Below, in pieces: positions 1-64,000 of a DNA stretch of 64,000 bases (position 1 is its first letter; the number at the start of each line of letters is the position of its first letter). The position numbers and the translations under genes are program-made. The notes below the pieces were generated by a model. It was not told the DNA's origin. It saw only the letters and a program-made list of their open reading frames with translations, and did no database searches. The DNA comes from Aspidapion aeneum. Its lineage: Eukaryota > Arthropoda > Insecta > Coleoptera > Brentidae. Where the stretch lies: positions 8,146,372 through 8,210,371 of the forward strand of contig OY755042.1 of assembly GCA_963576565.1 (NCBI GenBank), given 5' to 3'.

Positions 1-389
1 TAGAGTTTATGTGAAAATATGGCGTGTGTGATATCAAACGAAAGGTAGTTGAGTCTGCTGTTGAACAAAATACATTTTAATTTAGTTAAAAAAAAGGGTG
101 GGGGTATATTTTAAAAATTAGAGTCTAAGTGAAAATATGGCGTGTGTGATATCAAACGAAAGGTAATTGAGTCCGGAGTTTAACAAAATACATTTTAGTT
201 TTTGTTTTTTTAAGGGTGGGGGTAGATTTCAAAAATTTGAGTTTAAGTCAAAACATGGCTTGTGTGGTATCAAACAAAAGGTAATTTAGTCCGGAGTTGA
301 ATAAAATATATTTCAGTTTTTAGTTATATTAGCTCACACGTACACTATAACTATATTACCTAGTGTGAGCTTAGGGGCCCATATATTTT
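1..389 (+). repeat. AGCTCACAC hairpin-ended element, copy 1 (cut by window start)
   Basis: This is the right part of a repeat seen seven times here. It has diverged tandem units of about 90-110 bp built around TATCAAACGAAAGGTAATTG, separated by A-rich tracts and GGGTGGGGG, and ends in a hairpin (AGCTCACAC ... GTGTGAGCT) at 330-372. No coding capacity is seen. Confidence 0.8.
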
Positions 390-755
390 ATTATGGTAAC
401 CCTACTTTTTTGGGCTTCTATGAATATTAAATAATTTAATAGTTCATAAGAGAAATATATGTTAATAGTTCTAAAAGGTTCTTTGAAGCTATTCACAATT
501 TCATAACGCATTGTAATGCACCTGAGTCAATTTTTGGTCAAATTATTTATTAAGCAGAAAGAAGGAATCTAGTCTACAAGTTATTAATTTTCAAAAATGA
601 CAAATGTGGTCTTTCTTAGCCCTGACATTTCATTAAATTATTATTCACAGTCTTGGACATATGGAGGTAAAAGTGGCTGTGTAATATTATTATAGAACTA
701 CAAGCTAACTTTCGGTATACAGGTAAAAACTTTTATTTTTTATTTTGTAAAAAAA
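390..755. other. Spacer with nothing recognised
   Basis: AT-rich sequence between two inverted AGCTCACAC elements. No open frame, RNA or further repeat recognised. Confidence 0.5.
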
Positions 756-1222
756 TACTCTGCCAATCTATGGGCACCTAAGCTCACACTGGATACTATA
801 GTTATAGTGTATCTACGTGAAAGCTAATATAACTAAAAACTGAAGTATATTTTATTAAACTCCAGACTCAATTACCTTTCGTTTGATACCACACAAGCCA
901 TGTTTTGACTTAAACTCTAATTTTTCAAATCTACCGCCACCATTTTTTTTAAATATACTAAAATGTATTTTGTTTAACTCCAGACTCAATTACCTTTCGT
1001 TTGATATCACACACGCCATATTTTTACATAAACTCTAATTTTTAAAATCTACCCCCACCCTTTTATTTGGCTTGTGTTCGGTGGATTTTGCTCATTTTTA
1101 AATGGGACCATCTCGACCCAAAACCCAGCCTGGGTACCAAATTTCATTAAAATTAGGCAAGTCGTTTTTGAGTTATGCGCGTTGGTCGTTACAGACAGAC
1201 ATACAGACACACAGCCATAGGT

Positions 1223-1256
<34 letters not shown>

Positions 1257-1397
1257 GGCGCAACAAAAAAGTTTCAAAATCATCTGAAACGCAAAGATAT
1301 ATAAAAAATTTTGAAATCGGAGCAACTTTTTTTTTCTCGAAAAAATTAGGATCACCATAGCTCACACTACTATAGTATAGTAGTAGTGTGAGCTAAA
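756..1397 (-). repeat. AGCTCACAC hairpin-ended element, copy 2
   Basis: Opposite orientation to copy 1. It has an outer block TACTCTGCCAATCTATGGG, a hairpin at about 781-825, CTTTCGTTTGAT units, a conserved module ending in a (GACA)n run at 1192-1255, then a second hairpin AGCTCACACTACTATAGTAT ... GTGTGAGCT at 1360-1394. Confidence 0.85.
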
Positions 1398-2246
1398 ATT
1401 ATATTTATTTTTAGGAGTCGCGGAAATTTGATCGATTTTTTTTTGTTCAAACGGAAAATTGTTCGAAAGCCATTTTCGCGGAACAGAAAATTAATTGCAA
1501 TATTTTCTTCAAAAGAAAATTTTTTCGAAAACATTTTCTTCGAACGGAAATTTGTTTGAAACATTTTATTCCTACATCTTTTTTATAATTCTTCCTTTAA
1601 AGATGTCCCGGGCATTTCCTTTTTCATTTGTAAAAAAATTCGGCGATAGAGGATACTGCAATGAAACTGAACCTAAAAAATGACGAAATTTTTGCTACCG
1701 AATCCCTCTTCAAACTTAAGTATACTTTTTAAGTGATAAAAAAAATATATTTTAAAATTTTACGGTATTAAGTAATACTACAGGGACTACCTCCATCCCT
1801 CTGTAAAGCTAGATTTCTCTTCGATTGAGCGTCTCTCCCCCCCCTCACCCTTCAAGCTTGACCTAATTTGTAAATAGCTACTTTACGAGGATGTCCAAAA
1901 AATTAGGAAATTAAATAAAATATCTTCAAGTCTTACGATACTTTTTGTGCAGTGTGTAAAAAATAAAAGCAAATGACCCATATAACCATAGTTTATTTTT
2001 TAGACCTAAATGTGTAGGTATGCGGTTTATAAATCCGTAAAAATAGTTTTGTTAAATTTCTCACCATATGTTTCGTTATGACAAAATTATTATAACACCC
2101 TCGTAGTTTATAAGCCTCAGCAGATGTATTCGTGAGTGATTTATACATAAAAAATTATTCTTATAACTTAAATTATTAGAAAAAATATTATCATAACCCC
2201 ACGACAGCAAAATGATACGACTAGCCCTTCAAAAGGTAATAATATA
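1398..2246. other. AT-rich spacer, nothing recognised
   Basis: Contains runs of TTTTCGAA-like sequence at 1440-1560 and short open frames with no recognisable protein. Confidence 0.5.
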
Positions 2247-2945
2247 TTTTAGCTCACACAAATACTATACTATAGTAGTGTGAGCTATGGTGATCCTAAT
2301 TTTTTCGAGAAAAAAAAGTTGCTCCGATTTCAAAAATTTTTATATATCTTTGCGTTTCAGATGATTTTGAAACTTTTTTGTCGCGCCGTCTGTCTGTCTG
2401 TCTGTCTGTCTGTAACGACCAACACGCATAACTCAAAAACCGCTTGCCCGATTTTAATAAAATTTGGTACCTAGGTTGGGTCTTGGGTCGAGATGGTCCC
2501 ATTTAAAAATGAACAAAATCCACTGAACACAAGCCAAATAAAAGGGTGGGGGTAGATTTCAAAAATTAGAGTTTATGTGAAAATATGGCGTGTGTGATAT
2601 CAAACGAAAGGCAATTGAGTCTGGAGTTAAACAAAATAAATTTTGGTTTAAAAAAAGGGGTGGGGGTAGATTTTAAAAATTAGAGTTTAATGAAAATATG
2701 GCGTGTGTGATATCAAACGAAAGGTAATTGAGTCTGGAGATAAAAAAAATATATTTTAGTTTTAAAAAAAGGGTGGGGGTAGATTTCAAAAATTCGAGTT
2801 TAAGTCAAAACATGGCTTGTGTGGTATCAAACGAAAGGTAATTGAGTCTGGAGTTGAATAAAATATATTTCAGTTTTTAGTTGTATTAGCTCACACGTAC
2901 TCTATAACTATTGTACCTAGTCTGAGCTTAGGTGCCCATATATTG
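2247..2945 (+). repeat. AGCTCACAC hairpin-ended element, copy 3
   Basis: A complete copy with hairpins at about 2251-2286 and 2889-2928, a (TCTG)n run at 2388-2412 and three internal AAACGAAAGG units. Same order of parts as the other copies. Confidence 0.85.
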
Positions 2946-2989
2946 TTAGTATGTTCTAGGATACTAATAAATTTGTATTAAACTTTTTT

Positions 2990-3190
2990 TATATCCTGTT
3001 CGAGCCGGAATGTGTTTTTTTTTTATTACAAAAACGGTTTAGCGGTTTAGGAGCTATCGTAACACGGAGAGACAGACGTCCTGACGCGATCGCCATATAA
3101 TTTAAGTAAAAAAACACTCAAATCTGATTTTTTTTGCCGAAAACTAGATTGCTCTGCGGGCTAGAGGGCTAGAAAGTTGAAAATTACTAG
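2990..3190 (+). repeat. Dispersed repeat fragment, shared with 34430-34640
   Basis: Both places carry GGTTTAGCGGTTTAGGAGCT followed by ATCGT, GACAGACGTC and a TTTTTTGCCGAAAAC-like stretch. It looks like the 3' part of a retroposon, family unknown. Confidence 0.45.
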
Positions 3191-3309
3191 AAAATAGATA
3201 CATACAAGCTGGACTTTTCCACAAGGCTAATAAAAGAATTAAACAGATGGTCGATCACCAAATTAAGTTAAGAATTGACTATATTGCTGCAGGTTCTATA
3301 AGCTCTTAG

Positions 3310-4079
3310 TTTTTTTGTTCTCTTAATAAAATTGATCGTGTGAAATTGTTGGTAAAGCTTGAGAGTGTGGGTATTAAAGGGAGAGTTTTGAATTCGTTCA
3401 GAAGTTATTTGTATGATAGAAAACAGCAAGTTAGAATAAATGGAAGATTGACTAAAAGCTTGAGGAGTGAATGTGGTGTACCTCAAGAAAGTGTGTTGGG
3501 ACCTCTCTTATTTTTATTATACATCAATGATATTGTCAATATTACCAATGATAGTGATGATATTGAATTACATTTGCTTGCTGATGACACGTTGGCATAT
3601 GGTTCATCAGATAACATTGAAACACTTTTACAACATATGAATCGGACAATGCAAAAAATAGAAACATATTGTCGTAACAACATCCTATGTATCAATAAAG
3701 CTAAGACTAAATACATGATAATCGCAAAAGAGAATGTTAAGAAAAATGTAATTTCTTTAAATTATAGCCTTTATATGGGTACTGATATATTGGAATGTGT
3801 AACGAAGATGCGATACCTTGGTGTAATTATTGATGAAAAACTTACTTTTAAAGAGCACTGTAACTCAATAATGTCCAAAATAAGTTATAGTGTTAATCAT
3901 CTGGCTAGGTGTGCTGACGGATTGTCGATCTGGTCGAGGTTGGTGGTCTATAATACCATTGTTCTACCTCATTATAATTACTGTGCAACCATTTTGTACT
4001 TACTGCAGCAGAATGAAATTAACCGCCTTCAAAAAATGCAGAATAGGGCAATGAGAATTATTTTGCAGCGTAATAATCG
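3310..4079 (+). pseudogene. Non-LTR retrotransposon reverse transcriptase, interrupted (N-terminal piece)
   Basis: An open frame without its natural start. Visible RT blocks in order: KIDRVKLLVKLESVGIKG (motif A region), SECGVPQESVLGPLLF (usually GVPQGSVLGP), LLADDTLAY (catalytic xADD box, Leu instead of the usual Tyr/Phe), and GVIIDEKLTF (motif D/E region). The order and spacing fit Jockey/CR1-type elements. The 5' half of the element is missing. The frame breaks off at RNNRCTH, where a minisatellite is inserted, and resumes at 5226. Substitutions in two conserved boxes suggest it is dead. Confidence 0.85.
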
Positions 4080-5225
4080 GTGTACACATTTCTCACAATC
4101 TGTTCACAATCCTTCACAATCTTTACACAATCCCTCCCAATCACCCACAATCTGTTACAATCTCTCACAATCCTTCACAATCTCTCACAATCTTACCACA
4201 ATCCTTCACAATCTTACCACAATCCCTCACAATCTCTCACAATCTTTACACAATCCCTCACAATTTTAGCAAAAGATTGTGGAAAATATTGTGGATTTTC
4301 GCAATCGGCGTACACATTTTGGGGCTCCCTCACAATCTTAGCAGAAGATTGTGGATTTTCGCAATCGGCGCACACATTTTGGGGTCAGCTGGTCACCCCT
4401 CGGTTATTAAGCAGCAGGTCCGGGAACGGTAAATGAAGAGGGCGGCAAAGGAAACTATAGACATGATAGATGACCTTTTTTTTTTTTTTGGTCGCAAGAA
4501 TTTTAGATGGGACGGTGCCCACCCCGCCCCTTCAGGCGCGCTACGCCGCTGCACAGTCCTCCACCATCTGTCACATTCTCTCACAATCCTTCACAATCTT
4601 ACCACAATCCTTCACAATCTTACCACAATCCTTCACAATCCCTCACAATCTTTCACAATCCCTCACAATCTTTCACAATCTTGCCACAATCCCCCACAAT
4701 CTTTCACAATCCCTCACAATCTTGCCACAATCCCTCACAATCTTTCGCAATCCCTCACAATCTTAGCAAAAGATTGTGAGGGATTGTGAAAGATTAGCGT
4801 AATAATCGGTGTACACATTTCTCACAATCTGTTCACAATCCTTCACAATCTTTACACAATCCCTCCCAATCACCCACAATGTGTTACAATCTCTCACAAT
4901 CCTTCACAATCTCTCACAATCTCTCACAATCCGTCACAATCTTACCACAATCCTTCACAATCTTACCACAATCCCTCACAATCTCTCACAATCTTTACAC
5001 AATCCCTCACAATCTTAGCAAAAGATTGTGGAAAAGATTGTGGATTTTCAATCTTGCCACAATCCCTCACAATCTTTCACAATCCCTCACAATCTTGCCA
5101 CAATCCCTCACAATCTTTCACAATCCCTCACAATCTTGCCACAATCCCTCACAATCTTTCACAATCCCTCACAATCTTAGCAAAAGATTGTGGATTTTCA
5201 CAATCGGTGTACACATTTTGGGTTA
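4080..5225 (+). repeat. ACAATC minisatellite inserted in the retrotransposon
   Basis: Dense tandem array of 10-12 bp units (TCACAATCCC, TCACAATCTT and variants). A segment starting AATAATCGGTGTACACATTT at about 4072 recurs at about 4801, so roughly 730 bp is itself duplicated. RT sequence flanks both sides and GGTGTACACATTT occurs at both ends. Open frames here are repeat artefacts (runs of SQSFTI, HNLSQS). Confidence 0.9.
4393..4556. repeat. Fragment related to the poly-C hAT-type MITE at 21169-21587
   Basis: Breaks the minisatellite. Shares GGCAAAGGAAACTA, GACCTTTTTTTTTT, GTCGCAAGA and the terminal GCTACGCCGCTG with the element at 21 kb. Confidence 0.6.
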
Positions 5226-5974
5226 GCTGTTCACCCATCAGAGAAATGCTAAGGCAGTTACAGTGGTTGCCGGTGGCGGAGTATTTTAGATATAATGTAT
5301 TGGTCTTCATTTTTAAGATTAAAATAGGTAATGCTCCCTCTTACCTCTGCAGAAAAATAACATTAAATAATCAAGTGCATTCACATTACACGCGCCAACA
5401 AAATGATTTTTACATCCCACATAGAAATAAAAAATCAGCAACAAATTCAGTTTTCTTTAAGGGCCTTGATGAATTTAATAAACTTCCATCTGAAATAAAA
5501 GCTGTTCCAACAGTGAAAAATTTAAAGAAAATACTAAAAATTTATCTTCTAAAAAAATTGAATATTCTTAATGAAGATATTCCGTAAACCTGTTCTTTCT
5601 TTTTTGTTTCTTTTTCCTTTTCTGGTCCGTTTTCACTGTTTGTTCTTGTAATGATATTTACTATTTTATATGTTATTGATAAGTGTTTTAATATTTTAGT
5701 TAGTGATCTCGCGTTAATATTTTTATGATTTTTTATAGCTGGCTATTATTTCCTATTTTATCGGTTTTATCAGTTTTAACCTAAATAATGTTTTTTAAGT
5801 TAAGAACATTTAATTAGTGATTTTGTCTTATTGGTGATTTGATGTTTTTATTTTGTTTATATGATTTCCTTTATAATCAGTAGTTTCCTTTATAATGACG
5901 TTTTTTTTATCAAGATTAAGCATATAATATTTACATTTCTGTTTTTATAACTAGCGTTTTTTGCTAAATAAATC

Positions 5975-5975
<1 letters not shown>
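5226..5975 (+). pseudogene. Non-LTR retrotransposon reverse transcriptase, C-terminal piece and 3' end
   Basis: The frame to 5587 reads SPIREMLRQLQWLPVAEYFR, then YNVLVFIFKI, FFKGLDEFNKLPSEI and a stop at 5585. This is the typical tail of Jockey/CR1-like RT proteins (L-x-WLPV and FN-x-LP blocks). It continues the frame cut at 4079. An AT-rich 3' untranslated part ends near GCTAAATAAA at about 5963, followed by an (AT)n run. A decayed relative lies at 50455-50900. Confidence 0.8.

Positions 5976-5977
<2 letters not shown>

Positions 5978-6018
<41 letters not shown>
5978..6018. repeat. (AT)n microsatellite
   Basis: About 20 AT dinucleotides between the retrotransposon 3' end and exon 10 of the chromodomain gene, 9 bp from the exon boundary. 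Confidence 0.95.
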
Positions 6019-6021
<3 letters not shown>

Positions 6022-6027
6022 GTTTAC

Positions 6028-6122
6028 CTGTCGAAATTCTCCCATTTGATCTGGTACTCCCAGGTCTTCCTTCTCGGATTGAAACGCTTGGCCAAGATCT
6101 TCTCTACTCCGTACTCATTTCT
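6028..6122 (-). CDS. Exon 10 of chromodomain gene: N-terminal part of the chromodomain (residues 516-546)
   Basis: The acceptor TTCTTCACAG|AGAAAT is at 6123/6122 and the donor GACAG|GTAAAC at 6028/6027, ending in phase 2. The product RNEYGVEKILAKRFNPRRKT continues WEYQIKWENFD. This matches the chromodomain pattern EYxVEKIL-x-KR ... YxIKWxxF. The three expected methyl-lysine cage positions are Tyr, Trp and Phe, so binding looks competent. The C-terminal helix of the domain (usually xWEPxxNL) must lie in an exon beyond the left edge. I found no candidate for it in 1-6000. Confidence 0.85.
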
Positions 6123-6320
6123 CTGTGAAGAATTTTTTGTGGTTCTTATTGCTATGTTTGAATTAGTCGGCCGGCTCGTCTGAAATCACCTCACGAGACG
6201 TTAAGAATAGTGGAAAATGACAGCCAAGAACATAATTGAAAAAAATATTAAAATGGGGTTCTACCTTTGACGAAGGCAAATGGGGATTAGCTCAAAGATA
6301 CAAAGTTCTTAATCTAATCG

Positions 6321-8490
6321 TACTTCCACTACATTAATATAGTTCAGGCAAGATTCGGGAAAATCCACTTTCTAGAAGCATTTTATATTACTTTTTGGCA
6401 AATGGGCAATTCCCCCTATTTTGACCCCGCTGAATCCGAATATCCCTGTTGCCAACTCGAAATATTGACAGGGGCTGAGATATTCAAGATGGCGGCCAAA
6501 ATGGCGGCGGAATTTTAAATTGCCGCTGGAAAGCCCAAATTGTCACAGGTGTACATTCGAAATATATATTTGTATAATTAAAAAATAATAACATATTATT
6601 TTTTTAATGGCTCCAAAAACCCCCCCAGACACCCCAAAATCTGAAAGTTTGAGGTTTTTTCAAATTTTCTTAAAAACTAAGCTTCTAAGAGAAAAATGTA
6701 TAATATACTTTATTGTAGACAATAAAATTCCCTTTTCAACATGGTATAACTTAATAAAGTTAGACTAATAACAAGCTCTCCAGCGGCGTCCGTTAATTGA
6801 AGTAATTAAAAACAGTTGAAAAAATACCTATGTTTTTTCCAAGATTTATATAATTTTTTTAAAAACTAATATCTACAGAAAACCATGTACTACATTTTGG
6901 TATACTCAATAAAATTTCCTTCAAAATGACGTATAACATGATTAAATAGGTTTTATAAATAAAACTTCAGGGGCATCCGTAAATTAAATTATTTTGAAAA
7001 AACAGAAAAAAAAAACAGTTTTGTTACACGTTTTAACTAATTTTCTCAAAAACTAAGCTTATCATGAAAAAACTTGTTCTACACTTTTTTGTAGACAGGG
7101 AAATTCCCTTTTTAAAAATGTGAAACTCGGTGGGGTTTGACTTATAGCAAACTCTCCAGCGACGTCCGTCAATGGGGGTGATTTCAACAAATCATTAAAA
7201 AAAACATGTTTTTCATACGTTTTATTCAATTTTCTTAAAAACCAAGCTCTTTATCAAAAAATATGTTCTATACTTCGTCATAGCCAATAAAATTTCCTTT
7301 CAAACGATGTATAACAAAGTGAAAGTTATTTTATATTTACCGCTCCAGTGGTGTTCTTAATTTAAATAAATTATTTAAGATCAATCTAAACTAATCAATT
7401 TTGTTTCTTATTAGCTTTTCGGTGGATAATAAAGAGCGGCGGATAAAAGGTCGAAAGTACAAAAGGTCGAAAAAATAAGGTCAAAGGTATTAAAGGTCGA
7501 AAATACAAAAGGTCGAAAGTACAAAAGGTCGAAAGTACAAAAGATCAACAAACAAAAGGTCGAAAGTTCAAAAGGTCGAAAGTATGAGTACCTAATTATG
7601 ATTATACCCCCCCCCCCCCCAAACCGTTGCATAAGATTCGCCACTTTATTTTTAGTTCCATATGCTTAAAAAAATAATTAAAAACACCTGTGTCAAAGTT
7701 ACTACTGTTACTTTCTGCACAAAAATATTGCTTAGGGGGGGCCATGGCCCCTATGCCCCTTCCCCTTATAACCACCGGTGTTTTTTTGCTTTAAAGAACT
7801 TATTTAGATAAATCAAAATATCTAATCTAATCAAAAAACAGTTTATTTTAATTTGGAAACATTTTATTTTGTCTTATCCTCAATAAAGAATAAAGGCACA
7901 TTTTTTTCTGAACATCTTAGTTAGAAAAGATATTTAAATATGCAAAAGAAACTGATTATTTCAGTTTTTTTTTGAAAATAAGTTTATATTAGTACGCCCC
8001 TGAAGCCTTAAATATGACAACAACCCGACATTTTAATAAAGTTTTTAAAAGAAAATCTTATGTTCTACAATAAAGAATACTACATATTTTTTCCTAAAAA
8101 GTGTAGTTTTTGAGAAAATTTTGAAAAACCTATAATAAACATGTTACTTCTAAATAATTCCAATTTATGTACGCCACTGAAGAGCTACTTGCTGTTCCTA
8201 ACCTTATTGACCAAAACATAGTTGGAAAGGGAATTTTATTCTCCACAAAAAACTGTTCTTTGCAATTTTTGATAAAAAGGTTAGTTTTCGAGAAAATTGC
8301 ATAAAACTGAAAAAAAAACAGGTTTTTGGGGGTTTGGGGGGGATTTTCTCCGTCCCTGTCGATTTTTCGAGTTGGCAACGGGGTCAAATTAGGGGGAAAT
8401 GGTCTGTTGTCAAAAAGTAATATGATTTGCTTCTAGACCAAAAACCGAAAGCCTTTTAAAATAATATGCTCTGACTAATAGTGGAAGGCC
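6321..8490. mobile_element. Fold-back element, about 2.2 kb, copy 1
   Basis: The outer arms are inverted: TTCTAGAAGCATTTTATATT, then TTGCCAACTCGAAA on the left (6371-6464), matched on the right by GAGTTGGCAACGGGGTCAAA and TAATATGATTTGCTTCTAG (8368-8434). The interior has imperfect units of about 150-200 bp, each with AAAACTAAGCTT, GTAGACAATAAAATTCCCTT and CTCCAGCGGCGTCCGT. No coding region. The right part of a second copy is at 52468-53460. Confidence 0.75.
7431..7584. repeat. AAAGGTCGAAAGTAC minisatellite
   Basis: About ten degenerate units of 13-16 bp inside the fold-back element, followed by a C11 run at about 7610. Confidence 0.9.
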
Positions 8491-8809
8491 CATTATTGTA
8501 TTATATTTGCTGCATAAAAAGCCAATTAATAAAATTTTGTTGACTATAATTTTTTTTAAACTTTTTTGTACAACCTACAGAAACCAAGTTATTTCAGAAA
8601 AAATTAATTTGTGCTCCATTTTTGCAGGATGGCGGCGCGAGCGGACATTTCTCGAGGTCGCAAACTCACTGGAATATTAGGAACCATCGATCCTGTAATC
8701 GTGCCAAGTTACAAAACTCCGACATTTTGCATTAAAACTGAATTTTTATGTTTCTATGTTTCTAATGACTGGAATATTATCTATATATCTCTATCTTTTG
8801 GGTTTTATA

Positions 8810-10674
8810 CCCAAGTAACATTATTACCACTCAAGGTTTTATTAATTTGGTTCCTAGGTTATTTAGAGGGGGCTGTTGGGTTTTAGGATCAATTTGGCTA
8901 CATAAAGGTAATTTATATTGCCAATTACCTAAAGGGGTGTTATACAAACAAAAAGTGATTTATAAAGGGAGTATAATACAACTGATATTCCTTCTGTTCC
9001 TTTTAGATACTTTTGGTTTTATTGATGTCTGATTTATAAAGATTTTACCTAAAGTTTTTAAAAAGAAATAAATATAAACTTTGGTCATTTACTTTTTTTC
9101 TTTACTTTAGGTCATCACAAAAGTGTTTTATAATAGAGCTAAAAGGTTATCTTACATCCTTTTGTTTTAATAGTTACCAGTAGTTTAAAAGTAAATATGA
9201 TTAGATAGGCGGCCATATAGAACCTAGTTTCTTTAAGGTTTTTAAGAGTGGTAAATATAAACTTTAGATTTTTGGTTTTTGCCTTACTTTTAGGCATTTT
9301 AAAAAGGTTTTATAGGAAGGCTTAAAGGTAAACTTAATTATTTTGTATTTATAGTTACCCATAGCTGTATATTAAATAATATTTAAATAGGCGGCCATAT
9401 AAAACCTTGTTACCTTAAGGGTTCTAACAGAAGTAAGTAAATACTTTCGTGTTTTATTTTTTTAGGTATTTCTTGTAAAAATAATAGATATACCTAGGTA
9501 CAGATTGGTACCTACCTATTGCAAGATTGATTATTTAAAGCCCAATAATTAATAATTGTTGAGTTTCCGTCCTCCTGGGTAGGACACCCAGGCCTAGATA
9601 AGGCCTATTTAGACGACCAATATAAGAGGTTGCCCTCCAATCTGCAGGCACAACGAATATCATTGCACTGGCCCTCTCGATTGTGTCGAAATTGCACGAT
9701 AAAAAACATTTAAGTGTTGAATTATACGCTTTTAAACACTTTAAAAACAAATACATAAAATTTAAAAGAGATGTTGTCTATGTTTACTTTGTTCTTTTTT
9801 GTTGGTTTCATATGGGCACTCAAAAATCCTTGTTGCGATACAGTAACAAATAAAACCAAGTGACCACTATAAAACCATAATGGCGTATATAAATTTATTT
9901 AAAAATATTGTAATGAGAAAATATTTATCTAGTCGTTTTAGCAGTGTTTTTTAACAATAATTTTCCTTTAATTTTGATTTATGTAAACGAAACAGACTTT
10001 TTTAATGGTGAATAGTGTAAATTATTTTTTTTTTAATTTTAAATATTTGTTATTTTGTTATCAAAAAACTATTAAAAAGCATTCTTGAGCTGGCGCGCTT
10101 GTTTTGAGAGCTTTTCAGATACGATTTTATCAGAAAAATAAATCTGGCAGGCAATTTGATCATCAACAAAACGACAAACTCGGTATATTTTTATGTGATA
10201 AAATAATGTTGGGACTCTGACATTTTTGGCAATTTTATGACCTAAATTATTTTATATAGCCATTGTGAATCTAAAATATCGCCATAGCTTTTATAGGAAA
10301 AAACTTCTTTACTCTAAAGGTATTATGGTATTCAACAGAATCGCCAGGATATCAAATGACCAAATCTAGTTTTATAATAGGATAGAGGACGTTTCTGAGT
10401 TGCTTTTAGAACCTGGCATAATAGCTTTAGGCTCTAAAAGGTTCTATACTAGTGGAACCGCTAGAGGGCGAAGCTGGAGTTTATTTCTTATGGTTTTATA
10501 GTGAGTTTAATACATAGGTTGCCACCACCAATTGGGGAGTCCCATTTAGGAGGTCTAAGGGGTATATAAGGGTAATGGGAACGTACTAGCGACCAAACAT
10601 TGAAACTAATGGTTTTAAGGAAAGGCGCTGGCAACCTTTTAGCTTCTGCTATAAATAAAGAAATGTTACTTGGG
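8810..10674. mobile_element. CCCAAGTAACATT-ended DNA transposon, copy 1 (1865 bp)
   Basis: Terminal inverted repeats CCCAAGTAACATT ... AATGTTACTTGGG, flanked by TA on both sides, so a 2-bp target duplication. No open frame above about 90 codons, so it is probably non-autonomous. Nearly the same sequence recurs at 30451-32297 and 41426-43213. Internal marker: CCTCCTGGGTAGGACACCCA. Confidence 0.9.
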
Positions 10675-11029
10675 TAGTCAAAGATAGACATATTTATGGG
10701 TTATGTATTTGGATTACGGGAATATTAGCATAATGTACCAGGTGGGCCAAAAAAATGAACCGGTTCATTATAACTTTTGAACTATACAATCGACTTTACT
10801 GGGGCAAACTGCAGTTTGCAGAGAATTAATTAGAGTTCTAACTAAATATATTTTTTTGTCCGCCATCCAAGATGACGGACGAAATTAAAATGTACTCTTC
10901 AAAGATGCTCGCTTATTCTTGTGTTGCAAACATGTTTTAATTATATTTTTAAATTATTTAAAAAACTACATTCTTGCCACGCACAACAAGGTAAGAATCG
11001 GTTCAGTGATTAAAAAAAAAATATTTTTG

Positions 11030-11570
11030 AATCAAAGAAGTTTTGTGGCTAATCGGGCAAAAAGGAGTTTTTTGTTTCCCTCATATTTTTCAGTGGGTAG
11101 CCTGAAAGCTTAACCTCACGGGGGTCCAAGATCTAATGGACACCTAATAAGTGTTTACAGTTAACTGTTTCGTCCTTATGGGACTCCTCAGAGCACTGCT
11201 GGTCAATGTGACAAATCTTGCGAAGTTAATTAGACGGTTTTGTCTGAAATCAAATGTAAATAGTGAGAAAACTATCGCAAGAAGCGCCATCTACCGAGAT
11301 ACGAGACAATTATAGTCCGTGACCTACGACAGCTCTGCATTGCATTTTTACCCGTCATCAAGACAGTGAGCGTCAATCAACGGAATTTTTAAGCCAAATA
11401 ATACTAACAAACGTGGAATTTCGTGAGGTTAAGCTTTCAGGCTACCCACGGAAAAATATGAGGGAAACAAAAAACTCCTTTTTGCCCGATTAGCCACGAA
11501 ACTTGTTTGATTTTTAAATTCACGGGTACGAAATTCCACGTTTGTTAAAAATATTTTTGTTTCAACCATT
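11030..11570. repeat. Hammerhead-bearing repeat inserted in the left arm of the 5.9 kb element
   Basis: Shares almost its whole length with 45672-46682, including AGTTTTTTGTTTCCC, GTAGCCTGAAAGCTTAACCT and AACGTGGAATTTCGT. The ends are inverted: GTGGCTAATCGGGC at the left is matched by GCCCGATTAGCCAC at the right. Confidence 0.8.
11150..11197 (-). ncRNA. Hammerhead ribozyme, minimal type I (copy H1)
   Basis: Minus strand, in order: stem I strand AGUGCU; core CUGAGGA; stem II GUCC-CAUAA-GGAC; GAAA; stem III ACAG-UUAA-CUGU (A15.1 is the last A of GAAA); cleavage base A (GUA); stem I return AACACU. All conserved core bases are present. Stem I has one C-A mismatch at its second pair. Stem III is better paired than in H2 and H4. 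Confidence 0.85.
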
Positions 11571-11574
11571 GTTT

Positions 11575-14500
11575 TGCATATTATATTATTGCCTTGCCAA
11601 TCATGTCTGCATTTATTTCCTTATAAATTCATTACTACTGAACCGATTTTGAGAAAATAAAAACCATCCTGGTTAGAATTGATTTCTTTTTAAAGATCAT
11701 GATCAAAGTTTATCGCCATCTTACAATTTAGGATGGTGGACAGAATTATACTTAATTCTTCAAAATGGCGTGTTTTTTCTTATTTTCCGAAAATGTTTTA
11801 GTTTTTTTTTTAATTTATAGAAAAGCACTACCTTTTGCCCACACAACGAGGAACAAATTAGTAAAATCGGTATGATGGTTCTCAAAAAATCTATTTTTAT
11901 TTCAACCATTGTTTTACAGATTATACGATTGTATTGCCAATCCTGTTTGCATTTCTTTTCATATAAATTCGTTATTACTAAACCGATTTGAGTGAAATAC
12001 AAAAATCATGGTGAGAATTGATTGCTCTTTAAAGATTATAATCTAATCTTAAAATTTAAGATGTCGGACAGAATCACACTTGATGCAATGCAATCGTATA
12101 ATTTGTAAAACAATGGTTAAAACAAAATCAGATTTTTTAAGAACCATTTCACCGATTTTAGTGCTTTGTCCATTGTTAAACGGGGAAAAAATAGTGCTTT
12201 TCTCTAAATTAAAAAAAAAACTAAAACATTTTCAGAAAATAAGAAGTTTGCCTCTTTGGAGGGTCAAGTATGATTCTGTCCGACATCTTAACTTTTAAGA
12301 TGGCGGCAAATTTCGATTATAATCTTTAAAGAACAATCCATTCACTAAGATCGGTTCAGCAATAATGAGTTTATAAATAAATTAAATTAATGCAGACAGC
12401 ATTGGCAATGCAATCGTATAATCTGTAAAACAATGGCTGAAACAAAACCAGATTTTTTAAGAACTACCGCACCAATTTTACTAATTTGTACCTCATTGTG
12501 CGGAGGAAAAGTAGTGCTTTTCTATAAATTAAAATAAAAGCTAAAACATTTTCAGAAAATAAGAATAAATACGCTATTTTGAAGAATCAAGTATGATTCT
12601 GTCCGCCATTTTAAGTTTTAAGATGGCGATAAATTTTGATCATGATCTTTAAATTCTCACCAGGATGGCTTTTAATTCGTTAAAATCGGTTTAGTAGTAA
12701 TGATTTTATAAGGAAATTAATGCAGACATGATTGGCAAGGCAACCGTATAATATTCAAAACAATGGATGAAACAAAAATATATTTTTGTTTCAACCATTG
12801 TTTTACAGATTATAAGATTGTATTGCCAATCCTGTCTGCATTTATTTCCTTATAAATTCGTTATTACTAAACCGATTTTAGTAAAATACAAAAATCATGG
12901 TGAGAATTGATTGCTCTTTAAAGATTGTAATCTAATCTTAAAATTTAAGATGTCGGACAGAATCACACTTGATGCAATGCAATCGTATAATTTGTAAAAC
13001 AATGGTTAAAACAAAATCAGATTTTGTAAGAACCATTTCACCGATTTTAGTGCTTTGTCCATTGTTAAACGGGGAAAAAATAGTGCTTTTCTCTAAATTA
13101 AAAAAAAAACTAAAACATTTTCAGAAAATAGGAAGTTTGCCTCTTTGGAGGGTCAAGTATGATTCTGTCCGACATCTTAACTTTTAAGATGGCGGCAAAT
13201 TTCGATTATAATCTTTAAAGAACAATCCATTCACTAAGATCGGTTCAGTAATAATGAGTTTATAAGGAAATTAATGCAGACAGCATTGGCAATGCAATCG
13301 TATAATCTGTAAAACAATGGCTGAAACAAAACCAGATTTTTTAAGAACTACCGCACCAATTTTACTAATTTGCACCTCGTTGTGCGGGGGAAAAGTAGTG
13401 CTCTTCTATAAATTAAAATAAAAGCTAAAACATTTTCAGAAAATAAGAATAAATACGCTATTTTGAAGAATCAAGTATGATTCTGTCCGCCATTTTAAGT
13501 TTTAAGATGGCGATAAATTTTGATCATGATCTTTAAAAAGCAATCAATTCTCACCAGGATGGTTTTTAATTCGTTAAAATCGGTTCAGTAGTAATGATTT
13601 TATAAGGAAATTAATGCAGACATGATTGGCAAGGCAACCGTATAATATTCAAAACAATGGTTGAAACAAAAATATATTTTTGTTTCAACCATTGTTTTAC
13701 AGATTATAAGATTGTATTGCCAATCCTGTCTGCATTTATTTCCTTATAAATTCGTTATTACTGAACCGATTTTAGTGAAATACAAAAATCATGGGGAGAA
13801 TTGATTGCTCTTTAAAGATTGTAATCTAATCTTAAAATTTAAGATGTCGGACAGAATCACACTTGATGCAATGCAATCGTATAATTTGTAAAACAATGGT
13901 TAAAACAAAATCAGATTTTGTAAGAACCATTTCACCGATTTTAGAGCTTTGTCCATTGTTAAGCGGGGAAAAAATAGTGCTTTTCTCTAAATTAAAAAAA
14001 AAACTAAAACATTTTCAGAAAATAAGAAGTTGCCTCTTTGGAGGGTCAAGTATGATTCTGTCCGACATCTTAACTTTTAAGATGGCGGCAAATTTCGATT
14101 ATAATCTTTAAAGAACAATCCATTCACTAAGATCGGTTCAGTAATAATGAGTTTATAAGGAAATTAATGCAGACAGCATTGGCAATGCAATCGTATAATC
14201 TGTAAAACAATGGCTGAAACAAAACCAGATTTTTTAAGAACTACCGCACCAATTTTACTAATTTGCACCTCGTTGTGCGGGGGAAAAGTAGTGCTCTTCT
14301 ATAAATTAAAATAAAAGCTAAAACATTTTCAGAAAATAAGAATAAATACGCTATTTTGAAGAATCAAGTATGATTCTGTCCGCCATTTTAAGTTTTAAGA
14401 TGGCGATAAATTTTGATCATGATCTTTAAAAAGCAATCAATTCTCACCAGGATGGTTTTTAATTCGTTAAAATCGGTTCAGTAGTAATGATTTTATAAGG

Positions 14501-16360
14501 AAATTAATGCAGACATGATTGGCAAGGCAACCGTATAATATTCAAAACAATGGTTGAAACAAAAATATATTTTTGTTTCAACCATTGTTTTACAGATTAT
14601 AAGATTGTATTGCCAATCCTGTCTGCATTTATTTCCTTATAAATTCGTTATTACTAAACCGATTTTAGTAAAATACAAAAATCATGGTGAGAATTGATTG
14701 CTCTTTAAAGATTGTAATCTAATCTTAAAATTTAAGATGTCGGACAGAATCACACTTGATGCAATGCAATCGTATAATTTGTAAAACAATGGTTAAAACA
14801 AAATCAGATTTTGTAAGAACCATTTCACCGATTTTAGTGCTTTGTCCATTGTTAAACGGGGAAAAAATAGTGCTTTTCTCTAAATTAAAAAAAAAACTAA
14901 AACATTTTCAGAAAATAGGAAGTTTGCCTCTTTGGAGGGTCAAGTATGATTCTGTCCGACATCTTAACTTTTAAGATGGCGGCAAATTTCGATTATAATC
15001 TTTAAAGAACAATCCATTCACTAAGATCGGTTCAGTAATAATGAGTTTATAAGGAAATTAATGCAGACAGCATTGGCAATGCAATCGTATAATCTGTAAA
15101 ACAATGGCTGAAACAAAACCAGATTTTTTAAGAACTACCGCACCAATTTTACTAATTTGCACCTCGTTGTGCGGGGGAAAAGTAGTGCTCTTCTATAAAT
15201 TAAAATAAAAGCTAAAACATTTTCAGAAAATAAGAATAAATACGCTATTTTGAAGAATCAAGTATGATTCTGTCCGCCATTTTAAGTTTTAAGATGGCGA
15301 TAAATTTTGATCATGATCTTTAAAAAGCAATCAATTCTCACCAGGATGGTTTTTAATTCGTTAAAATCGGTTCAGTAGTAGTGATTTTATAAGGAAATTA
15401 ATGCAGACATGATTGGCAAGGCAACCGTATAATATTCAAAACAATGGTTGAAACAAAAATATATTTTTGTTTCAACCATTGTTTTACAGATTATAAGATT
15501 GTATTGCCAATCCTGTCTGCATTTATTTCCTTATATATTCGTTATTACTGAACCGATTTTAGTGAAATACAAAAATCATGGTGAGAATTGATTGCTCTTT
15601 AAAGATTGTAATCTAATCTTAAAATTTAAGATGTCGGACAGAATCACACTTGATGCAATGCAATCGTATAATTTGTAAAACAATGGTTAAAACAAAATCA
15701 GATTTTGTAAGAACCATTTCACCGATTTTAGAGCTTTGTCCATTGTTAAGCGGGGAAAAAATAGTGCTTTTCTCTAAATTAAAAAAAAAAACTAAAACAT
15801 TTTCAGAAAATAAGAAGTTTGCCTCTTTGGAGGGTCAAGTATGATTCTGTCCGACATCTTAACTTTTAAGATGGCGGCAAATTTCGATTATAATCTTTAA
15901 AGAACAATCCATTCACTAAGATCGGTTCAGTAATAATGAGTTTATAAGGAAATTAATGCAGACAGCATTGGCAATGCAATCGTATAATCTGTAAAACAAT
16001 GGCTGAAACAAAACCAGATTTTTTAAGAACTACCGCACCAATTTTACTAATTTGTACCTCGTTGTGCGGGGGAAAAGTAGTGCTCTTCTATAAATTACAA
16101 TAAAAGCTAAAACATTTTCAGAAAATAAGAATAAATACGCTATTTTGAAGAATCAAGTATGATACTGTCCGCCATTTTAAGTTTTAAGATGGCGATAAAT
16201 TTTGATCATGATCTTTAAAAAGCAATCAATTCTCACCAGGATGGTTTTTAATTCGCTAAAATCGGTTCAGTAGTAATGATTTTATAAGGAAATTAATGCA
16301 GACATGATTGGCAAGGCAACCGTATAATATTCAAAACAATGGTTGAAACAAAAATATATT
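11575..16360. repeat. Tandem array of about 893-bp units (about five units)
   Basis: The block ATGATGCAATGCAATCG-like starts recur at 12080, 12969, 13863, 14756 and 15650 (spacing 889, 894, 893, 894). Each unit holds two related direct sub-blocks about 320-330 bp apart (AATCGTATAAT...AAACAATGG) plus an inverted one, joined by the palindrome TTGAAACAAAAATATA / TATATTTTTGTTTCAA. Short open frames of 64-82 codons repeat with the units and are not genes. Confidence 0.9.
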
Positions 16361-16694
16361 TTTTTAAAAACCACCGAACCGATTTTGCTGATTTGTACCT
16401 TGTTGTGTGTGGCAAGAATACTGATTTAAAAAAATAATGAAAACATGTTCGCAACATAAGAATAAACAAGCACCTTTGAAGGGTACAATTTAATTTCGTC
16501 CGCCATCTTGGATTTTAAGATGGCGGACAAAGCAATATATTTAGCCAAAACTCTGATTAATTCTCTGCCAAGTGCAGTCTGTCCCATTAAAATCGATGGT
16601 ATAGTTCAAAAGTTATAATGAAAAAAAAATTGTCAGGTTTTTTTTGGCCCACCCGGTATATAGTTTTTTGTGGTAATACCTAAATAGACCTTAC

Positions 16695-16804
16695 CTTATT
16701 ACTGGGCAAAATAGTGACTTCGTTGTTCAACCTAACAGGTTTTGAAATTGCCTTCTTGGCAATATTGCTGTCATATACGTCGGAATTTTCCTTGTTGCTA
16801 TCAA
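16695..16804 (-). CDS. Exon 9 of chromodomain gene (residues 479-515)
   Basis: The acceptor CACTTTTAG|TTGATA is at 16805/16804 and the donor AATAAG|GTAAGG at 16695/16694. The incoming G makes Val: VDSNKENSDVYDSNIAKKAI, then SKPVRLNNEVTILPSNK. It looks like a basic linker between the Trp-rich module and the chromodomain. A 5.9 kb fold-back element begins only about 37 bp beyond the donor. Confidence 0.78.
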
Positions 16805-16927
16805 CTAAAAGTGAAAAACCAATATATAGAGTTTTAATACCTACAAGTGAAAAGTATTTGTCTTATTTTACTTTAATAAAAGACTACTAAATACATAAAC
16901 AACATAATTATTTTAAAAGTAACTTAC

Positions 16928-16961
16928 CAAATTCTATAGGTTGGGGTTCCTTCCCAGTAGA
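16928..16961 (-). CDS. Exon 8 of chromodomain gene: 34-nt microexon (residues 468-478)
   Basis: The acceptor TTTATTTTAG|TCTACT is at 16962/16961 and the donor TTTG|GTAAGT at 16928/16927. It encodes STGKEPQPIEF plus one base, and the phase matches both exon 7 and exon 9. Small size makes it less certain than its neighbours. The strong splice sites and the 123-bp intron to the next exon support it. Confidence 0.68.
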
Positions 16962-17001
16962 CTAAAATAAATAAAAACAATTTAGTTGGGCATATCTTTT
17001 T

Positions 17002-17632
17002 TAAGGTGACCCAAGGCCAACACAAAAATAGAGGCCACGACCCTGAAAAAATCAGCTGTTCTCCCGGGGCTGAATTTTACATTGAGTCTTATGGGAGGTC
17101 AGAAGTTTTTTTATGATATTTTCAAAATGGCACTACAGATTTCCGCAAAATTTCAGTGAAATATTCTCAGACACCATCCCGATATTCCACCAAAGATTTG
17201 TAAGGAAGCAACATGATTAAAAGGTTAAAATCTTCAAGATTTAGCATTCCTTATTTTGAATTCAAATTACCCGCCATGTACCACATGCCAACTGTTATAT
17301 TTGACATGTATTTGACTTTGTCATCTGTGATTGTCACATTCGCTTCTGCTTTAAACTTAATTTTTGTGTGAGCTAATGAAGCGGCTATGAAAAATTAGGG
17401 ATTACCATACATTTTAAAAAAATTGTTCTGCCAGAATAAAGTAAAAACAATCTCAAAAACGGCTTTATTTAAAAAAAAATCAAATATTCATGAACCGTCA
17501 TTCCAACTTCAATATTTTAAAGACAATCAGCTGTGTCGTAACATGTCCATCAAAAAAAAATCAGCCCCGGATGTGACGTCAACAAAGTGGAGGATCGTGG
17601 CCCGTCCATTTTGATAGCCCTGGGTGACCTTA
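17002..17632. mobile_element. MITE-like element, about 630 bp
   Basis: Inverted ends of about 43 bp: TAAGGTGACCCAAGGC ... GGCCACGACCCT on the left and GGATCGTGGCCC ... CCTGGGTGACCTTA on the right. Flanks share ATCTTTT, a likely 7-8 bp target duplication as in hAT elements. The ORF at 17423-17614 has no recognisable product. Confidence 0.75.
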
Positions 17633-17639
17633 TCTTTTA

Positions 17640-18160
17640 CACTTTTTACACAAACGACACTCTCAAGAAATAGTTATTATCGTCACAAATACGAAAAGGT
17701 ATAGGTATACATTACCGCACACGTCGGCAAAGATAGTTTTCATAAGAGTTAGTTAGAACCTAGATATTTTCTACAAGCCCATTCTAAAGATAATTCTTAT
17801 TAAAAAATATGTGTTTTAAATTTCAAAACAGTGCTATTTTTTATAAAAAATTTCAGAAAGCTTAGTTTTTTTAAAGTCGAATAACCTGGTAGTGGAGCGG
17901 CAATTTTGACAACCAGAAGTCCAAATAAGATTTTTGAAAAAAGGGCTCAAGTTCATACACAGGAAAAAAAATTAGCCCCCACCTAAAATACTTGCCCTTT
18001 ACCTAAGGCCCCACAAAATTTCACTAGACACTTTGTCTCTCTTTTGTTGTATTCACATTTTTTTCTACTTAAAAAGTATTTTATGGGTAATGTCAAAAAA
18101 TTACATTAGACAGTCAAATTTTAATTTAAATTTTTTTGCAGTGGTATTTTTTTGTATATG
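17640..18160. other. AT-rich intronic spacer, nothing recognised
   Basis: No open frame or repeat recognised. Confidence 0.45.
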
Positions 18161-18190
18161 TATACTTGGGTGTCACATTTAATAAGACAG

Positions 18191-18701
18191 AATAGTAAAA
18201 GCAAAAAAGGTTATTGGTTGTCTTAACAGTATTTTATGGAGCAGAGAGATAAAAAAGAATGTAAAATTTAACATATATGAAACAATGGTGAAAAGCACGC
18301 TGTTGTATGGAATAGAGACTTGTCGCGTAACAGAAAAATACAAAGCAAAAATGGAAAGTGTCGAAATGGATGCAATAAGAAGATCAATGAGAATATTCAG
18401 AACAGATCATATAAGAAATGAGATCATAAAAGAAAGATTGGGAATCGAGGGAAGCATAACGGATGACATCACTAAAAGGCAACTGATATGGTACGGCCAT
18501 GTACAATGGATGAGCGACGAAAGATTACCAAAGCAGGTCCTAGAATGGCAACCAATAGGGCGCAGAAAAAGAGGGCGTCCTAAACTGGAATGGCAACAGT
18601 CAATCCAAAGATCAATGAGTCAAAAAAACCTGACGGAAGATGACTGTCAGGATCGAAGGAGGTGGAGAATAGGCGTCGGACAACGTAGAAAAACGTTCTA
18701 A
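18191..18701 (+). pseudogene. Non-LTR retrotransposon RT C-terminal fragment
   Basis: The frame from 18191 reads DRIVKAKKVIGCLNSILWSR, then VKFNIYETMVKSTLLYGIE, a basic stretch, KRQLIWYGHVQWMSDERLPK, GRRKRGRPKLEW and DDCQDRRRWR. LLYG-E-W-like, RWxGHVxRM and GRRxRGRPxxxW are the familiar end of many insect non-LTR RT proteins. A frame with LGVTFNKTE just upstream (18167-18193) is out of register, so it is frameshifted and 5'-truncated. Confidence 0.8.
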
Positions 18702-18790
18702 ACCGACATAGTACTTTAGTTTAAATTTTAACTTGGGTGGTTAAAGCCTAACCCCCTTTTGTTAAAAAAATACCCAATCAGAAAAATTAA

Positions 18791-19490
18791 ATTTTAGCTC
18801 ACACATATACTATACTATAGTAGTGTGAGCTATGGTGATCCTAATTTTTTCGAGAAGAAAAAAATTGCTCCGATTTCAAAAATTTTTATATATCTTTGCG
18901 TTTCAGATGATTTTGAAACTTTTTTGTTGCGCCGTCTGTCTGTCTGTATGTCTGTCTATAACCACCAACGCGCATAACTCAAAAACCGCTTGCCCGATTT
19001 TAATGAAATTTGGTACCTAGGCTGGGTTTTGGGTCGAGATGGTCCCATTTAAAAATGAACAAAATCCACCGAACACAAGCCAAATAAAAGGGTGGGTATT
19101 TCAAAAATTAGAGTTTATGTAAAAATATGGCGTGTGTTTTATCAAACGAAAGGTAATTGAGTCTGGAGTTAAACAAAATATATTTTAGCTTATTAAAAAA
19201 AAGGGTGGGGGTAAATTTTAAAAATTAGAGTTTAAGTGGAAATATGCCGTGTGTGATATCAAATGAAAGGAAATTAAGTCTGGAGTGAAACAAAATACAT
19301 TTTACTTTAAAAAACGGGGGTAGATTTCAAAAATTAGAGTTTAAGTCAAAACAAGGCTTGTGGGGTATCAAACGAAAGGTAATTGAGTCTGGAATTGAAT
19401 AAAATATATTTCAGTTTTTAGTTATATTAACTCACACGTACGCTATAACTATAGTACCTAGTGTGAGCTTAAGTGCCCATAAATTAGCAG
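18791..19490 (+). repeat. AGCTCACAC hairpin-ended element, copy 4
   Basis: Hairpins at about 18796-18832 and 19432-19468, a (TCTG)n run at 18934-18954, then three tandem AAACGAAAGG units. The outer block is recognisable as GGGCACCTAA / CCATAAATTAGCAGAGTA. Confidence 0.85.
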
Positions 19491-20052
19491 AGTATTACAT
19501 TTGAAAAAAATTGAATCCAACATAAAATAAACCAAGTGTCTAACCCGACCAGTTTAGGAGATATAAAGGAGTGAATATAAAAAAAATATTGTTTGGCCTT
19601 CTGGCACTCAAAATTGCACAACACTGTCCCTTGCCGCTCAACTTTGGAATGCTAACCTTAATTTAAGCATCACTGTGTTCAACAAACAATTTTAGAAGTG
19701 TTTCTCAGAAAAATAAATCAACACAAATTTTTTTGATTAAAAAATTAATTTATGGTTACTTGTACATTTGTCCTACAACTCAAAAGTTTTATTTTATAGG
19801 TTTTTCATCGCTGTTTACTTTTCCTTTTTATTTATTTTTTTAATAATTTGTTTCTAAGCTATATGCTATTAAAACTATTTTTGACCCATCATTAAGTACA
19901 GCAATAAAAATTCCTTGCTGGCATCATCTCCTGTAATATATTTGAAGACCAATGACGTTTTTAGTTTCAGCTACTACTGTTTTTGAAAAAGTAAAAATGT
20001 GTTTTCTGAAATAACTGCATTATATACATTCTATAAAAAAATAAATATTAAA
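19491..20052. other. Spacer between inverted copies 4 and 5, nothing recognised
   Basis: AT-rich, no open frame. Confidence 0.45.
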
Positions 20053-20818
20053 AAAATACTGTGCCAATATATGGGCCCCTAAGCTCACACTAGGTACTAT
20101 AGTTATAGTATACGTGTGAGCTAATATAACTAAAAACTGAAATATATTATATTCAACTCCACACTAAATTACCTTTTGTTTGATACCACACAACCCATGT
20201 TTTGACTTAAACTCAAATTTTTGAAATCGACCCCCACCCTTAAAAAAAACAAAAAACTAAAATGTATTTTGTTAAACTCCGGACTCAGTTACCTTTCGTT
20301 TGATATCACACACGCCATATTTTCACTTAAACTCTAATTTTTAAAATAAACCCCCACCCTTTTTTTTAAATAAATTAAAATGTATTTTGTTTAACTGCAG
20401 ACTCAATTACCTTCCGTTTGATATCACACAAGCCATATTTTCACATAAACTCTAATTTTTGAAATCTATCCCCACCCTTTTATTTGGTTTGTGTTCGGTG
20501 GATTTTGCTCATTTTTAAATGGGACTATCTCGACCCAAGACCCAGCCTAGGTACTAAATTTCATTAAAATCGGCCAAGCGGTTTTTAAGTTATGCGCGTT
20601 GGTCGTTACAGACAGACATACAGACAGACAGACAGACAGACAGACATACATACATACAGACAGACAGACAGACAGACGGCGCAACAAAAAAGTTTCAAAA
20701 TCATCTGAAACGCAAAGATATATAGAAATTTTTGAAATCGGAGCAACTTTTTTTTTCTCGAAAAAATTAGGATCACCATAGCTCACACTACTATAGTATA
20801 GTATATGTGTGAGCTAAA
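20053..20818 (-). repeat. AGCTCACAC hairpin-ended element, copy 5
   Basis: Hairpins at 20082-20124 and about 20780-20815, CTTTCGTTTGATATCACAC units, and a long (GACA)n / CATA run at 20609-20675. Confidence 0.85.
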
Positions 20819-21168
20819 ATGCTTTGGATAAAATGGGTTAGAGTAAAACTTGTAAATTGCAAAACGGCGGCGAAATGTTTGCCTCGTAACTCGATAAACC
20901 ATTTAACTGGAAAAAAAACCTAGAAAAGCATTTCAACTTTTGTTACCTACTAAAACCAAGTTTTAAAAATGATTCCAAGCGTCATTTTTTCAAAATGGCG
21001 TCGCGATCAGAGGATGTTTGAGGTCGCAAATCAGCTGCAGGGTTTCCACGGAAATGTCTGCTACCACTTTTATGAAGTTTAAGTTCGGTAATTGGTCATA
21101 TTTTTAATTATAATCCAAAATGCTATAAAATACTTTTTCGTAGGTTCGGTTCGGTAAGAGGGTTAACT

Positions 21169-21587
21169 CAGCGGCGTAGCGTATGGGGGGCACGGGGGGT
21201 TCGTCGCCCCCCCCCCGCCCCGAGGGTAAAGGCGCCCCATTGGTGGCCGAAGCGCCCTCAGCTTTATTAAGTCGGGCCGGCAACGGCCCATTGAGTGGGC
21301 GCCAAAGGAAACTAACGACATGAGGACCTTTTTTTTTTTGAAGATGTTTGAGAGGCGCCCTTTTTCCCTGTCGACCCCCCTCACATATGATGACCTTTGT
21401 TTTTTTTTGTCGCAAGATTTGTGAGAGGCGCCCGTTTGAGCTGTCGCCCCCCCCCCCCCCCCCCCACACATGATGCTGACCTTTTTTACTTTTTTTTTTT
21501 TCGCAAGATTTTTTTTGAGTTTTGAGAGGCGCCCTTTTTAGCTGTCGCCCCCCTCCCCCCCCGCCCTTTAGGGCACGCTACGCCGCT
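21169..21587. mobile_element. hAT-type MITE with poly-C interior (419 bp)
   Basis: The ends CAGCGGCGTAGCG and CGCTACGCCGCT are inverted and flanked by the 8-bp duplication GGTTAACT (21161-21168 and 21588-21595), typical of hAT transposition. The interior has C11, C19 and C8 runs and repeated GAGAGGCGCCC. The open frames on the minus strand are composition artefacts. A related fragment lies at 4393-4556. Confidence 0.85.
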
Positions 21588-21599
21588 GGTTAACTGCAA

Positions 21600-22000
21600 T
21601 ACTAAAGAACTTCAACCCTACAATCCTGTCCAGTTTTATAACTTCGCGACATTTTGCAATCTGATATATATGTATATGATTATTGAACTACAGTAAGTGT
21701 ACCAACAATGTTTAAACTCAGAAGATATGGACTGTCTCACCATAGGTAAATAATAAAAACAGATACAAAAGAATTAAGGAAACTAAATTGTATAAAAATA
21801 TTTTTAAAAAATTCGAATAAACAGTATTTTTCATAATTTTAAATTGTGGACCGCTGTATATAAATACAGAAATAACTTCAAATTAATTAAAATGCATTTT
21901 CGATGTAGGGTTAGTTCTCAATTGTTTTAGTTAATTTCTAGGGTACCTATCTTAAGAAAAAGCTGCAAAATGGGTATATTTATTAAGTAATAACCACCAC
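21600..22000. other. AT-rich spacer, nothing recognised
   Basis: No open frame or repeat recognised. Confidence 0.45.
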
Positions 22001-22740
22001 AGCTAAATTTTTATTCGAGGATCTCGATTTTCCGGCTTTAGAGTCCAAGATGGCGGCTGCCAAAGTTATGGAAAAAATTACTTCCCTGTTTTAGGAGAAA
22101 TTAAATTAATTTTGATGGATTTAAATTAAGTGAGACCTACTCAATTTAAAACTGTGAAAAATTTGACACCTGTCACTTTAAAACAAACTGGCGGCTTTAT
22201 TTTAAAAAATTAGTTTTTCTTCGGTATTTCCTTTAATTTTTTGCAATATTTGTTTTTAGCGTTCCTATTAAAGCTATTGACCAGCTTATTAAACTTGCTA
22301 AAACAAGAAATATGAGTTAGCCAGGTGACACAAAGATAGCGCTTGATATATCAAATATAAAAGAGGCCTTCATAACCTAGAGATCAAATTTAATTTTTAC
22401 AAAAAAAAATCTGGAGTTTATTAAGGATCAACCCAACTTTTGTAGTATTTATAAAAAGGTACAATTTGATATTTAACATTCAAGATGGCAGTCAAAGTTT
22501 AGATAAATATTTTTTCATTCATGTTTGACAGAACTAGTGTTGCCGTGTAGTATATTAATTTATACTAAATAAAAACCTAATTATATTCATTAACAAAATG
22601 GCAGCATCCTTATTGTTTATTTAGGGTATTAAAATTCAAACTTTTAACAACGGCTGGACTAAATGTTAACATATTATATATTTTTGAAATCAGAAAAAAG
22701 AGCCCTAGGATTAAAATAAATTGGTAAATTTTTTTTTAAA

Positions 22741-23175
22741 TCACAAGCTTTTATAAAATGTACTAAAAATTAAAAAATAATTTTCTAACTTTCTAATATT
22801 ATCATAATAATAAAAGCGATGGCCGACTGATGGAAATTTTGACGATGTTAGCACGATAAGATATCCGTATCAATTAAATATCACTATTTGCAAGAATCAA
22901 TCTAGCAGAAAAATGCAGAGGTACCAAACCCACCCAACCCGACCCAAGATACCCCAGCATTTCTCTGACATAGGTATGGCAATGGCATAACATTGCGGCG
23001 GCACATCAAACATATCTTTGATGACCTGCTATGTTGAATATTCTTTAAGTGTTTAGATCACAAATTTAGATTAACTTATGCTTTGATTTGCGGCCATCGC
23101 TTTTATTATTATGATAATATTAGAAAGTTAGAAAATTATTTTTTAATTTTTAGTGCATTTTATAAAAGCTTGTGA
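22741..23175. mobile_element. Inverted-repeat element, 435 bp (nested)
   Basis: Arms of about 85 bp: TCACAAGCTTTTATAAAATG at 22741 matches CATTTTATAAAAGCTTGTGA ending at 23175. CGATGGCCG / CGGCCATCG marks the inner ends. Nothing coding inside. Confidence 0.85.
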
Positions 23176-23269
23176 CTTAAAAAAAAATTTTTAACAATTT
23201 ATTTCCTACTTTTTAGTCTCAGCTATCTACTCTATTAAATTAAAATATTTGTTCAATAACAGAACAGAA

Positions 23270-24480
23270 GAGTTTATTCTAGATTATAATGAAATCGCTG
23301 ATCGTGAGTTGTTTGGAAACTCATTTTTCTATTGGGGGAAGGAGAGGGTGGGGGTAGAGGTAGAAATATATTTTTTGTTTGGGCTGTATTGCCATCGGAC
23401 GTTTATGCATATACCAAGTTTTATAAAAGTCATTTGAAGTGAAGTGTGTCAAAAACGCATTTTTTATGGAAGGGGGTGGGGGGTAGGGTGGGAGCACATT
23501 TTTTCATTATTGTTGTATTGTCATCGGACCACTATATGTATACCAAATTTCATCCAAATCGGATAATGGGAAGTGTGTCAAAAACGCATTTTTCTATAGA
23601 TGGGGGTGGGGGTAGGAGTGGCAGGATTTTTTTGTTCAATGTTGTATTGTCATCAGACCACTATATGTATACCAAATTTCATCCAAATCGGATAATGGGA
23701 AGGGTGTCAAAACGCATTTTCTATGGAAGGGGGTGGGGGTAGGGGTGGGAGGATATTTTTTTCTTGATATTGTAGTCATCGGATCACCACCAAATTTTAT
23801 CCAAATCGGATAACGGGAAGTGTGTCAAAAGCAAATTTTTCTATGGAAGGGGGTGCGGGTAGGGGTGGGAGGATATTTTTTTCTTATTGTTGTATTATCA
23901 TCGGACCACCAGATGTATACCAAATTTCATCCAAATCGGATAACGGGAAGTGTGTCAAAAACAAATTTTTCTATGGAAGGGGGTGGGAGTAGGGGTGGGA
24001 GGATATTTTTTTAAAATGTTGTATTGTCATCGGACCACTATGTGAATACCAAATTTCATCCAAATCGGATAATGGGAAGTGTGTCAAAAACGCATTTTTC
24101 TATAGATTGGGGTGGGGGTAGGAGCGGTAGGATTTTTTTTTTCAATGCTGTATTGTCATTGGACCACAATATGTATACCAAATTTCATCCAAATCGGATA
24201 AAGGGAAGTGTGTCAAAAACAAATTTTTCTATGGAAGGGGGTGGGGGTAGGGGTGGGAGGATATTTTTTTCTTATTGTATTATCATCGGACCACTGTGTA
24301 TACCAAATTTTATCCAAATCGGATAACGGGAAGTGTGTCAAAAACACATTTTTCTATAGAAGGGGTAGGGGTGGGAGGATATTTTTTTCTTAATGTATTG
24401 TCATGGGACCACTATGTGTGTACCAAATTTCATCCAAATCGGATAATGGGAGGTGTGTCAAAAACGCTTCACAAGATTTG
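23270..24480 (+). repeat. Tandem array of about 125-bp units
   Basis: About nine units, each with ATCGGACCACTATATG, TATACCAAATTTCATCCAAA, GGAAGTGTGTCAAAAACGCA and a GGGGTGGGGGTAGG tract. Units are mostly in the same frame, so short open frames with YTKFHPNRI recur. I see no sign of a real protein. Confidence 0.9.
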
Positions 24481-24905
24481 ATAGATAGTTAGTTAGACAG
24501 AACATCTGAAGCTAAATAAAAGCGTGTAAAAATTAATTTTAGTTAAAAAAATAAACCATATGTCAAAAATTTAGCAAGTGTTTGACATATGTCATTTTTG
24601 ACTAAGGAAAAATCATTCAACTTTGCTAATTCTAACGTTACTATCAGATCAACATTAACGGAGATAGTTATTAAGTAAAGTATTGTCAATCACCCGGTAC
24701 ATGACAAATGTTAACTTTTTTAACATTTTTAAAAAAATCTGTTTTTTTTTTAACGAGATGTCTTGTTTTGTCCGGGTTTCTTCGTTTACTTCCGACAAAA
24801 AAAAAACAAAAATGCATTTTCTTCATTGTTTCGGCCGCCATCCTTGAAAAGTAAATAAATCGAATTTTCTAATATTAATTTAATTTATAACTAACTTAAA
24901 GTTAG
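24481..24905. other. Spacer inside the 3.8 kb fold-back element
   Basis: Contains a small palindrome around ACATATGTCAAAAA at 24555-24600. Nothing coding. Confidence 0.4.
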
Positions 24906-24907
24906 TT

Positions 24908-25622
24908 AAAATACTCTGCCAATCTATGGGCACCTAAGCTCACACTAGGTACTATAGTTATAGTGTACGTCTGAGCTAATATAACTAAAAACTGAAATAT
25001 ATTTTATTCAATTCCAGACTCAATTACCTTTCGTTTGATAGCACACAAGCCATGTTTTGACGTAAACTCTAATTTTTAAAATCTACCCCCACCCTTTTTT
25101 TAAAACTAAAATATATTTTGTTTAACTCCAGACTCAATTACCTTTCGTTTGATATCACACACGCCATATTTTCACTTAAACTCTAATTTTTGACATCTAC
25201 CCCCACCCTTCTTTTTTAAATAACTTGAAATTCATTTTGTTTAACTCCAGACTTAATTACCTTTCGTTTGATATCACACACGCCATATTTTCACATAAAC
25301 TCTCATTTTTGAAATCTACCCCCACCCTTTTATTTGGCTTGTGTTCAGTGGATTTTGTTCATTTTTAAATAGGACCATCTCGACCCAAGACCCAACCTAG
25401 ATACCAAATTTCATTTAAATCGGACAAGCGGTTTTTGAGTTATACGGGTTGGTCGTTACAGACAGACATACAGACAGACAGACGGCGAGACAAAAAAGTT
25501 TCAAAATCATCTGAAACGCAAAGATATATAAAAATTTTTGAAATTGCAACTTTTTTTTTCTCGAAAAAATTAGGATCACCATAGCTCACACTACTATAGT
25601 ATAGTAGTAGTGTGAGCTAAAA
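24908..25622 (-). repeat. AGCTCACAC hairpin-ended element, copy 6
   Basis: TACTCTGCCAATCTATGGGC at the left, hairpin at 24936-24977, CTTTCGTTTGAT units, a short (GACA)n run at 25460-25482, and the right hairpin at about 25583-25618. Confidence 0.85.
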
Positions 25623-25936
25623 TTAAAGGAACTATCGAAAAAGAAACGATTTTTTTTAAATGTAGCCGCCATTATGTTTTGAAGTGACAGGTATCAATTT
25701 TTTTTAGTTTTAAATTGAGTAGGTTCGGTTAAAGCAAATCCATCAAAATTAATTTATTTCGACTAAAACAAGGAATTCATTTTTTTCTAAACTTTAAATC
25801 GGGGATCCTCGAATGAAAATTTAGCTTTGGGTCATAGTCATAGTCATAATCTATTTATCTTACTATTTGATAATAATAATAATACCGTACCTTGGATCTA
25901 ACCTCTCAAAAAGTTAAAAAATAATATTGGAACAAA

Positions 25937-26402
25937 GGTGGCCCTGATTGGTTCAGTGGGCGAGGTGTCCGATTGCCAATCAGAGGGTGTGTGGTTCAAA
26001 TCCCATGCCTGCCACTACAAACTCGAACCTACTCTCCGTTTGTGAATACAGATTTACCGAAAGTAGGGGTAAAGCCTGTCTTGGGCGAAGTTTGGGCATC
26101 AACGAAGTAGGCAAAGTTGATGATGAATTCAAGACCGTGGTTCGGAAGTCACGTTAAGCCGGTGGTCCCGTGTTAAGAGCGTAGATGGCGCTAGCACGAT
26201 AAAGACCCCTGTGTTCGACAAAGAGCATCAGACAAAATTAAACCCTCCATGAGAAAAGAAAATTGCCTACCATGGGGGTCTATATGTGTATGAATGTGAG
26301 TGTGTTGTGATTGTCCAAATCAGAAATCAGAGCATTAAGTTGCAGACTGTGGCTAGATGGCCTTAAATGCATAGGCCAACCAAACCGAAATATGAATGAA
26401 TG
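25937..26402 (+). mobile_element. tRNA-derived SINE with 14-bp target duplication
   Basis: The head has a polymerase III A box (TGGTTCAGTGGGCGAGG, about 25949) and a B box (GGTTCAAATCC, about 25992) with tRNA-like spacing. A tRNA-unrelated body follows, and the tail is a short (TGAA)n at 26393-26402. AATATTGGAACAAA flanks it at 25923-25936 and 26403-26416. The right duplication overlaps the exon 7 splice donor. It is antisense to the chromodomain gene. Confidence 0.85.
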
Positions 26403-26417
26403 AATATTGGAACAAAC

Positions 26418-26576
26418 CTGTGTGCGCTTTTTCAGTGACGCAACTTTAGCGTTTCCAATTTTTGATACATATTGGACGGATTGACCGGCGGTGATCCAAG
26501 CGCTCTTTTCTTGTTGTGGCAGTTTGCACCATTTTTGGTAGAGTAGCCATGGGCGCGGAGGTTTGTCCCCACATTC
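26418..26576 (-). CDS. Exon 7 of chromodomain gene: Trp-rich module (residues 415-467)
   Basis: The acceptor TTATTCAG|GAATGT is at 26577/26576 and the donor ACACAG|GTTTGT at 26418/26417. It is exactly 53 codons, phase 0 to phase 0: ECGDKPPRPWLLYQKWCKLP, then a segment with two more aromatic positions and a basic end (ASLKKRTQ). With exon 6 it could form one Trp/Cys-rich domain. A SINE is inserted at the donor, and its target duplication carries intron bases +2 to +15, so the splice site survives. Confidence 0.82.
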
Positions 26577-26885
26577 CTGAATAACACAAAAACTTTTTTG
26601 GTCAGAGGTTTAGGTCTAAAAGTATCACTTGTTTAGAGAGTTATCGCAAAGCTAATAGTGGGGACACGGACGCTGAGTGACAAAATCAGGGACTTGTATG
26701 GATTTTCACGTACCGTGTTGAAAATTGGTACAGAGGTAATAGCATGGGGGAATTCGCGGGTGATAATCAGTGTACATTTTTCTGGGAATCGTACGGGAAT
26801 CACCTGGGAATCACTGGAAATCACCTAGGAATCGCTGGGAATCACTGGCAATCACGTGGAAATCACTGGGAATCATTGACATTTT
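26577..26885. repeat. GGGAATCACT minisatellite
   Basis: Degenerate 10-11 bp units (GGGAATCACC, TGGAAATCAC) fill 26770-26880 in intron 6. The rest of the stretch has nothing recognised. Confidence 0.7.
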
Positions 26886-26954
26886 AAGAATATGAACACA
26901 TATTGTATTTTACTGCTACAATCTATTCTAGCTGTGCGTAGTTGTCAGTGCTTG

Positions 26955-28087
26955 TACAGGGTGATTTTTTATAATTGAAAGATCGCTATAACTCGGTTAT
27001 TATTGGGAGTAGAAAGTTCAAACAAAAACTGTTCGGTTTGGTAAATTATGGCCACTTTAGACCCACCATTAGTATTTTTTATAGGTTATAATATACAGGG
27101 GGCGACAATCAGATCAATTTTTTAAACACCCTATATATTTTTGTATTTTTAAGTTCCGCAAAAAATTAGCTTTACAGATATATGTAACACTATGGCTCTA
27201 TCTTTGTTAGTTTTCGAGATATTGACGATTGAAATTCCGAAAATTAGCAAATTTTAAATAGGTATACGGGGCGGAGTATTTAACGTATAGACTGTAAATA
27301 ACAAACTGAAACAATATTGACTGACAGTTTGATAAATATAAATAATCATCTTTGTCAATTTTCATAGAAATTTAAAATCAAAAGACGACAATTTTTTTCA
27401 TGTTTTAAATCCATAAATAAATAAAAATTAACGTAACAAATGTTCAAACCTATCACCAATAACTTCAACATTTTTGAAACCGAACAACTCGTTTTTTTCG
27501 TTCCACAGACGATGTTTCACGAAATTTTCTATATATCCTAAGAATTGTGGATATATTAGGACATTGTCGGGCTGGATACAGTTCTCGATATTCTCTCGCA
27601 GTAGCAGTGGCATTTTTATTATTTTTCGCATATAATAAAAGTATCTCTTGCTTTTCTGCATTGGAATAAAGCAACATTGTTGATAAACATTTAAAATTTG
27701 GCACTGACAATGTCATTAGGTATCCACACATCTTAATATTGTTTGTGACTTGTCACAGGAAATACTCCGCACCGTATTTAAAATTTTCTAATTTTCGGAA
27801 TTTCAATCGTCAATATCTCGAAAACTAACAAAGATAGAGCCATAGTGTTACATATATCTGTAAAGCTAATTTTTTGCGGAACTTAAAAATACAAAAATAT
27901 ATAGGATGTTCCCTTTAAAAAAATTGATCTGATTGTCGCCCCCTGTATATTATAACCTATAAAAAAATACTAATGGTGGGCCTAAAGTGGCCATAATTTA
28001 CCAAACCGAATAGTTTTTGCTTGAACTTTCTACTCCCAATAATAACCGAGTTATAGCGATCTTGCAATTATAAAAAATTACCCTGTA
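26955..28087. mobile_element. Fold-back element with ACAGGGTG ends (1.13 kb)
   Basis: Arms of about 300 bp: left TACAGGGTGATTTTTTATAA, CGCTATAACTCGGTTATTAT and TTTTCGAGATATTGACGATT. The right arm is their reverse complement, ending ACCCTGTA at 28087. The centre holds a short transposase-like open frame on the minus strand. Confidence 0.9.
27428..27731 (-). pseudogene. Transposase N-terminal helix-turn-helix fragment (DUF4817-like)
   Basis: The frame from 27731 contains YSNAEKQEILLLYAKNNKNA, then TAREYRELYP, P-NISTILRIYRKFRET and SSVERKKR. This matches the pattern of the HTH domain at the start of insect transposon proteins (Y-x-E-x-x-D/E-LLYGxxxxNxxxAxxxYxxRFP ... RLRETGSV). It stops at 27465 after about 88 codons; a second frame (to 27428) continues GDRFEHLLR. 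No DDE catalytic domain follows, so it cannot encode a whole transposase. Confidence 0.6.
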
Positions 28088-28369
28088 TATTAAACGAACT
28101 AAATAAGAAGATAAAATAAAAAGAAAAATATATGTTTCTGACCATTCCAAGCGAAAATTCAAATTAATGTAGGTATCCGTCAGCAGACTTGTGGGAAAAG
28201 AAAACTAACAATACTTTTAATGGCCAACTTAGAAATAAACATAAAATAATTTTTATTTTAATCGCAATATTGTATATTTTTTAGATTTTTGGTAGTCATA
28301 AAAAAAATGTGAAATAAACTTATCTTTAGGGTCGTATTCATAAACATTTTCAGAATTTTTCTGATTAGT

Positions 28370-29020
28370 TTTTGTCTTTCCTGAAATTCTTTAAACTTTT
28401 CCAGCGCACTTCAAACATTTCTTAAACATTTCCAGACTTTTTCCAAAAATTTCCAAACGTTTCCTCAACTTTTCCAGAGTTTTCCATATTTTTCGTGAAC
28501 ATTTTCAGACTTTTTCTTAACAATTTCAGACTTTTCCATACTTTTTCGAATCTTTTTCTAAGTATTCCATAATTTTCCTTAACATTTCCAAACTTTTCCA
28601 GAATTTTTTCAATTTTTTGCAGGATATTTCCAGACATTTCCATACTTTTTCTAAACTATTCCGGACTTTTCTAAAAAATTTCTAGTATTTTTCATACTTT
28701 TTCTAAACATTTCCAGGTTTTTCCTGAACATTTCCAGAGATTTTCAGAATATTTTTCGAGTTTTTCAAGATTTTTCCTGAAGATTTCCAGAACATTTCCT
28801 AAATTTTCCATACTTATTCTAAATATATCCAGGCTTTTCCAGAACATTTTGAGTTTTCTAAACTTTTTCTAAACATTCCCAGACTTTTTCTAAACTTTAG
28901 CATAGTCTTCCTGACCATTTCCCGAGTTTTTGTGGCTTTTCCTAAACATTTACAGACTTTTCCTAAAATGTTCCAATTTTTTCCTGAACATTTCTGGACT
29001 GTTTCTGAACTTGTCAACGA
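28370..29020. repeat. Degenerate TTTCCAGACTTTTTC minisatellite
   Basis: About 650 bp of loosely repeated 14-22 bp units (CATTTCCAGACTTTTTCTAA). The Lys-rich minus-strand open frames here (KSLKMFTKNMENSGK) are repeat artefacts. Confidence 0.85.
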
Positions 29021-29489
29021 AAAAAATGTCTTTAAAAATAAAAGGAACTCTATCAGATTGTAAAATATGATTGTTATCGCTATGTGGTTCCAACATATGA
29101 TGGTTTTAGTAGCACCATCACCTTATATTTTCCAGCATACCAAAGAAATGTTTATCATACTTAACTGACTTTCTTAGAAATTTAACTTCATATTCTTTAT
29201 CCTTTTTCAATAATACTTTATGTAATGATTATTTTTCTTTTAATCAGTAACATCCATAAATTCAATCAAAATAAAATACATTATACACAAGCTTCATACA
29301 TAACCTACAAAAGTAAACTTGCTCATAAAATTCCGACAAACAGATTGTTTTTATACTATTAGTTTTAAAGAGAAAACTGGGGTGTGCAAAAAATTAAAAT
29401 ATTTAAAAGAACTTCCTTAAAACTTAGTTTACCTAAAACTATACGTGTAACTCTACCATTTCAGGGCGGTAATTTTTAGGTTATGATGA

Positions 29490-29893
29490 TGATGATTCAT
29501 GTCAGTGGGCCTTGCAGCCCTTCCACTGCGATCACCAGTGGGTCTATGAGGCTCAGTTTTGAGTGGTTTCTCAGCACTGTATGCCTATCCCCCAAAAAGG
29601 CCAGCTCAGTTTGGGTTCTTCTGAATCAAGCTGAGGTTTACCGAAAGTGTTTCGTCATCCTTCATACAGAGTCTACATTCGGCCTCTTCTGTTAGTCCCA
29701 TTCTGGGCAGTCGACAGTGACCCGTAAAAAGACTAGTCACTACACGTATTTCCTGTCTGGTAAGTCCAATGATGTTCCTGGCTCTCTTTCTACAAGGTCC
29801 TTTAATGAACTCTTTAGAGTGAGCCAGTTCTGGTATATTTATCCAGTATTGTTCGAAGCTTGTACCCAATTCGATAGCTTTTTTTAGGACTAA
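29490..29893 (-). pseudogene. Non-LTR retrotransposon RNase H tail fragment
   Basis: The minus-strand frame reads LKKAIELGTSFEQYWINIPE, ... SKEFIKGPCRKRARNIIGLT and RQEIRVVTSLFTGHCRLPRM, then GLTEEAECRLCMKDDETL. The TGHxxL...C..C pattern is the usual end of RNase H-bearing non-LTR polyproteins. Frame is lost after about 29640, where another frame carries DRHTVLRNHSKLSLIDPL. It is fused by chance to the intron reading of exon 6. Confidence 0.75.
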
Positions 29894-30082
29894 AGGAAGA
29901 AAAATAAAATGAAAATTATAACTTTGAGAATTTAAAACAAAGCTATTCTCCATCCATTTTAAAATGGTTGATTGTATGATATCCCCAGGGCTTTTTAAGG
30001 TTATACTCTCTGTCTGATTGTGGAACACTTTCCCACACACCACTGCGCTACAGATGACGAATACCAGGCTAAGGTTACTTAC

Positions 30083-30276
30083 CCTTAAATAACGAACTTT
30101 CCAAAGTGAAAAGCCCCACACTTGAGGCTTGCCCTCGCTTTCGCAATATGGTAAGACACTAGATACGTCGGTACATCGCCCGTTTTTGTGATCCTGAAGT
30201 TCTTCGATCAAGTAGAATGTTAGGTGACAGCCGCCACACACTAACACGTCAAGTTTTCTGATTTCTTCCTGCGCCA
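30083..30276 (-). CDS. Exon 6 of chromodomain gene: C2HC finger-like segment (residues 350-414)
   Basis: The acceptor TTTTTCAG|TGGCGC is at 30277/30276. The incoming C plus TG gives Leu, then AQEEIRKLDVLVCGGCH. Cys363, Cys366, His379 and Cys384 have C-x2-C-x12-H-x4-C spacing, which would suit zinc. Downstream is the motif KPQVWGFSLWK. The best donor is AAGG|GTAAGT at 30083/30082. A weaker one directly after the Lys codon (AAA|GTTCGT, 15 bp earlier) is in the same phase, so both keep the frame. I do not recognise the family. Confidence 0.82.
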
Positions 30277-30450
30277 CTGAAAAAAAAGCAATAGATTAAA
30301 TACAAGAAGAAATTTCCTTTAAACCCCAAAAATTATATAAGGTCAAGTGGGGTAAGTGGGTGCTAAAAATCTAAAAATGTAAAAGGTTGACTTTAAGATC
30401 ATGTAACTTTTACAAAAAAAAAAGATTGTCTTCATTCTTGGATAGGAAAT

Positions 30451-32297
30451 CCCAAGTAACATTATTACCACTCAAGGTTTTATTAATTTGGTTCCTAGGT
30501 TATTTAGAGGGTGCTGTTATGGGTTTTAGGATCAATTTGGCTACATAAAGGTAATTTATATTACCAATTACCTAAAGGAGTGTTATACAACCAAAAAGTA
30601 ATTTATAAAGGGAGTATAATAAAACTAATATTCCTTCTGTTCCTTTTAGATACTTTTTGTTTTATTGATTTTTGTTTTATAAAGATGGTCTTATAAAACC
30701 ATTTTACCTAAAGTTTTTAAAAAGAAATAAATATAAACTTTGGTCATTTAGTTTTTTTCATTACTTTAGGTCATCACAAAAGTGTTTTATAATAGAGCTA
30801 TAAGGTTATCTTATATCCTTTTGTTTTTATAGTTACCAGTAGTTTAAAAGTAAATATGATTAGATAGGCGGCCATATAGAACCTAGTTTCCTTAAGGTTT
30901 TTAAGAGTGGTAAATATAAACTTTAGACTTTTGGTTTTTGCCATTATTTTTAGGCATTTCAAAAAGGTTTTATAGGAAGGCTTAAAGGTAAACTTAATTC
31001 TTATGTATTTATAGTTACCCATAGCTGTATATTAAATATTATTTAAATAGGCGGCCATATAAAACCTTGTTTCCTTAAGGGTTCTAACAGAAGTTAGTAA
31101 ATACTTTCGTGTTTTATTTTTTTAGAAATTTCTTGTAAAAATAATAGATATACCTAGGTACAGATTGGTACCTACCTATTGCAAGATTGATTATTTAAAG
31201 CCCAATAATTAATAATTGTTGAGTTTCCGTCCTCCTGGGTAGGACACCCAGGCCTAGATAAGGCCTATTTAGACGACCAATATAAGAGGTTGCCCTCCAA
31301 CCTGCAGGCACAACGAATATCATTGCACTGGCCCTCTCGATTGTGTCGAAATTGCACGAAAAAAACATTTAAAAGTGTTCAATTATACGCTTTTAAACAC
31401 TTTAAAAACAAATACAAAAAATTTAAGTGAGGTTATGTTGACTATGTTTACATTGTTCTTTTTTGTTGGTTTCATAAGGGCACTCAAAAATCCTAGTTGC
31501 GATACAGTAACAAATAAAACCAAGTGACCACTATAAAACCATAATGGCGTATATAAATTTATTTAAAAAATATTGTAAAGAGAAAATATTTATCTAGTCG
31601 TTTTAGCAGTGTTTTTTAACAATAATTTTACTTTAATTTTGATTTATGTAAACCAAACAGACTTTTTTAATGGTGAATAGTGTAAATGATTTTTTTTTAA
31701 TTTTAAATATTTGTTAAATATTTGTTATTTTGTTATCAAAAAACTATTAAAAAGCATTCTTGAGGTGGCGCGCTTATTTTGAGAGCTTTTCAGATACGAT
31801 TTTATCAGAAAAGTAAAAACGTGATAAAATAATTTTGGGACTTTGACATTTTTGGCAATTTTGTGACCTAAATTATTTTATATAGCCATTGTGAATCTAA
31901 AATATCGCCATAGCTTTTATAGGAAAGCTTCTTTACTCTAAAGGTATTATGGTATTCAACAGAATCGCCAGGATACCAAATTACCAAATCTAGTTTTATA
32001 ATAGGATAGAGGACGTTTCTGAGTTGCTTTTAGAACCTGGCATAATAGCTTTAGGCTCTAAAAGGTTCTATACTGGTGGAACCGCTAGAGGGCGAAGCTG
32101 GAGTTTATTTCTTATAGTTTTATAGTGAGTTTAATACATAGGTTGCCACCACCAATTGGGAGTCCCATTTAGGAGGTCTAAGGGGTATATAAGGGTAATG
32201 GGAACGTGCTCGCGACCAAACATTGAAACTAATGGTTTTAAGGAAAGGCGCTGGCAACCTTTTAGCTTCTGCTATAAATAAAGAAATGTTACTTGGG
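30451..32297. mobile_element. CCCAAGTAACATT-ended DNA transposon, copy 2 (1847 bp)
   Basis: Same termini and interior as copy 1, flanked by AT on both sides. Differences from copy 1 are scattered substitutions and small indels (for example, a short block near 10150-10190 is missing here). Confidence 0.92.
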
Positions 32298-32831
32298 ATG
32301 GTTGGTTACGTTATTAATATACCCTGGCATTGTAGGTATTATCAATTCGATATTAAAAAATAAAGAAAAAAAAATAATTGCGGTATCTCCAACCCACTAG
32401 CCCCGGCTATTGGGGCAAGTGTTTCCTCTTGTTAAACCACATATACAAAGCATTGCATTTTGCTGAGGCAAGTGAATTTGTAATATGCAGTTTAAGCTAC
32501 AACATAGTTTTTGTAGATATAAAAAATTACTAAAAATACGGAGGCTATGACCTATTTAAATAAATGGATCTATGACAGATCTGATACCTTTCTAGCTAGC
32601 CTATTAGCACACTTCAAGTAAAGCTATGATAATCAGCCTTGAACACAGTTTTTTTAATATCTTAGTAACTAAAGCTCCTACGAAGTTTTTGGTTATAACA
32701 CAAATTATTGAGTCTACTATATTCCGAAAACTACCTATTGATGCAATGCTCCATTAAAAAGTTAGCATTTTTTAGCATTAATGGATTTTGACCAAAATCT
32801 AATCAGCTCGTTAGAATGTCAAACACTATTT

Positions 32832-34442
32832 TTCCCGAGGGGTAAACCGCGTGGGTATTTTGGTGTACAAATCTTGGGTATTAGGGTAATTGTTAGAGGA
32901 AATAGTGGGTATTAGAGGTATTAGTAGGAATTAGTGGGTATTAGAAGGGTATTAGATGTAATAGCCGGGGTATTAGAGGAATTAGTCTGGGTAATAGCTG
33001 TATTAGAATTATAAAAAAACATACGATTTTTCAAACTTATTTCCCTATTTACCACAGAACAAGTCCAATGTAACCTGGTATCTGGTACCTTTCGACGCGT
33101 ATCAATATGCTACAGTAGACTATGAGGATTTTTTATGGGAATCTCCTTATTAGTAGATACATATTAACGATTTGGCAACATTGCCTACACCTGTTGTGAA
33201 AAAAACCGTGCGTATCGAGGTGCGTATCCAGTGGTAAACTTTATGTTTTTTTTGTGGTGGCAGCGAAAAAAATAAGGTAAGTTATGTTCAGTAGAAGTGT
33301 CGGTGAGACTGATAATTGTCTATATGATTCATTTTTCATAATACTTTAATTTAAGTTGGCAATCGGCTAAAGTAATAAAGCGAGCCATAAAGTTAGGTTA
33401 TGTTAACTCCAATATTTTCATGCAGCACCGAGTGCAGCACGATTGCTATTTTTTTTTACAATGTTGCCAATAATAGTGTAATACAGGTAGTAATATGATT
33501 TTTCAAATTCAATTTTAAATTTTTCAAGGGGTCGAAATAAATTTTTGGTTTTTGATGATGTGGAAGTATAGTATCGGCAAAAAATTTTGAAAAATTTTTA
33601 TTGGCTAAATCGTCTTAAAATGGCCCAAAACGCGTAGAAAACCTATTTTCAGCAAAAAAAATTTTTGTGTCTGTCGGTCTATAGGTCTGTCGATCGGTGT
33701 GTCGGTCTGTTAGTTTACGCGTTAACTTTTGAATGAATTGAGCTATCGACTTGAAATTTGGCACATTGTTTAAAATATTGGTAAGTTTATAACCCTTTCT
33801 CATTCAAGGCAAGTAATAGAGTGTTTTTGGTCAGCACATTTGTCTCCAAAATCGTAGTTGTGGTTATTCTGAGTCGGCGCAATAGCGACCTGTCCCGTGG
33901 TTTTGTTTAATTACCACAAAGGACGTGGTTAATTACGGATCTTTAACGCTAACTTTATGAGAGTGGGTATGGTTACTTTACATTGACATTTCAACCAACC
34001 AAAACTGGAATCGTGTTCCAAATTCATATTTTTGTTATGTTTTGAACATTTTTGATTATTTTGATGAAAGTTTCAAACTATTTTTCTTGTAAAATGGTTT
34101 GCTTGCAGTTTTATGAAATGACAGTTCGTTATGTGGCGTGTCCAAAAACTGTGTTGTTCGTGACAAATAGTTATGGTTATTAACCACTAACATAACCACA
34201 ACTATAACGAAATTGACGTCTACATGTGCTGACCAAAAACACTCTAATAACTTTTTAACTGTGAAAAGTGGATTTTTTTCCAGAGATATTAGTGGGTATT
34301 AGTAGGCTCGAGTAGGTATTATTGGGTATTATTATGGGTATTGGAGGGTAATAGGGGTATTAGTTTAACAAATTCGGGTATTAGAGGTAAAATGAGGTAT
34401 TAGTGTACACAATTTTGGAGCGCGGTTTACCCCTCGATTTTT
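32832..34442. mobile_element. Fold-back element with GGGTATTAG minisatellite arms (1.6 kb)
   Basis: CGAGGGGTAAACCGCG near the left end matches CGCGGTTTACCCCTCG at the right end (34420-34436), and TGTACA follows inside each. Both arms are minisatellites (GGGTATTAG and variants at 32875-33005 and 34285-34405), in the same orientation, not inverted. A MITE (33817-34246) is nested inside. Confidence 0.65.
33817..34246. mobile_element. MITE with GTGTTTTTGGTCAGCACAT ends (430 bp)
   Basis: Inverted ends TAGAGTGTTTTTGGTCAGCA and its reverse complement at 34222-34246, 25 bp perfect. The insertion interrupts what looks like an older repeat. Confidence 0.85.
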
Positions 34443-34799
34443 CCTGAAAATAGGTTTAGCGGTTTAGGAGCTATCGTGTTACGGACAGAAAAAAAAACAC
34501 ACACAGACAGACGTCACGACGATATTGCTAGGATAGGTCAAAATACACCCAATTGACACATGTTCGGCGTTATCTCAAAAAAAATTTTTTGTCGAAAACA
34601 ACATCTTCTCTAGTCATTGCTGTGCGGGCTAGGAAGGTAAAAATTATGAGATTTACAAACAAAAATCAATGGAGTACAAAAGAAGTTGTTTCCTATTACA
34701 TATTGAAAATTAAATCAGAAAACTTAAACACAACTTCTTTAACCAAAACACTAGATTTAATTTAGTCCAAAGAATAACTGCACCAGTAACAAAAAAAAA

Positions 34800-35010
34800 G
34801 GTGTTATTTAGGCAAGCTTACTATGTCCCACTTGTCCCTGAGGGTCAGTACTCACTTGCCCCACTGACCGAAAAAGCGGGGCAAGTGGGTACTGACTTCA
34901 AAATTGGCTTCTTGCAATCTAAAAATCTGAAAAAAAAACCTAATTGGTAACTAAATTAAAAATATCCACTTACCGCAGAAACCCACTTACCCCACCTAAC
35001 CTTATCAAAT
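34800..35010. repeat. GTGGGGCAAGTGGG-rich inverted repeat
   Basis: Several copies of CACTTGCCCCACT and AAGTGGGGTAAGTGGG in both orientations. CCCACTTACCCCACCTAACC just beyond the exon 5 donor also matches, inverted, GGTCAAGTGGGGTAAGTGGG at 30339-30359. Confidence 0.5.
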
Positions 35011-35018
35011 TTACTTAC

Positions 35019-35231
35019 GTGCGATCAAAAATGGATCTCTAGATACTTCCGAGGAATCCAGCATTACATCGGGTAGCGTTTCTTTTTCAATTTTAACAGA
35101 TAGAGGCGCGGGACTCTGCTCTGGATATGGTGGTTCTGGCGGTTGCTCAATTTCTTGACCCGCGTGGTCGGTCTCCATGGGCTGCTCCGGTTCTACCGCT
35201 TCATTGTCTGCCCTTTCTGGTTCAGTTTCCC
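35019..35231 (-). CDS. Exon 5 of chromodomain gene (residues 279-349)
   Basis: The acceptor CTCTTACAG|GGGAAA is at 35232/35231 and the donor CGCAC|GTAAGT at 35019/35018. It is open from phase 1 to phase 1. The product is Pro/Glu-rich (EQPPEPPYPEQSPAPLSVKI) and ends SRDPFLIA. The acceptor lies inside a 49-bp tandem duplication, so a second copy of the same splice site sits 49 bp upstream. Using that copy would shift the frame to an early TGA. Confidence 0.8.
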
Positions 35232-35326
35232 CTGTAAGAGATTAGAAAGATAGTAGTACTACCCTGTTTACCAGATTCCCCTGTAAGAGATTAGAAAGAT
35301 AGTAGTACTACCCTGTTTAAATAAAT
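35229..35326. repeat. 49-bp tandem duplication spanning the exon 5 splice acceptor
   Basis: CCCCTGTAAGAGATTAGAAA starts at 35229 and again at 35278, and both copies extend to ACCCTGTTTA. On the minus strand each copy carries CTAATCTCTTACAG|GGG. Confidence 0.95.
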
Positions 35327-35469
35327 AAATAAATAGTATGTATTTTACTTCAACTAATTAATTTTCGAAAAATTTAATAAATTAAAATGCCGACTGAATT
35401 TATTTATCCAGTATCTCTAGCAAAGTTGGAACCATAATAATATGGAAAACTTTTTTATTGTTCATTTTA

Positions 35470-35765
35470 GGAACAAAAATCTGAGGGCACGGCAGTGCCT
35501 CGCCAAGTTCGCGCTGACGTACCATCTTTTCTTGAAACATTTCAGCTCATATTTGACCTATCTAAAACTCTACTTCGGAATGAGCTACATATCTCAAACT
35601 TTGCACAGTCGTAGACCTCCATAGACTTAACAACTCCTCCAAGTTTCATGGACTTCCATAAAGTAGTAAAGTAGTTACGAAATTTCAAAAAACGTCGAAA
35701 TTGCCACTCACTCATGTATACATCATCAAAATTCTTAATCACTCCAAGCACTGTTCATATGGGAA
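35470..35765. repeat. Dispersed repeat, inverted copy at 49745-49975
   Basis: Shared blocks include GCGCTGACGTACCATCTTTT, ACATTTCAGC and AACGTCGAAATTGCCACTCA. The open frames on both strands have no recognisable product. Confidence 0.7.
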
Positions 35766-36079
35766 ACAAATATGTGACGTCACGTTTGGACCAAATGACA
35801 CTAATGCAGTTATATTACACTGAGAAAAATTTTGAGTAACTGTGGTTTGTGGTGCATTTTTATTACACGAAGAAAAAAATCAAATTAAGAGGGACATTAC
35901 ACATAACACATAACTGTGGTCATAGAAAATCGACCCTTTTTAAATTTTTATTTTATTGTTTGCAAAACGGTTATATATTTTTATCGAGAAAAATCGGTTA
36001 CGGAATTAAATAGAAAAAATAATAACTAGAAAATAAACAATAATTATTGTAATATTTATAAAAATCTAGGTAATACTAT

Positions 36080-36540
36080 ACAGGGTGTACCAGACCACCC
36101 GTCCACCCCTTTTAAAACCTAGGGGAAAAGTTTATTTAATGATCCAAAAAATTACTTGAGTACGCTCTTTTGATTATTGGTAGATGTTTTCAACATTGGG
36201 AGTCGACTGGAAGTGGACTATTTAGGCCTGTAGTCCATTTTTCAAATAGGGATGGGCATATATTTAAAAAATAATGACGTTTAAGAAAAAAATGTTTCAA
36301 ATAAAAGGTACGTATTTTCTTGCATAGAATTCGAATTCGTTGCAAAATTATGCCCATCCTTATTCAAAAAACGGACTTTAGACCGGAATAGGCCACTTCC
36401 GGTCGGCGCCGGAATCTAAAAATACCACCAATTGAAAGAGCGTACTCAATATGGCTACAATCATTTTTTAGATCATTAAAAAAATCCATCCCCTAGGTTT
36501 TAAAAGGGGTGGACGGGTGGTAGGGGACAGCCCGTATAAA
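36080..36540. mobile_element. Fold-back element with ACAGGGTGTACC ends (460 bp)
   Basis: The left arm TACAGGGTGTACCAGACCAC, then CCGTCCACCCCTTTTAAAAC. The right arm is GTTTTAAAAGGGGTGGACGG, then a degenerated end. The same family forms the outer shell of 47677-48783. Confidence 0.85.
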
Positions 36541-37505
36541 GATTCTTTCCGGCCTTTTTAAATTTAAAAATTATTAGGAAAAGGAAAAAAAGGGGATTGA
36601 AAATAAAACAAATTTTGTTAAAGTAGAGATTTTTATAAAAACGTTTGGAATCTCCGTCATATGTTTTTATTGTTTTAGAAACAGGAACAAACCCAACCAC
36701 AATTGGGAGAAAATACAATTAATAGCTATTTATGTTACTACACTAGTAAAGATAGTTTCCGGTCGTGTGTATTTTTTTAAACCGGTATAAAACAGCACAA
36801 ACACAACCAACATATAATAAATAATAATTTTTTTAAAAGGAGATGAAAAACTACAAACATGCTACTCTACATGTAGATATTAAAGTACTTACTCAAAAGC
36901 TATTATATTTATAAATATCAAAAAACCCATTGGTTGCATTTATAATTGACTATTTTTCAATTAATTCATGATTAATTTTAAATGTCACTTTATATTTTAG
37001 ATAATTTTTTTTTTAAAAAGGACCTTAAAAATAGATTTTCCTGTCTCTTTGTTCTTTTTCCATGCCTTTTGAAAACGAAAAATTTTCCAAAAAGAAAAAA
37101 ATTTACGCAAAGTACTTGCAAACAAATTCTAACTAATATAGAAATAAATTAGGTGGTCTCAGGCGGGGGCAATCGCCATTTTTTTTTCCAGAGAACTTCA
37201 AAAATAAAACGCACATTATAAATACCGGTACAAACCTTATTCTCTTTTAAAACTCGTTACATCCTAGAACTCATAGAACATGCTAGACCAGTTGAAAGGG
37301 ATATCAAATATATTTATAGGCCAAAGTGAAACATATATCCCTGTATACAGGACGTGGTTCCATTATACAAATAAACAAATAAATAATAAGGTTACCATTC
37401 AAACAAATCAAATGACAGGGATTCCTAACAATATTTTTGCTAGTAAAGTTTTGATTTTTTTTCGTGTAAAACAAAAATTGCACAACTTTTTCTTTGAGTG
37501 TAATA
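36541..37505. other. AT-rich intronic stretch, nothing recognised
   Basis: Short open frames only. No coding signal or clear repeat. Confidence 0.45.
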
Positions 37506-37507
37506 GT

Positions 37508-39037
37508 ACAGCGTGTCCCATTTTCTATGGGATTAAATGGGAAACTCGGTTATTATTAAAGATATCGATTTTCTGATTGCACCTTACCGTGCTCTTTTTT
37601 GGAGCCCTTTAAAATGGCGTAATCAGATTTTTGCTATACCCCGTGGTTTCGCTAATACAGGGAGTTTTTGAAAAAATTGCATTTTAATTAATTCCTTTTA
37701 TCTCGCTTATTTTGCAAGATATTTTTATTCTGTAAAAACCTTTCTATGGCAACTTTTTTACAGCAAAATAATGACGTTGTCAATTTTTTAAAATATTGTT
37801 TAGTTTTTGAGATATGGTATTTATCAAAAAAAAATTAAATACGGATTTGGATTTTTTTAATTACTACTTTCATTGGTTCCATGCTATTATTACCTTAAAA
37901 TGATAAAACTTTAATATTTTTTTGATTTAAGGTTAAAAAAAACTATTTAATATTTGAAAAAAAAATATAGTCCGAACCTGGAAATTTCCAACGTAATTAT
38001 AAATTAAAAATTGCAAGACACACTAGCTGAGTAATTTTTAGTTTATCTGTTTTGAAATGATAATTAAAAGATTTATAAATAAAGCAAAAAAACGTTAAAA
38101 AGTTACAAAAATAATATCATACTAATTATTTGATGGTAGCACAGCAGGTCGTGAAATTTACAAAACAAAAGCATGGAATTGACATTGTCATTTTACTTGT
38201 CATTTTTGTGAATGGCTTACAATTATTTTAAACTGGCTAGAAATCGACCATATCCAGATTTTGAAAAATGTGATGTTTGATTGCTTCATTCAAGCAACAA
38301 AATCCCAATATTTAAATGGCAGAAATATTTTTATGCAAAATGCGTTAAGAAAAATTACTCAAAAATGCCAACAATGTCTTACACATAATGGTAACCAGAA
38401 AAATTAGTTATTTTTTATAATTTGTTTTTTTTTTGTATTGTTCGTAGACTTTGTTTCAAATAAATCTGTAAATTAACGTAAAACCATTTTAATATGCTAA
38501 GTATCAAAACAGTTAAACTAAAAATTGTTTATCTAGCAATTTTTAATTTATATTTATGTTAAAAATATCCAGGTTCGGACTAATTTTTCTTTAAATATAA
38601 AAAATTTTTTGACGTTAAAACAAAAAATTTTAAAATTTTTATTATTTTAAGATAATACTAGCACCAAACCAATCAAAATAGTAATAAAAAAAATCCAGGT
38701 CCGTATTTAATTTTTTTATGATAAATACCATATCTCAAAAATTAAACAATATTTTAAAAAGTTGACAACGTCATTATTTTCTTCTAAAAAAGTTGCTATG
38801 AAAAGGTTTTTACAGAATAAAAATATCTCGCAAAATAAGTGAGATACAAGGGATTATTAAAAATACAATTTTTTCAAAAACTCCCTGTATTAGCGAAAAT
38901 ACGGAGTATAGCAAAAATCTGATTACGCCATTTTTAAGGGCTCAAAAAAAGAGCACGGTAAGGTGCAATCAGAAAATCAATATCTTTAATAATAAACGAG
39001 TTTCCCATTTAATCCCATCGAAAATGGGACACGCTGT
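37508..39037. mobile_element. Fold-back element with ACAGCGTGTCCC ends (1.53 kb)
   Basis: Arms of about 350-400 bp: ACAGCGTGTCCCATTTTC, GGGATTAAATGGGAAACTCG, TTTTTGAGATATGGTATTTA. The right arm is the reverse complement, ending GACACGCTGT. The AT-rich centre also has inverted halves (CAGGTTCGGACTAATTTTTC against AAAAAATATAGTCCGAACCT). Confidence 0.9.
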
Positions 39038-39074
39038 CCTGCATTTCTGTCATTCAGGTTTTGTCGCTTCTTGT

Positions 39075-39600
39075 TGATATATTTTCTTTGACTGTACTTC
39101 CAGCTACAAAGCTAAAATTTGGCAGACTGATAGAAATTATGACCAAACCCCTGGCAAAAACCGCAAAATTCTAATTTGCTCCCCTTCCCTATACATATAA
39201 AGTTATGTAAAATTAACATTGCCTACATCCAGAAATGCTAGAGAGCTGAGCTTTGGCAGACTGATAGGAACTATGATAAAACTAAAGGAAAAAAATGAAA
39301 AACCCCAAAATTATAATTTACTTCCCTCCCCTATAAATGTAAAGTAATGTAAAAGTAACATTGCCCACTTCCAGACAAGCTAGAGAGCTGAGCTTTGGAA
39401 GGCCAATAGTAACGATGATAAAGCTATAGAAAAAAATTAAAACACCCCAAATACTAATTTACTTCCCTCCCCTATAAATGTAAAATTATGTAAAATTAAC
39501 ACTGCCCACTTCCAGAAACGCTAGAGAGCTGAGCTTTAGAAGGCTGATGGGAACTATGATAAAACACTAGGAAAAAATAAAAAACATCTTAAAATTTTTA
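39075..39600. repeat. Tandem repeat of about 140-bp units, array 1
   Basis: About four units with GCTAGAGAGCTGAGCTTTGG, AACTATGATAAAAC and TTACTTCCCTCCCCTATAAA. The same array in reverse orientation is at 49190-49735. Confidence 0.85.
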
Positions 39601-39890
39601 CCAAGACACAATGAAAGGTTCTTACTAAATTAGAAATGTTTTTCTAAACTTGGCTATTACGGCTGCAAATGGCTCTTAGGCACAATGCTAAATTGAACTA
39701 TAGAAGTATGGCTGGAATAGCAAAGTTTAAAAAAACAATTCTACACTAGTAAGAACCTTTCATTTTAAAATTTGTATTGGAGAACTTGGCTTTACTTTTA
39801 TCTCAATTCTTTTTACGGCATACCACTTTCGCGTACTTGGTTTTTTTTTACATGAAATGTTTTTGTTATGATTATTCCTTCTAAAAAGTT
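39600..39890. repeat. Small inverted repeat and dispersed repeat
   Basis: AATGAAAGGTTCTTACTA at 39610 and TAGTAAGAACCTTTCATT at 39749 are inverted. The adjoining ACGGCATACCACTTTCGCGT block recurs, inverted and direct, at 48850-49060. Confidence 0.7.
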
Positions 39891-39968
39891 CTGTATATTC
39901 TGAAACCTAAAATACAATCATCAGATATCACATTTTTAAGTCATACACGAGTATATTATTATTATTAT

Positions 39969-40385
39969 TGTTACAAATTTAAGTTATTTAAATTTTATAA
40001 TTGGACTTTATTTAGGTTTAGTGTAGTATTAGGTTGATTTATCTTAAGGTTGTATTCTTAGTCTAGGTTTTAGTTGCGTTATCTGTGACTTGCGGTCGCA
40101 ATAATACGAGAACTTTCCGGACGTCGAAGGCTGCCGGAAAGTTCGAGAGAGATGGACGATCCTATGTATAGGGCCGGGGTCGCGCACCAGGCAGTCAGTC
40201 AAAGGTAACCAACAGTAGTGATCGCTAGATGTTAACGCGAAGTTAATAGGCGTATTAAAGTAGTGAATTGTTAGCAAGTTATTAGTAAGTTTAAGTGCGT
40301 GTTTTTGTACATAATTTGTCGAAATAAATTGACGTATAGTTTTCAACAATTGCGAGTTTTAATTTGTCGTTGTGAACCCGTAACA
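39969..40385. mobile_element. Solo LTR (417 bp), probably of a gypsy-like retrotransposon
   Basis: Begins TGTTAC and ends GTAACA, flanked by TTAT on both sides (39965-39968 and 40386-40389). A GC-richer core and an AATAAA at 40323 fit a promoter and poly(A) layout. A 4-bp duplication fits Ty3/gypsy integrases. No internal region is present. The open frames overlapping it are not coding. Confidence 0.75.
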
Positions 40386-40505
40386 TTATATATTATCACG
40401 AGACATTTTTCACGGGGCTCTAACTCGAAAACTATTGACTATAGAGTCATGGTGTCTCAGATAAAATTACTTAGAATTATTGGTGGAATCCAAATATGTA
40501 ATAAA

Positions 40506-40660
40506 ATACAGGGTGTCCCATTTGAAAAAATAAAGTTGACATCGGTAGAGTCTTTTTGGCCCCTCAAAAGCAAAATCGACGTGTCCGAGCATTTTCGAAT
40601 TTAATTACAAAAAAAAGAGAAAAACTAGGTGCAAACTTTTCGTTGGACCACTCTGTATAT
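40506..40660. repeat. Fold-back element remnant with ACAGGGTGTCCC end
   Basis: TACAGGGTGTCCCATTTGAA marks a left end. A CCACTCTGTATA at about 40647 may be the degenerate right end. Confidence 0.45.
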
Positions 40661-40666
40661 TGTGTA

Positions 40667-40876
40667 CAGTCGGGGACTTTTTAAATTGCCGCTGTATTTT
40701 TTTTCTATCAAAATTAATCATTTAAAGAAATCAAAAAACTTTAATTTTTAAATATGTATGTATACAGACAGAGGTAAGGTTCACAATTTTTTTGTTTTGG
40801 TTCAAGCTACTTTTCCGAATTTCAAATAGGAATATTTTTTATTTTCAAGGGCGGCAATTTAAAAAGTCCCCGACTG
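40667..40876. mobile_element. Tc1/mariner-type MITE (210 bp)
   Basis: Inverted ends CAGTCGGGGACTTTTTAAAT, then TGCC, flanked by TA at 40665-40666 and 40877-40878. The interior has no coding capacity. Confidence 0.85.
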
Positions 40877-41040
40877 TACATGTAGCGGTTAGCATTGTTT
40901 TTTTAATGAAAAAAAGTTGAAATTGGGTTCCCATGCAAACAAAAAAGCAGGAGCGAGACCAACAAAGTGGTGAGTACATTATAAATTCTTTTAGCAAGCG
41001 GCTTTTATACGTTTTCTTCATACAAAAAGGTAAACTTTAC

Positions 41041-41199
41041 CTGCGGTTTCTAGTAACTGTTGGGTCTGTATTTCTGTGTGTGTCGATGCGTCGACATCCA
41101 TGGAAGTTTCAACATGTGCCATTTGATTACCAACTTCTTCTTGCTGTTGGGTTTCAACATCTTCTTGCTGGTGAGTTTCAAGGTCTCTCGAGTCATTTC
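41041..41199 (-). CDS. Exon 4 of chromodomain gene (residues 226-278)
   Basis: The acceptor TGCTCTAG|GAAATG is at 41200/41199. The incoming G makes GGA, giving G-NDSRDLETHQQEDVET. The donor GCAG|GTAAAG is at 41041/41040 and leaves phase 1. The open frame also runs upstream to an ATG at 41218, but only the acceptor at 41200 fits exon 3 in phase. The sequence is Gln/Glu-rich and acidic, like its neighbours. Confidence 0.78.
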
Positions 41200-41425
41200 C
41201 TAGAGCAATTGACGGCATTGCAAACTAGCACATTTTTAATAAATGTTTTCTTACAAGAAGATTTTTTTATTAATAAGGGGTTAGATCTATACAAAATTAA
41301 TAATTAGTGTTTTTAAACTGACATGAAAAATGTTAAGTAGTTTAACGTTTCTGTTATATATTATTAAAAGGTTTGTAGTTAATCTATAACAGAAAAAGAT
41401 CCTATAGTTTTTTGTATTGTTATAT

Positions 41426-43213
41426 CCCAAGTAACATTATTACCACTCAAGGTTTTATTAATTTGGTTCCAAGGTTATTTAGAGGGTGCTGTTATGGCTT
41501 TTAGGATCAATTTGGCTACAAAAAGGTAATTTATATTGCCAATTACCTAAAGAGGTGTTATACAACCAAAAAGTGTTCTTCTGTTCCTTTTAGATACTTT
41601 TGGTTTTATTGATTTCTGATTTATAAAGATGGTCTTATAAAACCCTTTTACCTAAAGTTTTTAAAAAGAAATAAATATGAACTTTGGTCTTTTAGTTTTT
41701 TTCATTACTTTAGGTCATAACAAAAGTGTTTTATAATAGAGCTAAAAGGTTACCTTATATCCTTTTGTTTTTGTAGGTACCAGTAGTTTAATAGTAAATA
41801 TGATTATATAGGCGGCCATATAGAACCTTAAGGTTTTTAAGAGTGGTAAATATAAACTTCAGACTTTTGGTTTTTGCCATTACTTTTAGGCATTTTAAAC
41901 AGGTTTTATTGGAAGGCTTAAAGGTAAACTTAATTCTTTTGTATTTATGGTTACCCATAGCTGCATATTAAATATTATTAAAATAGGCGGTCATATAAAA
42001 CTTTGTTTCCTTAAGGGTTCTAACAGAAGTAAATAAATACTTTCGTATTTTAGTTTTTACTAGTACTAGTACAGATTGGTACCTACCTATTGCAAGATTG
42101 ATTATTAATTATCCTCCTGGGTAGGGCACCCAAGCCTAGATAAGGCCTGTTTAAACGGCCAATATAAGAGGTTTCCCTCCAACCTGCAGGCACAACGGAT
42201 ATCATTGCACTGGCCCTCCTGATTGTGTGCAAATTGCACGATAAAAAACATTTAAATTTAACACAACACTTTAAAAAACAAATACAAAAAATTTAAGTGA
42301 GGTTATGTTCACTATGTTTACCTTCTCTTTTTTATTGGTTTCATAAGCGCACTCAAAAATCCTTGTTGCGATAGAGTAACAAATAAAACCAAGTGACCAC
42401 TATAAAACGATAATGGCGTATATAGAATTATTTTAAAAATATTGTAAACAGAAAATATTTATCTAGTCGTTTTAGCAGTGTTTTTTAACAATAATTTTAC
42501 TTTAATTTTGATTTAAGTAAACCAAACAGACTTTTTTAATGGTGAATAGTGTAAATTATTTTTTTTAATTTTAAATATTTGTTATTTAGTTATCAAAAAA
42601 CTATTAAAAAGCATTTGTGAGCTGGCGCGCTTGTTTTGAGAGCTTTTCAGATACGATTTTATCAGAAAAATAAGACTGGCAGGCAATTTGATGATTCACA
42701 AAATGACAAACTTCTCATATATAGGTGTATTTTTATGTGATACAATAATTTTGGGACTCTGACATTTTTGGCAATTTTATGGCCTAAATTATTTTATATA
42801 GCCATTGTAAATCTAAAATATTGCTAAAGCTTTTATAAGAAAAATTCTTTACTCTAAAGGTATTATGGTATTCAACAGAATCGCCAGGATACCAAATTAC
42901 CAAATCTAGTTTTATAATAGGATAGAGGACGTTTCTGAGTTGCTTTTAGAACCTGGCATAATAGCTTTAGGCTCTAAAAGGTTCTATACTGGTGGAACCG
43001 CTAGAGGGCGAAGTTAGCGTTTATTTCTTATGGTTTTATAATGAGTTTAAAAGATAGGTTGCCACCACCAATTCGGGAGTCCCATTTAGTAGGTCTAAGG
43101 GGTATATAAGCGTAATGGGAACGTGCTAACGACCAAACATTGAAACTAATGGTTTTAAGGAAAGGCGCTGGCAACCTTTTAGCTACTGTATAAATAAAGA
43201 AATGTTACTTGGG
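41426..43213. mobile_element. CCCAAGTAACATT-ended DNA transposon, copy 3 (1788 bp)
   Basis: Same ends and interior as copies 1 and 2, flanked by ATAT on both sides. Slightly more diverged, with several small deletions (for example, near 41580 and 42060). Confidence 0.92.
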
Positions 43214-43267
43214 ATATTATTTTCCTAGAAAACAAGATAAAAGGAACATTTATGATAGTAACCTAAC

Positions 43268-43499
43268 CTGTCAGAGTTGCTTCAAGAGAGCTATCGTCCG
43301 GCCGTGCAGAGTATTCGGCTAGCTGAACTCTCTCTTCAGCTCGTTGATTTGTTTCTTCAACGGCGTCAACCTGTTCTTCCTCGCTGCTTTCTTCCAGTTC
43401 CCTTCGCTTTGAAGACAGTTGTTCATCAGCGATTTTCTTTATGAACTGATCGATAGCGATTGAGGGGTCATCTTCAGCGTGCTCGTCTATTGATTCACC
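43268..43499 (-). CDS. Exon 3 of chromodomain gene (residues 149-225)
   Basis: The acceptor TTTACCAG|GGTGAA is at 43500/43499 and the donor ACAG|GTTAGG at 43268/43267. It is open in phase 0 and ends one base into a codon. The product begins GESIDEHAEDDPSIAIDQFI, then a Lys/Glu-rich stretch (KRRELEESSEEEQ), and could form a short helix in a charged linker. The codon mix is balanced and GC-richer than the flanking repeats. A 1.8 kb transposon ends 55 bp beyond the exon end in the next intron. Confidence 0.82.
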
Positions 43500-43650
43500 C
43501 TGGTAAACAAAATAAATTATTTTGGCATTATCCTAATATTTATAATTTGACAAGTACTGTGACGGTCCGAGGGCCAACAAACTAACCCTGCTTTTAAAAA
43601 CAACCTGTCACATTCTTTTCCAAAACAGAATAACAAAAACGAAGCATATG

Positions 43651-44912
43651 TACAGGGTGTCCCAAATTGGGCACTTTTAGGGGGTTTAAGGTACTTCTAG
43701 AGGAGACAGAGAAAAACTGACCACGCATTGCGAGGCTCAAATTTCAAGAGAAGACTTATAGTGAAAACCGCATTTTGAAATATCGTCTCGTCTTTGAGCT
43801 ACGGGGGCTTTTTGAAAAGTCTGCATTTTGGAAGGGGGTCTATAACTTCGTTATTATTGAAAATTTTGATTTAGACTCTGTCACGAGGAATTCACCCGCT
43901 AAATTAAATTTTAACTGTCACTTTTAGTTTTTGAGATATGACATAAAGTTGCATTTTTTCTTATGGAATGCCCTATATTTTAATTAATTTTCGAATTCGT
44001 CATTGAATTCTTTTCAAAATGATGTATCATACGTCATAGTTTGATTGAGCGGTTTCAGAGATAATAAAGTTTTTTATTTTTGTCTAGTGTGCGTTGAATG
44101 ACGTCATGCGCCATTGACGTGAAAGCCTTGCGGTCAAATCCTACTTCAATGCTCCTATAGTTTTATTGTCTTAATACTATGCAAATCAATTTGGCCTTGC
44201 GTCTTGGCGTTTTGTCATTGTTTTCAATTGTTTAAACAATTTGACATTACGCTTTGATATGAAATTATTTTGCACAAAAGCGTTTTAATTTTATTTTGAA
44301 ATATGTATCATTTTTGTTACTTTTTATAACTAAGCTTTAAGGGTCGTCAGCTGAATTATAATTTTTCCAAACCAGGCTTACTATATTTTTGACTGTGTAA
44401 AATAATAAAAATACTGGAATGCCTTGACCTGCCTCAGCAGGAAATCATAGCGCACTAGAAATAAATGAAAAAGTTGAATATCTCCTAAACCGCTCAATCA
44501 AACCATGACATATGATACATCATTTTGAAAAGAATTCATCGACGAATTCGAAAATTAATTAAAATATAGGCCATTCCATAAGAAAAAATGCAACTTTATG
44601 TCATAGCTCAAAAACTAAAAGTGACAGTTAAAATTTAATTTAGCGGGTGAATTCCTCGTGACAAAGTCTATGAAACTGCAATTTATTCTAAATCAAAATT
44701 TCCACTAATAACGAAGTTATAGACCCCCTTCAAAAATGCAGACTTTTCAAAAAGCCCCCGTAGCTCAAAGACGAGACGATATTTCAAAATGCGGTTTTCA
44801 CTATAAGTCTTCTCTTGAAATTTGAGCCTCGCAATGCATGGTCAGTTTTTCTCTGTCTCCCGTAGAAGTACCTTAAACCCCCTAAAAGTGCCCAATTTGG
44901 GACACCTTGTAC
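43651..44912. mobile_element. Fold-back element with ACAGGGTGTCCC ends (1.26 kb)
   Basis: Long arms of about 400 bp with TACAGGGTGTCCCAAATTGG, CGAGGCTCAAATTTCAAGAG, ACGAGACGAT-like and TTCACCCGCTAAATTAAATT blocks, all repeated inverted on the right. No coding region. Confidence 0.92.
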
Positions 44913-45032
44913 AATCGACTGCAAAGTGATGGGTGAAACAATGTATGCATTGTAAGTATACGCTATTTATGATAAATACAAACTGTAATAGTCTAGCAAT
45001 TTTGATTTAACTTAATCTACTAAACAAACTAA

Positions 45033-45149
45033 CTTTCTTTACTTATTTATAGTGACACTATTCCTCCACTTTCAATAGGCGGCGCCAAATTGTCCTAAAC
45101 CCGTAAAGTAAAACTTAATTTTCTGTCACTATAAATAAGTAAAGAAAGG
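45033..45149. mobile_element. Short MITE (117 bp)
   Basis: CTTTCTTTACTTATTTATAG, then TGACA, is inverted at 45123-45149. The centre is GC-richer. Confidence 0.8.
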
Positions 45150-45670
45150 TCCAGGCTTTAAAAAAATCTTCCAAGGAGTTTTTTTATTATTGTACTTCCC
45201 TGTTCTTATGGCTTAAGTTGAGGTGATGACCTAACCTAACCAAACTAAACCAAACCAAACATAACTTGTCAAAATAACTAAAGGGTTCAAAACAAAAATG
45301 GGGAAAATTACTCAAAAAAGCCAAATAAAAACTGTTTCAAAAATTTCAAAATAAAGTAATCTATAAACTCAAAAAAAAATTGTTTCCGACACCGAACTGT
45401 CCAGCGTCGAAATTTCCTGAGGATGAATTGTACTTATCCCCCACTTTACGGTTCTCCTCGATTTGCTTTAACTATAAATCACAATTTTGTTGTTGGTGAG
45501 TAAGTTTGTCTTTTAAGTTGACCAGTAAGAATTATGTTTTAATACAATCAGCTAATTTTTAAACACCAATAACATCTTTAATAAAAATTGGGGTTTAGAA
45601 TGGGATAGGAAGTGTTCAACTTTAATTTGGTAAGAACCATTCTGAGAGTATTTAAAAATTGGAATATCCA
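45150..45670. other. Intronic spacer with a short CTAAC/CAAAC-rich run
   Basis: CCTAACCTAACCAAACTAAA at about 45231 is degenerate low complexity. Nothing else recognised. Confidence 0.4.
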
Positions 45671-45785
45671 AACAAGTTTCGTGGCTAATCGGACAAAAAG
45701 GAGTTTTTTGTTTCCCTTATATTTTTCCGTGGGTAGCCTGAAAGCTTAACCTCACGGGGGTCCAAGATCTAATGGACACCTAATA

Positions 45786-45833
45786 AGTGTTGACAGTTAA
45801 CCGTTTCGTCCTTATGGGACTCCTCAGAACACT
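45786..45833 (-). ncRNA. Hammerhead ribozyme, minimal type I (copy H2)
   Basis: Minus strand: stem I AGUGUU pairs fully with AACACU (6 bp); core CUGAGGA; stem II GUCC-CAUAA-GGAC; GAAA; stem III ACGG-UUAA-CUGU with one G-U pair; cleavage after GUC. Every conserved catalytic base (C3, U4, G5, A6, G8, A9, G12, A13, A14) is present. The short stem III is characteristic of animal genomic hammerheads. Confidence 0.93.
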
Positions 45834-46298
45834 GCTGGTCAATGTGACAAATCTTGCGAAGTTAATCAGACGGTTTTGTCTCTAATTAAATGTAATTAGT
45901 GAGCGAACTATAGCAAGAGGCGCCATCTACCGAGATACGAGAGAAACAAAAAACTAAAAGCAGGCGAAAACACTGCTATACAATATCGATCAATGAAAAG
46001 ATCGAATGCAAATAAAAGGAAACAACTATAGTCCGTGACCTACGACAGCTCTTTGTCTTTCAGGCCGGATCAACACAGATTGTATTTTTACCCGTCTTTA
46101 AGACAGTGAGCGTCAATCAACGGAATTTTTAAGCCAAATAATACTAACAAACGTGGAATTTCGTACCCGTGAATTTAAAAATCAAACAAGTTTCGTGGTT
46201 AATTGGGCAAAGGAGTTTTTTTGTTTCCCTTATATTTTTCCGTGGGTAGCCTGAAAGCTTAACCTCACGGGGGTCCAAGATCTAATGGACACCTAATA

Positions 46299-46346
46299 AG
46301 TGTTGACAGTTAACCGTTTCGTCCTTATGGGACTCCCCAGAACACT
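46299..46346 (-). ncRNA. Hammerhead ribozyme, core-mutated (copy H3)
   Basis: Same as H2 except that the core reads CUGGGGA, so A6 has become G. This should weaken or abolish cleavage. It lies exactly 513 nt from H2 on the same strand. Confidence 0.88.
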
Positions 46347-46472
46347 GCTGGTCAATGTGGCAAATCTTGCGAAGTTAATCAGACGGTTTTGTCTCTAATC
46401 TTGGACCCCCGTGAGTGTAATTAGAGACAAAACCGTCTGATTAACTTCGCAAGATTTGTCACATTGACCAGC

Positions 46473-46520
46473 AGTGTTCTGAGGAGTCCCATAAGGACGA
46501 AACGGTTAACTGTCAACACT
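46473..46520 (+). ncRNA. Hammerhead ribozyme, minimal type I (copy H4)
   Basis: Plus strand and sequence-identical to H2 in all 48 positions: stem I AGUGUU/AACACU, core CUGAGGA, stem II GUCC/GGAC, GAAA, stem III ACGG/CUGU, cleavage after C46514. It is the inverted partner of H3 in the palindromic end of the repeat. Confidence 0.93.
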
Positions 46521-46885
46521 TATTAGGTGTCCATTAGATCTTGGGGAGGTTAAGCTTTCAGGCTACCCACGGAAAAATATAAGGGAAACAAAAAAACTCC
46601 TTTTTGCCCGATTAGCCACGAAACTTGTTTGATTTTTAAATTCACGGGTACGAAATTCCACGTTTGTTAGTATTATTTTTGACTTTATAAAAAAAAATTA
46701 ATAGGACCTTTTCCGATTGGAACTTAAATACTTTTTAAAACTCGAAAAAGCGATGCTTGATTGTTTTTTATGCTACCGTATACCTATTCTGTATTTATTG
46801 TATTATTAACAAAGTTAGCAATAAGCAATTGACACTTAATTCGGAACCGCCTGTATAATTTTTTTTAAGGACAGGAATTGCCTAC

Positions 46886-47103
46886 CTGGTGTTGCAAAAT
46901 AGCCTCAGACTCCTCAGCAACATTCTGCTGCTCATTTTCCACAGTAGCTTCAGCAACCGGCTGAACATCTTCGCCAGTCGGCTCTTGTTCCTGTTCGGTT
47001 TCCTCGGAAGATTCCAAAAGTTGATTTGGATCCACTGAAGCTGTCTCACTCAATGTGAATGATTCCTCGGTCGTCAGAACGGTGGTTGTAGTGGTATAGG
47101 TTT
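46886..47103 (-). CDS. Exon 2 of chromodomain gene (residues 76-148)
   Basis: The acceptor TTTAG|AAACC is at 47104/47103 and the donor CAG|GTAGGC at 46886/46885. The incoming G plus AA completes a Glu codon, and the remaining 216 bases are open. The product starts with a Thr run (TYTTTTTVL) and continues as a Glu/Gln-rich acidic segment (EETEQEQEPTGED). It ends in phase 0. The low-complexity acidic composition matches exons 1 and 3-5, supporting one protein. Confidence 0.82.
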
Positions 47104-47128
47104 CTAAACATCCAAAAATATTTTTTTC

Positions 47129-47525
47129 CTACTTGCGTGCGTAAAAGTGCACTTTTACGCACGCATTTGCGTGCGGAAAGTTGAACTTTCCGCACGCCGT
47201 GAATTTTAGGCCTAATTAGACTTATTGACCCATTTATAAACTCAATTAAATTAAAAATGAGGCCTAATTAGACTTATTGACCCATTTATAAACTCAATTA
47301 AATTAAAAATGAAAACAGAATTTGATTTTTGCTGTTTTAATGTCAAAAATACCAAATATATTAAAATGTAAAACCAAGCTTTTTATGCAACTAGGAAAAA
47401 TTTTGTACCTAACTCTTGCGGAAAGTGCCTTTTCCGCCCTTGACGGCGTGCCCGAACTCCGCAAAGCGTCGTTCGGGCAACTGCCGTCGCGTGCGTAAAA
47501 GTATCACTTTCCGCACTAGTTAGGT
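47129..47525. repeat. Cluster of GC-rich palindromes around a 52-bp duplication
   Basis: GCGTGCGTAAAAGTG/CACTTTTACGCACGC (about 47133-47163) is a perfect palindrome. It is followed by GCGTGCGGAAAGTT/AACTTTCCGCACGC. AGGCCTAATTAGACTTATTG repeats at 47208 and 47260. An outer hairpin TGCGGAAAGTG/CACTTTCCGCA encloses GACGGCGTGCCCGAAC/GTTCGGGCAACTGCCGTC at 47438-47490. It starts about 26 bp upstream of the exon 2 acceptor. Confidence 0.85.
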
Positions 47526-47676
47526 AAATAACTATATCGTGTAAAAGAAATACACACAATAGTGTACAAAATTGGTCTCAAAATACCAGTTTTTTATAGA
47601 ATTTGAAAAACTAAATTTAATAAAAAGCTAATTATATTCCATCTTATTATCATTACTGCTTCATCGCCTAAGCCTA

Positions 47677-48783
47677 TACAGGGTGTTCCAGACCACCCGT
47701 CCACCCCTTTTAAAATGTAGGGGATGGATTTTTTTAATGATTAAAGTCGTATCGAGTCCGCTCTTTCAATTGCTGGTATTTTAAAATTCCGGCGCCGCCC
47801 GAAAGTGGCCTATTCAGGCCTAAAGTTCTTTTTTTTTTAATAGGGATGAGCATATTTTTGCAACAGGTTCGGATTCTACGCAAGAAAATGCGTACCTTTT
47901 ATTTGAAACATTTTTTTGTTAAACGTCATAATTTTTTTTATATATGCCTATCCTACAAGACGCTAGCGCTACCAAGTCCACTTCCAATCCCGGGCTTCGC
48001 ATGCGTAGATCTACCAATATTATTTACCTCATGTATTAGAATCGATGTACAGGGTGATTTTCACTTGAATGATTCTAACCACATGAAAATAGAAAGTTTA
48101 AAAAACCTAACCTAACGAAACCTAATCAGATCTAACCGAACCGAACCAAAGCAAACTAAACCAATATTTTTTTTCAAAAAAAAAACTTTCCTGACTTCCT
48201 ACCTGGGATGCTAGAGGATGTGAATCCAAACCGGACCGTACCGAACCGAACCTATCCAAACCTAACCCTACCCAACTAAACCTAATTAGCAGTACGTGTT
48301 GTAGTTTAGTTTGGTTAGGTTAGGTTTGGTTCAGTTTAATTAGGTTCGGTTTGGTTCGGTTCGGATTCACATCCTCTAGGATCCCGGGCAGGAAGTCAGG
48401 AAAGTTTTTTTTTGAAAAAAATTATTGGTTCAGTTTCCTTCGGTTCGGTTAGATTTGATTAGGTTTTGTTAGGTTAGGTTTTTGAAACTTTCTATTTTCA
48501 TGTGGTTAGAATCATTCAAGTGAAAATCACCCTGTATGCATCTATTCTAAGACATGAGGTAAATAATATTGGTAGATCTACGCATGCGAAGCCAGGGATT
48601 GGAAGTGGACTTGGTAGCGCTAGCGTCTTGTTGCCTATCCTTATTTGAAAAACGGACTCCAGGCCTAAATAGGCCACTTTCGGTCGACTTCGAAAGTTAA
48701 AAACATCTACCATCAATCGAAACAGCGTACTCGAGTAATTTTTTGGATAAAAACTTTTTCCCTAGGTTTTAAAAGGAGTTAAT
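47677..48783. mobile_element. Nested fold-back elements (1.1 kb)
   Basis: The outer shell matches the 36080 family (TACAGGGTGTTCCAGACCAC, right end GGTTTTAAAAGGAG truncated). A second shell ACGCTAGCGCTACCAAGTCC is inverted at 48606-48629. An inner shell ACAGGGTGATTTTCACTTGA (48049) is inverted at 48520-48539. The core is CCTAACC/GGTTAGG-rich. Confidence 0.85.
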
Positions 48784-48849
48784 ACTCGTATACATTAAAA
48801 CGGCCCAAGAGTCAATGTAATGCAATAGCCAGGGAGTTCAACAATATAA

Positions 48850-49060
48850 TGATCATAACAAAAACATTTCATGTAAAAAAAAGCCAAGTGCGCGAAAGTG
48901 GTATTCCGTAAAAAGAATTGAGATAAAAGTAAAGCCATGTTCTCCAATACAAATTTCAAAATGAAAGGTTCTTACTAGTTTAGAAATTCTTTTTACGGAA
49001 TACCACTTTCGCGAACTTGGTTTTTTTTTACATGAAATGTTTTTGTTATGATTTCACTCT
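48850..49060. repeat. Hairpin repeat
   Basis: CATTTCATGTAAAAAAAAGC ... GCGAAAGTGGTATTCCGTAA is inverted at 48993-49040. Related to 39770-39880. Confidence 0.8.
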
Positions 49061-49189
49061 TTTTTTATAAGATTTGGATAATATTTAAGTTTTAAAGTAG
49101 TAAAATATGCGGATTATTGTTCAAAACGTTTGCAATGTCTTTTTAAAAATCTTGAGGTTTTTTTATATTTTCCTATGGTTTTATCATAG

Positions 49190-49735
49190 TCCCTATCAGC
49201 CTTCTTAAGCTTAGCTTTCCATTTATGGGGGAGGAAAGTAAATTATTTTTTTTTATAGTTTTATCATGGTTCCTATCAGTCTTCCAAAGCTCAGCTCTCT
49301 AGCGTTGTGTTAATATTATATAACTTTAAATTTAAAGGGGAGGGAAGTAAATTAGAATTTTGGGGTGTTTTTTCTATAGCTTTATCATAGTTACTATCGG
49401 CCCTCCAAAGCTCAGCTCTCTAGCTTGTCTGGAAGTGGGCAATGTTACTTTTACATTACTTTACATTTATAGGGAAGGGAAGTAGATTATAATTTTGGGG
49501 TTTTTAATTTTTTTCCTATAGTTTTATCATAGTTCCTATTAGTCTGCCAAAGCTCAGCTCTCTAGCATTTCTGGATGTGGGCAATGTTACTTTTACACAA
49601 CTTGATATGTATAGGGGAGGGGAGTAAATTAGAATTTTGGGGTTTTTTGATTTTCTCCAGGGGTTTGGTCATAATTTCTATTACTCTGCCAAATTTTAGC
49701 TTTGTAGCATGTCTGAAAGTACAGTAGAATTTTGA
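49190..49735. repeat. Tandem repeat of about 140-bp units, array 2
   Basis: Reverse-orientation copy of the 39075-39600 array, about four units with CCAAAGCTCAGCTCTCTAGC. Confidence 0.85.
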
Positions 49736-49744
49736 CGATCTATA

Positions 49745-49975
49745 CATGAGTGAGTCAGTGAGTGAGTGGCAATTTCGACGTTTTTTGAAATTTCGTAACT
49801 ACTTTATGGAAGTCTATGAAACTTGGAAGAGTTGTTAAGCCTATGGAGGTCTACGACTGTGCAAAGTTTGAGATTCGTAGCTCATTCCGAAGTAGAGTTT
49901 TAGATAGGTCAAATATGGGCTGAAATGTTTCAAGAAAAGATGGTACGTCAGCGCGAACTTGGTGAGGCACTGCCG
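49745..49975. repeat. Dispersed repeat, inverted copy of 35470-35765
   Basis: Shares TGAGTGGCAATTTCGACGTT and AAAAGATGGTACGTCAGCGC. It is directly joined to array 2, suggesting both belong to one longer element. Confidence 0.7.
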
Positions 49976-50019
49976 TGCCATCAGTATAGTGAAAATAAGG
50001 ATTATGTTGTCTAGTTAAT

Positions 50020-50440
50020 TGGGGATGAGACAACTCGTTGCGGCCAATTCGCCGCGAGGACAATTCGCCGCCGACGAGGCTATGATTGCAATTTTGTTTA
50101 TTCCTTAAAGTAAACAATTTTTTTAGAAATATATTTCTAAAAAATTATTTTTTTCTAAAAAATTATTTTTTACAAATAAGTTCAGACAATTTTTTGAAAA
50201 AGCATATTAATTATCAAAAAAATACATTTTTTGGGATTTTTTTTTTGCAAAATATTGGGGTTTGGACCGGTTAGGATATGTTTGCAATCAATTGACCAAG
50301 GTTGGGTTTCAAACATATTTTGATCTTCAAACAAGAGGACAGGCGAGTTATGATTTAAGAAAAATAGTTGTTAGATTAAACTAAAAAAAAATTCTGTCCC
50401 CGCGGCGTATAGGCCCGCAGTAAATCAGCCACGGCGAAAA
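50020..50440. repeat. CAATTCGCCGC-containing AT-rich repeat
   Basis: CGCCGCGAGGACAATTCGCC at 50050 and CCCGCGGCGTATAGGCCCGC at 50398 are the only GC-rich islands. Family not recognised. Confidence 0.35.
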
Positions 50441-50454
50441 TAAAAACAATGTTA

Positions 50455-50900
50455 AAGAAATTAAACTGGCTAATGTAAAAAATGTAATATTTTATAATGT
50501 TTGTATTTTTATTTATAAAATTAATAATAATTTACTACCAAATTCCTTAAAACAATTATAATTATCATACTTACAATACCCGGACAAAAGAAGATTTTCA
50601 TTTAAGCACTACATCAAAATTAGTTGTTCAAAAATCAATATTTTCAAAAGGTTTGAGTGAATACAATAAATTAAACGTTTCAATTAAAAATAAACCAAAT
50701 TTAAAATAAGTATAAAAAAATATTTATTTTCAATACAATTTATATAAAGTTATCACATTTTATTAATATAGTGTTAGTTTATACCTATTTATTTATTTGT
50801 TTTATAAATTTGAATTTTAAGTATAGTTTTAAGTTAATTTAAGAAAAAATTGTAGCAAATATGCTAAATAAAAGCTTAAAACAAAAAACAATTATTATTT
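50455..50900 (+). pseudogene. Decayed non-LTR retrotransposon RT tail and 3' end
   Basis: Frame pieces VIFYNVCIFIYKINNNLLPN and FSKGLSEYNKL line up with YNVLVFIFKI and FFKGLDEFNKL of the element at 5226. Stops and frameshifts interrupt them. It ends in GCTAAATAAAAGCTTA, as at 5963. Confidence 0.65.
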
Positions 50901-51090
50901 ATATTTTGTTATTGCACATGTTATCTGTTCTTTAATGTACGTTTTAGTCAAAGTTTAAAGGTGTGCGGAAGATGAAAATTATCGTCGAAACATCGCCAAT
51001 GAAATACAAAGTATATTTACCTAGACAACAGTGTCCTTTAGCAGTATAGGAACTTTTTATATAATTTGTAAAAATGTTTTATCTATTTAC

Positions 51091-51316
51091 CTGTATTTGT
51101 AGTAAATGCATCTGCAACAGAAGAAAAACTCTCTGAAGGTTCCGTTTCCTCAAGGGTTTCATCTGTAGACATGGTTGACGCAAATGACGTTTCCGTAGTT
51201 AGGCCTGCATCCGATAAGGTGGCGCCAGATGCTTCTTCGCTGGACACTGGTATATCTTCGTCTACTGCATCTAATGAGGGCATAGAAACCACGTTTCGTG
51301 AAGAAAGGTCGGACAT
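51091..51316 (-). CDS. Exon 1 of chromodomain gene (start codon, residues 1-75)
   Basis: The exon opens with ATG (MSDLSSRNVV) at 51316-51314 and runs to a CAG|GTAAAT donor at 51091/51090, ending one base into a codon. The 75 residues are rich in Ser, Thr, Glu and Asp with no predicted fold and look like a disordered acidic N-terminus. The first in-frame ATG is taken as the start. A non-coding exon further upstream cannot be excluded. The first intron (51090-47104) contains a decayed retroelement and other repeats. Confidence 0.78.
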
Positions 51317-51949
51317 TTTATAATTTGCTTTCCTTTATTATTGTCCTACAACTGTCAAAATCGATTAAATTAGAATCAATGAAATGACTAAACCACTGCA
51401 CCGTGCCAAATAAAAAACTAGCAAAGGCATTTATGTAAGTACCTAACCATTAAATTTTTCGGAAGTTTTTTCAATACCACAAAAAATATATAATTTTTTT
51501 CTATTTTAATTTTCCCGTTTCTTCGTACGTTATTGGAATGTGCACCACTGCTGTCAGAGGGTACTAAGGTTCAAGGAAATTGTATCCCCTTGAAAAATGA
51601 TCTCCAGAAGATTTTTGGAAAAGTCGACTGTTTTCGAAAAGAACGTTTAAGGGGGCGACCACCCCACTGCCAGTGTTGGGGGGGGGGGTCCCTTTTGTAA
51701 AATGTTCGGGCGAGTTTATGTCTATCCATACCAAGTGTGTTGCTTCTATCATTAAACGCAGCATATCGCTTGAATCTCGGATGTAGGGCCTGAACTATAT
51801 GTGATTAAGGTTGCCATCCGTCCCGATACATCGGGACCGTCACCGTTAATGATCTGTGTGTCCCAACGTCCCGACAAAAGATCTGATTGAAACTAAATGC
51901 AGGAAAATATTATGGCGCCTCGGAAAACCCACCTATTATGGTTCTCACT
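51317..51949. other. Upstream region of the chromodomain gene, promoter not identified
   Basis: No clear TATA or initiator seen. A G9 run at about 51679 and a TCCCGATACATCGGGACCG block at 51822 look repeat-derived. Confidence 0.35.
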
Positions 51950-52267
51950 TGCATCCTACTGTGACTGAACAGGTCTTGTGAGTTTGGCATCCAGGCCTTT
52001 GATAAAGGCTCTGCTGTGTCTTAGACCCTGTCTTTCTAACCAGTGGCTTTTATGTTCTCCCCTTACCCAGAGTTTGACCTGGGACCTTATAGTACACTTT
52101 GGTATTCCCAAGGCTGGCTCTGGTCTAATATTTTTCTGACGATCCTTGTCTTGCTAGTCAGCTTTTCCATTGCCTTGCATAATTCTGTGCTCTGGCACCC
52201 ATAATAGTTTTATTATATTGCGTTCCACCAGTTTCAATAGTTCAGCAAGGCCTTCCACACTAGCTTT
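51950..52267 (-). pseudogene. Non-LTR retrotransposon RNase H fragment, cut by gap
   Basis: The minus strand reads KASVEGLAELLKLVERNIIK, LLWVPEHRIMQGNGKAD (the WVPGHxGxxGNExAD box of RNase H with two changes), then in shifted frames PKCTIRSQVKLW and GLRHSRAFIKG. Related in type to 29490-29893. The upstream part is lost in the N run. Confidence 0.75.
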
Positions 52268-52467
52268 NNNNNNNNNNNNNNNNNNNNNNNNNNNNNNNNN
52301 NNNNNNNNNNNNNNNNNNNNNNNNNNNNNNNNNNNNNNNNNNNNNNNNNNNNNNNNNNNNNNNNNNNNNNNNNNNNNNNNNNNNNNNNNNNNNNNNNNNN
52401 NNNNNNNNNNNNNNNNNNNNNNNNNNNNNNNNNNNNNNNNNNNNNNNNNNNNNNNNNNNNNNNNNNN
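52268..52467. other. Assembly gap (200 N)
   Basis: Exactly 200 N, probably a placeholder of unknown true length. Different repeats lie on its two sides. Confidence 0.99.
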
Positions 52468-53460
52468 GTAAATATAAAATAACTTCCACTTTGTTATACA
52501 TCGTTTGAAAGGAAATTTTATTGGCTATGACGAAGTATAGAACACATTTTTTGATAAAGAGCTTAGTTTTTAATAAAATTGAATAAAACGTATGAAAAAC
52601 ATGTTTTTTTTTTAATGATTTGTTGAAATCACCCCCATTGACGAACGTCGCTGGAGAGTTTGCTATAAGTCAAACCCCACCAAGTTTCACATTTTAAAAA
52701 GGGAATTTCCCTGTCTACAAAAAAGTGTAGAACAAGTTTTTTCATGTTAAGCTTAGTTTTTGAGAAAATTAGATAAAACGTGTAACAAAAATGGTTTATT
52801 TTCTGTTTTTTCAAAATTAATTTAATTTACGGATGCCCCTGAAGTTTTATCTATAAAAATAAAAATTTTATTGAGTATACCAAAATGTAATACATGGTTT
52901 TCTGTAGATATTAGTTTTAAAAAAAATTTTATAAATCTTGGAAAAAACATAGGTATTTTTTCAACTTTTTTTAATTACTTCAATTAACGGACGCCGCTGG
53001 AGAGCTTGTTATTAGTCTAACTTTATTAAGTTATACCATGTTGAAAAGGGAATTTTATTGTCTACAATAAAGTATATTATACATTTTTCTTTTAGCTTAG
53101 TTTTTAAGAAAATTTGAAAAAACCTCAAACTTTCAGATTTTGGGGGGTCTGGGGGGGTTTTTGGAGGCTTTTGCAGCCATTTAAAAAAAAATAATATGTT
53201 ATTATTTTTAATTATACAAATACATATTTTGAATATACACCTGTGACAATTTGGGCTTTCCAGCGGCAATTTAAAATTCCACCGCCATTTTGGCCGCCAT
53301 CTTGAATATCTCAGCCCCTGTCAATATTTCGAGTTGGCAACAGGGATATTCGGATTCAGCGGGGTCAAAATAGGGGGAATTGCCCATTTGCCAAAAAGTA
53401 ATATAAAATGCTTCCAGAAAGTGGATTTTCCCGAATCTTGCCTGAACAATATTTAACAGA
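52468..53460. mobile_element. Fold-back element copy 2 (part, reverse orientation to 6321-8490)
   Basis: Reverse complement of about 6340-7330, with the same units (GCTTAGTTTTTGAGAAAATT, GGACGCCGCTGGAGAGCTTG) and end CCCGAATCTTGCCTGAAC. The other half is missing into the gap. Confidence 0.88.
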
Positions 53461-54820
53461 TGATTAAATTAAAGCCAATCTTTATTCGTCTTTCTTTATT
53501 AAACATAATTAAATAAAAGGTGATTTGATTTCGAAATCTAAAAAAAATATGTCGGTGATATGCTATATATTTCATAAACTATACAAGAGATCGAAAAGAG
53601 GTAGAGGGTTTTAAAATGTCTACTAAGCAGTAATAATTTTAATTCCGCTTGAATTCTAAACAAAGTTAAAATATGGTGTACCTAAATAATTAGTTTCCGA
53701 GTTAGTAGGTTTTAAAACTAATGCAATTCTTCCCTTTAGCCTTCTTCGATCCATCTTTGGACATGGTCCTCCAACAATATGTTCCACTCTTGCCTGTCTG
53801 TCGCCTGCTGTTAATAAAACCACGAATTTCTTATGCAAACACATTGTCTCAAAAACTCGATAGTTCAGAAACGGTTGAAATTAAATATTATCTGCTAACG
53901 AAGTTTGATTAGAATTAAAGGGAGAAATGAAATTTCAAATAATATACAGGTGTTCCATCTAAAAAAATCAATGATGTTGTGCCACGACTTAATGTCCAAC
54001 CCTGTAAAAATAAAATAACTACAGCTTAGTAAGCATTTTAAAAACCCTACAACTTTTGTATTAAACTTTTTTCGAGATTGTGCATAGATTAAGAAATATT
54101 CGACTGTTTTCATACTTAACAGCGACCCTGTATATCATTTTAATAAATAAGCGCTCCCGGCCTAATAACAAGTAACAAAACCATAGCCTACCATTGGGTA
54201 ATTTGACAAAACTGTCAGCTTGACAATGTCAAATAAAATGACACCGATCACCACCCTCTTAACTAAAGCCATAAGGGGCTGTTCATAAATTAGAAAACGC
54301 TTAATTTAGGAGCCCTCTTCGTTCGTAATACATTCCGAACTTACCCCTTAAATTCAGTACGAAACGTGGATTGCTTTAAATAATAAAAGAAAAATAGCTT
54401 TTTACAAATAATAACAATCACTTTAGTAATTCAAATGCATTTTTGTAATTTCAATTGTAAAAGAATTTTTAATTATTTTAAAAACCATTACCATTTAAAT
54501 TGCATATCAGCAGGTTTTAATGTGTATGACATATTTCAACTTATTAGTTTTTTTTTCAAGAGGAATGGCCCCTCCATTTAAGGGGCAAAAATGAAATTTT
54601 AAAAGGAGTAGTAAAACGTGACAAACATTTTTTTCTGCAGACTGAAACCAGTAGAGGGGCAAGAGGTTCAGGGCTGTCGTACATCCTTACCCCCAAAAAT
54701 GTTGTCCCCTATTCTGTTTCCTGGATAGTGTATGGTGACATTTAGCAACTTGACTTCGTGAGCCGCCGCCAGGAGATCAAACACTTGAGCGGCATTTAAG
54801 CGCGACTTTGCAAGGTAAAA
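53461..54820. other. Intergenic stretch without a supported gene
   Basis: At 53709-53845 (minus) a frame QQATDRQEWNILLEDHVQRW resembles a retroelement tail but is short. Nothing else recognised. Confidence 0.3.
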
Positions 54821-54829
54821 TAAAACCTT

Positions 54830-55170
54830 TCAAGTTGAAAATTTTGTAAACATTTTTGACATGTTTTACATTTTTGACGGTTTTTGACATTTTTTAAAAA
54901 TTTTTGTCATCTTAGTTATTTTTTGAAGTTTTTGACATTCTTTTTGATATTTCTGGCATTTTTCTCATTTTTTGACATATCTAAAGTACTTGAAGTACTT
55001 TTATTGTAAAAGTAAAAGACTTGGGGAAAATCAAGTACTTTTATAATGTACTTGGTACTTGAAGTACATTTGAAAAGAAAATGTACTTTGTACTTCAAGT
55101 ACTTTTACAAATACTAATGTACTTGGTACTTGTACTTGAAGTACTTTCATAATGTACTTGTGACAGCTCT
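54830..55170. repeat. TTTTTGACA low complexity and AAGTACTT-rich repeat
   Basis: 54830-54975 is built from CATTTTTGACA-like units. 54980-55165 is dense in TTGAAGTAC/GTACTTCAA palindromes. Confidence 0.75.
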
Positions 55171-56325
55171 GTAGCTAAGAAGCTAGTCTTAAGTAATAAA
55201 ATAAACTAGATAAAACCCAAATGTGGCGAGAACTTGTTGCCAACACATGAGAAGTCATGGTGGAGTTTCATTAGGTACTCATGGCAGTTAACGTGTCAGA
55301 AAGTGAACTGTTCCTGTTCTAATACTAGAAGGCAGCGAGTGTTAATATTTTTTAACATATGGTAGACCTAAAAAACCAACTTCTGCATTTTTGTTTTAAA
55401 ATATTTATTGAGTCAATAACAATAAAATTATATATATTACAAAAATCTCTGTTTCCATTATTTTAACAATATTTTTTACAAAACAAAACAAATATACATA
55501 GGCATATTGCAAATCAATATTTAAAGAATATTTGTAATCCGCGTAGACACAAATTATTTTAAAAAAGTAAACGTAAATAAAGAAATATTCTTTGCATACA
55601 TTTTTAACCTAATGAAAATAAAACTCGTTTAGCTTAAGTTTTATTTTAAGTTTTCTTTGGAGAAAACCTCATTAATAGCATATTCCAATGGACATTTTAG
55701 TCAATTAGTCACAAAATAGCCTTTATGTCTTTTTGATAAAAATTCGTCAAAATACAGTTTGAAGTGGGCTCCTGTTATAAAATATACAAATGCTCTCGCA
55801 AGTGCAACTTGCATTATGCTATACATTTTTTCCAATTAAATATGCTATCAATTATTCTTTTTTCTTACTTTCACATTTAAAAATTGTTAACCATCCTTAA
55901 AAATTTTTTAAATCTAATTCAGTCTTGTTATTTCGACAGTAAAACCCAAACACCAAAAGTTAGTAAAAAAAAAAACAAAAATCTAAAGGGCGCGCCTGAT
56001 TTTCTGTTTTATATTACGTTTTTAGACAGAATATGTCTTAACGCCTTTATAACGTGTATCTGTACTGCCAAGAAAATTTACAAAACGCTCTGTTTTATTT
56101 TAAGATAAGTTTTTAAAATTTTTTAGGCAAATATTTATTTTTCCTTATAAACCACTGGCAAATTAGTCATTTTTCTTTTTCTAGGAAAAACGCAGTGGTT
56201 TCTTAATTAAAAAATTTCCTTTCCTAATAGTGGCGTAATATCCAGATAAAGTTTTGTTTGTAAAACGAAATACATAAATAACGGGCAGAATTTAGTGGCA
56301 TAAGTGCAATGAATAAATACATATA
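55171..56325. other. AT-rich intergenic stretch, nothing recognised
   Basis: No coding signal. One 74-codon frame at 55884 has no recognisable features. Confidence 0.45.
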
Positions 56326-57786
56326 TACAGGGTGTTTCCTAATTGAATGTCAATATTTATGGGGGTGATTTTTAGGCCCATTTTAAGAAAAAAACGTCAT
56401 ATGAACATATGTCCTAAACGTCTTACCTTTTGAGATACAGGGTGGTAAAGTTTTCAAAAATAAATCATTTATTATTAATATCTACAATACCACTTCAGAT
56501 ATTTTAATGAAATATGTCATAAATGTACTATGAATCAAGAGGCATTTTTTAATGTATCACTTTGTTTTTAATTTCCATCGGTGGCGTTCGTACGTAATTT
56601 GACCTGCCTATTTTGGCAGACATTGATGGTACGCCACTGATTTTTTCTGAAATAAAAATTATTTTTGAAATCCCCAATCATTTCTAACCAAAGTTGATTA
56701 CTTGATTTTTTTTCAATCCGATGCACGGTTTTCGCTTAAAAAAATAAAAACCGTTTCTCTGCATGATCATAACAATATCGTTAATATAACAATATCATCA
56801 TGCAGAGACACGTAGATTTTATTTTTTTAGTAGAAACCCGTGCGTCGGACTAAAAAATACTCTGCCAATTTATGGGCACTTAAGCTCACACTAGGTACTA
56901 TAGTTATAGTGTACGTGTGAGCTAATATTACTAAAAACTGAAATATATTTTATTCAATTCCAGACTCAATTACCTTTCGTTTGATACCACACAAGCCATA
57001 TTTTGACTTAAACTCTAATTTTTGAAATTTACCCCCACCCTTTTTTTTAAACTAAAATGTATTTTGTTTAACTCCAGACTCAATTACCTTTCGTTGGATA
57101 TCACAAACGCCATATTTCCACATTAACTCTAATTTTTGAAATTTACCCCCACTCTTTTTTTAAAATAAACTAAAATGTATATTGTTTAACTCTAGACTCA
57201 ATTACCTTTCGTTTGATATCACACACGCCATATTTTTACATAAACTCTAATTTTTGAAATCTTCCCCCACCCTTTTATTTGGCTTGTGTTCAATGGATTT
57301 TGTTAATTTTTAAATGGGACCATCTCGACCCACAACCCAGCCTAGGTACCAAATTTCATTAAAATCGGGAAAATCCGTTTTTGAGTTATGCGCGCTGGTC
57401 GTTACAGACAGATATACAGACAGACAGACAGAGCAACAAAAAAGTTTCAAAATCATCTAAATCGCAAAGATATATAAAAATTTTTAAAATCGGAGCAACT
57501 TTTTTTTTCTCGAAAAAATTAGGATCACCATGGCTCACACTACTATAGTATAGTAGTAGTGCGAGGTAATTCAAGAGATCAAATTTGCTCATAATTGAAT
57601 ACAGATTTAAAAAGTACACTTCACTTGGTATTGTAGCTAATAAAGATTTATTTTTAAAAACTTTACCACCCTGTATCTCAAAGGGTAAGACGTTTAGGAC
57701 GTATGTTCATATGGAGTTTTTTTCTTAAAATGAGCCCAAAAATCACCCCATATAAATATTGACATTCAATTAGGAAACACCCTGTA
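56326..57786. mobile_element. Fold-back element with ACAGGGTGTTTCC ends (1.46 kb)
   Basis: Arms of about 140 bp: TACAGGGTGTTTCCTAATTG, GTCAATATTTATGGGGGTGA, TTTGAGATACAGGGTGGTAA. The right arm is inverted, ending AGGAAACACCCTGTA. A second inner hairpin is at about 56720-56850, and AGCTCACAC copy 7 is nested inside. Confidence 0.9.
56855..57570 (-). repeat. AGCTCACAC hairpin-ended element, copy 7 (nested)
   Basis: TACTCTGCCAATTTATGGGC at the left, hairpin at 56883-56924, three CTTTCGTTTGAT units, a short (GACA)n run at 57405-57430, and a right hairpin whose last arm is decayed (GTGCGAGGT). Confidence 0.85.
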
Positions 57787-58027
57787 TATATCGTCCCTAA
57801 TTTTACAAACGGGCGTATATGAAAAAATAAATAGATATTTTACTAAAACTTTTAACAATATACGCCCCAGGTTATATTTCTCATATCACAGATCTTAGAA
57901 CTACATATACGCCACATTGTGAGTTAAAAGAGCAACGCATTTTACCTGAAAAAAACCGATAAAAATGATTTTGGTTTCTTTTTTCATTTTATGATATACG
58001 CCCTTTTGTAAAATTAGGGCCGATATA
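57787..58027. mobile_element. MITE-like inverted repeat (240 bp)
   Basis: TATATCGTCCCTAATTTTAC and GGGCGTATAT on the left match, inverted, GATATACGCCC and AAAATTAGGGCCGATATA on the right. It abuts the fold-back element before it. Confidence 0.8.
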
Positions 58028-58182
58028 GGCAACTGCAATTTTAAGATAGCTCTGCTAACTTATAGACAGTATTGAAATATTAAAACTGTTTGGTTTTCAC
58101 TTTCTCCAACGTCGATCACGAGGATACGAGTGATCCCCGTCTGGAACACGTCCTGATAGTCAGGAACAAATGTTTCATGCCA

Positions 58183-58230
58183 ATCCACGACCGGACCGGT
58201 TTCGACCTTTTGGGCCATCCTCAGGTGAAT
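58183..58230 (-). ncRNA. Hammerhead-like ribozyme, second family (one extra U)
   Basis: Minus strand: stem I AUUCAC pairs with GUGGAU (6 bp, one G-U); core CUGAGGA; one extra U; stem II GGCC-CAAAA-GGUC (one G-U); GAAA; stem III ACCG-GUC-CGGU; cleavage base C after GU. All catalytic core bases are present. The U between A9 and stem II is not in the usual consensus, so activity is uncertain. Confidence 0.68.
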
Positions 58231-58739
58231 GTAAGCGATAGCTCCGTGTAGAGCATAAGTTGTGTGAAAGCACCAGAAACAACTACTCCGAGGGAAAATA
58301 TCCCTACCGGCATTGAATTATACTGATGGTTTGAGGCTTTCGTTGGGAACTTGTTAAAACTGAGAGAGAAAGCTGACCAGTGTACTAACATTCAATTTGA
58401 GAATTTAATAATCATGATAATGAGGCCGAAACGCAGTGTCTCCGAGTTACCTTTACCTGAGGATTTGCCGGTGAAACTTTTTCGTTAAAAATACATCTTT
58501 TAAGTGTCATAAAAATAGAACAAATGGTTTAAAAGTTATGATATATTTTAAAAGCTTGCGTAGCTTTATTCAATTGTTAATGTGACGTCACCTTTAGATA
58601 TCGCTACTGTAGCGCCATCCTATTCGCAATTTTTTTCGCCCAAATTTAAAATGTCTGCCTGCATTTTGCAGTCACTTTTAAGTTGTTAGCGGCGTAAATT
58701 TACTTTTCTTGTTTCTTGTACAGATATATCATCATATAG

Positions 58740-59440
58740 TCAAGACTTACTAAGGGTGCGTGTCCTCATGAGATTGGGGAATTTTTTTTCCATCATACAG
58801 TAACCGGTGGAATCCACCATCCATCAATCAAGTCACTATATTTTTCTGATGGATTTCCGATGCCATCAAATGATGCCATCTACTATAACCGGGTCTAGGA
58901 GTCGGTGGAAGGTTTTGATGGATTACATAACCTCACTTTTTTTCAGTGAGACTCAAGTTAAAAAAACTGCATGTCTGCAATAAATAGGGCTATTGCGCTC
59001 AAGCTATTGGAGGGTAGGAGTTCCTCATCCGAGGATTTAGACGAGGAACCTTCACATCTATAATAGAGAATATTATAAGTATATTGTTGTAGCGGCTTGC
59101 GTGTTACATAACATTGTCAAATTATTGAAAATGTCCAAGGAGATATTGCCGAAGTTGATGGGAATGAAAAAAGAAACCAAATAATGAGAAATCTTTGAAA
59201 GTTGCCCAATAAAACTTAAAGGATTCAGGCAGAATCTCATTTTAATATTAGGTACCTCAAGGGCTATCAGAATATCTTGAAGGTAAAAAATGAAAAAGTT
59301 CGGTTATGTCCCCTTCTTCTCTTGTCACTTGTGGGCGTGATGCCATCGGGTTTTTATTTTAATAGATGGCTTCATCTGATGCAATCAAAAATAATGTCAG
59401 ATTAATAACATATGCCAGCTGTCAACTAACTGTTGTCAAT
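58740..59440 (+). mobile_element. Decayed PIF/Harbinger-like element
   Basis: ATG at 58971 opens a 30-codon frame (SAINRAIALKLLEGRSSSS, then EDLDEEPSHL). From 59080 a second frame reads YIVVAACVLHNIVKLL. A-CVLHNI is the conserved end of Harbinger DDE transposases. The region between is missing. TCATCAAATGATGCCATC-like palindromic blocks near both ends (58855-58880 and 59340-59385) may be the terminal repeats. Confidence 0.5.
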
Positions 59441-59655
59441 TTGACACCTTAAATGTGATTTTAAAAAATCCACGATTTTAATGAAATTTTAGTATGTTGT
59501 AGATCTCAATATCCTAATAAAAAGTTCTCATGGGCTCACAACGATCCTATGACTTCTGAAATACAGTGGCGGGTATGCTCCTCACCCAAAATACGAATAA
59601 ATTGAAATTATTTTAACAAAAAAGTTTCACGGGCAAGACCTCAGAGGTAAAGGTA

Positions 59656-59702
59656 GCTACGGGGACGCGTTTCTGCCTCATTAGCCTTCATTCAGCCCGA
59701 GC
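59656..59702 (-). ncRNA. Hammerhead-like motif, third family, unit 1
   Basis: Minus strand: GCUCGGG can pair with CCCG(U)AGC as stem I. Between them lie CUGAAUGA, a broken stem II (GGCU...AGGC), AGAAAC and GCGUC. The core has extra bases and stem III is almost absent. Called by resemblance only. Confidence 0.35.
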
Positions 59703-59978
59703 ATAACCATAAAATGGAAGGAGATGAAATGATGATGTGGGTAACTAAAAAAGAAATATGAAATATGGTGTTTACTGAGGAGAGACCAACTGTCAATTTG
59801 CAGCTTCGGTCAGGGTTGCCTCGGTTTTGAGGCTAATTTTGACGTCGCGACGGAGACAGATATAATCTGCTCCCAGAAAACAGCCTGAGCCCTGGATTTT
59901 TTTAAATTTGAAGGAAGTTCTCGAGGTATAAAGTCTTAACAAAAAAGTTTCACGGGCAAGACCTCAGAGGTAAAGGTA

Positions 59979-60025
59979 GCTACGGGGACGCGTTTCTGCC
60001 TCATTAGGCTTCATTCAGCCCGAGC
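59979..60025 (-). ncRNA. Hammerhead-like motif, third family, unit 2
   Basis: As unit 1, but stem II is intact: GCCU-AAUG-AGGC. GAAAC and GUC are present, and stem I is GCUCGGG with CCCG(U)AGC. CUGAAUGA has one base too many against CUGANGA. Confidence 0.4.
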
Positions 60026-60660
60026 ATAACCATAAAATGGAAGGAGATGAAATGATGATGTGGGTAACTGAAAAAGAAATATGAAATATGGTGTTTACTG
60101 AGGAGAGACCAACTGTCAATTTGCAGCTTCGGTCAGGGTTGCCTCGGTTTTGAGGCTAATTTTGACGTCGCGACGGAGACAGATATAATCTGCTCCCAGA
60201 AAACAGCCTGAGCCCTGGATTTTTTTAAATTTGAAGGAAGTTCACGAGGTATAAAGTCTTAACAAAAAAGTTTCACGGTCTTGCAGAAGCGCGTCCCCGT
60301 AGCTACCTTTACCTCTGAGGGCAGAAACGCGTCCCTGTAGCTACCTTTACCTCTGAGGTCTTGCCCGTGAAACTTTTAATGAAATTATTTTGTAAAACTT
60401 AAACTTTAATACAAAAAATTGATAAAAGTAATTGACTGTGACATACTTTATCTACCGGGGGTACTGAAAAAGTATTAATATTACAATTAATTTAAATATA
60501 TTTTATAACTTATTAGAAATTAAATGTGTATTTTGTTCCTACAGCATAGCAACAAAATAAATAATTTAAAACAAGTTCATTGTTATCAAATGCCAAGTTG
60601 CAAAATAATACAAGGACCTAAAACTATAAACAACAAGTGAAATTAAAGAAAGAAAAATAA

Positions 60661-60661
<1 letters not shown>

Positions 60662-60698
<37 letters not shown>
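60662..60698. repeat. (AT)n microsatellite
   Basis: Uninterrupted AT dinucleotides. Confidence 0.95.
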
Positions 60699-60702
<4 letters not shown>

Positions 60703-60965
60703 TAATAACTGGCATAACGTCCTCAACACTCAGTTCAACCAGACCATGCTACCACTGTCTAGCATTGTCATCAAATATAAAAATCAATTATTTTGATCAC
60801 TTTTTTGTTTTAAAGTTTAAGTTTTACAAAATTTCAATTTATTCGCAACTTGGAAGAGCCCCATACCCGCCACTGTATCTCGAAAACCAGTCATAGAATC
60901 GGTTTAAGCCCATGAGAACTTTTGGTCAGTCAAAATCGTGGATTTTTAAAAACACCTTATATCTG

Positions 60966-61430
60966 CTCTGTGGTTTTCTGGGTGTTCCTTAGAGTTTTTT
61001 AGTAGCCCTCTTTCGCTGTTCTGATACTTTTGCTACTAGACTATCGTAATTCGAAATCGATTGGAAGTTCGAGAGTTACTCTCCGACATTAAATTCAATC
61101 TGGCGCGCTGTCTAAGCCGATCGAAGCTGTTTGACAGTTACTCTCTAAAATGTGTCCATGTGCCAGAAATTCTCTGTATTTCTCTTAAATGGGCACGCAC
61201 CCTAAGCAAATTCAAAACTGATAATGGTTGGAAAATGCACCCTTAATATTTAAAAATATTATACGCTCTTAATTACACTTTATACACATAACATCCTTAT
61301 CAAATTCTGAAAGAAAAAACTAAAAAGAAAAAAGGGTTTCAGTACATACAAATTAAATAAACTCATCAAAATGATCTAGGGGACAAAGTAATTAATAACC
61401 CATTATTATTATTATAATTAAAAGGGTAAA
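60966..61430. other. Stretch without recognised features
   Basis: One 61-codon frame at 61061 has no recognisable product. Confidence 0.4.
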
Positions 61431-61432
61431 GT

Positions 61433-61486
61433 CAACCACGGACACCGGTGTTTTGGAAAAAGACATTTCCATCCTCAGCGTGGCTT
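61433..61486 (-). ncRNA. Hammerhead-like ribozyme, fourth family
   Basis: Minus strand: stem I AAGCCACG pairs with CGUGGUU; core CUGAGGA; one extra U; stem II GGAAA-UGUCU-UUUCC; AAAA where GAAA is expected (G12 lost); stem III ACA-CCGG-UGU; cleavage base C. The fold is clear, but the G12 change should make this copy inactive. Confidence 0.55.
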
Positions 61487-62150
61487 GCCTGACTACAGTA
61501 ACCCCGTTGAAGTTGCCTTTTATACTTTGTTAACTCAATGTTTTCAGTTCCGAACCGACGCACTATGGTCCGAGGGATCAATATTTTGGCCAAAAATAGA
61601 CTTTTGCAGTTTGCAACTCGCTAATTACTTAAACGCAAATCAATAAAGAAGTCTGAATTGCTAATATACAATTAAAAAATATTTTTTATTACCCCCCCAC
61701 TCATGCTACCACCATTTTCATGATTTATACTGCCTAAAAGCCCTTTAAAAAAGTGTATTATTTTTAATATGGTCTGCAAATTACACAGCCTCACAAAAAA
61801 TTATAAGTTGCAGTCCAGTTCCCCCAAAAAATGTGTCAATTATCGAATTTGCCCCTATTAGCCCTATTAGGGAGGTAAATTTGATCGATTATAAAAATTC
61901 AAAATATATATTCTTAAGTATGTTGGTCCGCAGAACTAAAATTTAAGGATTAAAAAGTTTTGTAACCATTCAGTAACCCAATCCCCCCTTTTACTCCGTT
62001 TATTTGGGGGTCAAAACTTTTAATGGACATGAACAGTTTATCATGGAAATATTTCTATTTGCTAAATTCAACGAAGACAATAAAAAAAATATTTCACTCA
62101 ATTATCCCCTAAGTCACCCTTAGCACAAATGCGTATCCGAGGGGGGGGGG
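61487..62150. repeat. Repeat shared with 63760-63880, then unrecognised AT-rich sequence
   Basis: TATACTTTGTTAACTCAATG and CGAACCGACGC at 61530-61562 recur at 63835-63880. The rest has nothing recognised. Confidence 0.5.
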
Positions 62151-63590
62151 GGAGAAGGGCAGCTGTTGAGCTGGGCCCCTTTTTAACCAGGTTTCTTTAA
62201 AATCGGACATTGAAATTCAATTAGAATATGAATTCCCCCCCCTCTAAATTAAAGTCATGGAATTCAGAAACCTGCCCCCTCTTCTTCTGTTTTGGGTTGG
62301 ATACGACCTTGCGAGAGCAACCTTTTTTCCTCCCTAAGAGGAGAAGCCGTAGACACTAAAATAAAAATGCATATAGAAGTTTAGTCGTGCCTATAGTAAG
62401 TTCCATACAAAATTTATTTTTAGACTCCCACTCCCACGCCTCCCCATGCAGGGGGATGCTAAACAGTTTTTCTTGTTCTGGTTGGATTCAGCGAATACCT
62501 AATATTGCATTAAAAACTTTTAATGTTCCTAAAAAGTGAAGTTTTTACCTCCACATACAGGGTGAAAAAGAGAGAATGAATCCGATGAATGATTTAAATT
62601 CCGGATAAATTTATATTGATCATCACATTTTAGTTTGGGAGGTAATAGGAGCAAGTTAAATAATTAAAAACTATTTTTTTTGTTTCACCACCTTAATAAT
62701 TTTTAACCTAGTTAACCCCCCACCATTCTAAATTGTTCTTTTCCTCCCCCAGTAAAAATTATTCTATATTTGAATTTAGATGCTCCAAATATTTCAAAAC
62801 CGATGTTAAATGTTTGCAGTTTCTACTAATTTCCTATCTATTTTGGCGACCATCTTGAATTTTTCCCTTGTTTTTTAAAGTTCATTGCTAAGACAGGAGT
62901 TTTGATATCTATGATTCATTTTGCTTCTTTAAAGGTACTTTGCTTATTACTATCTATATAAAAGACACACGAAAACACACATTAAAATGCACTAGAATAG
63001 GTACTTTGTGTTTATCAGAATATGTACGGTCATGTTTAATAACGAATTTGGAGACTATCGCACCTTTTCGCACCAACAGTGTATGTACCCGGAAAGTACA
63101 TATCAGGACGAAAATATTTTTACAAAAACTAATATGAAAGTTCCTGAAAGCTTTTTTGTTAGTCCAATGAAATATCGAGAAAAAAATATTCATACACTTC
63201 TGGCACAATTTTTGTATCATTGGTATTTAAAGAATAGGTTTAAAATCCCTGTGACTAAAATTATCAAAAAATAATCTTCTTACCTTTGGTTAAAAAAGCC
63301 ATTTTTAAAATTTTTTATAACTCTTCGCACTTCTTAGAAATAGCACATTAAAGTTAGTCAAAAATAATGAACAATAAAAAACAATTGCTGATTGTCAGGA
63401 AATGTCAAATTCAAACAACGATATTTCGAAGCCTGCTTTGGCAATGAAGCCAGTTATACTGGAATTTTAAGGTGCCATTATTTAGCTTTACAAAATATGT
63501 AACCAAACAGTTTTATTGTTAAGTTAGTTTTTGCTATTTTTGGCCAAAATATTGGGGTTTCAGACTAAAGTGCGACGCCTTGAATACGGC
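62151..63590. other. Stretch without a supported gene
   Basis: Two overlapping 88-codon frames at 62954-63274 on opposite strands have no recognisable domain or splice context. One ACAGGGTG end at 62568 may be a fold-back remnant. Confidence 0.35.
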
Positions 63591-63595
63591 CTGTG

Positions 63596-63999
63596 ACGAA
63601 ATGATTTTTTTCCTTATAGACCGGTGGTTTTCGTCCCGTCATGGAGTTTCCTTGGTGCGCTGTCGTTTCACTCAAGAAATGGGTTTCACCTATTTTTTCA
63701 TTCTTTTTGATTTACTTTGTATCTTGTAGTCAGTTTCATTTACTGTACTCAGACAAGCCACACTGAGGATGACAATGCCTTTTTTCCTTAACAGCGGTGT
63801 CTGTGGTTGACTTAACCCCTTTGACGCTGCCTTGTATACTTTGTTAACTTATTGTTTTCGGTTCCTAACCGACGCCGACGCCTTGAAGACGGTAATAGCA
63901 TGGTCTGGTTAAACTGTGACGAAAGGATTTTCTTCCTTATAGACCGGTGGACCTTTTCGTCCCGTCATGGATTTAGTTTCCTTGGTTCGATTTGGTTTC
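63596..63999 (+). repeat. Direct repeat of TTATAGACCGGTGG blocks
   Basis: TTCCTTATAGACCGGTGG followed by CGTCCCGTCATGGA occurs at 63611 and 63932. Between the two is the degenerate hammerhead-like motif at 63755. Confidence 0.75.
63755..63808 (+). ncRNA. Degenerate hammerhead-like motif, fourth family
   Basis: Plus strand: AAGCCACA pairs with UGUGGUU (stem I), core CUGAGGA and the extra U are kept, and the GGUGUC cleavage side is kept. Stem II and GAAA are eroded (CUUAAC). It is a relative of 61433-61486. Confidence 0.45.
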
Positions 64000-64000
64000 A

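What the first reader, a model, noticed from the sequence alone, without database searches (positions are those of the whole stretch)
45786..46346. Tandem hammerhead ribozymes 513 nt apart: a candidate self-processing, retrozyme-like repeat
H2 and H3 lie on the same strand exactly 513 nt apart in a direct repeat without coding capacity. A transcript cut at both would release a 513-nt monomer, the design known from retrozymes and ribozyme-bearing satellite RNAs. The 48-nt fold is seen base by base: stem I 6 bp, CUGAGGA, stem II 4 bp, GAAA, 4-bp stem III, GUC. Minimal type I hammerheads are known from animal satellites (schistosomes, cave crickets, salamanders) and Penelope-like elements. I do not recognise this repeat.
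Basis: partly seen in the sequence, partly recalled or inferred. Interest (0 to 1): 0.92.

Follow-up and report, generated by a model that had tools for sequence, protein, structure and literature searches.

The report
Hammerhead-ribozyme retroelement with Penelope-type ends
This is one insertion of a very abundant, gene-less mobile element that carries a self-cutting RNA motif, and the ends of its copies suggest that a Penelope-type reverse transcriptase moves it, which bears on an open question about such elements in animals.

Summary
The hammerhead at 45786-45833(-) is real: intact core, three stems, 0 descriptor hits in 150 shuffled windows, although its Rfam score is below threshold. The copy 513 nt away, 46299-46346(-), has a broken core (CUGGGGA), so this locus should not release a 513-nt monomer. 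An intact copy (46473-46520,+) lies in an inverted arm. The whole insertion is 45669-46678; another lies at 11033-11556. The host genome (1.29 Gb, unnamed) holds 5,354 exact copies of the 36-nt ribozyme core. The element is a noncoding 514-nt unit, single or tandem.

Insertion ends suggest the mechanism. In 41 scored insertions 5' ends vary, while 3' ends fall at A (u511-514) or B (u34-54), one unclear. All 20 two-ended head-to-head insertions with both ends called have one A and one B; 16 of 20 share 8-13-bp flanking repeats, against 0 of 20 single-ended ones. Variants were fixed in both arms in 10 cases and in one arm only in 0. This matches the published Penelope-like (PLE) signature, on an element with no gene. 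Reading: an animal non-LTR retrozyme moved in trans by a PLE, probably from a circular template. The PLE partner was not found; cleavage and circles are untested.

The parts
45669..46678 (-). Whole insertion: one full unit, one 5'-truncated unit, 18-nt junction, inverted arm. 3' end A at 45669, 3' end B at 46678. No flanking repeat above 3 bp found.
45669..46182 (-). Full 514-nt unit (u1 at 46182, u514 at 45669)
   Evidence: differs from the family consensus at 4 sites
46183..46399 (-). 5'-truncated unit, u297-514
46418..46678 (+). Inverted arm: u295-514 followed by tail u1-47 (end B)
45786..45833 (-). Intact type I hammerhead (H2), u350-397; predicted cut between 45792 and 45791
46299..46346 (-). 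Hammerhead copy (H3) with broken core CUGGGGA
   Evidence: absent from the descriptor hits
46473..46520 (+). Intact hammerhead in the inverted arm
11033..11556 (-). Second, more diverged head-to-head insertion (A and B ends), flanked by a 13-bp exact repeat
11150..11197 (-). Its hammerhead: core intact, GUA before the cut, one C/A mismatch in stem I; not found by the descriptor

Best explanation
A noncoding animal retrozyme moved in trans by Penelope-like (PLE) machinery. Inferred: the 514-nt unit is transcribed, cut once per unit by its hammerhead and closed into circles; a PLE protein made elsewhere cuts both target strands about 12-13 bp apart and starts cDNA inside the RNA, at site A on one strand and at site B, some 34-54 nt away, on the other; both cDNAs run round the template, stop at no fixed place and are joined head to head. 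Shown: the two 3' end positions, their one-A-one-B pairing, the flanking repeats, variable 5' ends, tandem units, head-to-head orientation and shared founder variants. Not shown: transcription, cleavage, circles and the identity of the PLE. The window locus is one such insertion, with one same-strand ribozyme decayed.
For: Two 3' end positions and 20 of 20 A/B pairs among two-ended insertions with both ends called. Exact flanking repeats of 8-13 bp in 16 of 20 A/B insertions against 0 of 20 single-ended ones; 1.1% of 467 mismatched flank pairs reach 8. In the first 100 listed core copies, 12 of 12 close opposite-strand neighbours are head-to-head. 64 scored 5' ends spread round the unit, no pile-up at the hammerhead cut u391; 55 of 64 same-strand runs are longer than 177 nt, the most that a cut linear monomer could give from A or B. 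Variants fixed in both arms 10 times, in one arm only 0 times. Published PLE features match: two adjacent internal start sites explaining a 30-40-bp tail, cutting and extension of both strands (PMC11167929); 31-bp tail at one of two inverted pLTRs and 8-10-bp duplications (PMC3846280, passages). GIY-YIG PLE-type genes are in the genome: 91 matches, with RT frames.
Against: No PLE sharing the unit's 3' end was found in 30 GIY-YIG loci or L073. No RNA data. Rfam score below gathering. The hammerhead is not the MFE fold of its own 48 nt (-8.5 against -9.1), and by eye the MFE of the 514-nt circle pairs its bases otherwise. Variants: 9 mixed cases between arms; in arrays with 3 or more covering units (L028 left out) 14 variants are in all units, 36 in some, 235 in one. 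The arm test has little power where an arm has one unit; the 10 cases come from 5 insertions and only 4 of them are private to one insertion. Later conversion could also make arms alike. 4 of 20 A/B insertions, the window's among them, have no flanking repeat of 8 bp.
Confidence: 0.75

Rival explanations
1. PLE-mobilised, but the template is an uncut multimeric transcript of a genomic array, not a circle; the hammerhead is incidental to insertion.
For: For the anole PLE, hammerhead mutants did not affect insertion in vitro and unprocessed RNA was taken to be the main substrate (PMC11167929). 36 partly shared variants in arrays outside L028 could come from mixed multimers.
Against: Variants private to one insertion are in all covering units of both arms of L020 (u4, u27) and of L012's second insertion (u342, u436); single-unit variants recur elsewhere about as often as chance (127 of 360 against 113.9, sd 9.1). 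A homogeneous source array would weaken this argument.
Confidence: 0.2
2. The unit is a solo terminal repeat or deletion derivative of an autonomous PLE family with the same repeat, not an independent retrozyme.
For: PLEs form partial tandems and inverted pLTRs (PMC3846280); a 21-row PLE family here has a hammerhead-like motif near its 3' end.
Against: All 37 fetched loci show 514-nt tandem or truncated units and no coding insert between units; the unit does not match 29 of 30 GIY-YIG loci beyond weak alignments, and the one that does, L049, is an array lying in a PLE frame. The fetched loci are the best-scoring ones, so rare coding copies could be missed.
Confidence: 0.15
3. A LINE moves it, with twin priming making the inverted arms.
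For: LINE-type reverse transcriptase sequence is present in the window (PF00078 at 3310-4266; LINE label recalled).
Against: Inverted arms end at a fixed 3' position (A or B) just as the direct arms do, 20 of 20 as an A/B pair; twin priming (recalled mechanism) would give variable outer ends on the inverted part and one fixed tail.
Confidence: 0.05
4. Ordinary satellite DNA with a hammerhead relic, spread by unequal exchange.
For: Tandem arrays exist; L031 variants at u163/325/483, 320/456 and 327/502 suggest later block duplication.
Against: Dispersed: 62 clusters in the first 100 listed core copies, 40 of them single; fixed 3' ends and flanking repeats show insertion.
Confidence: 0.03

Closest known systems
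Animal non-LTR retrozymes (Cervera and de la Pena 2020, PMC7229834, parts 1-4 of 6 read)
   Same: Noncoding tandem repeats with type I hammerheads, low GC (39.9% here), no LTR-retrotransposon organisation seen, duplications longer than 4 bp, coexistence with PLEs
   Different: Unit 514 nt against published 150-450 bp repeats and 170-400-nt RNAs; two defined 3' ends and paired head-to-head arms, which I did not see described for them in what I read; RNA circles shown there, untested here
Penelope-like elements (PMC11167929, parts 1-2 of 4 read; PMC3846280, passages)
   Same: 5' truncation, partial tandems, inverted head-to-head arms, optional tail of tens of nt, short target duplications, hammerhead near the RT start region
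   Different: No RT or GIY-YIG gene in the unit; end usage here was counted over 20 insertions and is strictly one A and one B, while the in vitro study saw no difference in start site between strands
pDo500 satellite of Dolichopoda cave crickets (PMC2837043, passages)
   Same: About 500-bp repeats with a 49-nt hammerhead whose stem III holds a G-U pair
   Different: Described as satellite DNA; sequences not compared here, none was at hand
Plant LTR retrozymes (PMC4918200 seen in listings only; features from PMC7229834 and PMC7761336)
   Same: Noncoding element with tandem hammerheads and a circular-RNA model
   Different: Type III hammerheads, LTRs, primer site and polypurine tract, 4-bp duplications, 600-800-nt circles

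Membership tests
Type I hammerhead ribozyme | Conserved core CUGANGA...GAAA...NUH enclosed by three stems, stem I open | tested here: met
   H2 and the + strand copy; H3 fails
Type I hammerhead ribozyme | Rfam RF00163 gathering score (a search threshold, not a structural definition) | tested here: not met
   24.7 bits against 34
Type I hammerhead ribozyme | Self-cleavage | not testable with these tools
   needs in vitro transcription
Animal non-LTR retrozyme | Noncoding repeats with type I hammerheads, from dimers to multimers | tested here: met
   many copies are single units
Animal non-LTR retrozyme | GC below 45-50% and target duplications longer than 4 bp when present | tested here: met
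   39.9%; 8-13 bp in 16 of 20 A/B insertions
Animal non-LTR retrozyme | Unit of a few hundred bp (published 150-450 bp) | tested here: inconclusive
   514 nt, just outside the published range
Animal non-LTR retrozyme | Expression as self-cleaved linear and circular RNA | not testable with these tools
   no RNA data
Animal non-LTR retrozyme | Loop 1 to loop 2 tertiary contacts of the canonical (not minimal) hammerhead | not tested
   only secondary structure was examined
Autonomous Penelope-like element | Frame with reverse transcriptase and GIY-YIG endonuclease | tested here: not met
   unit has no frame above 74 aa; so it is not filed as a PLE
Insertion by PLE machinery (works like) | Variable 5' ends, fixed 3' end with optional tail at one of two inverted arms, short duplications | tested here: met
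Insertion by PLE machinery (works like) | A PLE in the genome sharing the RNA start region | tested here: inconclusive
   not found in 30 of 91 GIY-YIG matches plus L073
Plant LTR retrozyme | Type III hammerhead and 4-bp duplications | tested here: not met
   type I fold; 8-13-bp repeats
Classical satellite DNA | Tandem arrays without insertion ends | tested here: not met
   40 of 62 clusters single among the first 100 listed cores; insertion ends

The most novel reading that the evidence does not exclude
Animal retrozymes are moved by Penelope machinery in a paired reaction: two protomers load one circular RNA, one starting cDNA at site A on one target strand and the other at site B on the opposite strand, so each complete insertion carries exactly one A and one B end, joined head to head after any number of turns round the circle.
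Probability: 0.5. Interest if true: 0.75.

Novelty: new member of a known kind. Interest (0 to 1): 0.62.

Why it matters
A 2020 review says that metazoan retrozyme repeats show no conserved motif that would help deduce whose transposition machinery they use (PMC7761336, passage); PLEs were proposed mainly because they co-occur and also carry type I hammerheads. Here the insertion ends themselves carry the PLE signature, and variants shared across units and arms favour one RNA template per insertion. With thousands of copies about 1% diverged from consensus in the fetched sample, this genome makes the question directly testable and offers in vivo statistics for the poorly known PLE reaction.

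Tried and rejected
Rfam microRNA-type matches around 46358-46462 (all below gathering) are the inverted arms pairing with each other; rejected. The hammerhead-like string at 58200-58224(-) lies within an 85-aa open frame and has an extra base before stem II; the descriptor does not accept it; treated as chance. The core pattern has 0 exact matches in viral contigs. Search for the helper: GIY-YIG scan; unit against 30 loci and L073; Rfam with E up to 5 on 30 of these 31 loci, L049 left out, gave no hammerhead, not even the L068 motif that my descriptor accepts. PLE pieces do not match the window at E 1e-4. The protein search with the window's RT did not name the host. A cut linear monomer as main template was rejected: 5' ends do not pile up at u391 and 55 of 64 runs are too long.

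Limits: the 37 fetched loci are the best-scoring copies (39 of 1806 candidates scored), so they are young and close to the window copy. Ends were classed by position (A: u505-514 or u1-8; B: u30-56). Of 43 chains of 150 nt or more, 2 ran off their locus (L028, first chain of L030) and were dropped; L008 (A/unclear) is outside the 20. L013's two single-ended chains, head to head 620 nt apart with one B and one A end, may be one insertion; they were counted as single-ended. Flanking repeats are longest exact matches and may be a base or two too long by chance.

Full report
What is there. The minus strand of 45786-45833 can fold as a type I hammerhead: 6-bp stem I, CUGAGGA, 4-bp stem II with loop CAUAA, GAAA, 4-bp stem III (A-U, C-G, G.U, G-C) with loop UUAA, and GUC. 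A descriptor of core and stems hits two places in the window and none in 150 shuffles. Rfam RF00163 gives 24.7 bits for both, below its gathering score of 34. The hammerhead fold has -8.5 kcal/mol against an MFE of -9.1 for another fold of the same 48 nt. The copy 513 nt away reads CUGGGGA; that a change of this A abolishes cleavage is recalled, not tested.

Extent. The insertion runs from 45669 to 46678: one full unit, one truncated unit, an 18-nt junction and an inverted arm. A second, more diverged insertion lies at 11033-11556.

The family. The window lies in a 1.286-Gb genome of 149 contigs, without names; that the host is an insect is only my guess from its repeats. A 747-nt query gave 115 scored matches, 39 of 1806 candidates having been scored. 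The exact 36-nt core occurs 5,354 times (2605 + 2749), against 0 for the reversed pattern. I fetched 37 loci with flanks and added the two window loci. Among 149 hammerhead copies in these, 40 are distinct, 101 are identical over 66 nt to the window's and 141 keep CTGA.GA...GAAA. Divergence from consensus is 0.56% in the hammerhead (41 of 7302) and 1.09% outside (697 of 63896). Inside it, core and stems are alike (0.61% each) and loops lower (0.36%), so constraint is suggested but not proved.

Insertion anatomy. I number the unit u1-514 in ribozyme sense. Of 41 scored insertions (43 chains, 2 dropped for running off), 20 are two-ended with one A end (u511-514) and one B end (u34-54), 11 are single-ended A, 9 single-ended B, and 1 (L008) is unclear. 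No A/A or B/B pair was seen. With equal and independent use of A and B, 20 of 20 has a chance of about one in a million (my arithmetic). Exact repeats of 8 bp or more flank 16 of 20 A/B insertions, 13 of them 12-13 bp, and 0 of 20 single-ended ones; 1.1% of 467 mismatched flank pairs reach 8 bp. The window insertion is one of the 4 A/B cases without.

Orientation in a sample not chosen by score: in the first 100 core places listed, all on contig C1, 38 neighbouring pairs lie under 2 kb apart: 26 same-strand (22 at 513-519 nt), 12 head-to-head, 0 tail-to-tail. These places form 62 clusters, 40 of them single. Only exact cores count, so clusters are understated.

Template. The 64 scored 5' ends are spread over the unit, without a pile-up at the cut u391. 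L031 holds 16 consecutive units, the last two bases short. If a linear monomer cut at u391 were copied from A or B it could give at most about 123 or 177 nt; 55 of 64 runs are longer. For variants seen at least twice and covered in both arms, 10 are in all units of both arms, 0 are fixed in one arm (two or more units) and absent from the other, and 9 are mixed; the 10 come from 5 insertions and 4 of them are private to one insertion. In arrays with at least 3 covering units, L028 left out, 14 variants are in all units, 36 in some and 235 in one. Single-unit variants recur in other insertions about as often as chance placement gives: 127 of 360 against 113.9, sd 9.1, 300 rounds. One template sequence per insertion, most simply a circle, fits best; a homogeneous multimer or later conversion stays possible. 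The 514-nt circle folds better than 60 shuffles (-134.9 against -113.3, sd 6.0), but by eye its MFE keeps stem II and pairs the rest of the ribozyme otherwise.

Machinery. Frangieh et al. 2024 (PMC11167929, parts 1-2 of 4 read) show that an anole PLE protein cuts and extends both strands and starts reverse transcription at two adjacent internal sites, which explains the optional 30-40-bp tail of PLE copies; they saw no difference in start site between strands, and hammerhead mutants still inserted in vitro. Arkhipova et al. 2013 (PMC3846280, passages) report a 31-bp tail optionally at one of the inverted pLTRs, 8-10-bp duplications and a host gene inserted in trans. The present element shows this set of end features without a gene. 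PLE-type genes exist in the genome: 91 GIY-YIG matches (150 of 633 candidates scored), with reverse-transcriptase frames in the same loci (the Penelope label rests on recalled motifs). One PLE family has a hammerhead-like motif near its 3' end in 21 aligned rows. Only L068 passes the descriptor, the other rows showing an extra base or changes there by eye, and Rfam lists none of them at E up to 5. No PLE sharing the unit's end was found; that link is missing.

Literature. Animal retrozymes: PMC7229834 (parts 1-4 of 6) and PMC7761336 (passages), where PLEs are named as likely helpers; PMC8969392 (passage) says they may rely on PLEs. My searches listed no title or abstract start reporting a retrozyme with PLE-type ends; I opened only some of the papers and the library lacks several key ones.

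Verdict. A new family of a known kind, the animal non-LTR retrozyme, with unusually clear evidence on how it inserts. The likely helper class is named by the ends, not yet by a partner gene.

Noticed in passing
L074 (G000:C9:59493350-59494350), hammerhead at C9:59493794-59493840(-): The one RF00163 match over the gathering score in the genome scan (40.6 bits; 74 of 155298 candidates scored). Its core reads CUGAUGU; it lies about 130 nt from an antisense copy of the 514-nt unit and after a repeat shared with L039 and L052.
   Followed up: partly
L049 1-1460 (G000:C10, beside the GIY-YIG match 59520995-59521222): An array of at least 2.7 units whose B tail abuts a degraded PLE GIY-YIG frame: apparently a nested insertion into a PLE.
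   Followed up: partly
L068, L044, L057 and other rows: A PLE family with a hammerhead-like motif about 440-460 nt after its frame in many members; its 3' ends often run into (TA)n.
   Followed up: partly
L031: Multi-unit variants sit in units 1/4, 2/5 and 3/6/7, suggesting duplication of a three-unit block after insertion.
   Followed up: no
window 1-326, 848-1068, 2540-2877, 19207-19411, 20132-20485, 24986-25335, 56935-57280: Short arrays (2-3 copies) of what looks by eye like one 109-119-bp repeat at seven places and in both orientations.
   Followed up: no
window 3310-4266(+): Reverse transcriptase frame, PF00078, 53.4 bits; LINE type by recall.
   Followed up: no
L016 375-881 and L035 29-316: PLE-like protein fragments in the flanks of two unit arrays.
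   Followed up: no
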